Shown: one piece after another, positions 1-40,460 of the stretch
Layout of the letters: every line of letters begins with the position of its first letter
Numbering within the stretch: position 1 is the first letter of the stretch
IMG/VR virus record: IMGVR_UViG_3300020177_000019
Coordinates: 1 to 40,460 of that record
Length of the DNA: 40,460 bases
Direction: 5' to 3' (one strand)
Source: a virus
Made by a program: the position numbers and the translations under genes
The notes under the pieces: generated by a model
What the model saw: the letters and a program-made list of their open reading frames with translations, nothing else
Databases searched by the model: none
Told to the model about the DNA's origin: nothing

Positions 1-90
1 ATCAGTCACAAAGGTGATCAGTTGTTTGATAAGTTTCACAGCGTGATCAAGTTTGAAAAGATTAAAAACTTTTCTAGAATAGCAACATAG
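1..90 (+). CDS. 46: C-terminal end of gp46-like recombination endonuclease subunit (partial)
   Basis: The window opens inside an open frame that runs to a TAG at 88-90, giving 29 residues that start ISHKGDQLFDKF and end in NFSRIAT. An ISH-K motif followed by a short FDKF..VIKFEK..NFS tail is what closes T4 gp46 and other SbcC/Rad50-type ATPases, where the His belongs to the H-loop. Gp46 works with gp47 to resect DNA ends for recombination-dependent replication. Position supports the call, since gp46 lies just upstream of gp45 in T4-like genomes. Only the tail is visible, so the identification rests on a short motif plus synteny. Confidence 0.7.
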   Translation: MSHKGDQLFDKFHSVIKFEKIKNFSRIAT

Positions 91-99
91 GAGAATATT

Positions 100-375
100 A
101 TGCCTTATAAAATTTATACGAGAATATCTAAAGACGCTAGTATTTGGTCACCAGTGATTGATACTGATGCATCATGGAAAAAAGCAAATGTTATTGACAA
201 AATTTTTATGTCAGAAGCAGAATGTAGAGAGTTTATTGATAGAGTCGTCAGCGGCGGCGAAGAGGCTTATCAATATGTAGATTCCGAACTTCATAAAATT
301 GTAGAAATTGATGGAACTGAGCCTAGTTATAAAGAGCAAGTAGAGCAAGTTCTCAGGGAAAATAATGTTATTTAA
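100..375 (+). CDS. Conserved-looking small hypothetical protein, 91 aa
   Basis: Starts at ATG 100 behind AGGAG (89-93) and ends ten bases inside the next gene, a coupled arrangement. The product is acidic and soluble, with no membrane segment, signal peptide or cysteine pair. The middle (MSEAECREFIDRVVSGGEEAYQ region) should be helical. It lies where T4 has the small genes 45.1/45.2 (rpbA) between 46 and 45, but I see no convincing similarity to RpbA. Function unknown. Confidence 0.75.
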   Translation: MPYKIYTRISKDASIWSPVIDTDASWKKANVIDKIFMSEAECREFIDRVVSGGEEAYQYVDSELHKIVEIDGTEPSYKEQVEQVLRENNVI

Positions 376-1144
376 AGACCTTATTGATCCTATTTCAGAA
401 GAAGAGTTTGTCAGTGAATACAAAGGCAAGAAGCCATTCGTCTCACGTGGCAACAAAGTAAGAAAGAAATTCTTCTCTGATATTATATCATGGAAAAAGT
501 TCAGTGAGTACATTAGCAATGATAGGGCTGTATCTGGCTTACAGGCGATTGTTCCTGCTGAACCAATGCCATTGAAACTCTGCATGGAAAAGCCAGGACC
601 TAACTACCTGAAACCAGAGGGTTCTAAGTTCTGGCGTAGAGAAGACTATTGGTTTGATGCAAAGAGATTGCAGACATTATGGTATAATAATGACACATCG
701 ATAATTTTGACAAAAGCTGGAAAATTGACACCTAACATCAATTCTATCTGTGGCGGATTTGAGAAAGGCTATGAGTCAATAGTAAAAGCTGGCTGTGCGG
801 CTGATGCACATTTTTATTGTTCACAGAATAAAGGTGCGCATTCATTCGAGTGTCATGCCGACGGTTTGGATAACTTCATAATTCACAGTATTGGAAAAGT
901 TCATTGGAAAGTTTATCCAATTTTTACCAATGGCAAAAAGAACATAATGACTGAAGAAGAAGAATCGAAGCATGAGCCTTTCATTGATGAGGTATTATCT
1001 GAAGGTGACGTTCTCTATTTGCCTAAAGGAATATTTCACAGGGCGCATTCGATTGGGCCTAGAATCTCAATCTCAGTACAAGTCGCTGAAAATCAGGGCG
1101 CTATCGACAGGAACTGGTATGACTTCACTCCAAAATTTGCTTGA
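365..1144 (+). CDS. JmjC/cupin-type Fe(II)/2-oxoglutarate oxygenase
   Basis: A 259-residue protein with the layout of small JmjC (cupin_8-like) hydroxylases. There is an N-terminal KPFVSRG element (residues 23-29), an HxD iron-binding motif H164-A-D166, and a distal histidine H225 in a GDVLYLPKGIFHRA strand, which together form the 2-His-1-carboxylate site. The family hydroxylates protein side chains (for example ribosomal proteins) or small molecules using O2 and 2-oxoglutarate. The substrate cannot be read from sequence. It overlaps the upstream gene by 11 bases and is followed by a promoter and a glycosyltransferase. A TET-type DNA oxygenase is a less likely alternative because the fold signature is JmjC/cupin. 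Confidence 0.7.
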   Translation: MLFKDLIDPISEEEFVSEYKGKKPFVSRGNKVRKKFFSDIISWKKFSEYISNDRAVSGLQAIVPAEPMPLKLCMEKPGPNYLKPEGSKFWRREDYWFDAKRLQTLWYNNDTSIILTKAGKLTPNINSICGGFEKGYESIVKAGCAADAHFYCSQNKGAHSFECHADGLDNFIIHSIGKVHWKVYPIFTNGKKNIMTEEEESKHEPFIDEVLSEGDVLYLPKGIFHRAHSIGPRISISVQVAENQGAIDRNWYDFTPKFA

Positions 1145-1169
1145 CAACCATGACAACATCTGTTATAGT
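1141..1169 (+). promoter_or_regulatory. Sigma70-type promoter, TTGACA-17-TATAGT
   Basis: -35 TTGACA at 1141-1146, spacer of 17, -10 TATAGT at 1164-1169. The TGA stop of the oxygenase gene (1142-1144) lies inside the -35 box. The expected start near 1176 is just before the AGAGGAA ribosome site (1181-1187) of the glycosyltransferase, and could also feed gp45. Confidence 0.75.
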
Positions 1170-1192
1170 ATTGAAAACTTAGAGGAAACACT

Positions 1193-2161
1193 ATGGAATT
1201 AACAATTAAAATGGAAGAATTGAGACAGTGTAAACTGTTTCTCGCTGTTCCGATGTATGGCGGTCAGTGTGCTGGTATGTTCACGAAGTCTATTGCTGAT
1301 CTAACTGGTCTCTTGGCTAAGTACCAAGTTCCTCTTCAGTTCTATTTCTTGTTCAATGAATCATTAATTACGAGAGCAAGAAATTACTGTGTAGACGAAT
1401 TCATGCGCTCGGACTGTACTCACTTGATGTTTATTGATGCTGACATTGGTTTCAAAGCTGAAGATGTTGTTGCGATGTTAGGTATGTCTTGTCAGAATCC
1501 AGACTATCACGTTCTCTGTGGTCCTTATCCTAAGAAGACTATCTCATGGGAAAAGATCAAGCGAGCAGTCGATAAGGGTGTTGCTGACGAAGATCCTAAT
1601 GTACTTGAGAACTTCGTAGGCGACTATGTATTTAATCCTTTACGCACTGATAAAGATGGCGCGATTAAGATCGGCGAGCCATGTCAGGTACTCGAAGGCG
1701 GCACTGGTTTCATGATGATTCAGAAAGAAGTGTTTCACAAATACGATGAAGCATATCCTCAGTTCAAGTATCGCCCAGATCATGTTCGAACGGCTAACTT
1801 CGATGGCAGTCGTGAGATCATGGCATATTTTGATGCGCTGATTGATGACAAGTCACAGAATCTTATGAATGAAATCAATGCGTTCTATGATCAGAATCCT
1901 GATGCATCACGAGATGATGTGGTAGAATTTTTGTCAGATAAAACTACAGGAATTCATACAAAAGAATATTCAAATAGGTACTTGTCAGAAGACTATATGT
2001 TCTGCTATAATGTACAGAGAATGGGTATGAAAGTTTGGTTATGTCCTTGGATGGAACTGAAGCACGTAGGCAGTTATATCTTTGGTGGATCATTAGCGCA
2101 TTTAGCATCTGTTGGAGCCGCGGCCACCGCAGACGCTAAAGAACTTGGTAAAAAGAAATAG
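1193..2161 (+). CDS. Glycosyltransferase, GT-A-like, 322 aa
   Basis: The N-terminus (KLFLAVPMYGGQCAGMF) is the first Rossmann strand of a GT-A fold, and FIDADIGF carries the DxD-type metal/nucleotide-sugar motif. Later EGGTGFMMIQKEVF and SEDYMFCYNVQ match the acceptor-side regions of Anp1/GT2-like enzymes. The start at ATG 1193 follows AGAGGAA; a second in-frame ATG at 1211 is possible. Such enzymes sit beside replication genes in many marine T4-likes. The sugar and acceptor (DNA base, virion or host glycan) are unknown. It is followed 12 bases later by the sliding clamp gene. Confidence 0.75.
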   Translation: MELTIKMEELRQCKLFLAVPMYGGQCAGMFTKSIADLTGLLAKYQVPLQFYFLFNESLITRARNYCVDEFMRSDCTHLMFIDADIGFKAEDVVAMLGMSCQNPDYHVLCGPYPKKTISWEKIKRAVDKGVADEDPNVLENFVGDYVFNPLRTDKDGAIKIGEPCQVLEGGTGFMMIQKEVFHKYDEAYPQFKYRPDHVRTANFDGSREIMAYFDALIDDKSQNLMNEINAFYDQNPDASRDDVVEFLSDKTTGIHTKEYSNRYLSEDYMFCYNVQRMGMKVWLCPWMELKHVGSYIFGGSLAHLASVGAAATADAKELGKKK

Positions 2162-2173
2162 GAGAAGTATATA

Positions 2174-2845
2174 ATGAATCTCAATGATCGTTCAATTGAA
2201 GTGTTACAGAATTTTTCTCAAATCAATCCTTCGATTGTTTTTAATGAGGGTGATGTTCTTAGGACAATCTCGCCAACGAAAACAGTCATTGCGAAAGCGA
2301 GACTAAATCACGAGGTAGAGACACAGTTTGCAATCTATGATCTGTCTAGATTTCTTGGCATTCTCTCAACGTTCCGTGGCTTTGCAGATCCAACGTTTGA
2401 GATTGAAGAGAAGAAACTCAAGATTTTTGCTGACGGACGAGTGGTTACATTTACGTGTGCGCCGACTGATCTAGTTGTGTCACCGCCGCAAAAAGATCCA
2501 GCTTTCGATGGATCAGTGGTGTCGATGAAGATTACCGAATCAAATCTGGAAGAAGTGCGCCGAGCAATTGGTATCATGGACTTTCCTGAGTTGACAATTG
2601 TTGGTGAAGATGGTAAGATTATTCTTCGAGGCACTGACACTAAAAATACAACATCTGATAAATATGATGTTGTAGTCGGTGAGACTGATCAAGAGTTCTG
2701 TGCTGTGTTCAAAATTGATAACTTGAAGTTGATCAGCCAAGACTATGATGTATCAATCTACTCGAAGGGTGGTGCTGGTATCTCACACTTCAAGGGTTCT
2801 GACGTAGAATACTGGGTAGCAATCGAAAAGAATTCTACGTTGTAA
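2174..2845 (+). CDS. 45: DNA polymerase sliding clamp gp45
   Basis: 223 residues, close to the 228 of T4 gp45, and beginning with the typical MNLNDRSIEVLQNFSQINPS stretch. The protein forms a trimeric ring that tethers gp43 to DNA; in T4 it also activates late transcription with gp33 and gp55. That role matters here because TATAAATA late boxes occur in the window. The ribosome site TAGGAGAAG (2159-2167) is strong. It is followed by a structured gap and the clamp-loader gene gp44, the normal T4 order. Confidence 0.95.
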   Translation: MNLNDRSIEVLQNFSQINPSIVFNEGDVLRTISPTKTVIAKARLNHEVETQFAIYDLSRFLGILSTFRGFADPTFEIEEKKLKIFADGRVVTFTCAPTDLVVSPPQKDPAFDGSVVSMKITESNLEEVRRAIGIMDFPELTIVGEDGKIILRGTDTKNTTSDKYDVVVGETDQEFCAVFKIDNLKLISQDYDVSIYSKGGAGISHFKGSDVEYWVAIEKNSTL

Positions 2846-2878
2846 TGGTTATATGGGAAGCACTTGGGAGAGTGTTTG

Positions 2879-2915
2879 TCATGAGAGCGAAGGGCGTCAT
2901 CGGGGCTACTCATGA
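2879..2915 (+). promoter_or_regulatory. RNA hairpin in the gp45-gp44 gap
   Basis: A perfect 7-bp arm (TCATGAG 2879-2885 with CTCATGA 2909-2915) continues through AGC 2886-2888 and GCT 2905-2907 around one bulged A. A weaker hairpin with 7-base arms and one G-U pair (AAGCACT/AGTGTTT) lies at 2858-2877. They fill the 96-base gap before gp44 and end about 15 bases before its ribosome site, so they may affect RNA processing or translation. No T-tract follows, so it is not a terminator. Confidence 0.5.
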
Positions 2916-2941
2916 ATTTAATACATTATGGAGATTATGTT

Positions 2942-3880
2942 ATGCGCGAAGAATTCCTGTGGGTAGAAAAGTATCGTCCTGCCAAAGTAAAGGACACTAT
3001 TCTACCGCCTGAGCTTAAAGCTACCTTCCAACAATTCGTAGATCAAGAAAATATCCCTAATATGATTTTATCTGGCACTGCTGGTGTCGGTAAGACTACG
3101 ATTGCCAAAGCAATGCTCGAAGAACTCAACTGCGATTATATCGTGGTGAACGGTTCTCTTGATAGAAACATTGACACACTTAGAAATCAAATCATGACTT
3201 TTGCATCGTCCATGTCGCTCATGGGTGGTCGCAAGTATGTCATTCTAGATGAGGCAGATTATCTGAACCCTCAGTCAACACAGCCCGCACTGAGAAACTT
3301 CATGGAAGAATTCTCTAGCAACTGTGGATTCATTCTGACTTGTAACTTTAAGAATCGAATCATTGAGCCACTACACTCACGATGTTCTGTGATTGAATTC
3401 AAGCTGTCTGGTGAAGATAAGGTCAAGTGTGCGGCACAGATGTTTAAACGTACCTGCAACATACTTGACCAAGAAAACATTGAGTATGACAAGCAAGTCA
3501 TTGTTGAAATCATCAACAAACATTTTCCAGACAATCGCCGTATTCTCAATGAACTGCAACGATACTCTGCTAGTGGTAAGATTGACACTGGCATCCTAGC
3601 AAATTTCCAAGACATTTCAATCAATGAACTTGTGAAGAGTCTGAAACAGAAAGATTTCACTGCTATACGAAAGTGGATCGCGATGAACACTGATACAGAT
3701 GCAGTATCACTTTTTCGTCAGATATATAATAAGTGTTCAGAATTTTTACAGCCAGCGAGCATACCTCAACTCGTATTGATTCTTGCTGACTATCAATACA
3801 AGTCTGCGTTTGTCGCTGACCAAGAAATCAACACTACTGCCTGTCTGACCGAGGTCATGGCGAACTGTGAATTTAAGTGA
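2942..3880 (+). CDS. 44: Clamp loader ATPase large subunit gp44
   Basis: AAA+ ATPase of the T4 clamp loader. It opens the gp45 ring and closes it on primed DNA together with gp62. Visible motifs counted from ATG 2942 are EKYRP (9-13), Walker A GTAGVGKTT (45-53), Walker B DEAD (103-106) and the SRC arginine-finger motif (146-148). I chose ATG 2942 because TGGAG lies at 2929-2933 and the product then begins like T4 gp44. An in-frame ATG at 2912 would add ten residues and has no good ribosome site. At 312 aa it is close to the T4 length (319). Confidence 0.93.
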   Translation: MREEFLWVEKYRPAKVKDTILPPELKATFQQFVDQENIPNMILSGTAGVGKTTIAKAMLEELNCDYIVVNGSLDRNIDTLRNQIMTFASSMSLMGGRKYVILDEADYLNPQSTQPALRNFMEEFSSNCGFILTCNFKNRIIEPLHSRCSVIEFKLSGEDKVKCAAQMFKRTCNILDQENIEYDKQVIVEIINKHFPDNRRILNELQRYSASGKIDTGILANFQDISINELVKSLKQKDFTAIRKWIAMNTDTDAVSLFRQIYNKCSEFLQPASIPQLVLILADYQYKSAFVADQEINTTACLTEVMANCEFK

Positions 3881-3890
3881 GGAGAATATC

Positions 3891-4103
3891 ATGGATATTA
3901 AAATTCTAGAAAATCTAATCGACAAATACAATGCAGAGATGCAAGCGGCGAGTTTGAACATTGATGTATATGGCAAATCTGCTGTAGGTATCGGTGAACA
4001 TCCAGATATCGTTGAAGCTGTAGAGTCACAGGTCAAGCGATATAGTGAAGCAAAAGAAATGCACGATGCCGCATATGATCTCTTAGTTTCTAGAACTCAA
4101 TGA
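3891..4103 (+). CDS. Small hypothetical protein, 70 aa
   Basis: ATG 3891 is placed by GAGGAGAAT at 3879-3887; an in-frame ATG at 3867 inside gp44 is less likely. The product is predicted mostly helical (MDIKILENLIDKYNAEMQAA opening, KRYSEAKEMHDAAYDLLVS closing), soluble, and without recognisable motif. It stands where T4 has gp62, but the real gp62 homologue lies 1.3 kb downstream, so three accessory genes have been inserted into the clamp-loader operon here. Stop and the next ATG overlap (ATGA). Confidence 0.7.
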   Translation: MDIKILENLIDKYNAEMQAASLNIDVYGKSAVGIGEHPDIVEAVESQVKRYSEAKEMHDAAYDLLVSRTQ

Positions 4104-4777
4104 AAGGCTATTCAGAGCTTCTACACATCATTAAAGAGCAAGTCGATGATGTAGAACAGTGGCTATGGATTGCAGAAGACTGGGAAGGCTATCGTTGGCC
4201 TAAAGAAGACTGGCAGAATGCAATCAAAGGCTTGATACAAAAGCATGTCAAAAAGTTTGGTGTTGTGGTACAAGCAGGTGGACTGCAAGGAATGTATCCA
4301 CGATTGCTGAGTGACATGTTTGAGCGTGTCTATACATTCGAGCCTGATCCTATGAGTTTTCACTGTCTCGTTAACAACTGTCAGAAAGACAACATCGTCA
4401 AGTTGCAAGCGGCTGTCGGTGAAACGTTTGGTCTGATTGATGTCAATCGATTCTGCTCGCATAACGTAGGCATGAATAACGTAGTCGCTGGTAATAAGTA
4501 TCCTATGCTCACGATTGATTCTCTATGTCTAGATGACTGTAGTTTCATGCAGTTGGATGTAGAAGGCTTTGAACTCGCCGCACTCCGTGGTGCAAAGAAT
4601 ACAATCGAGAAATACAAGCCAGTGATATGTCTTGAGACTAGAATTGGCACAGAGAAGCCAGTTGATGACTACATGAAGTCGATAGGCTACTATGAGATGG
4701 ACAAATATCACCATGACTCTTTCTATGTCTTTGGTGGTTCACTTAGCACTGAGAGCGTTAATTATCTAACCATGTGA
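4100..4777 (+). CDS. FkbM-family SAM methyltransferase
   Basis: 225 residues with the FkbM pattern: a glycine-rich SAM loop (VVQAGGLQGMYPRLLS), an acidic residue ending strand 2 (YTFEPDPMSFHCL), and the motif MQLDVEGFELAALRGA followed by KPVICLETR. FkbM enzymes O-methylate sugars or polyketides, and phage copies often accompany glycosyltransferases. Here it is translationally coupled to the gene before it by an ATGA overlap and lies between the two clamp-loader subunit genes. Substrate unknown; sugar O-methylation is the best guess. Confidence 0.8.
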   Translation: MKGYSELLHIIKEQVDDVEQWLWIAEDWEGYRWPKEDWQNAIKGLIQKHVKKFGVVVQAGGLQGMYPRLLSDMFERVYTFEPDPMSFHCLVNNCQKDNIVKLQAAVGETFGLIDVNRFCSHNVGMNNVVAGNKYPMLTIDSLCLDDCSFMQLDVEGFELAALRGAKNTIEKYKPVICLETRIGTEKPVDDYMKSIGYYEMDKYHHDSFYVFGGSLSTESVNYLTM

Positions 4778-4787
4778 GATTTATATT

Positions 4788-5303
4788 ATGAAACAAAAAG
4801 ATATGGAAATACAAATGCTAGGCAAGACTGGTGAAGCGATTATTCGTAATCTGCTAGTCGAAGCTGGCTTTACGGTGAAAGATTCTTTTGATCAGTTTGA
4901 CAGCGAGAAAGATTTTCTAGCAACAAAAGATGATACGACATATACGGTCGAAGTCAAAACAGAACAGCCGTATGTCTTAAAAGATATGATATCATTCGGC
5001 GAGAGACAACTCAAGAAGTGCATGAATGTTGACTATCTGTTTTTCGTTCTTGCGCCACCAGTGATGCGGCCAGATTATAAACATGCAGGCAAGATTCTTT
5101 TCGCAAGACCACTCAAAGAAGCGCCAGTCTTTGAACGATACACAACTAAAGATGGCAAGAAGAAAGTTGGTTTCAGAATAGAGCAAGCCGCGCTAAAGCA
5201 TGTCGCTGATCTCTCAAGAGAAGAGATTGCGGCATTGACGCGACACACTGTGTCAAACTACAAGCGAGGATATGGCAATGGAATGCGAAGTACCACAATG
5301 TAG
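4788..5303 (+). CDS. PD-(D/E)XK-type nuclease-like protein, 171 aa
   Basis: The N-terminal half reads like a restriction-endonuclease-like fold: a helix GKTGEAIIRNLLVEAGF, then an acidic pair EKDF with D42, and TVEVK with E55 and K57 (the D...ExK triad). The rest includes YLFFVLAP, a core strand, and a basic C-terminus. Proteins of this type cut or process DNA. Whether this one recognises branches, ends or a sequence cannot be seen. Its 3' end overlaps the start of the next small gene. Moderate confidence in the fold, low in any specific role. Confidence 0.6.
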   Translation: MKQKDMEIQMLGKTGEAIIRNLLVEAGFTVKDSFDQFDSEKDFLATKDDTTYTVEVKTEQPYVLKDMISFGERQLKKCMNVDYLFFVLAPPVMRPDYKHAGKILFARPLKEAPVFERYTTKDGKKKVGFRIEQAALKHVADLSREEIAALTRHTVSNYKRGYGNGMRSTTM

Positions 5304-5451
5304 AAACGAGGTTAGTTCACAGCCGCATACCATACGCATAGACTGTGGCGATGAGTATATTGACTTTACTGTGTGTGATGAATGTGCTAAACTAATGGAA
5401 GTGATTGAGGAACGTAGTAGAGAATTGAGGCCAGATAATGAATCCATTTGA
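5278..5451 (+). CDS. Cysteine-rich zinc-knuckle-like peptide, 57 aa
   Basis: Begins MECEVPQCRNEV and contains a second cysteine set, DCGDEYIDFTVCDECAK; C-x4-C with C-x2-C could bind one zinc ion. ATG 5278 is seven bases after AGGA (5267-5270); ATG 5272 is too close. It overlaps the nuclease gene upstream by 26 bases and gp62 downstream by 14, so it is embedded in the operon and probably translated by coupling. Function unknown; a nucleic-acid or protein-binding adaptor is possible. Confidence 0.65.
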   Translation: MECEVPQCRNEVSSQPHTIRIDCGDEYIDFTVCDECAKLMEVIEERSRELRPDNESI

Positions 5452-5821
5452 CTATCTTAACAGTATCAACAGCACAAAAAACAACATGATGCGCGACAGC
5501 GAAAATGATGAGATCGCTGAGAAAGAATATCCTGCCTTCCTAGTCAATCGCGGACTATCTTATTTTCAAGACACTATCTTTATGGCGAATGAGATGAATC
5601 GTTTCACTCATTTGGATAAAAAACTTCAATATGAGTTTTTGCTAAATATAATTAGACCACGTAAGAGATTTTCGAAGTGGTTCAAAAAAGAGCAGAACGA
5701 TGATATTGAGGCGATAAAAGAATACTATGGTTATAGTAATGCAAAAGCCCTTCAAACGTTACCTGTTCTTTCTGATGAGCAAATAACAATTATAAAAGAG
5801 AACCTACAGAAGGGTGGTTAA
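5438..5821 (+). CDS. 62: Clamp loader small subunit gp62
   Basis: 127 residues with the signature of the short gp62 found in marine T4-likes: NPFDYLNSINSTKNN at the start, then FLVNRGLSYFQDTIFMANEMN and RPRKRFSKWFKK. Gp62 is the single non-ATPase subunit of the gp44/62 clamp loader. It is much shorter than T4 gp62 (187 aa), a known trend in marine relatives. Gp62 is not adjacent to gp44 here as in T4 but is separated by four open frames. It is followed two bases later by regA. Confidence 0.88.
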   Translation: MNPFDYLNSINSTKNNMMRDSENDEIAEKEYPAFLVNRGLSYFQDTIFMANEMNRFTHLDKKLQYEFLLNIIRPRKRFSKWFKKEQNDDIEAIKEYYGYSNAKALQTLPVLSDEQITIIKENLQKGG

Positions 5822-5823
5822 CC

Positions 5824-6225
5824 ATGGAAAACTTAATTGATACCTTTGTCGAGATCATTCTTGACAAGGAAGATGATTTCTTGAAAGTCCGAGAGACGCT
5901 GACGCGCATCGGCATTGCATCTCCTAAGGAGAGAAAACTTTATCAGTCGTGCCACATCCTTCATAAACGTGGTAAGTACTATATCGTACACTTCAAAGAA
6001 CTCTTTGCACTTGACGGCAAAAGCACCAACTTCGGCGATGAAGATCGCCATAGAAGAAACACTATTGCGCGGTTGCTTCAAGAGTGGAGTCTGGTGAAGC
6101 TAGTCACCGAGATCGATGACGAAGAGACCTGTCCAATGAGTCAGATCAAGATTATTTCCCACAAAGAAAAGAAAGACTGGGAACTTGTGACAAAATACAA
6201 CATTGGAAACAAGAAAGCCTATTGA
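5824..6225 (+). CDS. regA: RegA translational repressor
   Basis: 133 residues closely matching T4 RegA: DDFLKVRETLTRIGIASPKE, LYQSCHILHKRGKYYIVHFK and the C-terminal ISHKEKKDWELVTKYNIGN are hallmark segments. RegA binds the ribosome-binding regions of early phage mRNAs, including its own and those of clamp genes in T4, and blocks translation. The order 44-(insert)-62-regA agrees with T4, but gp43 is displaced by about 22.7 kb. The stop codon lies inside the -35 box of the next promoter. Confidence 0.95.
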   Translation: MENLIDTFVEIILDKEDDFLKVRETLTRIGIASPKERKLYQSCHILHKRGKYYIVHFKELFALDGKSTNFGDEDRHRRNTIARLLQEWSLVKLVTEIDDEETCPMSQIKIISHKEKKDWELVTKYNIGNKKAY

Positions 6226-6250
6226 CATTGGCTCTGTAGCCTGTTAATAT
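6222..6250 (+). promoter_or_regulatory. Sigma70-type promoter, TTGACA-17-TAATAT
   Basis: -35 TTGACA at 6222-6227, 17-base spacer, -10 TAATAT at 6245-6250. The regA stop TGA (6223-6225) is embedded in the -35 box. It would start transcription near 6257, ahead of the HTH gene and the tRNAs. Confidence 0.8.
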
Positions 6251-6335
6251 GTGTAAATACAGTGACTTAGAGAAGTGTGAAAAGTTCACAAAAAAACTTG
6301 AGAAAGTGCTTGACTTCTTCAGAACTTCCAAGTAA
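6249..6335 (+). CDS. Possible 28-aa lysine-rich peptide
   Basis: An open frame from ATG 6249 to TAA 6335 encodes a basic, probably helical peptide beginning MCKYSDLEKCEKF, with two cysteines six residues apart. There is no good ribosome site, and the ATG overlaps the -10 box of the upstream promoter, so that promoter could not produce its message with a leader. It may be only an untranslated leader. Confidence 0.2.
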   Translation: MCKYSDLEKCEKFTKKLEKVLDFFRTSK

Positions 6336-6338
6336 ACT
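6310..6338 (+). promoter_or_regulatory. Second promoter upstream of the HTH gene, TTGACT-17-TAAACT
   Basis: -35 TTGACT at 6310-6315 and -10-like TAAACT at 6333-6338, 17 bases apart. A small hairpin (AGAGAGT 6346-6352 with ACTCTCT 6361-6367) would lie in the resulting leader. Weaker -10 than the promoter at 6222. Confidence 0.45.
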
Positions 6339-6397
6339 GTGTATAAGAGAGTGAGAAATGACTCTCTGTTTAACTTTCTAAACTATGGAGATATAGT

Positions 6398-6661
6398 ATG
6401 AGTAATAAGCAACGTGTATTGGAAGCATTTCAAAGTGGTGAAACTCTGACTGTAAAGCAGATTCAGTCTCGTTTTGGTGTTGCTAATCCAACTGCCCTCG
6501 TTAGTGATCTGCGTATGAGTGGATTTCCTATCTACCTCAACAGCGGATCTAAAGACAACCGCGGTCGCGTTCGTGCGGCACGTTATCGTCTTGGCACTGC
6601 GTCTCGTGCAGTGATCGCCGCTGGCTATCGGGCACTTGCGCAAAGCAATGTCGCTGTCTAA
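6398..6661 (+). CDS. Small helix-turn-helix DNA-binding protein, 87 aa
   Basis: The first half, including TLTVKQIQSRFGVANPTALV, fits a winged-helix/HTH DNA-binding domain, followed by SDLRMSGFPIYLN as the wing. The C-terminus is basic. The start at ATG 6398 is preceded by TATGGAGAT at 6384-6392. With two promoters in front and a terminator right behind, it is a self-contained transcription unit. Abundant CGT and CTG codons suggest high expression. It may regulate early phage or host genes; the target is unknown. Confidence 0.75.
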   Translation: MSNKQRVLEAFQSGETLTVKQIQSRFGVANPTALVSDLRMSGFPIYLNSGSKDNRGRVRAARYRLGTASRAVIAAGYRALAQSNVAV

Positions 6662-6679
6662 GTCTCATAGACTTTTAAG

Positions 6680-6710
6680 AAAGGACAGTGCAATGCTGTC
6701 CTTTTCTTTT
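6680..6710 (+). terminator. Rho-independent terminator after the HTH gene
   Basis: A 9-bp perfect stem (AAAGGACAG 6680-6688 with CTGTCCTTT 6696-6704) and a 7-base loop are followed by a T-rich run to 6710. It ends exactly where tRNA-Gly begins, so the tRNAs need read-through or RNA processing at this point. Confidence 0.85.
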
Positions 6711-6786
6711 GCGGGTGTAGCTCAGTTGGTAGAGCGTCTGCTTGCCAAGCAGAAGGTCACGAGTTCGACCCTCGTTACCCGCTCCA
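6711..6786 (+). tRNA. tRNA-Gly (anticodon GCC)
   Basis: A full 76-base cloverleaf: acceptor GCGGGTG with TACCCGC, D-arm GCTC..GAGC, anticodon stem TCTGC/GCAGA around TTGCCAA giving anticodon GCC, T-arm ACGAG-TTCGACC-CTCGT, and an encoded CCA (6784-6786). It starts directly after the terminator T-run and is two bases from the next tRNA. Confidence 0.96.
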
Positions 6787-6788
6787 AA

Positions 6789-6852
<64 letters not shown>

Positions 6853-6864
<12 letters not shown>

Positions 6865-7200
6865 TTCTTAACGAAACAACCAAAAACACTTTTTGAATTA
6901 GTTCCAGAAATTGGTATAGAGAGAGGCTCGGCCGACAGTATTATTGACGAACAGTTTCCTCATATCAAAGAGAAACTTTTATTGTTATGGGGTAGTAGAG
7001 AGTGCATGGAATATCTTCAATCACTCATTGAGTACAGTGTAAGTACAGATAGATCAGGTAGGCAAGGGTTCCCTTTTCATGCAGTCGTAGAACTCAACAT
7101 CATTCGAAGAGTTCACCACAGAGATTTTTCTTATGAAGACACAACATTTGCCATGAGACAAAACGACATATGGAATCCAGGACGTAAAGATGGAAACTGA
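6853..7200 (+). CDS. Hypothetical protein with 5' end inside tRNA-Thr, up to 115 aa
   Basis: The frame is open from within tRNA-Thr to TGA 7198-7200 and reads as a real protein (LFELVPEIGIERGSADSIID, then HIKEKLLLLWGSRECMEYLQ). The only start before the well-formed region is GTG 6853, which lies in the tRNA acceptor arm and has no ribosome site. The next ATG (7006) would remove 51 residues. Either translation begins at an unusual codon or the 5' end was lost when the tRNA block was inserted. It overlaps the next gene by 11 bases. Function unknown. Confidence 0.6.
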
Positions 7201-7375
7201 TAAATCAACATTTGAAATGAGCGTTAGAGTACTGGGCAATGAATTGTTTGGTGTTAAACTACAGACAGAAGATTTCAGTACAAAACTATTAATAATCTCA
7301 CTAGTAGCATTCATTGGATTCGGTGGCGGTATTGCTACGTTTGGACCTGATATAGTAGAACTATTCGGCAAATGA
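7190..7375 (+). CDS. Single-pass membrane protein, 61 aa
   Basis: ATG 7190 lies inside the end of the upstream gene, and the last codon overlaps the next start (ATGA at 7372), so the three are coupled. The C-terminal half, LLIISLVAFIGFGGGIATFG, is one transmembrane helix; the N-terminal 30 residues are soluble and would face the cytoplasm. Function unknown. Confidence 0.65.
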   Translation: METDKSTFEMSVRVLGNELFGVKLQTEDFSTKLLIISLVAFIGFGGGIATFGPDIVELFGK

Positions 7376-8436
7376 AAATACTGCCCGCTATCTTAACTTC
7401 AGAGCATCCAGAGAGTCTTCAGATATCAATGAAGCAGATGGGATATATCCCAGAACTTACAATCTTTGTTGACACATGGGATGAGAATTATAAGCAGTGG
7501 GTAGTTGATACTTACTCGAAGTATTACAAGGTAGTTGTATCAGACTCACGGTTGAGAGGTTCCCCAGGACGAGGTAAGAATTTTGTATTGGAATATTTTC
7601 TTAACTCTGACTACACACATCTGATACCTGTTGATGGCGATGACTTTCTGTGGACAGGCAGTTATGAAAAAATGTCAAAAATCATCGAGCGTCATCCAGC
7701 AGATTTTTACCATTACGAGTATACAGATTTCTTGTACTCGTATAAAGATCAAGCGGCCGAGTTGTGGTGGACTAAAGAGTGGTACAAGAGTCTATATGAG
7801 TCGTTTCTAGACTTCGATAAACTGGATAAGATTTCACAGAGCCACAGATACTTGAAATACATATATGATGTTGATCGAATTGCAATCGAAACAAAAAAGT
7901 CTGCCGAGCATAAGTATGTCGAGGAAGTATATACGCTAGAAGACGTACATAGAAATCTCAGATTGAAGTACGAGGCTCTATCTGAAAACATGACAGGATA
8001 CTCGATACGTTCGAGAGATTTTTACATGCACATAAAGACTTTCTCACACTCAGAAAAGAAGAGGCGACCTAGGCATTTTCAGAGTGGTGATCCTAGAGAT
8101 TACGATTTCAACTTCGATTGCGGCTTCGACTGGCACACTAATGATTGTATTCGCAGAAATAAAAAATTGCTATCGACACTTAGATGGAATGAAGAAGATG
8201 AAAAAATTATGTCTTCTAGACTACCGTCCATTGCAATGAGAGACAATATCAGTTATAATTACAAGAAAGATTTTTTGAACAAAAATTATACTGATTGGCC
8301 TATCGAGACGGATTACTATGTTGATCCATTGTACGGTAACTTTTTTGAAGACTACAGAGTAGATGCTGATGAAACAATCGAAGAATATATTGAAAAAAAG
8401 ATACAACTGCCTTGGCGATCTGAAGACAGCGATTGA
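7372..8436 (+). CDS. Glycosyltransferase-like protein with DGDDF motif, 354 aa
   Basis: The N-terminal 110 residues follow a GT-A/GT2 pattern: MKILPAILTSEHPESLQ as strand 1, SPGRGKNFVLEYFL as the nucleotide-binding helix, and HLIPVDGDDFLW with the DxD-type metal motif. The long remainder is rich in Tyr, Trp, Asp and Lys and may form the acceptor site or a second domain. It is coupled to the membrane protein upstream by ATGA. Sugar and acceptor are unknown. Confidence 0.7.
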   Translation: MKILPAILTSEHPESLQISMKQMGYIPELTIFVDTWDENYKQWVVDTYSKYYKVVVSDSRLRGSPGRGKNFVLEYFLNSDYTHLIPVDGDDFLWTGSYEKMSKIIERHPADFYHYEYTDFLYSYKDQAAELWWTKEWYKSLYESFLDFDKLDKISQSHRYLKYIYDVDRIAIETKKSAEHKYVEEVYTLEDVHRNLRLKYEALSENMTGYSIRSRDFYMHIKTFSHSEKKRRPRHFQSGDPRDYDFNFDCGFDWHTNDCIRRNKKLLSTLRWNEEDEKIMSSRLPSIAMRDNISYNYKKDFLNKNYTDWPIETDYYVDPLYGNFFEDYRVDADETIEEYIEKKIQLPWRSEDSD

Positions 8437-8554
8437 GCGAGAGACAAACGAGAAAGTTGTTAGCTTTAATGGATATAAGTTGACAACGAACAAAAATCAA
8501 TATACAATGTTTGATAGTACCATTTATGTTAACGGTAAGAGTGTAGAAGAGTAA
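8363..8554 (+). CDS. Small hypothetical protein overlapping the glycosyltransferase, 63 aa
   Basis: The C-terminal part (DLKTAIERETNEKVVSFNGY, then QYTMFDSTIYVNGKSVEE) looks like a folded beta-containing domain and is outside the upstream gene. The start is uncertain: ATG 8363 gives a 74-base overlap in another frame, and TTG 8390 is an alternative. It ends one base before tRNA-Asn, so the stop codon and tRNA almost touch. Function unknown. Confidence 0.55.
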   Translation: MLMKQSKNILKKRYNCLGDLKTAIERETNEKVVSFNGYKLTTNKNQYTMFDSTIYVNGKSVEE

Positions 8555-8555
8555 A

Positions 8556-8631
<76 letters not shown>

Positions 8632-8647
8632 ATTAAGGAGATATAGT

Positions 8648-8806
8648 ATGGCTAGAGCATGGCGTAAAAACAACGAGACTGCACGGCGAGCAGTTGCGCT
8701 ACAGAATTTGAAGAACTCAAAGTTCTTTGAGAAGAATGATCGAACGCAGGATGCTTGGCAGGCACGTAAAGATGCTGAGATCGCGATCTTGGAAAAGAGA
8801 GTTTAA
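8648..8806 (+). CDS. Small basic hypothetical protein, 52 aa
   Basis: Starts MARAWRKNNETARRAVALQN and ends ILEKRV, behind a strong AAGGAG (8635-8640). Charged and probably helical, with many Arg, Lys and Glu and no membrane segment. It sits between tRNA-Asn and tRNA-Arg, 14 bases from the latter, so tRNA processing would trim its message. Function unknown; nucleic-acid binding is possible from its charge. Confidence 0.7.
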   Translation: MARAWRKNNETARRAVALQNLKNSKFFEKNDRTQDAWQARKDAEIAILEKRV

Positions 8807-8820
8807 TTCTCACCGAACAT

Positions 8821-8897
8821 CTCCCGATAGCACAATCGGATAGTGCAACAGCCTTCTAAGCTGTAGGTTGTAGGTTCGAGTCCTACTCGGGAGGCCA
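8821..8897 (+). tRNA. tRNA-Arg (anticodon TCT)
   Basis: A 77-base cloverleaf: perfect acceptor CTCCCGA/TCGGGAG, anticodon stem with CAGC/GCTG around CTTCTAA giving TCT, T-arm GTAGG-TTCGAGT-CCTAC, discriminator G and encoded CCA (8895-8897). It reads AGA, a codon heavily used in the phage accessory genes. Confidence 0.96.
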
Positions 8898-8920
8898 ATC
8901 TAAACAACAAGGAGTATAGA

Positions 8921-9466
8921 ATGACTTATTTTGATGATTTGCCTGAACCTGATGTTCAGATTCTACCAGACGCGATGTTTCGTATGCGTGTGCGTGATGA
9001 TAGTATTGAAGGCGACAATCCTTTTCGCTGGGATTACAAAACGACCAAAGAACTTTTTGCTGGGAAGAAAATTCTTCTGATCAGTCTGCCAGGAGCATTT
9101 ACTCCTACATGCTCAAACAGTCAGGTCCCTGGCTTCGAAGAGATGGCGCAGAAGTTCTATGACAAAGGTGTCGATGAAATCTGGTGCGTATCAGTCAATG
9201 ATGCATTCGTAATGTATCAGTGGTCACAGCATCTCGGCGTGAAAGAAATTAAGATGTTGCCTGATGGCAATGCTGAATTCACAGAAGGCATGGGTATGCT
9301 TGTCGATAAGCGCAATCTTGGATTCGGTGGTCGTTCATGGCGATACGTAGCACTCATTGATAATCTGTTTGTTGAGCATCTGTTTGTCGAAGATGGCATG
9401 ATGAACAACTGTCCTTATGATCCATATGTTGCAACTACGCCAGAAAACGTGTATAATAATATCTAG
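8921..9466 (+). CDS. Peroxiredoxin (Prx5-like thiol peroxidase)
   Basis: 181 residues. PGAFTPTC (57-64) is the Prx5/redoxin active-site motif with the peroxidatic Cys64; VPGFEEMAQKFYDKGVDEIW and VSVNDAFVMYQW are the following conserved segments of the family. Prx5 enzymes reduce H2O2, organic peroxides and peroxynitrite with glutathione or thioredoxin. A phage copy would protect the infected cell from oxidative stress. The ribosome site AAGGAG (8909-8914) is strong and the gene directly follows tRNA-Arg. A possible extra thiol is in the NNCPYDPY segment near the C-terminus. Confidence 0.88.
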   Translation: MTYFDDLPEPDVQILPDAMFRMRVRDDSIEGDNPFRWDYKTTKELFAGKKILLISLPGAFTPTCSNSQVPGFEEMAQKFYDKGVDEIWCVSVNDAFVMYQWSQHLGVKEIKMLPDGNAEFTEGMGMLVDKRNLGFGGRSWRYVALIDNLFVEHLFVEDGMMNNCPYDPYVATTPENVYNNI

Positions 9467-9490
9467 ACTTGTGAACATCTTGGAAAAGAC

Positions 9491-10063
9491 ATGACTAAAA
9501 AACGACACAGCCAGTTGACATTGAATCAGAAACGAATCGCTTTTGACGCAATCGACTTCTGTGTCGATAAATTTTTATCAAGACAAAAAAGAGAGATTAC
9601 TATCAAGGTGCAAGGCATTGAAAATCTCTTACAGAAGGAAAATATCTATGCCGACTGTGATTACGAGGAGAATGAAGATGGCGGAACGCCTGTTGAATTT
9701 CTGATTCGAATCGATAACACACTCGACTTGGAGACGTTTCTTCGTACAATGATGCATGAGTTGGTTCACATGAAGCAGTGGTGCAAAGGCGAGATGAAGC
9801 AATTGATTCGCGGTTGCAAAACGATGACTTACAAGTGGCATTCACAGAAAATTAAACTCAATTCAGTTGACTACTATGATTATCCTTGGGAGATAGAAGC
9901 GCATGGTAGAGAAGTAGGATTGACTATACAGTTTTTTGCGAAGAATCCAAAATGGCAGGAGATTGTGGAAAATGAAACAGATGTTACTGATACAGACTTG
10001 CAAGGATCAAAGCAAATGGTACTCCCACTTGATTGGTCAGACTGTGCCGTTTCTAGGCGATGA
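9491..10063 (+). CDS. SprT-like zinc metallopeptidase, 190 aa
   Basis: HELVH at 89-93 (in TMMHELVHMKQ) is the HExxH zinc site, and WEIEAHGREVG further on supplies the likely third ligand, as in SprT/Spartan-like and phage minigluzincin-type proteases. Host SprT relatives act on DNA-protein crosslinks. A role near the replisome is plausible but not shown. The start at ATG 9491 has only a weak GGAAAAG ribosome site. The 3' end overlaps the next small gene in another frame. Confidence 0.75.
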   Translation: MTKKRHSQLTLNQKRIAFDAIDFCVDKFLSRQKREITIKVQGIENLLQKENIYADCDYEENEDGGTPVEFLIRIDNTLDLETFLRTMMHELVHMKQWCKGEMKQLIRGCKTMTYKWHSQKIKLNSVDYYDYPWEIEAHGREVGLTIQFFAKNPKWQEIVENETDVTDTDLQGSKQMVLPLDWSDCAVSRR

Positions 10064-10157
10064 AGGTGATCATTGGGAATATCGTTCACGCGAACCTGCT
10101 GGCTATATAAATTTTGTTGACAAGTCAGATGCCGTTGTGGTATCATATGATGAATAA
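9972..10157 (+). CDS. Small hypothetical protein, about 61 aa
   Basis: The C-terminal part (YSHLIGQTVPFLGDEGDHWE, then EPAGYINFVDKSDAVVV) looks conserved and folded, possibly an SH3-like barrel. ATG 9972 is chosen because AGGAG (9957-9961) precedes it by ten bases; ATG 9981 is an alternative. It overlaps the protease gene by 92 bases in another frame. Function unknown. Confidence 0.6.
   Translation: MKQMLLIQTCKDQSKWYSHLIGQTVPFLGDEGDHWEYRSREPAGYINFVDKSDAVVVSYDE
10117..10146 (+). promoter_or_regulatory. Possible promoter TTGACA-18-TATCAT inside a coding region
   Basis: -35 TTGACA 10117-10122 and -10-like TATCAT 10141-10146 with an 18-base spacer, just before the gene at 10175. It overlaps coding sequence, so chance is possible. 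Confidence 0.35.
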
Positions 10158-10174
10158 TTGTAGTGGAGAGTACT

Positions 10175-10504
10175 ATGTCAGATGTAAAAGAATCTGGTTC
10201 TTATGATAACTTTGTTGGCAAGAAAGAAAAAGTAGAGCAAGCGACTCTTGAAGATTTCTTTGATGTTCAAATAGAAACTCCTAAGAACTCTTGGGAGAAA
10301 CATTGGCAAGATATGCCAGAGTTTGATCAAGAAGAAAATAAAACGTATAAGACTATCAGTGTCCATTTCCGAACGAAAGAAGACTATGATGCGTTCGCTA
10401 AACTAGTAGAGCAGAATATCACTGATCGAACTAAATCTATCTGGTATCCTAAACTTGAGATCACTAAAAATTCTTTGTTGAGATGGATCGAAGATGATGA
10501 ATAG
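10175..10504 (+). CDS. Hypothetical acidic protein, 109 aa
   Basis: ATG 10175 is behind GTGGAGAG (10163-10170). The N-terminal 45 residues are acidic and likely disordered; the second half (TYKTISVHFRTKEDYDAFAK, then TDRTKSIWYPKLEI) resembles an alpha/beta domain often seen next to TET-associated-type glycosyltransferases in marine phages. I recall this association but cannot name the family. It overlaps the following methyltransferase by 11 bases. Confidence 0.7.
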   Translation: MSDVKESGSYDNFVGKKEKVEQATLEDFFDVQIETPKNSWEKHWQDMPEFDQEENKTYKTISVHFRTKEDYDAFAKLVEQNITDRTKSIWYPKLEITKNSLLRWIEDDE

Positions 10505-11282
10505 TTTTCTAACAGAGAAGCCTATTGCATTATATGAATATTTTTTGAGAGATTATAGTTCACTGTTTGACATTGATCTAGAGAAAGCCAGAAGAATTCG
10601 GAAAGATAACTCGCTGTTCACGGAACTGACCGAGCGTTGGTACGAACACCTCGATGCTGGAAACTTAGACGAAGCATTTAAAGTGTATGATGACGATTAT
10701 TATTTTGTTGATATCTTTAATTGCTTTGTAGGATATAGTAGACAGTATATTAGAAGACTCATGAAGCCATCTCTTCCCTATGGCGGATCGATGTATGAAG
10801 TGCTAAAAGATACCAAGTCTTTTGTTGACATCGGCTGTGGTATCAGTTATAGTACTTGCACGTTGAAAGAAATCTTTCCCAATGCTAATGCTTATGCTAT
10901 CAATCTTAAAGATACAAAGCAGTGGAAATTCTGTGAAATAATGTCAGAAAGAATGGATTTCAATTTGATCGAATCTATCCATGATGTGAAGCACGATGTA
11001 GATTTTGTTTTTGCTTCTGAGTATTTCGAACATATTTACAATCCAGTTGAACATGTGAAAGAAATAATTGATGCAGTATCGCCGAAATACTTTATCATTG
11101 CTAATGCGTTCAATACATGGTCTATCGGTCACTTTAGACAGTACGAACACGGTCACTCGATTGTTGATCAAAAAAATATGTCAAAAATTTTCAATACATT
11201 TATGAAATCACAGGGATATATACAAGCCGAGTGTAAGATGTGGAATAACAAGCCTGTGATATGGAGCAGAATAGATGACTAA
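10494..11282 (+). CDS. Class I SAM-dependent methyltransferase, 262 aa
   Basis: Central Rossmann signature: SFVDIGCGISYSTCTLKEIF (motif I with the glycine loop), NAYAINLKD for the acidic strand, and VDFVFASEYFEHIYNPVEH, typical of methyltransferase_11/23 enzymes. The start is ATG 10494 or the adjacent ATG 10497. It is part of a coupled run 10175-12216 with 8-11-base overlaps, ending in a glycosyltransferase, so a methylated sugar or modified nucleobase is a reasonable product. Exact substrate unknown. Confidence 0.75.
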   Translation: MMNSFLTEKPIALYEYFLRDYSSLFDIDLEKARRIRKDNSLFTELTERWYEHLDAGNLDEAFKVYDDDYYFVDIFNCFVGYSRQYIRRLMKPSLPYGGSMYEVLKDTKSFVDIGCGISYSTCTLKEIFPNANAYAINLKDTKQWKFCEIMSERMDFNLIESIHDVKHDVDFVFASEYFEHIYNPVEHVKEIIDAVSPKYFIIANAFNTWSIGHFRQYEHGHSIVDQKNMSKIFNTFMKSQGYIQAECKMWNNKPVIWSRIDD

Positions 11283-12216
11283 TCCTAAGTATCCTGTTTA
11301 TATTATTTCTAAAGGTAGACATGAAAGCATGTTTACCTCTAAGTCTTTGGCGCGCATGAAAGTACCACACTACATCGCGATTGAACCACAAGACGAAGAG
11401 AACTATGAGAAAGCACTGGATAACTTCGGCATTCGAGACTATGTTACTTTACTGATTGCTCCTTTCAGTAATCATGGTGATGGTCCTGGTCGTGCGAGAA
11501 ACTGGTGCTGGGATCACTCTATCAGTATCGGCGCAACAAGCCACTGGGTACTCGATGACAACATTCAAGACTTCTATCGACTTCACCAGAATGTTCGTAT
11601 ACGTGTCGGCAGTGGTGTATGCTTTAAGATCATGGAAGACTTTGTTGATCGATATGAGAATGTGATGATTGCTGGTCCACAATATCGTTTCTTCTGCGCA
11701 CCAAATCAGAAGTATCCGCCATTTGTAGCGAACACTCGAATCTATTCTTGCTTGTTGATTCGCAATGACTGCAAGCATCGTTGGCGTGGACGTTACAATG
11801 AAGATACTGATATTTGTTTGCGTGTATTGAAAGACGGTGACTGTACAGTACAGTTCAATGCTTTTCTGCAAGGTAAAGCCGCGACACAGACACTTAAAGG
11901 TGGCAACACTGAAGAATTTTATCACAAAGAAATTGGTTATGATCCTGAAACTGGTGAAGCAATCAAAGCAGAAGATTTAGTTGAGACCAGAGAACGATAC
12001 AATACTTCTGGTACGATTGCGAAGTCACAGATGCTTGTAGACATGCATCCAGACGTTGCCACGCTCGTTTGGCGCTACGGCCGCTGGCATCACCATGTCA
12101 ACTATGATCCATTTAAAGCAAATGAATTAAAGTTTAAATCTGGTGTTACAGTGAAGAAAGGTATAAATAACTATGGGCTAAAGCTCATCGATAATTATAC
12201 TGGACCAGTTTCATAG
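11275..12216 (+). CDS. TET-associated-type glycosyltransferase (TAGT-like)
   Basis: 313 residues beginning NPKYPVYIISKGRHESMFTS, with PHYIAIEPQDEENYE, GPGRARNWCWDHS and the catalytic-type HWVLDDNIQDFYR, then RGRYNEDTDICLRVLKDG. This pattern matches the glycosyltransferases described beside TET/JBP oxygenases in phages, which glycosylate oxidised pyrimidines in DNA. No TET enzyme is visible in this window, so DNA as substrate is inference. It overlaps the methyltransferase by eight bases. Other GT-A activity remains possible. Confidence 0.7.
   Translation: MTNPKYPVYIISKGRHESMFTSKSLARMKVPHYIAIEPQDEENYEKALDNFGIRDYVTLLIAPFSNHGDGPGRARNWCWDHSISIGATSHWVLDDNIQDFYRLHQNVRIRVGSGVCFKIMEDFVDRYENVMIAGPQYRFFCAPNQKYPPFVANTRIYSCLLIRNDCKHRWRGRYNEDTDICLRVLKDGDCTVQFNAFLQGKAATQTLKGGNTEEFYHKEIGYDPETGEAIKAEDLVETRERYNTSGTIAKSQMLVDMHPDVATLVWRYGRWHHHVNYDPFKANELKFKSGVTVKKGINNYGLKLIDNYTGPVS
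12162..12169 (+). promoter_or_regulatory. Possible T4-type late promoter TATAAATA
   Basis: A perfect TATAAATA lies inside the glycosyltransferase coding sequence, about 50 bases before the kinase gene at 12221. Predicted start near 12175. In AT-rich coding DNA an 8-mer may arise by chance. Confidence 0.35.
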
Positions 12217-12220
12217 GATA

Positions 12221-13078
12221 ATGAAAATGCTAGGATTTCAAGACTTTCACGATAAAACTCAAATAGAAGAATTGTGTGAGGCGCTGATCACCTTCGGAGG
12301 TAAAGCGTATCCCAAATTCAACAACGTCATTATCATGGCGGGCGGAGCTGGATCGGGTAAAGGATTTGTTCTTAGCAATCTTGTTGGTGCAGAAGGATAT
12401 GTATTTGATGTTGATGCTCTTAAAACACTGGCTTCAAAATCTAAACTGCTACAAGATCGCGTGAAGAAAGAGTTCGGTGATGACCTCACAAAACTAGCGG
12501 CTGATCTAAAGAAACCAGAAAACGTATCAAGACTCCATGAAATTATTGATGGACTTGGTATCAGTGATAGACGTACAAAGACATTGTATAAAACGGTACT
12601 TCGAGCGCCAGCCGATCGTAAGCCTAACATTATCTTTGACGTTACTCTGAAAGACTTACGTAAACTAGAAAACTTGTCAAGGTCTGTTCAAGCAATAGGC
12701 TATGATGCCAAAGATATCCATATCGTGTGGGTTGTAAATGATATTGAAATCGCCAAGAAACAAAACAAAGAGCGCGACAGAACTGTTCCAGAAGAGATTC
12801 TGGTGAACACACACCGCGGAGTATCACAGACGATGGGCGATATCATCAATATGGGCAAAGGTCTTCAGAGATACATGGACGGTGAAATTGTTTTCGCATT
12901 CAATGCATTCAGGATAGATGCTGAACTAGTCAAGAGTGATAAAGGTGGTCAATACATTAAGAAGGCCAACTACACATATATAAAGCGTAGAGGCAAAAAA
13001 GCCTTGAGTCAAGCAGAATTGTCGAATGATATCAAAGCGAAAATTCGTCAATATACACCGAAAGGAATTAACTGGTAA
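12221..13078 (+). CDS. P-loop kinase, zeta-toxin-like, 285 aa
   Basis: IIMAGGAGSGKGFVLSNL contains Walker A GGAGSGKG (41-48). DVDALK follows as the acidic substrate/Mg site, IIFDVTLKD as a second acidic strand, and HIVWVVNDIEIAKKQNKERD supplies LID-type basic residues. The arrangement resembles zeta-toxin/polynucleotide-kinase-like P-loop kinases. The substrate could be a nucleotide, UDP-sugar, modified base or protein. It follows the TAGT-like gene by four bases. ATG 12221 and 12227 are both usable starts after AGGATA. Confidence 0.7.
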   Translation: MKMLGFQDFHDKTQIEELCEALITFGGKAYPKFNNVIIMAGGAGSGKGFVLSNLVGAEGYVFDVDALKTLASKSKLLQDRVKKEFGDDLTKLAADLKKPENVSRLHEIIDGLGISDRRTKTLYKTVLRAPADRKPNIIFDVTLKDLRKLENLSRSVQAIGYDAKDIHIVWVVNDIEIAKKQNKERDRTVPEEILVNTHRGVSQTMGDIINMGKGLQRYMDGEIVFAFNAFRIDAELVKSDKGGQYIKKANYTYIKRRGKKALSQAELSNDIKAKIRQYTPKGINW

Positions 13079-13090
13079 TTGGAGTAAATT

Positions 13091-13402
13091 ATGCAAGAGT
13101 ATGTAGGTAAAGTGGTCTCAATGGTAACATTCAGTGGCGATATGATTGGAAGAGTCGAATCAATCGAAGACGGCATCATCAAGATGTACAATCCAAGACT
13201 ATTCGTTAACACTGAAAATGGTCCTATCTTGGCAACGAGTGTAAGTGCAACTGCTGAAGAGTATCCAGAATACTGTTACTTCAGTCTCAATAACATTCTT
13301 ACATTCTGTGAAGCCAATTCAAAAATCAAGAACATCTGGCGCCAAATGGGTATCGATGGCAACGATGTCGTCAAGCCTTTTAAACCAACTGTCGTAGATT
13401 AA
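13091..13402 (+). CDS. Sm/SH3-barrel-like small protein, 103 aa
   Basis: The first half (VGKVVSMVTFSGDMIGRVES, then GIIKMYNPRLFV) has the alternating strand pattern of a small Sm- or SH3-like barrel. It closely parallels the protein at 17625-17903 (VVGRL..FTIERPRMLM), so the two look like diverged paralogues. The start follows TTGGAG (13079-13084). Such proteins recur in marine T4-likes without known function; RNA binding is only suggested by the fold. Confidence 0.65.
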   Translation: MQEYVGKVVSMVTFSGDMIGRVESIEDGIIKMYNPRLFVNTENGPILATSVSATAEEYPEYCYFSLNNILTFCEANSKIKNIWRQMGIDGNDVVKPFKPTVVD

Positions 13403-13405
13403 TCT

Positions 13406-14128
13406 ATGAAAAATGACTTGATCCGTGAGTACTTCGCGGACAAAGATGTCGTATTGCTTGGCAATTCGGTAGAAGTAATGACACAAGAAAAAGGCGACTG
13501 GATCGAATCGTTCGATCTGGTTTGCCGTTGTGGTAAAGGTATCTTAATTGATGATGAATTTAAGCCTGCGATTGGCAGTAGAACAGATGTGTGGTTTACT
13601 GGTGATCTCAGGTCTAAGATTTATGGTGATAAACAACGAAATGCTTTCAAAACAACAAGTCTGATTTTATATTCTAGAAGTAAAAGAAACTTTGATCGTG
13701 AAGAAGAAATGCCTGACAATATCAAAGAATCAGGTATTGCTTATGATATGTTCACACATGAAGAAAACAAGAACTGGATGAAAAGTTTTGGCTCTGTTTC
13801 TGGCGAATGGGATTCTGTTAGGCCATCAATGGGACTGAATGCAATAAAATATCTTGTTGAAGAAGTTGAAACGTATAAGAGTCTTACAATTTATGGATTT
13901 GACTTTTTTGTTAAGTATACGAAAAATCCTAATCCAGATCCAAGATATCATCTTATGCTTCCTAAATCGTGGCATATGCCGTTGATGGCTATGCAGATAC
14001 ATCCGCATTATCACGATAAAGAAATTGGCTATGTACAGAATTGGATCGATGCTGGTCTTCTCAAATGGGAAATTATTTCTGACTTGTCAAAAGAAAAAAT
14101 ATCTAAAACAAAATTTGGAAAATTCTAA
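13406..14128 (+). CDS. GT29-like (sialyltransferase-family) glycosyltransferase, 240 aa
   Basis: The order of motifs follows the GT29 family: VVLLGNSVEV with SFDLVCRCGKG and IGSRTDVWF (L-motif region), then RPSMGLNAIKYLVEE and SLTIYGFDFF (S-motif region), and a late histidine cluster PHYHDKEIGY (VS-like). GT29 enzymes use CMP-sialic acid in animals; bacterial and phage homologues may use other CMP-sugars. It abuts the GT8-like gene, sharing one base at 14128. Moderate confidence, since phage versions are short. Confidence 0.65.
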   Translation: MKNDLIREYFADKDVVLLGNSVEVMTQEKGDWIESFDLVCRCGKGILIDDEFKPAIGSRTDVWFTGDLRSKIYGDKQRNAFKTTSLILYSRSKRNFDREEEMPDNIKESGIAYDMFTHEENKNWMKSFGSVSGEWDSVRPSMGLNAIKYLVEEVETYKSLTIYGFDFFVKYTKNPNPDPRYHLMLPKSWHMPLMAMQIHPHYHDKEIGYVQNWIDAGLLKWEIISDLSKEKISKTKFGKF

Positions 14129-14799
14129 TGCTTAATATCGTAATAGGATATGACACAACTGTGCCAGTTCTAGCGCATACGGCGATGCATAGTCTTCTAG
14201 AAAAAAGTTCAAAGCCCATCAAGTTTCACTTGCTGAATCAAATGAACATGCAAGAAATATGGAAACGTCCTCGTGGTGAATTCGATAGCACACAGTTTAG
14301 TAACTCAAGATTTCTTGTGCCTTACTTGTATGACTATGAAGGCTGGACTCTATTTGTGGACAATGATGTAATCTTCCAAGAAGATCCTGCGGCGCTGTTT
14401 GAATTGTGTGATGATCAATATGCTGTGATGTGCGTGAAGCATAATCAGGTAGTCAAGAGCGATAAAAAATTTCGTGGGAGAAAACAAACGGCATACAACT
14501 ATAAGAACTGGTCGAGTCTGATGCTATTCAACAATCCCAAGTGTAAGAGTCTGACACTCGACTATGTGAACACTGCTCCTGGTCTAGACTTGCACCAGTT
14601 CAAGTGGACACAAAGTGACTTGATAGGTGACATTCCGTTGTCCTGGAATTATCTGGTAGAGAACGAAAATCAGACAGATGAAAAGCCAAAGATGCTACAC
14701 TACACTAATGGTGCACCGTGCTATCCAGAGACTCAATCTTGCCAGTACTCTGAAATATGGCACAGTACCTTCAATGATCTAATGAACTGTAGGTTCTAA
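14128..14799 (+). CDS. GT8-like glycosyltransferase, 223 aa
   Basis: NIVIGYDTTVPVLAHTAMHS is the first strand and helix of GT8/glycogenin-like enzymes. WTLFVDNDVIFQEDP holds the acidic D-x-D metal motif, and LMLFNNPKC and MLHYTNGAP match the later conserved segments including the metal-binding histidine. It retains an activated-sugar fold but the donor is unknown. It ends the glycosyltransferase block and is followed by a relic repeat and a terminator. Confidence 0.72.
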   Translation: MLNIVIGYDTTVPVLAHTAMHSLLEKSSKPIKFHLLNQMNMQEIWKRPRGEFDSTQFSNSRFLVPYLYDYEGWTLFVDNDVIFQEDPAALFELCDDQYAVMCVKHNQVVKSDKKFRGRKQTAYNYKNWSSLMLFNNPKCKSLTLDYVNTAPGLDLHQFKWTQSDLIGDIPLSWNYLVENENQTDEKPKMLHYTNGAPCYPETQSCQYSEIWHSTFNDLMNCRF

Positions 14800-14810
14800 G
14801 AACATCTCTC

Positions 14811-14831
14811 CTTATAACAAAATATTCTAAA
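14811..14831 (+). repeat. 21-bp exact repeat of a gene 3' end (other copy 38925-38945)
   Basis: The sequence here is identical over 21 bases to the end of the small gene at 38825-38944, including codons for YNKIF and its TAA. Here no start codon precedes it in frame (a TGA closes the frame at 14783-14785), so it is a remnant of that gene. Both copies are followed within 100-150 bases by a promoter of the same family. Confidence 0.8.
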
Positions 14832-14879
14832 AAAACTTCAATTTTCTTCTAAAAAAACTCTAATAAAATCAATCACTTA

Positions 14880-14929
14880 CAAGCGTCAAAAAAGTCGTTG
14901 GAAATCAATGACTTGGCGCTTGCATTTTT
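14880..14929 (+). terminator. Rho-independent terminator closing the glycosyltransferase operon
   Basis: Outer stem CAAGCGTCAA (14880-14889) with TTGGCGCTTG (14913-14922), ten pairs with one G-U, extended inward by AGTC/GACT and TTG/CAA, then a T-run in CATTTTTC. The distal arm and T-run overlap the -35 region of the next promoter. Confidence 0.75.
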
Positions 14930-14948
14930 CGGCTACCCATGAGATAAT
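14920..14948 (+). promoter_or_regulatory. Extended -10 promoter, family copy A
   Basis: -35 TTGCAT 14920-14925, 17-base spacer with GGCTACC, -10 GATAAT 14943-14948 preceded by TGA (extended -10). The leader continues with GATGAGAGAGAG before the gene at 14974. It shares spacer and -10 with copies at 15761, 38253 and 38963. Confidence 0.75.
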
Positions 14949-14973
14949 TACTCTGTAATTTGATGAGAGAGAG

Positions 14974-15324
14974 ATGTTTATGAAAGTTGCTGTTATCCAC
15001 CGTGCGTTCGAAGAGTCCAGTCGTTTGGTTGCTTTTGTCGATGCGCCTGATTCACTGTCTGTTGATGATGCCCTTGAGTATGCTTATGAGCGCACTCAGA
15101 ACCTTCGCGGTTCTTGGTCTCGTGAAGCAGAGTTCGAGTTCGATGGCGAGATGGTCGCCAACGGTGACTTCTCCGAAGATGTTACTGTGATGGCTGATCT
15201 GCCGATCAGTAAGCGAACTGGTCAAGTCATGGGTCTTCGATCCACCTCAGTTGGTGATCGACTAGTGCTTGGCAAGACTTGCTTCGCCGTCTCTCCATTT
15301 GGTTTTAAAAAAGAGGAAGATTAA
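14974..15324 (+). CDS. Hypothetical protein, 116 aa (114 from the second ATG)
   Basis: Two in-frame starts, ATG 14974 and 14980, follow the GA-rich ribosome site GAGAGAGAG (14964-14972); the second is better spaced. The product is acidic, with a C-terminal RSTSVGDRLVLGKTCFAV segment that I recognise from many phage and plasmid accessory proteins. First gene of a closely packed array driven by promoter copy A. Codons favour CGT, CTG and GGT, unlike the AGA-rich glycosyltransferases before it. Function unknown. Confidence 0.7.
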   Translation: MFMKVAVIHRAFEESSRLVAFVDAPDSLSVDDALEYAYERTQNLRGSWSREAEFEFDGEMVANGDFSEDVTVMADLPISKRTGQVMGLRSTSVGDRLVLGKTCFAVSPFGFKKEED

Positions 15325-15497
15325 TGTTAGAATATGTTTGGAATGATTATCAAGTTGAGTTCCGTAAGTACGGAAAGCGAGTCGTGGAGACTCTGAAGTA
15401 CCTTGATGTGAAAGGCGAGACTCGCCGAGTCGGTGATTCAGTCACCGTGAATGTCAACAAAGAAAAGCGTATCGGTATAATTCTAGGAGTAGCATGA
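15324..15497 (+). CDS. Small SH3-like hypothetical protein, 57 aa
   Basis: MLEYVWNDYQVEFRKYGKRV then GETRRVGDSVTVNVNKEKRI suggests a five-strand barrel. ATG 15324 shares one base with the stop of the previous gene and follows AGAGGAAG (15312-15319), a good ribosome site. Its stop overlaps the next ATG. Function unknown. Confidence 0.65.
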   Translation: MLEYVWNDYQVEFRKYGKRVVETLKYLDVKGETRRVGDSVTVNVNKEKRIGIILGVA

Positions 15498-15724
15498 TGA
15501 TTGATGCGAAGCAAATCCGTGAAGTGATGGACTTCACTGTTGCAGATTTAGAGCGAGTTGCCCGCGACACTGGTTACTATGATGAATACGTGTCCTCTGA
15601 ATTCCTAGGGATTCAAGATGACCAATTTGTCTTCGAAATCCGTTACCTAGATGACGAACATTTCCTAGCGACTGGCCAGGTTTTCATCACCGCGTTTGAA
15701 AAAGGTTATGAGTTAGATTATTGA
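15494..15724 (+). CDS. Acidic hypothetical protein, 76 aa
   Basis: Begins MMIDAKQIREVMDFTVADLE, with TAGGAG (15484-15489) as ribosome site just ahead. Acidic and rich in aromatic residues (GYYDEYVSSEFL, FVFEIRYLDDEHFLATGQVF), consistent with a small beta-rich fold. It ends the first small-gene run before promoter copy B. No recognisable family. Confidence 0.65.
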   Translation: MMIDAKQIREVMDFTVADLERVARDTGYYDEYVSSEFLGIQDDQFVFEIRYLDDEHFLATGQVFITAFEKGYELDY

Positions 15725-15741
15725 TATAACAAAAAAGTCTA

Positions 15742-15789
15742 AGAAAGTGTGAATATTTCATAGACATCGATGGCTGGTTGTGAGATAAT
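15742..15789 (+). promoter_or_regulatory. Extended -10 promoter, family copy B with upstream box
   Basis: -35-like TAGACA 15761-15766, 17-base spacer with TGGCTGGTTGTGA, -10 GATAAT 15784-15789 with TGA directly before it. A 16-base element AGAAAGTGTGAATATT (15742-15757) is repeated at 38234-38249 at exactly the same distance (42 bases) from the -10 box, suggesting an activator or UP-type site. Confidence 0.75.
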
Positions 15790-15818
15790 TGTTTTGTTGA
15801 TTGAGTTGAGAGGTGATT

Positions 15819-16088
15819 ATGATTTTTGAACGTTTTGAAAAAATTGCTATTGGTTTTCTTACTCGTGACTTTTCACTGAAAAGTGTTGGCATGACTAAGC
15901 AATATGCTGTCGAGGAAGTTATCCGTCTCCGTGAATGTTGCTGTGAGGATAACTACTATCGACTGAACCGTGCTGGTTCAACGTTCCCGTTGTCACGAAA
16001 AGGGCGTATGCTTATCTGGGGTCTGTACCAGAACGCAAAGAAACACGCCTCTATTGAAAATGAAATGCGCGAAGCAGGAGTTCTGTAA
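15819..16088 (+). CDS. Hypothetical protein, 89 aa
   Basis: ATG 15819 follows GAGAGG (15808-15813); the GTG six bases earlier would sit in the ribosome site. The product starts MIFERFEKIAIGFL and includes RECCCEDNYYRLNRAG with three consecutive cysteines, then a basic helical C-terminus. First gene after promoter copy B and coupled by ATG/TAATG overlap to the next. Function unknown. Confidence 0.65.
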   Translation: MIFERFEKIAIGFLTRDFSLKSVGMTKQYAVEEVIRLRECCCEDNYYRLNRAGSTFPLSRKGRMLIWGLYQNAKKHASIENEMREAGVL

Positions 16089-16258
16089 TGACTTTATCTT
16101 ATGACTGTGTTACCCAAAATTTCTACGCCGCTGGTCTCGCCGTTGGCGAGTCAGTTGTGGTGACGGGTGTTCCGTCATCTTCTAACCCTAGTGGTGTTGC
16201 CACTCTTGAAATCGTCCGTCTGACGGAAGAATACTGTAAGGTACGGGAGGTAGCATAA
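16088..16258 (+). CDS. Small hypothetical protein, 56 aa
   Basis: ATG 16088 overlaps the TAA of the previous gene. Beta-rich sequence (GLAVGESVVVTGVPS, then VATLEIVRLTEEYCKV), probably a small barrel. The last base of its TAA is the first of the next ATG. Frame and host-like codons support a real gene; no known family. Confidence 0.6.
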   Translation: MTLSYDCVTQNFYAAGLAVGESVVVTGVPSSSNPSGVATLEIVRLTEEYCKVREVA

Positions 16259-16419
16259 TGAGCGCATCTGGTCGTCTTTATTTCGCCGCGTGTGAGTTGA
16301 TCGACAATGGCTATTCTATTAGTAAATCAATTGAGATACTGGTGAGGGATTATGGCATTAGTGAGTCATACGCCCGTCAACTAATCGACAGTGTTTCAGA
16401 ACTTGACAGGAGTATATAA
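16258..16419 (+). CDS. Small helix-turn-helix-like protein, 53 aa
   Basis: After MSASGRLYFAACELIDNG, the segment SISKSIEILVRDYGISESYA, continuing RQLIDSV, reads as a helix-turn-helix: helix, short turn at YGIS, recognition helix. At 53 aa it would be a minimal DNA-binding protein. Start and stop each share one base with their neighbours, in a strictly coupled array (stop TAA 16417-16419, next ATG 16419). Role unknown; a small regulator is an inference. Confidence 0.55.
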   Translation: MSASGRLYFAACELIDNGYSISKSIEILVRDYGISESYARQLIDSVSELDRSI

Positions 16420-16601
16420 TGGGAAAGTTAATCAAGTTTGACGGTCGTTGTTTTGCCATGGAGATGGCAGACGAAGGCTATGTCTCATTCGAAGACATCG
16501 CACTGATGTGCCTCAAGTACATGAGTTCTGACGATGTTATCGATATGCTCGAAGCAAACGAATACAGTGATCTTATGAAGGAGTACGGATATGGGCTATA
16601 A
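16419..16601 (+). CDS. Small acidic hypothetical protein, 60 aa
   Basis: MGKLIKFDGRCFAMEMADEG is followed by two predicted helices (FEDIALMCLKYM and DDVIDMLEANEYSDLMKEYG). Ribosome site ACAGGAG (16406-16412). Acidic, soluble, no motif recognised. Overlaps the next gene by 11 bases. Confidence 0.6.
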   Translation: MGKLIKFDGRCFAMEMADEGYVSFEDIALMCLKYMSSDDVIDMLEANEYSDLMKEYGYGL

Positions 16602-16956
16602 AGCACAGGCAACTACGGGCATTCTCGGACAGCGACTGGTTGCTGGCTTTGATCTGGCGAATGTGTTTGTCGATAACATGGGTGAGCAAATTCAAGTCTG
16701 GGAACGTCAAGTATCTTATGTTGATACCGTGACTCTTGAAGAAGTATTGACTAGCAACAAATTGATTCGTTTCGATCTGCTGGCCAACATTTTAATTAAT
16801 GACGAAAAAATTCCTCGTGACACTGAAGTTGGTCTCTACTCGTGTGGCAGTATCAAAGAAATCCGTGTCGGCAAGATTGCATACCGCTGTAAGGGTGCTA
16901 AATACTACGGCACGAATAAGAAACCGATTGTCGATGTTATTGATGAGGAAATATAA
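16591..16956 (+). CDS. Hypothetical protein, 121 aa
   Basis: ATG 16591 follows AAGGAG (16577-16582) inside the previous gene. The product has alternating hydrophobic residues (GQRLVAGFDLANVFVDN, LIRFDLLANILINDE) and a basic C-terminal region with two cysteines (SCGSIKEIRV, AYRCKGAKYYG). No family recognised. It ends immediately before the deformylase gene with no gap, so both are surely co-transcribed. Confidence 0.6.
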   Translation: MGYKAQATTGILGQRLVAGFDLANVFVDNMGEQIQVWERQVSYVDTVTLEEVLTSNKLIRFDLLANILINDEKIPRDTEVGLYSCGSIKEIRVGKIAYRCKGAKYYGTNKKPIVDVIDEEI

Positions 16957-17472
16957 ATGTATAAACTAGTCCCAGAGGATGATCCAATCCTCAGAGAAGA
17001 GATGCCTAGATATGATTTTGGTGCTGAGGGCGCTGATCCGATTGGTCTAGCAAAGCAGTTGTTCGAAGTAATCGAAGACACCAAAGCCCTTGGTGTCTCT
17101 GCAAATCAAATAGGCATTCGCGCTCGTGCATTCATACTGTACGGCGATCCTTGCATGGTCTGTTTCAATCCAAGAATTGTTGACGAATCAAGAGATGAAA
17201 TTCTTTTAGAAGAAGGATGCTTGTCTTTTCCTATGTTATTTGTTAAAATAAAGAGACCACAGGGTGTTAGAGTTCGGTATGAGAATGAACTGGGTGAGAC
17301 TGAGACAAAGAAACTTGTCGGCATGACTGCTCGTGCCTTTCTGCATGAACTTGATCATCTTAACGGTGTTGTCTTCACTGATGTTGCAAACAAGATACAT
17401 CTGGACAATGCAAAACGAAAACGTAAGATAATGAATCGTAAACTGAAAAAAGGAAAATTAAATGTCGCCTAG
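16957..17472 (+). CDS. def: Peptide deformylase
   Basis: 171 residues with all three catalytic motifs: GVSANQ (46-51, motif I GxxxxQ with Ser in place of the usual Ala), EGCLS (86-90, metal-binding Cys) and HELDH (130-134, metal-binding His pair with catalytic Glu). The enzyme removes the N-formyl group from nascent proteins. Phage deformylases are known in cyanophages and other marine T4-likes, where they are thought to favour phage protein or photosystem turnover. The C-terminus is a Lys/Arg-rich tail beyond the catalytic core. Starts directly after the preceding gene. Confidence 0.92.
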   Translation: MYKLVPEDDPILREEMPRYDFGAEGADPIGLAKQLFEVIEDTKALGVSANQIGIRARAFILYGDPCMVCFNPRIVDESRDEILLEEGCLSFPMLFVKIKRPQGVRVRYENELGETETKKLVGMTARAFLHELDHLNGVVFTDVANKIHLDNAKRKRKIMNRKLKKGKLNVA

Positions 17473-17638
17473 TGACTTTGTAGTATTAGGACTAACTTGT
17501 CTAGGATTTTTATTCGGCTATTTTGTCGGAAAAAAAGAGGGCTTTAAATTGGCCATATTTGTGATGGAAAATATGATGCCAGAAGAATCATTTGCCAAGA
17601 TGGCTGATAACTTGAGGAAATTAAATGAATCAGAATGA
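17462..17638 (+). CDS. Single-pass membrane protein, 58 aa
   Basis: MSPSDFVVLGLTCLGFLFGY, continuing FVG, forms an N-terminal transmembrane helix followed by a charged cytoplasmic tail of about 35 residues. ATG 17462 follows AAGGAAAA and overlaps the deformylase end by 11 bases; the tail overlaps the next gene by 14. Function unknown. Confidence 0.6.
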   Translation: MSPSDFVVLGLTCLGFLFGYFVGKKEGFKLAIFVMENMMPEESFAKMADNLRKLNESE

Positions 17639-17903
17639 TATTGTTACGGTGTTAACACCGCTCGGCGAAGTAGTGGGCAGACTGAAAGGTGAAAGTGAGA
17701 CTGTCTTCACAATAGAAAGACCTCGGATGCTAATGCAGACTCAACAGGGCATGGGCTTCGCTCCTGGAATCTGTATGTCTGCTGACCCTAAAGCGCATGA
17801 TGTAGATATACAGAAAGCGCAGGTAGTCGCAGTTGTCGCGACTGCAAAAGAAGTTGCTGATGGCTGGGTTCAAGCAACTTCAGGAATTGTCTTATCCACT
17901 TGA
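17625..17903 (+). CDS. Sm-like small protein, 92 aa
   Basis: NDIVTVLTPLGEVVGRLKGE, continuing SETVFTIERPRMLM, matches an Sm/Lsm-type barrel, the same pattern as the gene at 13091. It has a long hydrophobic middle (GMGFAPGICMSADP). Marine T4-likes carry families of such proteins; RNA or peptide binding is plausible, not shown. The stop TGA is part of the -35 box of the next promoter. Confidence 0.65.
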   Translation: MNQNDIVTVLTPLGEVVGRLKGESETVFTIERPRMLMQTQQGMGFAPGICMSADPKAHDVDIQKAQVVAVVATAKEVADGWVQATSGIVLST

Positions 17904-17928
17904 CAATAGACGCTATATTGGTTATACT
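17900..17928 (+). promoter_or_regulatory. Sigma70-type promoter, TTGACA-17-TATACT
   Basis: TTGACA 17900-17905, 17-base spacer, TATACT 17923-17928, close to ideal. The stop codon TGA (17901-17903) of the Sm-like gene is contained in the -35 box. Transcription would start near 17935, 14 bases before the HAD gene. Confidence 0.85.
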
Positions 17929-17948
17929 ATAAGACTAGTAGCGAGGTA

Positions 17949-18530
17949 ATGATGAAAGAAAAAGTGATATTAACAGATTGTGATGGTGTTCTACTCGACT
18001 GGTCTTATGCGTTTGATCGATGGATGGCACGACATGGTTATCGAATTCAAGTGCCTGAAACATATAACATTGCAAAGAAATATGATTTAGGAACTGTTGT
18101 AAAAGAAAGACTAGTTCGTATGTTCAATGAAAGCGCAACGATTCGAAAGTTGCCACCGCTCCGTGATGCAATTAAGTATGTGCGAAAATTGCACGAAGAG
18201 CATGGCTATGTTTTTCACGTAATCACTTCGATGACCAATGATGAGTATGCACAACATCTTCGAACGAAGAACTTGTGTGAAATCTTCGGTCCTACTGTGT
18301 TTGAAACATACATATATCTAGACACAGGTGCTGACAAAGACGAAGCACTGTCGAAGTATAAGGGAACAGAATGCTACTGGGTTGAAGACAAGCCAGAAAA
18401 TGCTGATGTTGGCTCATCAATGGGATTGAATAGTTTTTTGATGCTACATGATCACAACACTGATTATAGTGGTGATGCGGTAAAAGTTAGAACTTGGAAA
18501 GAAATTTATCAACATGTAATTGGAGAATAG
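17949..18530 (+). CDS. HAD-superfamily 5'-nucleotidase-like phosphatase, 193 aa
   Basis: LTDCDGVLLDWSYAFD carries the HAD motif I DxD, with the first Asp as nucleophile. VFHVITSMTNDEYAQH supplies motif II (T/S), KDEALSKYKG the motif III lysine, and YWVEDKPENADVG the motif IV acidic pair. Phage 5'(3')-deoxyribonucleotidases of this type salvage or discard nucleotides. A role in nucleotide pools during phage DNA synthesis is likely. First gene after a strong promoter. Confidence 0.78.
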   Translation: MMKEKVILTDCDGVLLDWSYAFDRWMARHGYRIQVPETYNIAKKYDLGTVVKERLVRMFNESATIRKLPPLRDAIKYVRKLHEEHGYVFHVITSMTNDEYAQHLRTKNLCEIFGPTVFETYIYLDTGADKDEALSKYKGTECYWVEDKPENADVGSSMGLNSFLMLHDHNTDYSGDAVKVRTWKEIYQHVIGE

Positions 18531-18531
18531 T

Positions 18532-18780
18532 ATGGAAGTGAATCGTGATGAAGTAACATCATATTTGTCAAGCGGACTCTGTCGTATTACTTTCACAAAG
18601 AAAGACGGCACCGAGCGTACTGTGACTGGAACACTTAACAGAGATTTGATTCCCGCTGATAAGTTGCCGAAGAATACCGATCGAGTACATAGCATTGATG
18701 TACAGCCTGTGTACGAAGTTGATCTAGATGAGTGGCGGTCTTTTCGTTGGGACTCTGTAATTTCATATGAGGCAGAATGA
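18532..18780 (+). CDS. WYL_2/DUF2693-like Sm-SH3 barrel protein, 82 aa
   Basis: CRITFTKKDGTERTVTGTLN followed by a late VYEVDLDEWRSFRWDSV segment is the signature I associate with the WYL_2 (DUF2693) family of phage small proteins. ATG 18532 follows TTGGAG (18520-18525). Family function is not established; ligand or nucleic-acid binding in a small barrel is the usual suggestion. The stop overlaps the next ATG. Confidence 0.75.
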   Translation: MEVNRDEVTSYLSSGLCRITFTKKDGTERTVTGTLNRDLIPADKLPKNTDRVHSIDVQPVYEVDLDEWRSFRWDSVISYEAE

Positions 18781-19094
18781 TGGATAATCCAATCTTTGAC
18801 TTAGAGCAAGAAATCATGCAATGCTGGCATGTGGTCGATGATATCGATACTGTGACCACATGGTTTGTAGATGACTCCATGTGGGAAAGCATGGATGCTA
18901 AATTGTGTGATGCGCTTATGAATAAATATCTTGGGATCAAAGAAGTTTACGATGTGAAATTCGATAAACTTTTCAAGACCTTCGAAAAAGTTTGTAAGGA
19001 ATATCATCAAAGAGGCAAAGAGATTGATATTTCGTTTGCTGATGATTGTGTTCCAAGCTTAGGAGATGTTTATCTAGGAGACGATGATGACTGA
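18777..19094 (+). CDS. Acidic hypothetical protein, 105 aa
   Basis: Begins MMDNPIFDLEQEIMQCWHVV and ends in an acidic GDVYLGDDDD tail. Largely helical, with repeated aspartate/glutamate clusters. It starts at ATG 18777 overlapping the preceding stop and overlaps the next start by eight bases. No family recognised. Confidence 0.65.
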   Translation: MMDNPIFDLEQEIMQCWHVVDDIDTVTTWFVDDSMWESMDAKLCDALMNKYLGIKEVYDVKFDKLFKTFEKVCKEYHQRGKEIDISFADDCVPSLGDVYLGDDDD

Positions 19095-19260
19095 TATCGA
19101 AAGAACATTGATGGCAGACATTCAAGTTCAGCAAATTGTCGAGCAGTATAAGAACTTTGAGTTGAGCGAAGATTTGGCAAAAAGAGAACTTCAAATGCTT
19201 GGTCTGTCACTACAAGAAATTAAAATTGCTCTAAAAGAGTCCGTATTTCTGAAAGGTTAA
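19087..19260 (+). CDS. Small helical hypothetical protein, 57 aa
   Basis: MTDIERTLMADIQVQQIVEQ then SEDLAKRELQMLGLSLQEIK resembles a short UBA/helical-hairpin-type domain. A start at ATG 19084 would add one Met. Ribosome site TAGGAGACG (19074-19082). Function unknown; it precedes the SNase-like gene by three bases. Confidence 0.6.
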   Translation: MTDIERTLMADIQVQQIVEQYKNFELSEDLAKRELQMLGLSLQEIKIALKESVFLKG

Positions 19261-19263
19261 GCT

Positions 19264-19629
19264 ATGTATGAATATCGATGCGTAATTAGAAGAATCGTTG
19301 ATGGCGATACAGTCGATGTTGACATTGACCTAGGCTTTGAAGTCTGGGTTATGAATCAACGAGTTCGGTTAGTTGGCATTGATGCACCAGAAACAAGAAC
19401 AAGAGACTTAGAAGAAAAAGAGCAAGGACTTGCTTCTAAGGCTTTTGTTGAGAGATTACTTCCACTAGGAAGTAATGCCATTCTAGTCAGTAAAGACTAC
19501 AATGGTAATAAAGGCAAATACGGCCGAATTATCGGTGACTTTAAGGTCTATGATACAGTGTGGGACGCAGAAAGAATGCTAACACAGATTATGATTCGCG
19601 AAGGATTTGCTGATAGATATAACGTTTAA
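19264..19629 (+). CDS. Thermonuclease (SNase)-like nuclease, 121 aa
   Basis: VDGDTVDVDIDLGF, RVRLVGIDAPETR and GKYGRIIG are the three hallmark segments of the staphylococcal nuclease fold, with the Ca-binding Asp, and the catalytic Arg and Glu followed by a second Arg. Usual SNases are about 150 residues. This one lacks any signal peptide, so it should act inside the cell on DNA or RNA. A role in host DNA degradation or repair is likely. Spaced three bases after the previous gene. Confidence 0.85.
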   Translation: MYEYRCVIRRIVDGDTVDVDIDLGFEVWVMNQRVRLVGIDAPETRTRDLEEKEQGLASKAFVERLLPLGSNAILVSKDYNGNKGKYGRIIGDFKVYDTVWDAERMLTQIMIREGFADRYNV

Positions 19630-19670
19630 TAACGTTTAACACACAACACAACACACGAAAGGAGACACTT

Positions 19671-19964
19671 ATGTCTAATCCATATGAACTGCGTTTTAAA
19701 GTCCTCGAAATGGCACGCGAACTCGAAATGCATCAATACGAGCAATTGATGAATTCTTACTGGTCGTTACACAATCAGGTAGAAAATATGCTCGCTTATA
19801 TCGATGGCAAAGTAGGAACTGAGTTTGACAGTGCTTATGAAAAATTGTATGATTTAAGTTGCCAACTCAAAGAAGCAATACCACCTATGCCGACATCTGA
19901 TCAAATCAATCAGAAGGCATCTGAACTTTATGAATTTGTTGAGCGAAAGCCTCAAAGACTATAA
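19671..19964 (+). CDS. Helical hypothetical protein, 97 aa
   Basis: Mostly alpha-helical with heptad-like spacing (YELRFKVLEMARELEMHQYE, then EKLYDLSCQLKEAIPP), so a coiled coil is likely. Ribosome site AAGGAGAC (19659-19666) is strong. A tandem AACGTTTAA repeat lies just before it. The last codons overlap the late promoter box that precedes the tmRNA. Function unknown. Confidence 0.65.
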   Translation: MSNPYELRFKVLEMARELEMHQYEQLMNSYWSLHNQVENMLAYIDGKVGTEFDSAYEKLYDLSCQLKEAIPPMPTSDQINQKASELYEFVERKPQRL

Positions 19965-19967
19965 ATA
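19960..19967 (+). promoter_or_regulatory. T4-type late promoter TATAAATA upstream of tmRNA
   Basis: A perfect TATAAATA spans 19960-19967. T4 late transcripts begin about 13 bases after the first T, predicting a start near 19973, immediately before the first helix of the permuted tmRNA. This makes late expression of tmRNA likely. Confidence 0.7.
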
Positions 19968-19972
19968 AAGTT

Positions 19973-20275
19973 ATTCGATGAAACATTGTAAATAAGAAGT
20001 GCGGACGCGGGTTCGAATCCCGCCGCCTCCACCATAAACACATTGGCACGGACGTACAGTGTCGAAAATAAGACCAGTGTGTTTATGATGGGGGCGTTAC
20101 GGAATCGACGGGCAACTGAAAGCAATGTGGAGAATCAGACGATGAACGCCGTCTGTATAAACAGGGTTCAAAGCAATAACTGCCAATGACGACAGTTACT
20201 ACGGAGACGTTCGCCTAGCGGCGTGATCTTCGCGGGGTGGCCACTACCTTGTTACCAAAGTGTGGCATTTTATTA
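19973..20275 (+). ncRNA. ssrA: Circularly permuted (two-piece) tmRNA
   Basis: The acceptor piece comes first: T-arm GCGGG (20007-20011), loop TTCGAAT, CCCGC, then acceptor strand CGCCTCC (20024-20030) and ACCA (20031-20034). The coding piece starts at 20090 with GGGGGCG, which pairs with CGCCTCC to give seven pairs with one G-U, followed by ACGGAATCGACGGG as in all tmRNAs. ACATTG (19983-19988) pairs with CAATGT (20123-20128) as the long helix. A resume-type TAACT precedes the tag GCC AAT GAC..., reading ANDDSYYGDVRLAA and stop TGA 20224-20226. The loop 20035-20089 forms a 13-bp hairpin to be removed. The two mature RNAs would tag stalled peptides for proteolysis with host SmpB. Confidence 0.9.
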
Positions 20276-20303
20276 TGACAATTAAAACTAGGAGGGTACG
20301 AAG

Positions 20304-20840
20304 ATGAGAATTCTTATACCACTGATGTTTTTATTATTCACTGTCTCATGTGATAATCAAATTGAATCGAATACAGAAGAACTTACCGAAATCGTTGTCA
20401 CAGCACAACGCCTGCCTGAAGTGCAAATCAATCCAGACGAACTAGAATGCCTCGCCGCGAACATCTATTTTGAAGCGAGAGGCGAACCACACCTAGGCAA
20501 ACTGGCTGTCGCTCATGTCACACTCAATCGAGTCCGAAGTAAATCATTTCCAAACGATATCTGCGGTGTAGTCTATCAAGCCAAGACTAATTCAAAAGGT
20601 AATCCTATCCGACACAAATGCCAGTTCAGTTGGTACTGTGATGGCAAGCGAGAAGTCATTGATGAAAAAGATAAATATGAAGAGATAAAACAACTTGCTC
20701 ATGAATTTTTATCTGCACCGAATGAAGACATTACAGACGGTGCTGAGTTTTATCACGCTGTCAGTGTGTCTCCATTCTGGAGAAAATCTTTTCAACAGAC
20801 AGTCGTAATCAATGACCATATTTTTTATAAAAAAGGATAG
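20304..20840 (+). CDS. SleB-like cell wall hydrolase, lipoprotein, 178 aa
   Basis: A lipoprotein signal (MRILIPLMFLLFTVSC, Cys16) is followed by a linker with a TonB-box-like TEIVVTAQR, then the hydrolase_2/SleB domain: ECLAANIYFEARGEP with catalytic Glu57, VAHVTLNRVRSKSFPNDIC and CQFSWYCDG. These enzymes cut peptidoglycan glycan strands. A lipid-anchored version would act from the outer or inner membrane late in infection. The ribosome site AGGAGGG (20290-20296) is very strong. It lies directly after the tmRNA and may share its late promoter. Confidence 0.83.
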   Translation: MRILIPLMFLLFTVSCDNQIESNTEELTEIVVTAQRLPEVQINPDELECLAANIYFEARGEPHLGKLAVAHVTLNRVRSKSFPNDICGVVYQAKTNSKGNPIRHKCQFSWYCDGKREVIDEKDKYEEIKQLAHEFLSAPNEDITDGAEFYHAVSVSPFWRKSFQQTVVINDHIFYKKG

Positions 20841-20843
20841 TAA

Positions 20844-21110
20844 ATGAAGTGGAATTATAGAGTCTGTGTTAGACCATCGTCTGGATTTGTGACAATGCAA
20901 ATACATGAAGTTTACTATGATAAATACGGTATGATAGAATACTATTCTAAAAATCCCATCGCTCCACTAGGAGACGATGAGAGAGAATTGTTTGAAGATA
21001 TGACACTGATGATGAATGCGCTCGACAAAGCAGTACTTAACTTAGACCATCTCGACAGGATGTTCAAACAGAAAAAACTACAAGATAAGAGAAAGGAGAA
21101 TAAGAAATGA
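20844..21110 (+). CDS. Hypothetical protein, 88 aa
   Basis: MKWNYRVCVRPSSGFVTMQI with HEVYYDKYGMIEYY is a short beta-rich region, followed by a helical basic tail (FKQKKLQDKRKENKK). Four bases after the SleB gene and overlapping the next lipoprotein gene by four bases (ATGA). No family recognised; the C-terminal charge suggests nucleic-acid or membrane contact. Confidence 0.65.
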   Translation: MKWNYRVCVRPSSGFVTMQIHEVYYDKYGMIEYYSKNPIAPLGDDERELFEDMTLMMNALDKAVLNLDHLDRMFKQKKLQDKRKENKK

Positions 21111-21280
21111 AAAGACTAGTACTACTGGTACTTGTTCTATCTATCTTAGGCTGTACGCATAATGAAGAGATGGTAGAGACAACTGGTCCTATGACTGGCG
21201 ATAAAGTAAACGTGCAAGCTGAAGCATACAATAAAATGTGTCAGCGAGAGCCTGAATCTCCACTGTGTAAGAAGGAATAA
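21107..21280 (+). CDS. Small lipoprotein, 57 aa
   Basis: MKRLVLLVLVLSILGC has a classic lipobox ILGC (Cys16), and the mature part is about 41 residues with two more cysteines near the end (KMCQREPESPLCKK). Start follows AAAGGAGAA (21093-21101). An outer-membrane spanin-like subunit is one possibility given its neighbours (SleB, holin-like), but no matching inner spanin is evident. Function otherwise unknown. Confidence 0.7.
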   Translation: MKRLVLLVLVLSILGCTHNEEMVETTGPMTGDKVNVQAEAYNKMCQREPESPLCKKE

Positions 21281-21283
21281 GCT

Positions 21284-21697
21284 ATGAATGAATTAAAAAT
21301 TCTTGATAAATTATTGACAAAAGTTCACAGCAAATTCATATATAAGTTTGATGAAGATAATTATGGTGTAGTTGAAGACTGGCGAAGCAAGGCAAAAGAA
21401 GTCATGCAAGGCCGAAAGTTTGTTGATGACTGTGACGGCTTTGCGATGACGATGTGTGAACTGATGCTTGAGTCTGGCTTTGATCCCGCTTCTGTTTCAT
21501 TTATTGTTTGTGAGACAGAGACAGGTGAAGGACATGCAATTGCAGGTTACACTGACGAGAGAACGACATGGATCGCAGAGAATCGATACTATGACGTTTA
21601 TGACTGGAACAAACGATCTGGTTACAAATACTTTTACTTTATGAAATTTGATGAACCAGGTCAATGGTATAAAGTAAATAACGATGACGGAAGATAA
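21284..21697 (+). CDS. Transglutaminase-like cysteine proteinase (BTLCP-type), 137 aa
   Basis: DWRSKAKEVMQGRKFVDDCD with catalytic-type Cys50 (DDCDGFA), GHAIAGYT with His84 and TTWIAENRY give the Cys-His-Asp/Asn triad pattern of bacterial transglutaminase-like cysteine proteinases. No signal peptide. In phages such proteins occur near lysis and tail genes, and here the gene stands between two lipoproteins and a holin-like gene. Whether it is a peptidase or amidase is unknown. Overlaps the next gene by 14 bases. Confidence 0.65.
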   Translation: MNELKILDKLLTKVHSKFIYKFDEDNYGVVEDWRSKAKEVMQGRKFVDDCDGFAMTMCELMLESGFDPASVSFIVCETETGEGHAIAGYTDERTTWIAENRYYDVYDWNKRSGYKYFYFMKFDEPGQWYKVNNDDGR

Positions 21698-22076
21698 AGA
21701 AGAAATAAAACCATTATCACACGGAGAGTTCCGAGGAGATTTTGCTCGGAACGAAGTGCAACTTGATCTTGATCGATTCATGCAAGTACTACAGGAAAAT
21801 TCTTCGCTGAAAGATCAGATACGAGACCTCAGAGATGAGAAAGATAGTAATCCATGGCAGAAATGGATACACTTCGCAAAAATGGTCGACCAGTGGAGAA
21901 TATGGAGCAGAGCATTTATTACAGTTTACATGTGTCTGCTCTACTACACTACAATCTGGTTCATGAACTTAGAAGCACCGACACTTGAACAGAGTGGTCT
22001 GATTTCTGTTGTTGTTGGTGCTGGTGCCGCGTGGTTTGGTTTGTATATTAAAGGAGGCCCAGAGGGTTCAGATTAA
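21684..22076 (+). CDS. Holin-like membrane protein, 130 aa
   Basis: A charged N-terminal 70 residues with coiled-coil character (QENSSLKDQIRDLRDEKD) precede two transmembrane helices, about 76-95 (AFITVYMCLLYYTTIWFMNL) and 105-122 (GLISVVVGAGAAWFGLYI). A short turn with a charged end suits a class II holin with both termini in the cytoplasm. Position among SleB and lipoprotein genes supports a lysis role. Holin identity is inferred, not proven. Confidence 0.6.
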   Translation: MTEDKEEIKPLSHGEFRGDFARNEVQLDLDRFMQVLQENSSLKDQIRDLRDEKDSNPWQKWIHFAKMVDQWRIWSRAFITVYMCLLYYTTIWFMNLEAPTLEQSGLISVVVGAGAAWFGLYIKGGPEGSD

Positions 22077-22243
22077 TGATTTTTAATAGACTAGATAAAG
22101 AGATAGTAAAGAGAGCTGGCGAGCCAACAGAGAAAGAAATATATCAAGCACGATGGGTTTGGTATCATACGATTCTCGCTGTTGAAATCGCATTTACTAA
22201 CATTCTTTTATTGGGAATAATTTTAGTATTAGCATATAAGTGA
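22076..22243 (+). CDS. Single-pass membrane protein, 55 aa
   Basis: Charged N-terminus (MIFNRLDKEIVKRAG), then a C-terminal helix AVEIAFTNILLLGIILVLAY. It shares one base with the stop of the holin-like gene (TAATG) and follows AAGGAGG (22051-22057) in that gene. Might be an antiholin or an inner-membrane accessory to lysis; this is only positional inference. Confidence 0.6.
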   Translation: MIFNRLDKEIVKRAGEPTEKEIYQARWVWYHTILAVEIAFTNILLLGIILVLAYK

Positions 22244-22252
22244 GGATATTTT

Positions 22253-22414
22253 ATGGCAGGTAAAGGTAGTAAGCCTAGGCCTTTTGGCGTGGATAGAAAA
22301 ACATATGAAAGCAACTGGGACAAAATCTTTGCTCAGAAACAACAGCATCAACCTCCTCCGAATATTGACGTTGAAAAACAAAAAGAGCAAGCCCAAGATA
22401 AGAGAAATGGCTAG
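22253..22414 (+). CDS. Conserved-type small protein (MAGKGSKPRPF family), 53 aa
   Basis: MAGKGSKPRPFGVDRKTYES, continuing NWDKIF, is a recurrent small phage and bacterial protein of unknown function that I recognise by its start. It is basic, glutamine- and proline-rich in the second half, and likely disordered. Ribosome site GAGGAT (22242-22247). Its stop overlaps the next (GTG) start. Confidence 0.7.
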   Translation: MAGKGSKPRPFGVDRKTYESNWDKIFAQKQQHQPPPNIDVEKQKEQAQDKRNG

Positions 22415-23040
22415 TGAATAATGAATATAATTTAGAATTCTTTGATGTCTCCGATATCATTGATTATTCCAATGTATTTGATCCATTTCATACAATTAAT
22501 TTGAGAAAATTTTGGGATTGGAACTACTTGGACTGTGTTCATTATAATTGGGACACTTTTGCTAGTTCTGAATTCGGAATTAAAACGCATACGTATGATG
22601 ATTCTTTTGCAAGACTCGAAAGTGCTATAATCAACAAGACTATAGGTTATAGTAAAGTGTTTCAACCGAATGGAGTTGTTGGACCACTCCACTACAAAGT
22701 TCATAAGGATAATCAACTTGCTTATGTCAGTTTTGGATATATGAAATATCCAGGCGTCTATGAGCAATTTTTTAATTTTATTATTCCAACTCCATACGAT
22801 GATGACAATAAGTGGATATTATCAGGACAATACGATAGACAGGGCGGTGAATTTTTAGATAGTATAGGACGTCCAATTCATACCTATCTCGCAACTGTAC
22901 CAGAAAAAAGCCCTATGATGAGATGGATCAGAATGAGAAAAGCGTTCACTGTAACTTCAGTTATAGATAATCCAAAAGTTCCTGGCTCTAAGTTTGTGAT
23001 GATGGATTGCAACTGGAGTTGGGATAGTTCAGAAGGATAA
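22414..23040 (+). CDS. Hypothetical protein, 208 aa
   Basis: The start is GTG 22414 sharing its first base with the previous stop. The sequence is rich in Tyr, Trp, Phe and Asn (FWDWNYLDCVHYNWDTFASS), alternating as in beta-rich proteins, with a conserved-looking AYVSFGYMKYPGVYEQF. An oxygenase or carbohydrate-binding jelly roll is conceivable, but no catalytic motif stands out. It precedes the desaturase by five bases and shares its AT-rich codon use, so it may have been acquired with it. Confidence 0.65.
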   Translation: MNNEYNLEFFDVSDIIDYSNVFDPFHTINLRKFWDWNYLDCVHYNWDTFASSEFGIKTHTYDDSFARLESAIINKTIGYSKVFQPNGVVGPLHYKVHKDNQLAYVSFGYMKYPGVYEQFFNFIIPTPYDDDNKWILSGQYDRQGGEFLDSIGRPIHTYLATVPEKSPMMRWIRMRKAFTVTSVIDNPKVPGSKFVMMDCNWSWDSSEG

Positions 23041-23045
23041 TCAAC

Positions 23046-23813
23046 ATGTTATTTTATTTAATATTTTTTCCAATGGCTCTTGCAAGTTTAGTCTGGAGCT
23101 TGTTTAATGGTAGTTTTCATTTATGGATAGCAACAGCGGTATTTACAATCATGTACAGTGGTTATGGTGTTACTATAGGATTTCATAAACTGTTAAGTCA
23201 CAGACAATTTGAAACAACAGATACAATGAGAAAGATACTGACGTATCTTGGATGTCAAGGAGCGCAAGGTTCCTCTGTAACGTGGACATTGATACATAAT
23301 AGAAGTCATCACGCACATACAGACACAGAAAGAGATATGCATACACCGACTAAAGGAATATTGTATTCATTATTTGGCTGGATTTTTTATAAAGAGAATC
23401 ATGAATTCGCACATAAAGAATTATTTAAAATGAGAAAACAATTAGATCCGTTTGCACTGTGGTGTCATAAAAATTACGCTTTGCTGGTTATATTAAACTT
23501 ATTAGTCATTGGATTGTTAACTGGTTACATGTTTGGCAGTACATATGTTCTTGCAAGTTTGAATGCAAGTATTTTTAGTGTACTAGTTAGTGGCATAGTT
23601 AATTGGCTAGGACACTATCCTATTAAAGGATTAACATATGAAGATCATAAGATGAACAATAAAAGCACAAATAATCCTTGGGTTGTATTTTTAACGTGGG
23701 GTGAAAGTTTACATAATAATCACCATGCAAATCCTCGCAGACTCAATTTGTCCAATAGATGGTATGAATTTGATATTGGTCTTTGGATGACAAATCTAAT
23801 AAAGAAGAATTAA
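23046..23813 (+). CDS. Fatty acid desaturase (delta-9 type)
   Basis: 255 residues with the three histidine boxes of acyl-lipid/acyl-CoA desaturases: HKLLSH (47-52), HNRSHH (84-89) and HNNHH (223-227), which hold the di-iron centre. Hydrophobic blocks at about 1-45 and 143-190 give the four membrane helices. It introduces a double bond in host fatty acyl chains and could adjust membrane fluidity or lipid for late infection. Known as an accessory gene in marine T4-likes. Stop overlaps the next start (TAATG). Confidence 0.92.
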   Translation: MLFYLIFFPMALASLVWSLFNGSFHLWIATAVFTIMYSGYGVTIGFHKLLSHRQFETTDTMRKILTYLGCQGAQGSSVTWTLIHNRSHHAHTDTERDMHTPTKGILYSLFGWIFYKENHEFAHKELFKMRKQLDPFALWCHKNYALLVILNLLVIGLLTGYMFGSTYVLASLNASIFSVLVSGIVNWLGHYPIKGLTYEDHKMNNKSTNNPWVVFLTWGESLHNNHHANPRRLNLSNRWYEFDIGLWMTNLIKKN

Positions 23814-24757
23814 TGCAAAAAAACATTTATATCATCTGGCTTCAAGGATGGAATCAAAATAAAACACCTGCTGTCGTGTGGGAATGTGCTAGATCATGGA
23901 TATATCGAAATCCAGACTGGGACGTACATTTAATTTCTGATGAAAATTTGAAAAATTATGTTGAGGAAGAATACATCGAAGAAACAAAAAATGTTGAGCC
24001 TATTCAAGCAAGATGTGATCTTTTAAGATATCGAATATTATATAATAATCCTGGTTTGTATGTAGACGCAACTACATTCTGTTTGAAGCCACTTGACTCT
24101 TGGCTCAACGATTCGATGATAGTTGACAATTGCTTTTGGCTCACAGTGGGTCAAGAGAATCGCAAAATGAAGTTCAATTTTGGAACTGAAGTATTTTTTG
24201 ATACAGATTTTATTCCGTGCGTGACATTCCTTTATTCAGACGTTGAAAATAATCCTGTATATGACTCTAGAAATTTTGATAAGAAATACACAGAAAACTG
24301 GAAACATGATGCACATTGGGAAGAACATATTAACTTTCATTACTCTTACTTTAGATTCTGGCAGGCATTTGTTGACTGTACAGAATTAGAACTCAGAAAG
24401 AAAATTGCTAAGAATTGGCCATATAGATGGACAAAAAATAACGTATCTTGGCTGAGTGCGGGTAAAGACAAAGACGTAAAATTGCCTACTGGTGTGTATC
24501 AGATTATGAGTCCGTTTCTTATGTCTGAGAAAATAGATCGAAAATTTTTATATGATCTTGTGATGAAATGGTGGCCGTTCTTCAAACTTTCTGTCAAAAG
24601 GACTGATGAGATAAAAGACTGGCAATTTATTCCGAAAGAAAATAACAAGAAAAATCTTCTGTCGTTGGAAAAGCAGTATTCGAATGACAGCAAAATAGTC
24701 TTTCTAAAACAAGCACTTGATGAGGAGATAAAGAAGGAAGACGGGTTGACAAGATGA
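23813..24757 (+). CDS. GT32/capsular-polysaccharide-type glycosyltransferase, 314 aa
   Basis: IIWLQGWNQNKTPAVVWECA with WDVHLISDENLKNYV, then ARCDLLRYRILYNNPGLYVD with the acidic metal motif, follow the Gly_transf_sug/GT32 layout. I start it at ATG 23813, which overlaps the desaturase stop; the earlier TTG 23783 would give a longer N-terminus. The N-terminal half is the sugar-binding core and the C-terminal half may bind acceptor. Substrate unknown. Confidence 0.72.
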   Translation: MQKNIYIIWLQGWNQNKTPAVVWECARSWIYRNPDWDVHLISDENLKNYVEEEYIEETKNVEPIQARCDLLRYRILYNNPGLYVDATTFCLKPLDSWLNDSMIVDNCFWLTVGQENRKMKFNFGTEVFFDTDFIPCVTFLYSDVENNPVYDSRNFDKKYTENWKHDAHWEEHINFHYSYFRFWQAFVDCTELELRKKIAKNWPYRWTKNNVSWLSAGKDKDVKLPTGVYQIMSPFLMSEKIDRKFLYDLVMKWWPFFKLSVKRTDEIKDWQFIPKENNKKNLLSLEKQYSNDSKIVFLKQALDEEIKKEDGLTR

Positions 24758-24774
24758 TCTAAATCAGTTACAAT
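24746..24774 (+). promoter_or_regulatory. Sigma70-type promoter, TTGACA-17-TACAAT
   Basis: TTGACA 24746-24751, 17-base spacer, TACAAT 24769-24774, near the 3' end of the glycosyltransferase gene. Transcription would begin near 24781, 23 bases before the gene at 24804. Confidence 0.75.
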
Positions 24775-24803
24775 TGTACTGTACAACACAATGAGACTTT
24801 ATT

Positions 24804-25130
24804 ATGATCATCTATGCAAACAACAGCTACAAGCCAAGAAAGAAGCGAAAAGTGAAAGGAGAAGTATATGCGAAGTATAAGGGTCCGTCATTTCAACCGC
24901 TCGATCAGTCGTCAGGGACGAAATCGTACAATATGGTACGACTTGAAGAATCAAAAGCAATCCCAAGCAATTTGGAATTCAGAGGTTCAGGATCTCAATC
25001 TACAGCAAAACAAGAGTCACAGAGATACACAGGAGATTACATCATCGGAATAGCAACGATGCATAAGTCTAATGCTGTGCCTGTTACGAATCCAGAAACG
25101 GCAAAAGACATAGCAAAGATGCGAAGATAA
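24804..25130 (+). CDS. Conserved phage hypothetical protein, 108 aa
   Basis: A basic N-terminus (KPRKKRKVKGEVYAKYKGPS) and a C-terminal YIIGIATMHKSNAVPVTNPE, continuing TAKDIAKMRR. I recognise this end as recurring in marine T4-like genomes, but it has no assigned function. The middle is Ser/Gln-rich and probably flexible. First gene after a good promoter. Nucleic-acid binding is suggested by charge only. Confidence 0.7.
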   Translation: MIIYANNSYKPRKKRKVKGEVYAKYKGPSFQPLDQSSGTKSYNMVRLEESKAIPSNLEFRGSGSQSTAKQESQRYTGDYIIGIATMHKSNAVPVTNPETAKDIAKMRR

Positions 25131-25133
25131 ATA
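25126..25133 (+). promoter_or_regulatory. Possible late-type promoter GATAAATA
   Basis: GATAAATA at 25126-25133 (seven of eight bases match TATAAATA) overlaps the stop of the upstream gene and would start RNA near 25139, 28 bases before the gene at 25167. Single mismatch and AT-rich context make it tentative. Confidence 0.35.
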
Positions 25134-25166
25134 ACGATAGTCTTACAATTTCCAGAGAATAGTATA

Positions 25167-25598
25167 ATGCAAAAGGAAAGAAAAAAATTATCGTTTATAC
25201 AGAAAGTCTACTTGGACAATTTGGATCGTATACGTGAAGAATTGCAGGTAGGCATTACTGATAGCACACTCACTCGGGCGCTGAATAAAATAGGCGTCCA
25301 TTCTTCTAATTTTGGCACTAGTGTTACGCTTGTAGTCGATGATGAACTTGTGATGGAAACAGTCAATCCAGTTCTTATTGTGCCAACACGCAATCATCAA
25401 AACTCTAACATATCTTGTATTATCAAAGATAAAGAGCATGAGCGATATCGACTCAGTAAGCCAACTATCATATCAGCCGATAAAAAATTTATTATCACAA
25501 CAAAAACTGCTGGCTTAGAAATATTTGTAATGCAGTTGACAGAAGATTTTCGTAATGATATGATACGTACTTCATTCTTAAACAACAATCCATGGTGA
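25167..25598 (+). CDS. Hypothetical protein, 143 aa
   Basis: A basic N-terminal helix (MQKERKKLSFIQKVYLDNLD), an acidic beta-rich middle and a LEIFVMQLTEDFRNDMIRTS C-terminus. No signal, membrane segment or catalytic motif recognised. Ribosome site is weak (AGAGAATAG). It precedes the MazG-like gene by three bases. Confidence 0.65.
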   Translation: MQKERKKLSFIQKVYLDNLDRIREELQVGITDSTLTRALNKIGVHSSNFGTSVTLVVDDELVMETVNPVLIVPTRNHQNSNISCIIKDKEHERYRLSKPTIISADKKFIITTKTAGLEIFVMQLTEDFRNDMIRTSFLNNNPW

Positions 25599-25601
25599 TT
25601 T

Positions 25602-25916
25602 ATGTCCTATTTGCTAGAGCCTGAAGATACAATCGATTATCTTGAAATGATTAAAGAGTGGCATCATGACCGCAATCTAATTGATGGTGCTACAGACAAA
25701 GACCAAGTATGTAAGCTCATACAAGAAGTAGGAGAACTCAGTGATAATGTGTGTAAAGGCCGTGATGTTTCTGACGATATCGGTGATTGTATTGTCGTTC
25801 TGGTTAACATTGCCGAAAGAAACGGACTCACAATAGCAGACTGTCTTGCTCAAGCATACAACGACATCAAAGATCGAAAGGGAAAGATGGTCGATGGAAT
25901 CTTTGTCAAAGAATGA
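25602..25916 (+). CDS. mazG: MazG-like nucleotide pyrophosphohydrolase, 104 aa
   Basis: KLIQEVGELSDNVCKGRDVS with DDIGDCIVVLVNIAERNGLT contains the ExxE...(E/D)xxD metal-binding pattern of MazG/dUTPase-like pyrophosphohydrolases, in a short single-domain form. Host MazG hydrolyses NTPs and has been proposed to lower ppGpp; phage copies occur in many marine T4-likes. It would cut noncanonical or excess nucleotides, or change stress signalling. Overlaps the next start (ATGATAG). Confidence 0.85.
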   Translation: MSYLLEPEDTIDYLEMIKEWHHDRNLIDGATDKDQVCKLIQEVGELSDNVCKGRDVSDDIGDCIVVLVNIAERNGLTIADCLAQAYNDIKDRKGKMVDGIFVKE

Positions 25917-26080
25917 TAGTGCTACAGACTATTGACACGAAAGAGGTTCTTGGTGTATACTGTACAGAGCAAGAAGCAATTGATGGTGCATGTGCTTTAA
26001 GAAGAAATGGACAATATAACGTTGAGGTTAATCTAAGTTATGAAGAGACACAGGAAGAACCAGCCAGAGCCGCCAGTTAA
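25913..26080 (+). CDS. Small hypothetical protein, 55 aa
   Basis: MIVLQTIDTKEVLGVYCTEQ then EAIDGACALRRNGQYNVEVN reads as a compact beta-alpha-beta domain. ATG 25913 is coupled to the MazG stop (ATGA). It overlaps the start of the next gene by 41 bases in a different frame, and a promoter-like sequence (25932-25961) lies inside it. Function unknown. Confidence 0.55.
   Translation: MIVLQTIDTKEVLGVYCTEQEAIDGACALRRNGQYNVEVNLSYEETQEEPARAAS
25932..25961 (+). promoter_or_regulatory. Promoter-like TTGACA-18-TATACT
   Basis: TTGACA 25932-25937, 18-base spacer, TATACT 25956-25961, inside the small gene at 25913. Would drive the gene at 26040 with a leader of about 70 bases. Confidence 0.6.
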
Positions 26081-26543
26081 GAAAGTTCGTAAGCGCCGAA
26101 AGCCTATGACCGAAGAGCAACGTGCGGCGGCCATAGAACGTCTTGCGAAAGCGCGAGCGGCTAAAAAGCCAGCACAGAACACTTCTATTCACGAGAGCAT
26201 TCGTGACTTGCCAGAAGATCATGATCTCCATCCTGATAAAGTGAAGGAATGGATCAAAGATTGGAAACTTCGCCTCAAAGGTATGCGACACTACGCAAAC
26301 TCTAAAGAAGTAAAGGAAGTAGCAAAGTACTACGAGGTTGATGGCTACATTAAAAACATGCAACGCTATCTCGACTCTGGTGTCTGGCTAGATTTCTGGG
26401 CAGGTCCTGATCGAACACAGCGAGTCAATAATATCTGTGTTGTGCCTGCATATGATAAGAATGGTGAAATTAAACGTTCTTACGGTGTCTACTATCCAGA
26501 TATAAACATGGTATGGGGAATAGACGATGAACCTCGACTATAA
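26040..26543 (+). CDS. Conserved phage protein with basic N-terminus, 167 aa
   Basis: MKRHRKNQPEPPVKKVRKRR then KPMTEEQRAAAIERLAKARA is a lysine/arginine-rich helical arm, followed by SIHESIRDLPEDHDLH and a C-terminal GVWLDFWAGPDRTQR and NMVWGIDDEPRL. This protein is recurrent in marine T4-likes; I know no function. The basic arm suggests DNA, RNA or capsid contact. Overlaps the cytidylyltransferase by 17 bases. Confidence 0.7.
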   Translation: MKRHRKNQPEPPVKKVRKRRKPMTEEQRAAAIERLAKARAAKKPAQNTSIHESIRDLPEDHDLHPDKVKEWIKDWKLRLKGMRHYANSKEVKEVAKYYEVDGYIKNMQRYLDSGVWLDFWAGPDRTQRVNNICVVPAYDKNGEIKRSYGVYYPDINMVWGIDDEPRL

Positions 26544-26970
26544 AGGCTGGAATCGAATCGGATTTACATGCAGTACATTTGATCTGCTTCACGCTGGACA
26601 TATCACGATGCTCGAAGAAGCAAAGCGACAGTGTGATTATTTGATTGTAGGTTTGCAGAGTGATCCAACGATTGATAGACCAGACACAAAGAACAAGCCA
26701 GTCCAGACTCTCATTGAGAGACAGATTCAGTTAAGCGCAGTGAAGTATGTTGATGAGGTAATAGTTTACAATACAGAGCAAGACCTTGAAGACTTGCTAT
26801 TGACATTACCTATCGCGGTGCGTATACTAGGTGAAGAATATCGAGATACTGATTTCACTGGCAAGCAGATATGTGAGAAAAGAAACATAGACTTGTACTT
26901 CAATAAACGGGACCACAGTTTCAGTAGTACAAGCCTACGTGCAAGAGTTGTTGAGAGTTCTAAGTCTTAA
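26527..26970 (+). CDS. Cytidylyltransferase-like (TagD-type) nucleotidyltransferase, 147 aa
   Basis: GFTCSTFDLLHAGHITMLEE carries the HxGH catalytic motif at 22-25, and DHSFSSTSLRARV near the C-terminus is the counterpart of the RTxGISTT signature. Known relatives make CDP-glycerol or CDP-/ADP-activated sugars and lipids from CTP. It would supply an activated precursor for the glycosyltransferases in this genome. Its 3' end overlaps a minus-strand gene by 11 bases. Confidence 0.85.
   Translation: MNLDYKGWNRIGFTCSTFDLLHAGHITMLEEAKRQCDYLIVGLQSDPTIDRPDTKNKPVQTLIERQIQLSAVKYVDEVIVYNTEQDLEDLLLTLPIAVRILGEEYRDTDFTGKQICEKRNIDLYFNKRDHSFSSTSLRARVVESSKS
26800..26828 (+). promoter_or_regulatory. Near-ideal promoter inside the cytidylyltransferase gene
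   Basis: TTGACA 26800-26805, 17-base spacer, TATACT 26823-26828. The RNA would start near 26835 and run antisense to the gene at 26960-27232 before reaching the hsp20 leader. It also encodes LTLPIAVRILGE-type residues, so coincidence must be considered. Confidence 0.5.
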
Positions 26971-27232
26971 CGATCTCTTCGACGGAACAAACTTGTTTTT
27001 TAGAGAAGCGAATCTTAGTTCCTTCTTTGATGTATCTGCTTTTTACTTTGAATTGAGTAATGTCTGATACTTTGACAAGGCAGTTTGTTACGACTTCATA
27101 CTCGTTACCTGTTTTGTCTTTGAGGACAATATGTTCTGGTGTAAATCGAACAACTGGTAGCAAAGTTTTAGTTGGCACTTCGCTGTATGCGAGTGATGGG
27201 ATGAGCAATAGAGCTAATAAAATAGTTCTCAT
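26960..27232 (-). CDS. Exported small protein, 90 aa
   Basis: A cleavable-type signal peptide (MRTILLALLLIPSLAYSEVP, cut after AYS) is followed by a compact beta-rich domain (VVRFTPEHIVLKDKTGNEYE) with two cysteines (TNCLVK and KKQVCSV) able to form a disulfide in the periplasm. The minus-strand ribosome site GAGGAG is at 27240-27245. One of only two clear minus-strand genes, convergent with the cytidylyltransferase. Function unknown; an envelope or lysis-related role is possible. Confidence 0.72.
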   Translation of the reverse strand: MRTILLALLLIPSLAYSEVPTKTLLPVVRFTPEHIVLKDKTGNEYEVVTNCLVKVSDITQFKVKSRYIKEGTKIRFSKKQVCSVEEIVKT

Positions 27233-27349
27233 GAGTTTTATCTCCTCTCGCCGTCACGGCGATTAATCGTTTCACAACGGAATTGTTGCAGTTTTGTTAC
27301 ACTGCATTAGTATGTATACAAAATTCACATTAAAAAATTGTGAAAATTG

Positions 27350-27357
27350 TATAAATA
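27350..27357 (+). promoter_or_regulatory. T4-type late promoter TATAAATA upstream of hsp20
   Basis: A perfect TATAAATA at 27350-27357, with an AT-rich flank and in noncoding sequence. The expected start is near 27363, giving a leader of about 90 bases before hsp20. Confidence 0.75.
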
Positions 27358-27362
27358 GATTT

Positions 27363-27453
27363 GCTGATTCCTTGGGAAAGGGTCGGCACTTCTCTACGCC
27401 GAATGGTCGGGTAGAGTATAACAACAATCTTGCTTAATATAAGGAGAACTGTT
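27363..27453 (+). promoter_or_regulatory. Structured hsp20 5' leader, possible ROSE-like RNA thermometer
   Basis: Three hairpins can be drawn. First, CCTT 27370-27373 with AAGG 27378-27381. Second, CTCTAC 27392-27397 with GTAGAG 27411-27416, continued by CCGA/TCGG around an ATGG loop. Third, CTTA 27433-27436 with TAAG 27440-27443 and flanking TTG opposite GAG. The last encloses the AGGAG ribosome site behind TTGCT (27430-27434), the sequence and near-SD G-G mismatch typical of alphaproteobacterial ROSE elements. This would block translation at low temperature. It is a prediction from sequence only. Confidence 0.5.
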
Positions 27454-27909
27454 ATGGTTTCTAAAGCATTTTCTTTTCCACGTTCACATTTCATTGGTTT
27501 TGATCACGTATGGTCAGAGATTGAGAGACTGTCAGATATGGCAGACAATAAACTCTATCCTCCACACAACGTAGTCAAGCACACTGAAACTCAATTCTCT
27601 GTAGAACTGGCGCTTGCTGGTTACTCAAAAGATGCACTGACTGTTGAAGTCAAAGAAGGCATTCTGGTTGTAACAGGTGATGGTCGACCTACTTTGAATG
27701 ATGAAGTTGAGCGTGAGTATCTACACCGTGGTATTTCTGCAAAGAAATTTACACGTACCTTTAGACTCTCTGAACATGTTGTTGTAGAAGGAGCAGACTT
27801 CAAAGATGGATTACTGGTCATTGACCTGAAAGTAGAGATCCCAGAAGAGAAGCGTCCTCGTACTATCCCAATTGGAAATACGGATAAACAACTACTAACA
27901 GAGGACTAA
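27454..27909 (+). CDS. hsp20: Small heat shock protein Hsp20
   Basis: 151 residues with the alpha-crystallin domain. FSVELALAGYSKDALTVEVK is a core strand pair, EYLHRGISAKKFTRTFRL follows, and ADFKDGLLVIDL is the A-x-x-x-G-L signature. RPRTIPIG is the C-terminal I-x-I oligomer motif. It binds unfolding proteins as an ATP-independent chaperone, and marine T4-like phages commonly carry it. I start it at ATG 27454 behind AAGGAG (27441-27446); an upstream in-frame start (27430) would lie in the leader structure. Confidence 0.93.
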   Translation: MVSKAFSFPRSHFIGFDHVWSEIERLSDMADNKLYPPHNVVKHTETQFSVELALAGYSKDALTVEVKEGILVVTGDGRPTLNDEVEREYLHRGISAKKFTRTFRLSEHVVVEGADFKDGLLVIDLKVEIPEEKRPRTIPIGNTDKQLLTED

Positions 27910-27910
27910 G

Positions 27911-28111
27911 ATGAAAAACTGGGCAATTCTGTGCCTATGTCTTTTCTCAACATTTGCCTCAGCAAACGAAATCGAAGAAGTTGTAGTCAAGGCACGGCAA
28001 GTTAAAGTTGTGATTGACTGGAAACTGTCAGAGAAGCATAAGCAGAATCCTCTTACAGGAAACTGGCATTATGTTGCTGAAAAAAATGTTAAGAAAAAGA
28101 CTAAAGCATAA
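27911..28111 (+). CDS. Exported small protein with TonB-box-like motif, 66 aa
   Basis: MKNWAILCLCLFSTFASANE is a signal peptide (cut after ASA), followed at once by NEIEEVVVKARQVKVV, which resembles the TonB box of outer-membrane receptors, then a lysine-rich tail (EKNVKKKTKA). One base after hsp20. Its end overlaps the lipoprotein gene at 28086. The motif parallels the one in the SleB-like lipoprotein at 20304. Function unknown. Confidence 0.65.
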   Translation: MKNWAILCLCLFSTFASANEIEEVVVKARQVKVVIDWKLSEKHKQNPLTGNWHYVAEKNVKKKTKA

Positions 28112-28238
28112 AATCTTGGGGGTGCTTTGCGCCCCCTTTCTGTTGTCTGGTTGTGTATCAAAAAACGATGACTGGGCTTGTGTACCAGTTTTTATTGAAG
28201 ATATTTACATTCTGAGTTGTGTAATGGTGACAGCATGA
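28086..28238 (+). CDS. Small lipoprotein, 50 aa
   Basis: MLRKRLKHKILGVLCAPFLL continues to SGC (Cys23), a lipobox, leaving a short 28-residue mature part. ATG 28086 lies within the preceding gene in another frame, and the stop overlaps the next start (ATGA). A GC-rich hairpin (28118-28136) with a T-run lies inside its coding region. It could be an outer spanin overlapping its partner, but the upstream protein has a cleavable signal rather than an anchor. Confidence 0.65.
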   Translation: MLRKRLKHKILGVLCAPFLLSGCVSKNDDWACVPVFIEDIYILSCVMVTA

Positions 28239-28414
28239 AGATTAAAATTGAAATAGAAGCCTCTCCAGACGAAGTTCAAGACTTGTTTATTCCAAGTAGT
28301 AAACAGAAAGAATTCGCCGAGACTCTTTATAGAGCATACATTGATGCTATGTCTAAGACTGTATCTGGCGCAGTCAGTAAAGTTTTTAAGAAACGTTCTC
28401 GAGGCGAGTCATAA
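28235..28414 (+). CDS. Small hypothetical protein, 59 aa
   Basis: MKIKIEIEASPDEVQDLFIP then RAYIDAMSKTVSGAVSKVFK, with a basic C-terminus. An N-terminal strand and two helices are expected. ATG 28235 overlaps the lipoprotein stop. Its 3' end runs 29 bases into the minus-strand lysozyme gene, so the two converge with overlap. No family recognised. Confidence 0.6.
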   Translation: MKIKIEIEASPDEVQDLFIPSSKQKEFAETLYRAYIDAMSKTVSGAVSKVFKKRSRGES

Positions 28415-28847
28415 GTCTTTCAGCACGATTGGTGACTTGTTTGTACCACAGAGAATCACGTCCTTCAGCGGCCGCTTTCTTCCAGTCATTACTGACAAGT
28501 GCCGTTCTCATTCTAACAAACTTCGCCAGTCTCGTTCTGCCTAGATTGAACATCATGTTGACCAGTATCTCCTGGACTTCGGATGGGAAACGATCAAACC
28601 TTGGGCCGAATACAGCGTGACAATCTCGGATAGATTGTCTGATGTCAGACTCGAATGCTTCATCGATTCTTTCTTCGGAAATTTTTGTGCCAACTGATAA
28701 CCCGAATTCTGGGTCCGATACCGTAACGAGATGACCGATTCCAAAGGTGGGATGGCCGAGGTGGTCAAGATAGATTTCATTGACTTTTCCTTCATCAAAA
28801 ATTAGAGCAGGCTTTACTCTATTGACTAGATCACTTTCTTCTTTCAT
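28386..28847 (-). CDS. e: T4-type lysozyme (endolysin, GH24)
   Basis: 153 residues on the minus strand. DEG with Glu19, LDHLGHPTFGIGHL with Asp28 and Thr34 match the T4 lysozyme catalytic residues at the exact spacing (Glu11, Asp20, Thr26). It cuts peptidoglycan glycan strands for host lysis. The start is taken at 28847; a longer frame reaches 28913 but extends through the polymerase promoter. GGAGAAG at 28855-28861 (minus) is the ribosome site. Lacks a signal peptide, so a holin is needed; one candidate is at 21684. Confidence 0.9.
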   Translation of the reverse strand: MKEESDLVNRVKPALIFDEGKVNEIYLDHLGHPTFGIGHLVTVSDPEFGLSVGTKISEERIDEAFESDIRQSIRDCHAVFGPRFDRFPSEVQEILVNMMFNLGRTRLAKFVRMRTALVSNDWKKAAAEGRDSLWYKQVTNRAERLMTRLENVS

Positions 28848-28849
28848 GG

Positions 28850-28878
28850 TTGACTTTCTTCTCCATAACTTATATAAT
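28850..28878 (+). promoter_or_regulatory. Sigma70-type promoter for gp43, TTGACT-17-TATAAT
   Basis: TTGACT 28850-28855, 17-base spacer, consensus TATAAT 28873-28878, between the divergent lysozyme and DNA polymerase genes. Start expected near 28885, 19 bases before gp43. Confidence 0.85.
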
Positions 28879-28903
28879 GTTGAGATAACTGACAGAGGTT
28901 TGA

Positions 28904-31411
28904 ATGACATCATTTTACACTAACGTATTTAATCTTGGTAATCATATTTATGTTCGCGGTTTCGATGAGAATGGCGAGCGAGTACAAAAACAGTACACTT
29001 ATGAGCCATATCTTTTCGTATCTGCTAAACAAGACACTGGCTATAGAGACATCCATGGACAGCCTGTTCGCCGTGTAGACTTCGACAACATACGAGAAGC
29101 CCGCGACTTCATCAAACAATATACCGATGTCGGCGGCATGAATGTCTATGGCTATGATCGCTGGGCTTACACTTATATCTATGAGAAGTATCGCAACTGC
29201 AACTATGATACCTCTAAGATAAACACTGTCTATATGGATATCGAGGTCGAGTCAGACGATGGCTTTCCTGAGCCAGATGTTGCCGAGAAGCGCGTGACTG
29301 CAATCGCACTGGTTCGAAACAAAATGAAAGTTGTTCTCGGTCTCGGTGACTACGAACATGACGATAAGGACACTTACTATCTCAAGTGTGATGATGAGTT
29401 GATGTTGCTTCGCAAGTTTCTCAAAGTATGGGAGAACCTAGACGTAGACGTTCTCTCTGGCTGGAACACTGAGTTCTTCGATGTCCCTTATCTCTATAAT
29501 CGAATCAATAAACTACTCGGCGAAGAACATGCGAACCGTATGTCGCCATGGAATAAAGTACGAGCCTACAGTGTTACGCAAGGCACAAAAGAACAGCGTG
29601 GTTATGAACTGTATGGCATATCACACTTAGATTACCTCGCAGTCTATAAGAAGTTCTGCCTAGCTCCTCGCGAATCATATCGTCTTGATTATATTGCTGA
29701 GTTAGAACTCGGTGAGAACAAGATCGATTACTCCGAGTATGGTAACTTGTATACACTGCACCGCGAGAATCACCAAAAGTTTATCGAGTATAACATCAAA
29801 GATACAATACTGGTCCAACGACTCGAAGAGCGCCTTGGCTATATCAATGTGGTATTTGCTCTGACATATGATTCTGGTTGCAACCACAATGATGGCTTAT
29901 CGACTCTGACGATCTGGGATACAATTATACACAACTATCTCATGGATCAGAACATCGTGATACCAGCGAAGAATAATGCGCGCCGTGATGCTCCTCAGAT
30001 TGCTGGTGGCTTTGTAAAAGATCCACAAGTCGGTATGCATGACTGGGTAATGTCATTCGATTTGAACTCTCTGTACCCACACTTAATCATGCAGTACAAT
30101 ATATCACCAGATACTCACATCGGCGAATCCAATGCTCTGACGGTAGATGATCTTCTGAATCAGTCAGTCGATACTGAATGGCTACAAGAGAAAGATATCA
30201 CGATGACTGCCAACTCGCAGTTGTATCGAAAAGACTTCCGTGGCTTCTTACCTGAACTGATGCGTAAGATGTATGATGGTCGAGTCGAGTATAAAAAGAA
30301 GATGATTGCCGCACAGCAAAAGTATCAGACTAATCCAACACCTGAACTTGATCTCGAAATTACTCGCGCACACAACATGCAGTATGCGCTCAAGATTCTA
30401 CTGAACTCTGCCTACGGCGCTGTTGCTAACAAATACTTCCGATGGTTCGAGCAGAAGAATGCTGAAGCAATCACACTGTCTGGTCAGTTGTCTATTCGCT
30501 GGATCGAGAAAGCAATCAATCGATACATGAACAAACTACTCGGTACTGATTCGGACTATGTTGTTGCAGTTGATACCGACTCTGTTTATATCAACTTCGG
30601 TCCTATGGTCGAGCGCATCAAGCCTGATAATCCGATTGACTTTCTTGATAAAGTTGCGCAAGAAAAGATTGAGCCATTCATCGACAAATCGTACCGCGAA
30701 CTCGCTGATTATATGAATGCGTATGAACAGAAGATGATCATGAAGCGCGAGAACATCGGTGATAAAGCTATCTGGACTGCCAAGAAACGATACATCATGA
30801 ATGTCTGGGATAGTGAAGGTGTTCGATACAATGAACCGAAACTCAAGATGATGGGTATCGAAGCAATTCGTTCGAGTACTCCTGCCGCATGTCGTGATTA
30901 CATTAAAGAAACACTCAAGATGATCATGTCAACAAACGAAAACGAAGTGCAGGAATATATTGACAAGATTCGAACTGAGTTTAGGACTCTGCCGTTCGAG
31001 CGCATTGCCTTTCCTCGTGGCGTGAATCTAATGGCAAAGAAAAATATAAACGGTCGTGCGGTCACTGAGTCATATGCTGATGCTCAAACAATTTATAAGA
31101 AAGCCACACCGATTCAAGTCAAAGGTTCACTCATCTATAATCACTACATCAAGAAACTCGGTCTTGATAAAATCTATGAAGAAATAAAAGACGGCGAGAA
31201 GATTAAGTTCTGCTATCTACTCATGCCGAATCCTGTTCAAGACAAAGTGATTGCCTGTCCGAGTGATCTGCCAAGTGATCTGAATCTAGATAAATATATA
31301 GACTATGACACTCAATTCCAGAAGGGCTATCTTGACCCGATTGAGATCATACTGAATACAATTGGTTGGAAGTCTGAGTCAATCGCTACTCTCGAAGACT
31401 TCTTCTCATAG
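28904..31411 (+). CDS. 43: DNA polymerase gp43 (family B)
   Basis: 835 residues, shorter than T4 gp43 (898). Exonuclease motifs are D112-I-E114 (same numbers as T4), SGWNTEFFDVP with D193, and NIKD with D300. Polymerase motif A is FDLNSLYP (D386), motif B LKILLNSAYGA (K497 to Y504) and motif C DTDS (D557, D559). It replicates phage DNA with proofreading, held by gp45. The start is behind AGAGG (28894-28898). Separated here from regA by over 22 kb, unlike T4, where regA directly precedes it. Confidence 0.97.
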   Translation: MTSFYTNVFNLGNHIYVRGFDENGERVQKQYTYEPYLFVSAKQDTGYRDIHGQPVRRVDFDNIREARDFIKQYTDVGGMNVYGYDRWAYTYIYEKYRNCNYDTSKINTVYMDIEVESDDGFPEPDVAEKRVTAIALVRNKMKVVLGLGDYEHDDKDTYYLKCDDELMLLRKFLKVWENLDVDVLSGWNTEFFDVPYLYNRINKLLGEEHANRMSPWNKVRAYSVTQGTKEQRGYELYGISHLDYLAVYKKFCLAPRESYRLDYIAELELGENKIDYSEYGNLYTLHRENHQKFIEYNIKDTILVQRLEERLGYINVVFALTYDSGCNHNDGLSTLTIWDTIIHNYLMDQNIVIPAKNNARRDAPQIAGGFVKDPQVGMHDWVMSFDLNSLYPHLIMQYNISPDTHIGESNALTVDDLLNQSVDTEWLQEKDITMTANSQLYRKDFRGFLPELMRKMYDGRVEYKKKMIAAQQKYQTNPTPELDLEITRAHNMQYALKILLNSAYGAVANKYFRWFEQKNAEAITLSGQLSIRWIEKAINRYMNKLLGTDSDYVVAVDTDSVYINFGPMVERIKPDNPIDFLDKVAQEKIEPFIDKSYRELADYMNAYEQKMIMKRENIGDKAIWTAKKRYIMNVWDSEGVRYNEPKLKMMGIEAIRSSTPAACRDYIKETLKMIMSTNENEVQEYIDKIRTEFRTLPFERIAFPRGVNLMAKKNINGRAVTESYADAQTIYKKATPIQVKGSLIYNHYIKKLGLDKIYEEIKDGEKIKFCYLLMPNPVQDKVIACPSDLPSDLNLDKYIDYDTQFQKGYLDPIEIILNTIGWKSESIATLEDFFS

Positions 31412-31425
31412 AAAAGGAAAATCAC

Positions 31426-31719
31426 ATGGCTATTCAATTAGACGAAACTTTTGACTTTGGCTTTACACTTGTAGACGCAGATGAACTTGCGGAAGTACAG
31501 GAGATACAAAGAACTGTAACAGAAGTCGAAAGCACCGCCGAAGGATGGCAACAACAAGCAGAGCAGTGGCAGTATAAAGCACAGATGATTCATAAGTTAG
31601 TGCAACCACTGCTAAACAATCTATCACTGAGTCCTGAGAAAGAATATATTTTATGGCCTGACCGTGTCGATAAGATAAATGCTTTCAAATTAAAACTATT
31701 ACAGATACTCGAGGACTAA
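31426..31719 (+). CDS. Conserved helical protein downstream of gp43, 97 aa
   Basis: A long helix with heptads (VQEIQRTVTEVESTAEGWQQ then QAEQWQYKAQMIHKLV) suggests a coiled-coil dimer, followed by a C-terminal helix (VDKINAFKLKLLQILED). Marine T4-likes often have a protein like this directly after gp43. Ribosome site AAAAGGAAA (31412-31420). Role unknown; replisome accessory is conceivable from position. Confidence 0.7.
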   Translation: MAIQLDETFDFGFTLVDADELAEVQEIQRTVTEVESTAEGWQQQAEQWQYKAQMIHKLVQPLLNNLSLSPEKEYILWPDRVDKINAFKLKLLQILED

Positions 31720-32574
31720 ATGGAAAATAAAACCATAAGCATTTTTGTTTTGGTTATGGGATTAATGTTGACCGCAGTAGGCGGATTCTTTTCAGTGATA
31801 GGACTTGCTACTATCTTTGCTGGCGCATTTTGGCCAGTCGTTGTCATGGCTAGCACGTTAGAGCTATCTAAGATTGTCGCGGCTTCTTGGATTTACAGGT
31901 GTTGGTCAATCGCACCATTACTCATACGTACATACATGGTGTCGGCAGTCGTGCTACTCGTATTCATTACATCTATGGGTATTTTCGGCTATCTTAGTAA
32001 GGCACACGTTGAACAAACAATCAATCAAGGTGGAAATAATGAAATACGAATCGAATCTTTGCAACGAAAAATTGATCGACAGAATACTATTATATCGGAC
32101 GCCGAGACGGTCATGGCGCAACTCGATGGGGCAGTTGAGATTTTACAACAATATGATCGAATCCGTGGTCCAGATGGTGCGTTGGCGGTTCGAGCAGGAC
32201 AAGCAGAAGAAAGGTCGCAACTCAACAACTCAATCAACGAAGCGTATGACAGCATTGAAGAACTCCAAGAAGAACTTCTGCCATTGCAGAAAGACCAACT
32301 CGCGCTTGAAGCGGAGATTGGTCCACTCAAATATATTGCAGAGTTAATCTATGGAGCCGAGAACGCCTCTACCTATTTTGATACTGCTGTTCGTTGGATT
32401 ATTTTATTACTGGTATCTGTTTTTGATCCTTTGGCAATCGTTATGATTCTGGCTGGTAATGTTGGATTGAATCAGAGGAAAGAGATTTTACCGCTGACCG
32501 AGGCAGAGATACTGAAAGACGTTGATATTATGCCAGAAACTACATCGCGGCACGGACATGGATTAGGACGGTGA
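31720..32574 (+). CDS. Multi-pass membrane protein with periplasmic/cytoplasmic coiled coil, 284 aa
   Basis: About four hydrophobic segments: two near residues 8-52, one near 70-91 (VSAVVLLVFITSMGIFGYLS) and one near 228-250 (WIILLLVSVFDPLAIVMILA). A long helical stretch 106-205 with heptads (ESLQRKIDRQNTIISDAETV) lies between the third and fourth. The start abuts the previous stop with no gap. A similar protein occurs in related marine phages beside gp43. A structural or signalling membrane scaffold is possible; function unknown. Confidence 0.7.
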   Translation: MENKTISIFVLVMGLMLTAVGGFFSVIGLATIFAGAFWPVVVMASTLELSKIVAASWIYRCWSIAPLLIRTYMVSAVVLLVFITSMGIFGYLSKAHVEQTINQGGNNEIRIESLQRKIDRQNTIISDAETVMAQLDGAVEILQQYDRIRGPDGALAVRAGQAEERSQLNNSINEAYDSIEELQEELLPLQKDQLALEAEIGPLKYIAELIYGAENASTYFDTAVRWIILLLVSVFDPLAIVMILAGNVGLNQRKEILPLTEAEILKDVDIMPETTSRHGHGLGR

Positions 32575-33314
32575 TTAATAGTGGCAAGGCATATTATAAT
32601 GATGTTGGCAAGACAGCAACGAGTTTCGTATATGCACAGATGGAAAAAGTCTGTAATAGTATAGCGACTAGTAGACATGCTGTTTTAACACGAGACACAA
32701 TTCGCTCTGACAATTTGATTTTTTCTTCACTGAGAAATCCATATCAATATTATGTTTCTATATTCAACTATGAAGCGAGACCAGGGAAGACAGGCCCTCT
32801 GACAAAACAGTTTCTATCACAGGAACAGAACTGTGATACTTTTTCAAATTTCATGCAAAATATTTTCAAGAAAAATTTACATTGGCTACCAAAAGAAGAG
32901 CCTACGATTAGAAATAGACCTGAAGGCATTGGACTACTGACATTCAGATATCTAGCATGGACTGATACGACTTTCTTTATGGCAAGAAAACGAACTATGG
33001 AAGATGTGAAGCGATGGTATGATGATCACTATTTCAATGATGGCTGTCCCTTTGAGTTTATAGGTCAGAACGATATGTCAAATGATTTCTGTGATCTCGT
33101 GATTAAATATCAAGACAAATTTAGTCTGAAAGAAAACTGGATGAATCAAATAGATCACATAAGACAACACACAAAATGGGATAATCCCAGCGACACAGGC
33201 AAAGGCTACAAAGTCTTTGATCATGATTTTCCGTCTTTTTATAATGATGAAATAAAAGACTGCGTGAAGAGAGGTGATCATATTCTACTTGACAGATATG
33301 GATTTACCTGTTAG
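32571..33314 (+). CDS. Sulfotransferase-like protein, 247 aa
   Basis: VGKTATSFVYAQMEKVC near the start fits the PAPS-binding P-loop-like motif of sulfotransferases, and FSSLRNPYQYYVSIFNYEAR is the 3'-phosphate site. The family transfers sulfate from PAPS to sugars, lipids or proteins. The start appears to be GTG 32571 overlapping the preceding TGA; no usable ATG lies in frame before the P-loop. A phage glycan could be the acceptor, given the seven glycosyltransferase genes nearby. Confidence 0.6.
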   Translation: MINSGKAYYNDVGKTATSFVYAQMEKVCNSIATSRHAVLTRDTIRSDNLIFSSLRNPYQYYVSIFNYEARPGKTGPLTKQFLSQEQNCDTFSNFMQNIFKKNLHWLPKEEPTIRNRPEGIGLLTFRYLAWTDTTFFMARKRTMEDVKRWYDDHYFNDGCPFEFIGQNDMSNDFCDLVIKYQDKFSLKENWMNQIDHIRQHTKWDNPSDTGKGYKVFDHDFPSFYNDEIKDCVKRGDHILLDRYGFTC

Positions 33315-33317
33315 TAT
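33289..33317 (+). promoter_or_regulatory. Sigma70-type promoter for uvsX, TTGACA-17-TAGTAT
   Basis: TTGACA 33289-33294, 17-base spacer, TAGTAT 33312-33317 at the end of the sulfotransferase-like gene. Start near 33324, 26 bases before uvsX, whose ribosome site is TTGGAG (33339-33344). Confidence 0.7.
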
Positions 33318-33349
33318 AGCAAGAATGGAACAAACTACTTGGAGATATT

Positions 33350-34417
33350 ATGAGCGTATTAGCTAAACTGCAAAAGAATTCTACAATTAAAGATACGGCG
33401 ATTCTTTCTGAGTCAAAGTTCTTTATGAAAAAAGACATGATCCCTACCTCTATTCCTGTCATCAATCTAGCATTGAGCGGCAGACTTGATGGCGGACTAA
33501 CTCCTGGCCTCACGATGTGGGCAGGTCCTTCTAAACACTTTAAGACTGCATTCAGTCTACTCATGGCAAAGGCATACTTAGACAAATATGAAGATTCGGC
33601 ACTACTTTTCTACGATTCGGAATTCGGTACCCCGCAAAGTTATTTTACTTCTTTTGGTATTCCCATGGAGCGTGTTCTTCATACTCCTATCACAGATGTT
33701 GAGCAACTTAAATTTGATGTGATGAAGCAACTCGATCAGATCGAGCGCAAAGATAAAGTAATCATCATCATTGATTCGATTGGCAACTTAGCATCGAAGA
33801 AAGAAGTCGAAGATGCAATGAACGAAAAGTCTGTTGCTGATATGTCTCGTGCTAAACAGATCAAGTCGCTGTTCCGTATGATCACACCACACCTCACTCT
33901 CAAAGATATTCCTATGGTGGTTGTCAATCATACATACAAAGAGATTGGCCTGTTTCCGAAAGATATTGTTGGCGGTGGTACTGGATCGTATTACTCTGCT
34001 GATAACATCTATATTATCGGCCGTCAACAAGAGAAAGTCGGCACAGAGATAGTAGGCTATCACTTCATCATCAACGTGGAGAAATCGCGTCATGTTCGAG
34101 AGAAGTCTAAAATACCTGTTACAGTTACTCACGACGGAGGAATTTCTCGGTGGTCTGGCCTTCTCGATATTGCTATGGATGGAGGTTTCGTTGTTAAGCC
34201 ATCTAATGGCTGGTACTCTAGGGTTAATATGGACACTGGAGAGGTTGAAGAGAAAAAATTCAGAATGAAAGAGACGAATACGTCAGACTTCTGGCTACCT
34301 ATTCTTCAGAACGCAGTCTTCACAGACTGGGTACGCGATAAGTATCAGGTTGCTCACGGTGCCATTGTCAAGGACGATGAAGTCGAGCAATTCATTGGAG
34401 ATGTTGTTGAGGCATGA
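33350..34417 (+). CDS. uvsX: UvsX recombinase (RecA-like)
   Basis: 355 residues with Walker A GPSKHFKT (59-66) and LLFYDSEFGTPQSYFTSFGI, then VIIIIDSIGNLASKKE as Walker B, and VVVNHTYKEIGLFPKDIVGG as the L2/DNA-binding region. It forms filaments on single-stranded DNA for strand exchange, with gp32 and UvsY in T4. Its own promoter lies in the gap before it. The start codon overlap with the next gene (ATGA) suggests co-translation. Confidence 0.96.
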   Translation: MSVLAKLQKNSTIKDTAILSESKFFMKKDMIPTSIPVINLALSGRLDGGLTPGLTMWAGPSKHFKTAFSLLMAKAYLDKYEDSALLFYDSEFGTPQSYFTSFGIPMERVLHTPITDVEQLKFDVMKQLDQIERKDKVIIIIDSIGNLASKKEVEDAMNEKSVADMSRAKQIKSLFRMITPHLTLKDIPMVVVNHTYKEIGLFPKDIVGGGTGSYYSADNIYIIGRQQEKVGTEIVGYHFIINVEKSRHVREKSKIPVTVTHDGGISRWSGLLDIAMDGGFVVKPSNGWYSRVNMDTGEVEEKKFRMKETNTSDFWLPILQNAVFTDWVRDKYQVAHGAIVKDDEVEQFIGDVVEA

Positions 34418-35124
34418 TACTTAACATTCTGACCACGGCAACTCCGAGACCAGAGTTGCAAGTAGAAACGTTGTTGCCGTGGCTTAGAGCGTTACATGAG
34501 AGCAGAATATTTGATCGTATAAATTGGTTTGTTAATCTCGACAAGCCATCTATCTTTACTGCGAAGCAATTTCTTATTGGCAAAAAATTCATTCATGAGC
34601 GATTTCGTTACTTGCATATTCACTATACGGAAAATTTAGTTAATCCTACATTTGCAAAAAGCTCTAGAACCCTATATGAAAATTGCAAAAAAAATATAAA
34701 TAAGGCTGAAGATAATTACTTCTTTTGGCTTGAAGACGATTGGGTAATGGATCGTGAAAAGTCGATTGATGCGATTAAAAATTATCTCTTATCTGGAAAA
34801 GATATTCTACTCTTTAACGGTAAAAATAAAATCACTGGCAATCCAAATATTGTTCGTCAGAAATTTTTTGATGGCGTTCATGATGTAGTTGTGAGGGAAA
34901 ACATTGATCCAGAAATGGCAATGATGAAAGCCAAGTATGAGATTTATCCTGAAATTGTTAAGACGATATTTTATCCTAGAGATCCTCTTCATGAAGAATT
35001 ATGTTACAGACCTTCTGTATGTCTGTGTACTGACATCGGCAGAACATGGAGAAATTTAAGAAATGTACACAAGACATCTAAACTTAAAGTCGATCAAGAT
35101 ACTTGGAGAAAAATAAACAAATGA
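34414..35124 (+). CDS. Glycosyltransferase-like protein with EDDW motif, 236 aa
   Basis: MILNILTTATPRPELQVETL opens with a GT-A-type strand; NYFFWLEDDWVMDREKSIDA holds an acidic EDD motif as metal site. It lacks an obvious acceptor domain. Inserted between uvsX and gp41 with an ATGA overlap on both sides. Very low-GC codons relative to UvsX suggest recent acquisition. Sugar and acceptor unknown. Confidence 0.65.
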   Translation: MILNILTTATPRPELQVETLLPWLRALHESRIFDRINWFVNLDKPSIFTAKQFLIGKKFIHERFRYLHIHYTENLVNPTFAKSSRTLYENCKKNINKAEDNYFFWLEDDWVMDREKSIDAIKNYLLSGKDILLFNGKNKITGNPNIVRQKFFDGVHDVVVRENIDPEMAMMKAKYEIYPEIVKTIFYPRDPLHEELCYRPSVCLCTDIGRTWRNLRNVHKTSKLKVDQDTWRKINK

Positions 35125-35678
35125 ACGAAAACCACTTATTCACAACAGAATATAAAAAACTTTTAGAAAAAAAACACGAAACAGGTACAGCAAAGCGAAA
35201 GTTTAGAGCATGGGGTGGCGCGGTAGTTCAAGATATCCAGTATGTCATGAAGTTTATTCATACATATAAAATCAATAGTGTTCTTGATTACGGCAGTGGT
35301 TCTGGCCATTTTAAACAGTGGCTAGATGAAAATGGTCGTGATGACATAGAAGTGCTTGAATACGAGCCAGGCCGAGAAGACAAACGCGAAAACAATCATC
35401 CTAGACAAGCAGTGATTTGCGTTGATGTGTTAGAACATGTTGAGCCAGAATTGATCGATAATGTTCTTCAGGACATCGAACGTTGTATGCTAGAGTTTGG
35501 TTGTCTTATTCCATCAACAATACCTGCTGTACAGATATTAGCGGATGGAAGAAATGCACACTTAATTGTTGAAAGTGTTGAATGGTGGGAATCAAAGATT
35601 TCACAGTATTTTAGAATTCATTCGATTTTCAGACGAAAAGGCAATACACCGATATTCATAGTAAAAAAGAAGTCTTGA
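35121..35678 (+). CDS. SAM-dependent methyltransferase, 185 aa
   Basis: INSVLDYGSGSGHFKQWLDE is motif I (DxGxGxG), IEVLEYEPGRED the acidic strand, and AVICVDVLEHVEPELIDNVL motif IV of methyltransferase_11/23-like enzymes. ATG 35121 overlaps the preceding stop; the same frame extends 18 bases earlier. Its TGA is within the -35 box of the gp41 promoter. Substrate unknown; linked to the glycosyltransferase, so sugar methylation is plausible. Confidence 0.78.
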   Translation: MNENHLFTTEYKKLLEKKHETGTAKRKFRAWGGAVVQDIQYVMKFIHTYKINSVLDYGSGSGHFKQWLDENGRDDIEVLEYEPGREDKRENNHPRQAVICVDVLEHVEPELIDNVLQDIERCMLEFGCLIPSTIPAVQILADGRNAHLIVESVEWWESKISQYFRIHSIFRRKGNTPIFIVKKKS

Positions 35679-35703
35679 CAATCTATCATTCGGATAGTAG
35701 AAT
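35675..35703 (+). promoter_or_regulatory. Sigma70-type promoter for gp41, TTGACA-17-TAGAAT
   Basis: TTGACA 35675-35680, 17-base spacer, TAGAAT 35698-35703. The methyltransferase stop (35676-35678) lies in the -35 box. Start near 35710, with a ribosome site TTGGAGA (35725-35731) before gp41. Confidence 0.82.
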
Positions 35704-35735
35704 GAATACTTTAAGTAATTAGCGTTGGAGATAGA

Positions 35736-37127
35736 ATGACAATTGAGCAAATGATTTTTAGTAATCTGATTGGCAACGAAGCATACCTCCGTAATGTTTT
35801 GCCTTATTTGAATAGTGAATATTTTTCAAATCATGCCGAGCGCACACTGTTTCAATTGATAAAAGAATATTTTGAGAAATATAATTCGCCGCCGCAAGTG
35901 GAAGCTCTTCGTATTGAAGCCGAGAATAAAACAATGTCTGAGGGTGACTTTAAAGAAATTTTACAGACACTTGATGACCTCAATTTTATAGCCGATGACT
36001 ACGACTGGTTGATGAAGCAGACTGAAAAGTTCTGTCAAGACAAAGCAGTGTATAATGCAATCATGGAATCGATTCAGATTATTGATGGCAAAAGTGATAG
36101 AGATAAAGGTAGTCTGCCTCAGATTCTTCAAGATGCTCTTGGCGTATCGTTTGACTCTAATATCGGTCATGACTTTCTCGAAGACTTCGAAACACGATAC
36201 GACTTCTATCACAAGGTAGTTGAGCGTCTACCGTTCGATCTAAAATTCTTCAATACAATCACTCGCGGTGGCATTCCACGTAAAACACTGAATGTAATTC
36301 TAGCTGGCACTGGTGTCGGTAAGACTTTGATCATGTGTGACTTTGCCGCTACGAATATGATGAACGGTAAGAATGTATTGTATATTACACTCGAAATGGC
36401 AGAAGAGCGTATTGCCGAGCGTATTGATGCGAATCTAATGAACGTGCCTCTGAATGAACTTGAAACGTATCCAAAAGAAACTTATCAGACTAAGGTAGAG
36501 CGATTACAGAAAAAGACACAAGGTAAATTGATCATTAAAGAATATCCACCTGCATCTGTAGGTGCTGGTCACTTTCGACATCTCCTGAATGAGATGAAAC
36601 AGAAAAAGAACTTTGTACCAGATGTGATCTATATCGATTACTTAAACTTGGCTATCTCTTCTAGAATGAAGATGGGCGGCAGTGTTAACAGTTACACTTA
36701 TATCAAGTCGATTGCTGAAGAACTGCGCGGTCTTGCTGTTGAATTCAATGTGCCTCTCTTCACAGCGACACAGACAAACCGAAGCGGTTTCACGAACTCT
36801 GATGTCGGTCTCGAAGATACGTCTGAGTCGTTTGGTCTGCCTGCTACTGCTGACTTTATGTTCGCGGCAATCTCAAATGAGGAACTCGAATCTCTCGGAC
36901 AACTGATGATTAAGCAGTTGAAGAATCGATATGGTGATCCTGCACTGCATCGCCGATTCGTTGTTGGTGTTGATCGATCACGCATGAAACTGTATGATGT
37001 TGAACAGGACGCGCAAGACAATATTGGTCCCAGTATTGATGACACGCCTGTTATGGACAATACATCGTTTGGTCGTGGTGTGAACCGCGAGAAGTTTGAC
37101 AAGTCATTGTTTGACACATGGAAGTAA
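35736..37127 (+). CDS. 41: Replicative DNA helicase gp41 (DnaB-like)
   Basis: 463 residues against 475 in T4. An N-terminal helical domain (about 1-150) precedes a RecA-fold with Walker A AGTGVGKT (190-197), LYITLEMAEERIAERIDANL (H1a region), VIYIDYLNLAIS as Walker B, and TATQTNRSGFTNSD (H3-like). It unwinds the replication fork as a hexamer and recruits the gp61 primase. It follows uvsX with two inserts. Confidence 0.95.
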   Translation: MTIEQMIFSNLIGNEAYLRNVLPYLNSEYFSNHAERTLFQLIKEYFEKYNSPPQVEALRIEAENKTMSEGDFKEILQTLDDLNFIADDYDWLMKQTEKFCQDKAVYNAIMESIQIIDGKSDRDKGSLPQILQDALGVSFDSNIGHDFLEDFETRYDFYHKVVERLPFDLKFFNTITRGGIPRKTLNVILAGTGVGKTLIMCDFAATNMMNGKNVLYITLEMAEERIAERIDANLMNVPLNELETYPKETYQTKVERLQKKTQGKLIIKEYPPASVGAGHFRHLLNEMKQKKNFVPDVIYIDYLNLAISSRMKMGGSVNSYTYIKSIAEELRGLAVEFNVPLFTATQTNRSGFTNSDVGLEDTSESFGLPATADFMFAAISNEELESLGQLMIKQLKNRYGDPALHRRFVVGVDRSRMKLYDVEQDAQDNIGPSIDDTPVMDNTSFGRGVNREKFDKSLFDTWK

Positions 37128-37128
37128 C

Positions 37129-37305
37129 ATGCATAGAATAAGATACAAACATTGGAAAAGAGATGATGTAATATATGAAGTTCAAGGTACAATATTACAT
37201 GATAATCCTGAGTCTGAAAGAATTGTCGTAAAACTTGAAAACGAACATTACGAAGACATCATTAAGACAACGATTATTGAGATTGAGGAAATTGTGAATG
37301 ATTGA
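37129..37305 (+). CDS. Small hypothetical protein, 58 aa
   Basis: MHRIRYKHWKRDDVIYEVQG then ERIVVKLENEHYEDIIKTTI suggests a small barrel. ATG 37129 follows GGAAG (37120-37124) and directly follows the gp41 stop. A longer frame from 37096 would start inside gp41. Overlaps the next gene by eight bases. Function unknown. Confidence 0.62.
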   Translation: MHRIRYKHWKRDDVIYEVQGTILHDNPESERIVVKLENEHYEDIIKTTIIEIEEIVND

Positions 37306-37594
37306 ATATAGATTTAATGAAGACAAGCTGATTGAAGAGTTCAAGCAATATATCGATTCGACATATAAACAACACTATGTCAATGCTGGCAAACAAACGA
37401 TGGATTCAATCATCGCAAAAGGACATGGTACTGGCTTCTGTCTCGGCAATATTGAGAAGTATCATGATCGATATGGCAAGAAGGGCGAGACACCAGAAGA
37501 GTGGAGAAAAGACCTGATCAAGGTTATGCACTACACGCTGTTTCAATTGTTCATTCATGACAAGGAGCATTCAAATGAAGTTTCGGATACTTAG
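37298..37594 (+). CDS. DUF3310/SaV-like protein, 98 aa
   Basis: FCLGNIEKYHDRYGKKGETP with EEWRKDLIKVMHYTLFQLF is the pattern of the DUF3310 nucleotide-kinase-like small phage protein family (CLGNaiKY..R.g.K). No function is firmly established. An overlap of 20 bases with the next gene is within normal phage packing. Moderate confidence in the family. Confidence 0.65.
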   Translation: MIEYRFNEDKLIEEFKQYIDSTYKQHYVNAGKQTMDSIIAKGHGTGFCLGNIEKYHDRYGKKGETPEEWRKDLIKVMHYTLFQLFIHDKEHSNEVSDT

Positions 37595-37877
37595 ACATTG
37601 TTGGTGGATGTTTTGGGCGGGCGGCATGGTCGTCTACCCTTTCATATTTTTTAGAATGAGATATCCGACTGATCAACTATTCAAACACGAGTTAATGCAT
37701 TGCTATCAGATTAGAAGGATGGGCATACTCAAGTTTTATTTTACATACGTCCTGCTGTACATTCGTCACGGCTACAACAATCATCCCTATGAAAAAGAGG
37801 CACGAGAGTACGCTAGATTGCCTCTAAATCCGAACGAACAGGTGTGGTTCGCAGAACTCAAAAACGTTAATTTTTAA
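37575..37877 (+). CDS. Membrane-linked HExxH metallopeptidase-like protein, 100 aa
   Basis: An N-terminal hydrophobic stretch (CWWMFWAGGMVVYPFIFFRM) is a likely membrane segment. FKHELMHCYQIRRM contains HELMH, a zinc HExxH motif, and YEKEAREYARL offers the third ligand. ATG 37575 follows AAGGAG (37562-37567). The size and layout fit small phage metallopeptidases. Proteolytic target unknown; signal to cut at the membrane is an inference. Confidence 0.62.
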   Translation: MKFRILRHCWWMFWAGGMVVYPFIFFRMRYPTDQLFKHELMHCYQIRRMGILKFYFTYVLLYIRHGYNNHPYEKEAREYARLPLNPNEQVWFAELKNVNF

Positions 37878-37899
37878 TAAAAAATAAATCAAAAAACGC

Positions 37900-37928
37900 T
37901 TGACAGGCACCTCAAAACCAGCGATAAT
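37900..37928 (+). promoter_or_regulatory. Sigma70-type promoter, TTGACA-17-GATAAT
   Basis: TTGACA 37900-37905, 17-base spacer, GATAAT 37923-37928. It shares its -10 and a GA-rich leader (GTTGGTGAGATTGAGG) with the extended -10 family but lacks TGA before the -10. Drives the gene at 37964. Confidence 0.75.
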
Positions 37929-37963
37929 TCTCTATGTTGTTGGTGAGATTGAGGTGTTCTGTT

Positions 37964-38167
37964 ATGAAAATTGGTTATAAAGAAGCCGCCGAAGCGTTAG
38001 AAGTTTATGACTTGGCGATGAGCTATGTTGACTGGGCAGAGGCAAAGCATGATGTGAGCTACCAGGAAGTCATTGGAGCGCAGGCAGTGTTGCGTGAAGT
38101 AGTTGCCCACTGTGATCCTATAGAAGCTCAGGCCGACGAATTCGCCGCGATTCTGCGAGACATGTAA
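37964..38167 (+). CDS. Small hypothetical protein, 67 aa
   Basis: MKIGYKEAAEALEVYDLAMS then VGAQ-type helical segments (YQEVIGAQAVLREVVAHCDP) suggest a helical bundle. Start ATG 37964 follows the leader TTGAGG (37946-37951); an earlier in-frame ATG at 37934 would include the leader. High GC3 relative to neighbours upstream. Function unknown. Confidence 0.62.
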   Translation: MKIGYKEAAEALEVYDLAMSYVDWAEAKHDVSYQEVIGAQAVLREVVAHCDPIEAQADEFAAILRDM

Positions 38168-38233
38168 GTCATTGATTTCATTACTTATTTCTTTTTGTTA
38201 TTTGCCCGTGATTTCTTATGAAAAACTGTTCTC

Positions 38234-38281
38234 AGAAAGTGTGAATATTGCATTGTTTTCTATGGCTACCTGTGAGATAAT
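38234..38281 (+). promoter_or_regulatory. Extended -10 promoter, family copy D with upstream box
   Basis: The 16-base box 38234-38249 (identical to 15742-15757), -35-like TTGTTT 38253-38258, 17-base spacer with TGGCTACCTGTGA, and -10 GATAAT 38276-38281. The leader reads GTTGATTGAGAGAGAG before ATG 38317. A weak -35 suggests reliance on the extended -10 and the upstream box. The 66 bases before it (38168-38233) show no gene or structure. Confidence 0.78.
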
Positions 38282-38316
38282 ACTCCTGTAACGTTGATTG
38301 AGAGAGAGATTTGATT

Positions 38317-38742
38317 ATGGCTTACGTATCACAAGAAGACAAAAAGCGACTTGCTCCTGGTATCAAAGCGGTACTGAAAAAGTACGGCGTGAAAGGCACT
38401 ATCGCTGTTCGTCATCACATGTCACTGGTCGTGACTCTGAAGAGCGGCAAGCTCGACCTGATCGGGTCTGCCCAGCGACACAATGACCAGTTGGCGGCTC
38501 GCCGTGGTGAAGAGTCTTACCCAGTCGGTGACTATCTTCAAGTAAACCACTTCTGGGCTGACAAGTGGGCTGAAGAGACTGGTGATATCGAGATCGGTAA
38601 CTTCTACAAAGAGTTGGTAGCGGCCATGAAAGGCGACCAGTTCTTCGATGAGTCTGATGCCATGACTGACTACTTCCACTGTTCGCACTACCTTGACATT
38701 GATGCTGGTAAGTGGAACAAGCCCTACGTCTTGGAGGCCTGA
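38317..38742 (+). CDS. LPD29-like (large polyvalent protein-associated) domain protein, 141 aa
   Basis: MAYVSQEDKKRLAPGIKAVL then KKYGVKGTIAVRHHMSLVVT, continuing LKSGKLDLIG, resembles the LPD29 domain found in phage and plasmid polyvalent proteins. The remainder (VGDYLQVNHFWADKWAEETG) is also characteristic. LPD domains are carried by early-delivered effector proteins, function unproven. The codons are GC3-rich. It is driven by promoter copy D and followed by a terminator-like hairpin. Confidence 0.68.
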   Translation: MAYVSQEDKKRLAPGIKAVLKKYGVKGTIAVRHHMSLVVTLKSGKLDLIGSAQRHNDQLAARRGEESYPVGDYLQVNHFWADKWAEETGDIEIGNFYKELVAAMKGDQFFDESDAMTDYFHCSHYLDIDAGKWNKPYVLEA

Positions 38743-38750
38743 GTTCTTTG

Positions 38751-38811
38751 GTGAGTGTGTGCGTTCGAAAATTGCTACCGATTGCTATGTTGCACCACTC
38801 ACTGTTTTTTA
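38751..38811 (+). terminator. Terminator-like hairpin after the LPD29-like gene
   Basis: GTGAGT (38751-38756) with ACTCAC (38797-38802) and GTGC (38759-38762) with GCAC (38792-38795) form a long stem around a small internal loop, followed by TGTTTTTT. It ends 14 bases before the next gene, which has no own promoter, so it may act as an attenuator. Confidence 0.55.
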
Positions 38812-38824
38812 TTCGGAGTTTGTT

Positions 38825-38944
38825 ATGAAAAATCCAGTTGCTAAGAATGCTCGCCGCTTTAACAAGGCAGTGGTCATGGTCGACCGTAAAAAGGCGGCAA
38901 AGCGTGGTTATAACAAACACAAATCTTATAACAAAATATTCTAA
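38825..38944 (+). CDS. Conserved-type tiny basic protein, 39 aa
   Basis: MKNPVAKNARRFNKAVVMVD then RKKAAKRGYNKHKSYNKIF is a strongly basic peptide, a kind of short gene (KNPVAKNARRFNKA opening) that I recognise in many phages. Ribosome site CGGAG (38814-38818). Its final six codons and stop are repeated as a relic at 14811. Nucleic-acid binding from charge; function unknown. Confidence 0.68.
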   Translation: MKNPVAKNARRFNKAVVMVDRKKAAKRGYNKHKSYNKIF

Positions 38945-38962
38945 ATTTTGTTGAAAAAAAGT

Positions 38963-38991
38963 TTGACTTCCTTGGCTACCTGTGAGATAAT
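38963..38991 (+). promoter_or_regulatory. Extended -10 promoter, family copy E
   Basis: -35 TTGACT 38963-38968, 17-base spacer with TTGGCTACCTGTGA, -10 GATAAT 38986-38991. Best member of the family, with a good -35 and TGA before the -10. The leader continues TTGTTGAGTTGAGAGG and then a structured segment. Confidence 0.82.
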
Positions 38992-39005
38992 TTGTTTGTT
39001 GAGTT

Positions 39006-39057
39006 GAGAGGTCTGGCGCGATTCTTCGCTAGGGACTCCGAGTCCACTGCTCCTCTC
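39006..39057 (+). promoter_or_regulatory. Structured 5' leader of the gene at 39086
   Basis: GAGAGG (39006-39011) can pair with CCTCTC (39052-39057), enclosing GGACT/AGTCC (39033-39037 with 39041-39045) and a GGCG/CGCT-type arm. The GAGAGG, which serves as a ribosome site in sister cassettes, is here not followed by an ATG; the true start uses TGAGGAA (39073-39079). A role in RNA stability or translation is possible. Confidence 0.45.
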
Positions 39058-39085
39058 TTCCCCTTTTTCTTTTGAGGAATATATT

Positions 39086-39625
39086 ATGAAAGCAATCATC
39101 CAAACCCAACACCTCGAAAACTACGGTGCCCACGACTGGGACGGTAAGGGCGAGTGCCCGCAGTACTGGAAACCCAAGGGTGGCAACACCTACATCTTCG
39201 ATATCACTATCGAGGAGAACATGTCACGCGAGTGGTGGGCGCGTGTTGAGTCTGCTTGCACCAGCAAGAGCGAGTACTTCCAAGAGTACTCCGTTGGTGA
39301 GACCGTGGTCGATGATATCGACTTCAATGTCGCTGACCACTGTGCTGAGTGGGATGCACCGTACTATGGCACGGTCAAGGACGACCGTGTGTCTTTCACT
39401 CGCACCACTCTCAACACCGAGTTCGGTTATATGCGCAAGGAAATTGTGAAGCAGTTCGATGCGTATGACGTATTGAACAACGGCGAGAACGTACACCACG
39501 GTGTTTCTTATGAGATGGTGAATGGCGATGTGGTCCTCTTCAAAGACCTCAGCGCGTGGTTAGAAAAGTATGCACCTGCGGAGTTTCATTTAATGAGGCA
39601 GCTTCATCAAATGGAGGTGGCGTAA
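39086..39625 (+). CDS. Conserved phage hypothetical protein, 179 aa
   Basis: MKAIIQTQHLENYGAHDWDG then KGECPQYWKPKGGNTYIFDI is a recurrent opening in T4-like accessory proteins. The sequence is acidic and tryptophan-rich, probably a mixed alpha/beta fold. GC-rich third codon positions (ATC, ACC, GAC, TAC) differ clearly from the AT-rich glycosyltransferase genes. Driven by promoter E. Function unknown. Confidence 0.7.
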   Translation: MKAIIQTQHLENYGAHDWDGKGECPQYWKPKGGNTYIFDITIEENMSREWWARVESACTSKSEYFQEYSVGETVVDDIDFNVADHCAEWDAPYYGTVKDDRVSFTRTTLNTEFGYMRKEIVKQFDAYDVLNNGENVHHGVSYEMVNGDVVLFKDLSAWLEKYAPAEFHLMRQLHQMEVA

Positions 39626-39804
39626 TGACTATCGAAAAAATTGAAGAAAAGATGAAGGCAATTCAGATTGCAGAATCTTGTATTAACAGCGTGTTGTCGG
39701 TAAATCCGTCTGCTGTAGATCAGAGTGTTTTTGGTCTGCTGGCAGAGTTGAAGATGGACCTGCTTGACGCGAAAGATGAATTGATGTTTGGAGAAATTGC
39801 ATAA
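39625..39804 (+). CDS. Small helical hypothetical protein, 59 aa
   Basis: MTIEKIEEKMKAIQIAESCI then LLAELKMDLLDAKDELMFGE gives two amphipathic helices, perhaps a coiled-coil hairpin. ATG 39625 overlaps the previous stop (TAATG) and is preceded by ATGGAGG (39611-39617). The end shares one base with the next start. Function unknown. Confidence 0.63.
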   Translation: MTIEKIEEKMKAIQIAESCINSVLSVNPSAVDQSVFGLLAELKMDLLDAKDELMFGEIA

Positions 39805-40313
39805 TGGAAAATACTTATTGGAATCAGACTGGCAAGTATCAAGAGCAGTACAATCAGATGATGGACGATCTGGTGCCTGTAAGCGGCAAATGTGACACAC
39901 TTGCTGGTGAGTTGGTGCGTTCCGCGAGTCGTCTCGGTTATGACTTCTACAACAATGGCATGGGCAACAATACGTCTGGTGCGCTGAACTTCCTAAAGCA
40001 TCATTCTGCCATTGATGATGATGTCTATGACACGATCTATGAGTACACTCGCGGTCGTATTTACAATGGCAACTATAACGGTGATGTTTTTCACTACGCT
40101 ATCGAGCGAATGATCGACCAGACAATGGCGATGATCGTTCACAATCCCGTGTTACTCACGATTGAGAACAAGGAAGATATGTTCGATTACGAAGAAGAGT
40201 TCCAGAACTTCTGCGAGACTTGTGGCGATGAAACCGACCGCGGCTGGCAGTGTTATGACTGTGAGCGATATGATGAGGAAAATTGTTACGATGAGGAAGA
40301 GGACTACGCATGA
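39804..40313 (+). CDS. Zinc-ribbon-tailed hypothetical protein, 169 aa
   Basis: A helical domain (about 1-120) is followed by a C-terminal zinc ribbon: FCETCGDETDRGWQCYDCER gives C-x2-C and C-x2-C, then an acidic tail (YDEENCYDEEEDYA). Recurrent type in T4-like accessory regions. Zinc binding is inferred. It overlaps the next start by four bases (ATGA). Confidence 0.67.
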   Translation: MENTYWNQTGKYQEQYNQMMDDLVPVSGKCDTLAGELVRSASRLGYDFYNNGMGNNTSGALNFLKHHSAIDDDVYDTIYEYTRGRIYNGNYNGDVFHYAIERMIDQTMAMIVHNPVLLTIENKEDMFDYEEEFQNFCETCGDETDRGWQCYDCERYDEENCYDEEEDYA

Positions 40314-40456
40314 GAGACGCAACTATTTGGTTGGTAACTTATAAGGGTCAGACTGAATCGCCTTATACCTGGGCATCTTTTATATTTGAACAGGCTCGTG
40401 ATCTGATGAAAGAACTTGAGAATGAGTTTCCAGATCGCGAGTGGGACATCGAATAG
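40310..40456 (+). CDS. Small hypothetical protein, 48 aa
   Basis: MRDATIWLVTYKGQTESPYT then WASFIFEQARDLMKELENEF suggests a strand pair plus helix, with a terminal WDIE. It starts at the ATGA overlap with the zinc-ribbon gene and ends four bases before the window end. No family recognised. Confidence 0.6.
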   Translation: MRDATIWLVTYKGQTESPYTWASFIFEQARDLMKELENEFPDREWDIE

Positions 40457-40460
40457 AAAG

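Follow-up and report, generated by a model that had tools for sequence, protein, structure and literature searches.

Circularly permuted (two-piece) tmRNA genes have already been published from phages. Buchholz et al. 2022 described the two-piece tmRNA of phage Melnitz (PMC9004378), and a survey of 18,146 genomes counted 53 two-piece forms among phage tmRNAs, 50 of which came from marine or aquatic samples (PMC9004378). A 2025 tmRNA database holds 79 bacteriophage sequences of all forms (PMC11915505). We found further permuted genes in phages Moby (Menderavirus), XacN1, Rb1, PHB04 and QDWS595 and in Mesorhizobium phage Cp1R7A-A1. Given these examples and the 53 published ones, the rarity ascribed to phage tmRNAs in an initial annotation of the DNA studied here was overstated, and the gene described below, although from an uncultured lineage, belongs to a class already known.

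The Melnitz gene (Melnitz is an OM43 phage; PMC9004378) resembles the present one in being a permuted ssrA in a T4-like marine phage, but it was reported to be of alpha type, to lie downstream of an early promoter, to be linked to a glutamine riboswitch and to adjoin a transcription coactivator gene; the locus studied here is instead beta-like, has a late-type promoter and is followed by a SleB gene. The tmRNA of Stenotrophomonas phage Moby is likewise permuted and of beta type (94.6 bits) and carries a similar tag, ANDDSYTVRIAA, with R fourth from the end, but it belongs to a cluster of tRNA genes that precedes nrdA. Xanthomonas phages XacN1 and Rb1, Alcaligenes phage QDWS595 and Bordetella phage PHB04 also have permuted genes for which beta_tmRNA is the best clan model, although they represent other phage groups with other tags and contexts. 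About 1 kb past the permuted tmRNA of XacN1 there is a partial match to the GOLLD RNA (RF02032, 107.9 bits; L146, 2813–3036), which ends at the end of that stretch.

Architecture of the tmRNA gene

The window (the whole 40,460-base stretch of viral DNA analysed) had been read from its letters as containing a permuted two-piece tmRNA, with ARAGORN and permuted-model searches suggested as checks. Both return a permuted tmRNA. ARAGORN calls a tmRNA* at 19942–20317 (+) with the tag ANDDSYYGDVRLAA, and an Rfam scan of the window matches RF04321 (tmRNA_permuted) at 19972–20226 (+) with 99.1 bits and E = 2.8e-18, a score about twice the gathering cut-off of 47 bits. At the level of sequence these searches confirm the predicted circularly permuted gene at 19972–20226 (+).

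The acceptor piece (19973–20034, +) comes first. Its 5′ end is placed by the start of the RF04321 match at 19972 and by covariation with the coding piece, and would be the first paired base, some 6 nt past the late promoter element described below. This piece comprises the 3′ strands of the inter-piece helices, the T arm (20007–20023, +), the acceptor 3′ strand CGCCTCC (20024–20030, +), the discriminator A at 20031 (+) and an encoded CCA at 20032–20034 (+), the last four read directly from the sequence; an acceptor arm and CCA thus stand ahead of the coding half, as first described. A 55-nt spacer follows (20035–20089, +), which is expected to be removed and which folds into a hairpin (z −2.96). 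A hairpin of 13 bp had been reported between the halves; the hairpin is there, but with 12 bp including one G–U, and 13 are reached only by counting A20034–U20086. The coding piece (20090–20271, +) contains the acceptor 5′ strand, the partner strands of the inter-piece helices, the tag region and a 3′ pseudoknot-like hairpin. Its 3′ end is approximate: the RF04321 match runs to 20226 and the RF01850 alignment to 20275, the latter taking in the GGGG...CCTTGTTACC...GTGGC region.

The acceptor 5′ strand GGGGGCG (20090–20096, +) pairs with CGCCTCC to form the 7-bp stem that the initial annotation had seen shared between the halves, and this stem includes G3–U70, the alanine identity pair. The 6-bp inter-half helix was also correctly read (ACAUUG at 19983–19988 with CAAUGU at 20123–20128), and beside it lies a second helix, AUUC at 19973–19976 with GAAU at 20132–20135. 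The tag reading frame called by ARAGORN, ANDDSYYGDVRLAA followed by TGA (20182–20226, +), opens at the resume codon GCC (20182–20184, +); it is short and ends in a hydrophobic -AA, as expected of a permuted tmRNA.

Several phage tags, among them those of the window, L121, L147 and L148, have R[L/I]AA at the end where ALAA is usual. The endings include VRLAA in the window (20209–20223), YRLAA in L121, VRIAA in Moby and LRLAA in Rb1, and EQRLAA closes many one-piece phage tags. Such endings might change the choice of protease.

Among the models of the clan, beta_tmRNA (RF01850) fits the window best, with 63.7 bits and a full-length alignment (1–331) in a sensitive scan. The alphaproteobacterial permuted tmRNA (RF01849) has the same gene form, and its model, with a cut-off of 50 bits, gives 51.3 bits for a partial match only (model positions 40–268 of 355). 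In the sensitive scan the RNA thus comes closer to the permuted model of beta type than to that of alpha type, which corrects an earlier reading. With the betaproteobacterial tmRNA of RF01850 it shares the gene order, the tRNA-like domain and the 3′ hairpin with GGGG...CCTTGTTACC, but its score lies below the cut-off of that model (84 bits) and its spacer matches poorly. Because beta_tmRNA is the best of the clan yet stays under its cut-off, we term the predicted gene permuted and beta-like and do not assign it to RF01850. The beta model is also the best for six of the seven relatives scanned; L122 prefers alpha.

Phage and gene neighbourhood

The window encodes a T4-type clamp, a clamp loader, a gp43-type polymerase and UvsX, and the T4-like setting first proposed for it holds. 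Among named phages, the best polymerase matches share only about 48% identity and belong mostly to cyanophages and unannotated marine viruses; at this identity no cultured phage is close. The phage is T4-like, of an uncultured clade that is distantly related to phage T4, and neither the 1.4-kb locus nor the coding piece has a close relative among named phages.

Immediately upstream of the tmRNA is a reading frame of 97 aa (19671–19964, +), which has no family match and whose stop codon overlaps the late promoter element. The next gene downstream encodes an endolysin-like, SleB-type cell-wall hydrolase (Hydrolase_2; 20304–20840, +; PF07486, E = 5.5e-24; phrog_938 endolysin, E = 9e-25). A SleB-type hydrolase is also the next gene in 12 related contigs, where it lies about 70–78 nt past the tag stop. 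ARAGORN places four ordinary tRNAs at 6.7–8.9 kb, apart from the tmRNA. No SmpB gene was found in the window or in four related records, so host SmpB would have to serve. Elsewhere, at 23046–23813, the window carries a fatty acid desaturase gene (PF00487, E = 1.1e-17).

Conservation and covariation among relatives

A scan for the T-arm/acceptor motif matched 119 viral stretches, of which many carry a tmRNA of one-piece or permuted form, and the tag pattern ANDD[NS]Y[YF]G[DE] occurs in 29 viral stretches. G3–U70, A73 and CCA are present in 17 of 17 representatives. The tag is nearly fixed, and the relatives preserve its frame, its resume codon and its stop. The helices that join the two pieces vary in sequence, with both strands changing together (ACAUUG/CAAUGU, CUUG/CAAG, UUUG/CAAA, AUAUUG/CAAUAU and ACAUUAC/GUAAUGU), and in the alignment the first helix, AUUC/GAAU, becomes GUUC/GAAC in another branch. 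Inter-piece duplexes have a mean energy of −6.3 kcal/mol for true partners versus −2.3 kcal/mol for swapped ones. We take these to be compensatory changes that keep the inter-piece helices in the related phage loci.

The narrower tag pattern ANDD[NS]YYG[DE] (YYG only) is absent from 84,980 species genomes, and the gene is therefore not an obvious fresh host copy. Searches for a host with the tag and coding-piece patterns returned no match in the 84,980 genomes.

Two relatives have other features nearby. Upstream of the tmRNA in L041 is a reading frame with CxxCH and a signal-like start that looks cytochrome c-like by eye, and in L121 a manA RNA motif (RF01745, 63.4 bits; 5575–5791) lies 1.4 kb past the permuted tmRNA.

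Late promoter and timing of transcription

The initial annotation had also put the gene under a late promoter. A T4-type late promoter element, TATAAATA, is located at 19960–19967 (+). We rejected this element on its own as promoter evidence, since the window contains four copies against 2.24 expected; comparative tests, and not its copy number, make it convincing. ATAAATA is found 63–66 nt upstream of CTCCACCA in most relatives (73 nt in L121). In G001, a 160-kb relative, 22 of the 54 ATAAATA copies lie at most 60 nt upstream of gene starts, no other 7-mer of that composition ranks above the motif upstream of genes, and its copies are split 46 versus 8 between the strands. The genes that follow it there include those for the portal, scaffold, major head, tail tube and head–tail adaptor. 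G001 also has a gene for a gp55-like late sigma factor (E = 1e-33), and the phage group accordingly has both a TATAAATA-like −10 element and, from G001, a gp55-type sigma; no gp55 was found in the window record, which is a 40-kb fragment. It was thus the comparison with relatives, through the near-fixed spacing, the ranking in G001 and its gp55, that lent support to the late promoter. The usual spacing from T4 late promoters to their start sites would put initiation near 19973, at the first paired base, so that no 5′ trimming should be needed.

Late control is not universal, since ATAAATA is absent at this place upstream of the tmRNA in L118, L122–L124, L129, L007, L041 and L067. Part of the conservation of ATAAATA could reflect coding constraint: the upstream reading frame of several relatives codes through the motif, and ATA and AAT are common codons there. 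As a sole cause this is insufficient: some relatives have the motif in phase with the upstream reading frame, and in others it is out of frame or contains or overlaps the stop codon. The codon bias (ATA, 40% of Ile; AAT, 78% of Asn) is by itself a weak argument on ATAAATA. Another copy, at 27351 of the window, lies about 72 nt ahead of a gene for a protein that at its start resembles the one, Hsp20-like by eye, encoded after ATAAATA in G001 at 24580.

The tmRNA could also be real but differ in timing, with expression early or all through infection from a sigma-70-like promoter or by readthrough, as proposed for Melnitz, with the late element mainly serving the hydrolase gene. A sigma-70-like site, TTGACA-17-TATGAT, is present at 19825–19853 inside the upstream reading frame; it matches 11 of 12 consensus positions with 17-nt spacing, and such a match was equalled in 1 of 200 shuffles. 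In Melnitz an early promoter precedes ssrA (PMC9004378), and in Moby the permuted tmRNA lies within a tRNA cluster. We nevertheless consider early expression unlikely at this locus, because the sigma-70-like site has no consistent place in the relatives, unlike ATAAATA, and because ATAAATA ends 5 nt ahead of the first paired base of the tmRNA and not ahead of the hydrolase gene.

Proposed function

We think it quite probable that the locus is a functional-looking, phage-encoded permuted tmRNA (ssrA) that is transcribed late, processed by the host, charged with alanine and used with host SmpB to rescue ribosomes. Sequence and comparison show the gene form, the helices, the promoter motif with its phage-wide use, and the gene order; we infer the start site, processing, charging, SmpB use and rescue during virion production. 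In this scheme host RNA polymerase, carrying a gp55-type sigma, would initiate late in infection at about 19973 and transcribe the spacer and the coding piece, to some extent reading on into the gene for the SleB-type hydrolase. Both halves of the acceptor stem would be kept together by the spacer hairpin. Host RNase P would cleave on the 5′ side of G20090 and trimming at the 3′ end would go as far as CCA20034, giving two pieces that stay associated through the acceptor stem and the inter-piece helices. This product would be charged by host AlaRS via the G3–U70 pair, and host SmpB would deliver it to stalled ribosomes, which would be released with the tag (A)ANDDSYYGDVRLAA added. Ribosome rescue during virion synthesis may reasonably be expected. 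With a late-type promoter ahead of a complete two-piece tmRNA and a lysis-type gene beside it, this uncultured T4-like clade makes the gain to a phage from its own trans-translation directly testable.

The same molecule might instead act as a decoy that titrates SmpB or AlaRS, blocking host trans-translation rather than rescuing ribosomes. The tRNA-like-domain-only molecule of phage DS6A has been discussed as inhibitor-like and may titrate SmpB (PMC4131195), and the lack of a detected phage SmpB is consistent with such a role. A decoy would, however, need neither the nearly fixed tag nor the resume codon and stop that the relatives keep, which makes this reading highly improbable. Least credible is a functionless captured piece of host ssrA or a decaying remnant, for example from recombination with the host gene: imprecise prophage excision can leave ssrA fragments in phage genomes (discussed in PMC9004378), but here every functional element is intact, compensatory changes keep the helices, the gene is kept in many related phages, and the YYG tag pattern is missing from the species genomes.

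Apparent exchange of the spacer

Spacer sequences are mostly unrelated between types, and their distribution does not follow that of the mature pieces (in pairwise comparisons the window spacer is counted as 56 nt, the first G of the coding piece included). The window and L115 are 88 and 86% identical in the two mature pieces and 100% in the spacer; L077 and L118 are 86 and 91% identical in the pieces and again 100% in the spacer. Conversely, L115 and L077 have pieces that are 100 and 99% identical and spacers at 55%, with no evident relation; L130 and L131 have pieces at 100 and 97% and spacers of 100 and 21 nt; and L072 and L006 have pieces at 100 and 98% and unlike spacers. Mapped onto a tree of the mature pieces, the seven spacer types require nine changes, the minimum being six, and well-supported branches force at least two changes for three of the types. 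Because this tree is short and many of its forks are weakly supported, we give more weight to the identity pairs. Some combinations of pieces and spacer recur in several contigs (the window and L078; L072, L083 and L059; L122–L124 and L129), which argues against chimeric assembly there; L115, L077, L118, L067 and L130 are single contigs.

From these patterns the spacer seems to behave as an exchangeable cassette among related phages, and homologous recombination in the near-invariant flanking sequences would be the simplest cause. In a partial search of the literature we found no report of spacer exchange. A free-standing mobile element was considered and rejected: the two spacer types searched were found only in viral contigs with these tmRNAs. 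Six longer spacers, one per type, each fold into a closing hairpin that adjoins the CCA (z −1.9 to −4.9), and the 21-nt type has none. It is conceivable, if doubtful, that the spacer is a cassette moving between phage tmRNA genes with a role of its own, as a released structured RNA or through the small reading frame of L058 and L127, and that it needs only the closing hairpin by the CCA for processing. Recombination of the spacer amounts to a natural experiment on the requirements for maturation of a two-piece tmRNA precursor, and the late-promoter setting and the exchanging spacer are the parts of this locus worth following. The spacer of L058 and L127 is 151 nt long, and its small basic reading frame (MRIQMKGGDEYDALSRKSKGLHRWRSGERKALKRKYNKRVRKTS...), for which no match was found in named phages, is accompanied by an AGGAG site and runs into the coding piece.

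Follow-up and report, generated by a model that had tools for sequence, protein, structure and literature searches.

ROSE elements consist of two to four hairpins, the last of which holds the Shine-Dalgarno sequence (SD), and they are described as always tied to bacterial small heat-shock protein (sHSP) genes (accessible sections of PMC11182007 and PMC4166951, respectively). The Pseudomonas ibpA thermometers have two hairpins in 61–62 nt and block the SD at 25 °C; heating melts the second hairpin while the first stays folded (PMC3669281, accessible sections). In phages, the thermometers described earlier are those of lambda cIII and SPbeta blyA, to which a sigma70 fourU element has been added (PMC11182007, same sections). 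sHSP genes are widespread in marine T4-like phages, and a conserved thermometer would say when the protein is made. For the S-ShM2 sHSP, the authors of PMC5028025 write, in its accessible part, that expression and the in vivo role remain to be shown, and the available text of a paper on cyanophage sHSPs (PMC3827213) mentions none of thermometer, ROSE, leader or untranslated. The literature searched reports no thermometer of any type, ROSE elements included, ahead of an sHSP gene in a phage, in line with the original prediction that temperature control by a phage of its own chaperone would be new.

The gene studied here belongs to a virus record of IMG/VR that is 40,460 bases long and was analysed in full (the window). 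The gene is flanked by T4-like replication genes, encoding a clamp loader 44-type protein, UvsX, a DnaB-type helicase and a family B DNA polymerase. Relatives of the window hsp20 occur in 500 of 50,697 phage records, and relatives of a cyanophage Hsp20 in 505 of the same 50,697. Elsewhere in the window, a permuted tmRNA of alphaproteobacterial type (19942–20317; tag ANDDSYYGDVRLAA; a TATAAATA at 19960) hints at an alphaproteobacterial host, and a TET-associated glycosyltransferase (PF20691, 11275–12216) suggests modified bases in the phage DNA. The features of the hsp20 leader are as follows.

27350..27357, + strand: T4-type late promoter box TATAAATA (sequence)
27363..27387, + strand: hairpin 0, an extra 5' hairpin directly at the putative transcript start (predicted folds)
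27392..27416, + strand: hairpin 1, with a bulged G at 27398 (fold, drawn in relatives, covariation)
27417..27423, + strand: 5' strand of an outer helix that pairs with 27450–27456 and would take in the start codon (minimum free energy (MFE) fold of 27364–27456)
27428..27447, + strand: SD-sequestering hairpin (fold, Rfam ROSE_3 alignment, alignments to models R1 and R3)
27430..27434, + strand: anti-SD UUGCU with bulged G 27432 (sequence; the U(U/C)GCU motif of ROSE elements in the accessible sections of PMC11182007 and PMC3669281)
27441..27446, + strand: Shine-Dalgarno AAGGAG (sequence)
27454..27909, + strand: hsp20, phage small heat-shock protein, 151 aa (Pfam PF00011, E 2.1e-14; PHROG 432 Hsp20, E 4.9e-35)

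The leader has the architecture of a ROSE-like element. Three hairpins had been proposed for 27363–27453, and every one of them is present in the 10–30 °C MFE fold of 27364–27456, together with the outer helix 27417–27423/27450–27456 over the AUG; this falls within the two to four hairpins of a ROSE element, with the SD in the last. In that hairpin, predicted pairs join 27428–27431 to 27444–27447 and 27433–27436 to 27440–27443, and G27432 bulges out between U27431–G27444 and C27433–G27443. The SD at 27441–27446 is imperfectly paired with a U(U/C)GCU motif carrying a bulged G, as in ROSE elements, and the AGGAG is indeed hidden behind TTGCT. The flanking G was also correctly recognized, although the simplest drawing makes it a bulge rather than half of a G–G mismatch. 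The hsp20 ATG (27454) stands seven bases 3' of the SD, which places the element in the leader of a small heat-shock gene. Of 43 distinct leaders in the window clade, only 10 allow the outer helix (ATAAC...GTTATG) to form, and we therefore regard it as a non-core part. In a longer RNA (to 27480) the SD can instead pair with codons 4–8, giving a competing fold. An extra hairpin between promoter and hairpin 1 was seen by eye in some relatives as well (L020, L036, L088, L112 and L150).

The box TATAAATA is one that we take to be a late promoter by analogy with T4. It occurs four times in the window against 2.24 expected, which is no significant excess, so that the box alone carries no significance. 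Immediately 5' of hairpin 1, however, 58 of 68 representative leaders carry a late-box-like word, against 16% of shuffles; several of the remaining 10 have a further hairpin in the intervening stretch.

Similarity to Rfam ROSE models, whose lack would have refuted the original prediction, is present, if below the curated cut-off. Of the 4227 Rfam families, all of which were compared with the 401-base stretch 27200–27600, ROSE_3 (RF02523) has the lowest E-value; it matches 27390–27459 over its full length (1–69 of 69 positions; 31.9 bits, E 7e-5), and in a second ROSE_3 search the match had E 1.7e-6. No other place in the whole window matched ROSE_3, nor did any of 14 control genomes. The score is under the cut-off of 43 bits, which counts against the thermometer reading, and for that reason we file the leader as a ROSE-like element, a phage variant, outside RF02523. 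Rfam cut-offs are strict: a Rhizobium sHSP leader reaches 38 of the 45 bits set for RF00435, and five other bacterial sHSP leaders (L344, L351, L377, L402, L411) are not listed at E ≤ 0.5 in the same comparison. The rhizobial model matched none of 10 records (the window and nine phage records), a silence that shows little because the controls gave no match either. Across 58 records, ROSE_3 matched 12 at E ≤ 0.001, one of them above the cut-off in a record resembling host DNA. In that record, Pseudomonas phage Y7 (L087, OQ572409.1), an ibpA of bacterial appearance comes with a full-score ROSE_3 match (69.2 bits). Its UNVERIFIED flag and the grouping of its Hsp20 with Acinetobacter suggest host DNA, and the record was set aside as phage evidence.

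Covariance models built from phage leaders alone find the window element. Models R1 (from eight C48C1-type leaders), R2 (nine cyanophage leaders) and R3 (11 Mosig-type, or pelagiphage-type, leaders) derive only from clades other than that of the window. R1 matches the window at 27392–27456 and nowhere else (32.6 bits, E 4.2e-5), and R3 at 27391–27456 (36.1 bits, E 7.7e-7), with a second place at chance level (38931–38994, E 1.6). The cyanophage model R2 reaches only E 0.12 on the window leader, which counts against the reading. On mixed loci the models match 44 of 72 sources (R1), 51 of 60 (R2) and 20 of 34 (R3), always at the hsp20 leader, the R2 and R3 counts including a few of the models' own rows. 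On whole records, R2 matches 9 of 17, each at the hsp20 leader, with two weak extras in Syn33 (E 0.12 and 0.38), and R3 matches 14 of 27, once each and always at the hsp20 leader.

The element is widely conserved. Four protein-based scans of viral contigs (80 loci each), the first 12 of 19 named phage records and the window gave 327 loci whose leader measures 75 bases or more, of which 193 are distinct; start codons were picked by a script that prefers a nearby SD, and the leader counts are to be read with that caution. Of these 193, 190 allow a bulged-G SD hairpin (Y-(G)-C on the SD, at least two inner and at least three outer pairs) to be drawn, against 2.8% of 9500 sequences in which everything upstream of the SD was shuffled. 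The three exceptions are two Vibrio phages and locus L146. All 68 representatives (<88% identity; L087 and L092 excluded) allow a hairpin 1 that has a bulged G of its own; of 3400 shuffles, 20.5% give any such hairpin and 1.4% give one with as many pairs as observed. The hosts of phages with the element include Synechococcus, Prochlorococcus, Pelagibacter, Methylophilales, Sinorhizobium and Pseudomonas. By the covariance models it is present in 15 of 18 named phage records (Y7 uncounted): C48C1, Mosig, Melnitz-1, HTVC115P, Phosso, S-CAM3, P-RSM1, S-CREM1, AG-345-D19, S-ShM2, Syn33, S-SM2, P-SSM5, ACG-2014f and Callisto. In the two Vibrio phages with hsp20 it is absent by both the drawing rule and the models, and this counts against the thermometer reading. 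S-TIM66 has no model match, and its altered SD (AAGGUGG) still folds into an SD hairpin with a bulged G; AG-345-D19 likewise retains the hairpin and bulged G with a changed SD. These are compensating changes in an SD arm that is elsewhere nearly invariant. Four loci labelled as bacteria (MAG contigs L341, L342, L343 and L345) have a phage-type hsp20 that falls among phages in the Hsp20 tree, with a late box at least in L341, and probably represent phage contigs that were binned into MAGs. A glutamine riboswitch match in S-CREM1 (L091:779–835, minus strand; 33.5 of 35 bits, and part of the record's own annotation) lies a few hundred bases from hsp20.

In ROSE-like thermometers the SD helix includes non-canonical pairs, and as it melts on warming, translation increases. 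Folding energies give a graded picture for the present leader. In ViennaRNA the mean unpaired probability of the AAGGAG is 0.10 at 20 °C and reaches 0.20 at 40 °C; a sharp melting transition was sought and not obtained, the predicted opening being only gradual. The folding check proposed with the original prediction yielded the hairpins, at 10–30 °C, but not a sharp melt. The energy needed to open the SD is 6.91 kcal/mol at 20 °C, falling to 4.86 at 37 °C, compared with 5.58 and 4.01 kcal/mol for the Pseudomonas-type leader L087. Across 35 other gene leaders of the window the mean at 20 °C is 2.48 kcal/mol, with two above the hsp20 value, and none of 20 shuffles of the window leader reaches its cost. 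Family-wide, SD opening does not as a rule cost more than in dinucleotide shuffles (at most one of 20 shuffles reaches the cost in only 9 of 68 representatives), and because the excess is not family-wide we dropped this test as support. The lack of a sharp melt and the family-wide result count against the thermometer reading; the modelling as a whole can be taken as neither proof nor refutation of a thermal switch.

The absence of a sharp predicted melt would also suit a conserved leader that lowers hsp20 translation in response to some other signal, a protein operator (for example for RegA) or ribosome occupancy, and that has retained its ROSE shape to this end. Gene order in several of these phages is compatible with this idea: hsp20 stands right behind regA in S-SM2 and ACG-2014f, while in S-CAM3, S-CREM1 and C48C1 regA is found one or a few genes before it. 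The element is also found with no regA neighbour in the stretch shown in Mosig, HTVC115P, Phosso and Callisto, however, and the leader design matches bacterial elements tested as thermometers (PMC3669281, accessible sections). We consider control by another signal unlikely.

Paired positions change together. In an alignment of 63 rows (56 distinct) fitted to R1, a procedure that favours the structure used, 97.6% of cells are paired and 232 are changed on both sides (score 0.612), against 72.0%, 69.2 double changes and 0.148 in shuffled controls; with the structure slid by 1–3 columns the values fall to 42.0–54.2%, 14–41 and 0.037–0.087. One of five measures, the number of further pair types, shows no excess (33 versus 34.2 shuffled). 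A structure-anchored count over the 68 representatives agrees, its rows having been chosen by the same pairing rule. A MAFFT alignment of all 68 was rejected for misplacing the SD in a number of rows; smaller clade alignments and a model-fitted one were used. There is little sequence variation in the SD arm, so the covariation stems mostly from hairpin 1 (double changes in 8 of 10 pairs) and from the SD stem's outermost pair, which counts against the thermometer reading; in the inner SD helix two of six pairs have double changes, the other four being invariant or one-sided.

That hairpin 1 covaries most, and that hairpins 0 and 1 lie at the putative 5' end, would suit a structure that stabilizes the late mRNA, with SD pairing as a by-product. 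Such a role would leave unaccounted for the UYGCU/SD hairpin and its bulged G, the part most conserved in sequence and kept despite SD change, as well as the whole-record R3 matches, which fall before hsp20 and at no other gene of those records; we judge it very improbable. With many forks of the Hsp20 tree open, and its bacterial members selected by similarity to the query, the tree sets neither donor nor number of transfers. It is highly unlikely that the leader is a relic that arrived with a bacterial sHSP gene and was kept by descent only: alphaproteobacterial sHSP leaders do show UYGCU opposite the SD (by eye) and the Phosso Hsp20 does group with bacteria in the tree, but keeping the pairing through many double changes needs selection, and phage Hsp20 clades that are far apart nearly all keep the element.

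On the basis of the phage-only covariance models, the covariation and the wide conservation, we conclude that the SD-sequestering leader element is real, conserved and ROSE-like. A thermal switch is the best-supported reading of it, by analogy with the bacterial elements, and the leader is very probably a phage-borne ROSE-like RNA thermometer with a predicted response to temperature. The thermometer reading is built on the position of the element, its pairing, its conservation with covariation and its likeness to ROSE_3 and to the other phage leaders. The phage late promoter would produce a short late transcript starting at the hairpins, and this coupling to the late box would confine the Hsp20 switch to late infection. 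At ordinary temperature the imperfect hairpin, with UUGCU and the bulged G, would hold the SD and keep Hsp20 translation low. On warming, the SD hairpin would melt while hairpin 1 stayed folded, and ribosomes could then make Hsp20 just as phage and host proteins start to unfold, to the presumed benefit of the phage.

We scanned viral contigs at the DNA level for ACTTGCTTN{3,8}AAGGAG and ACTCGCTTN{2,7}AAGGAG (at least 120 stretches each). Among the 240 matches listed, the next ORF encodes Hsp20 in 165, is another ORF of at least 25 aa in 21, and is lacking in 54; since the search used no protein, the tie between motif and Hsp20 is strong. The 21 other ORFs include some for small proteins of 63–90 aa that have no trusted family match and may resemble phasins. 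In three freshwater-type contigs (L668, L676 and L681, at about 3001–3725) the leader is followed directly by such a small protein (about 71 aa) and an Hsp20-like ORF (by eye). Two large phage records, G076 (194.5 kb) and G077 (113.6 kb), hold two elements each, the first ahead of an Hsp20-like ORF with a ClpS-like ORF behind it (both by eye) and the other ahead of a small protein; sites in two-element large phage records are L691 (G076:16191), L688 (G076:6541), L690 (G077:21685) and L427:2803. R3 marks a third place in G076 (84957), which we took as chance since the frame that follows is just 14 residues long. In a 16 kb contig (L538/G078), R3 matches occur before dnaK (HSP70, E 1.1e-255) and before hsp20, with clpS behind.

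L538:4395–4469, − strand: ROSE-like element before dnaK (R3 match)
L538:2416–2471, − strand: ROSE-like element before hsp20 (R3 match)

The former would be a ROSE element on a non-sHSP gene. The contig's placement in IMG/VR, its ribonucleotide reductase and its cell-wall hydrolase point to a phage, short of proof. The neighbourhood of hsp20 and clpS recurs (L086, L338, L538, L688 and L690, from Phosso, Callisto and viral contigs; ClpS by eye in L688 and L690) and is perhaps a proteostasis cassette. At a little under even chances, we suggest that aquatic phages carry a heat-shock regulon of their own, made of ROSE-like thermometers before hsp20 in nearly all, with additional copies before dnaK or small-protein genes of the same genome in some, that would follow temperature independently of host heat-shock regulators and would have been retained as phages crossed from one host phylum to another.

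Because a near-identical switch stands before hsp20 in very many aquatic phages, phages may turn on their own chaperone with temperature. If so, temperature would act directly on the expression of phage genes in the ocean, and ROSE elements would extend from bacterial sHSP genes to phages and possibly to other genes.

How does this leader compare with known systems? Like lambda cIII, the SPbeta blyA fourU and the Caudoviricetes sigma70 fourU, it would be a temperature-responsive phage mRNA leader, but in the accessible sections of PMC11182007 and PMC10586365 none of these is ROSE-like or precedes an sHSP gene, and they are single cases, whereas the present element spans many phage clades. With rhizobial ROSE (RF00435) it shares the SD hairpin, the UYGCU with bulged G and the place before sHSP genes; the rhizobial element is longer and has more hairpins. 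Temperature regulation was tested for the Pseudomonas ibpA thermometers and is predicted for the phage leader, which also differs from them in being phage-borne, lying behind a phage late box and, in the window, having an additional hairpin on the 5' side as well as an outer helix that covers the AUG. Common to both are two hairpins with the SD in the second opposite U(U/C)GCU, a stable hairpin 1 and an sHSP gene (PMC3669281, accessible sections). The arrangement had originally been likened to alphaproteobacterial ROSE elements; the ROSE-like SD hairpin bears this out, but among described elements the leader is closest in shape to the short ibpA thermometers of Pseudomonas, with their two hairpins, and not to the longer ROSE of rhizobia.
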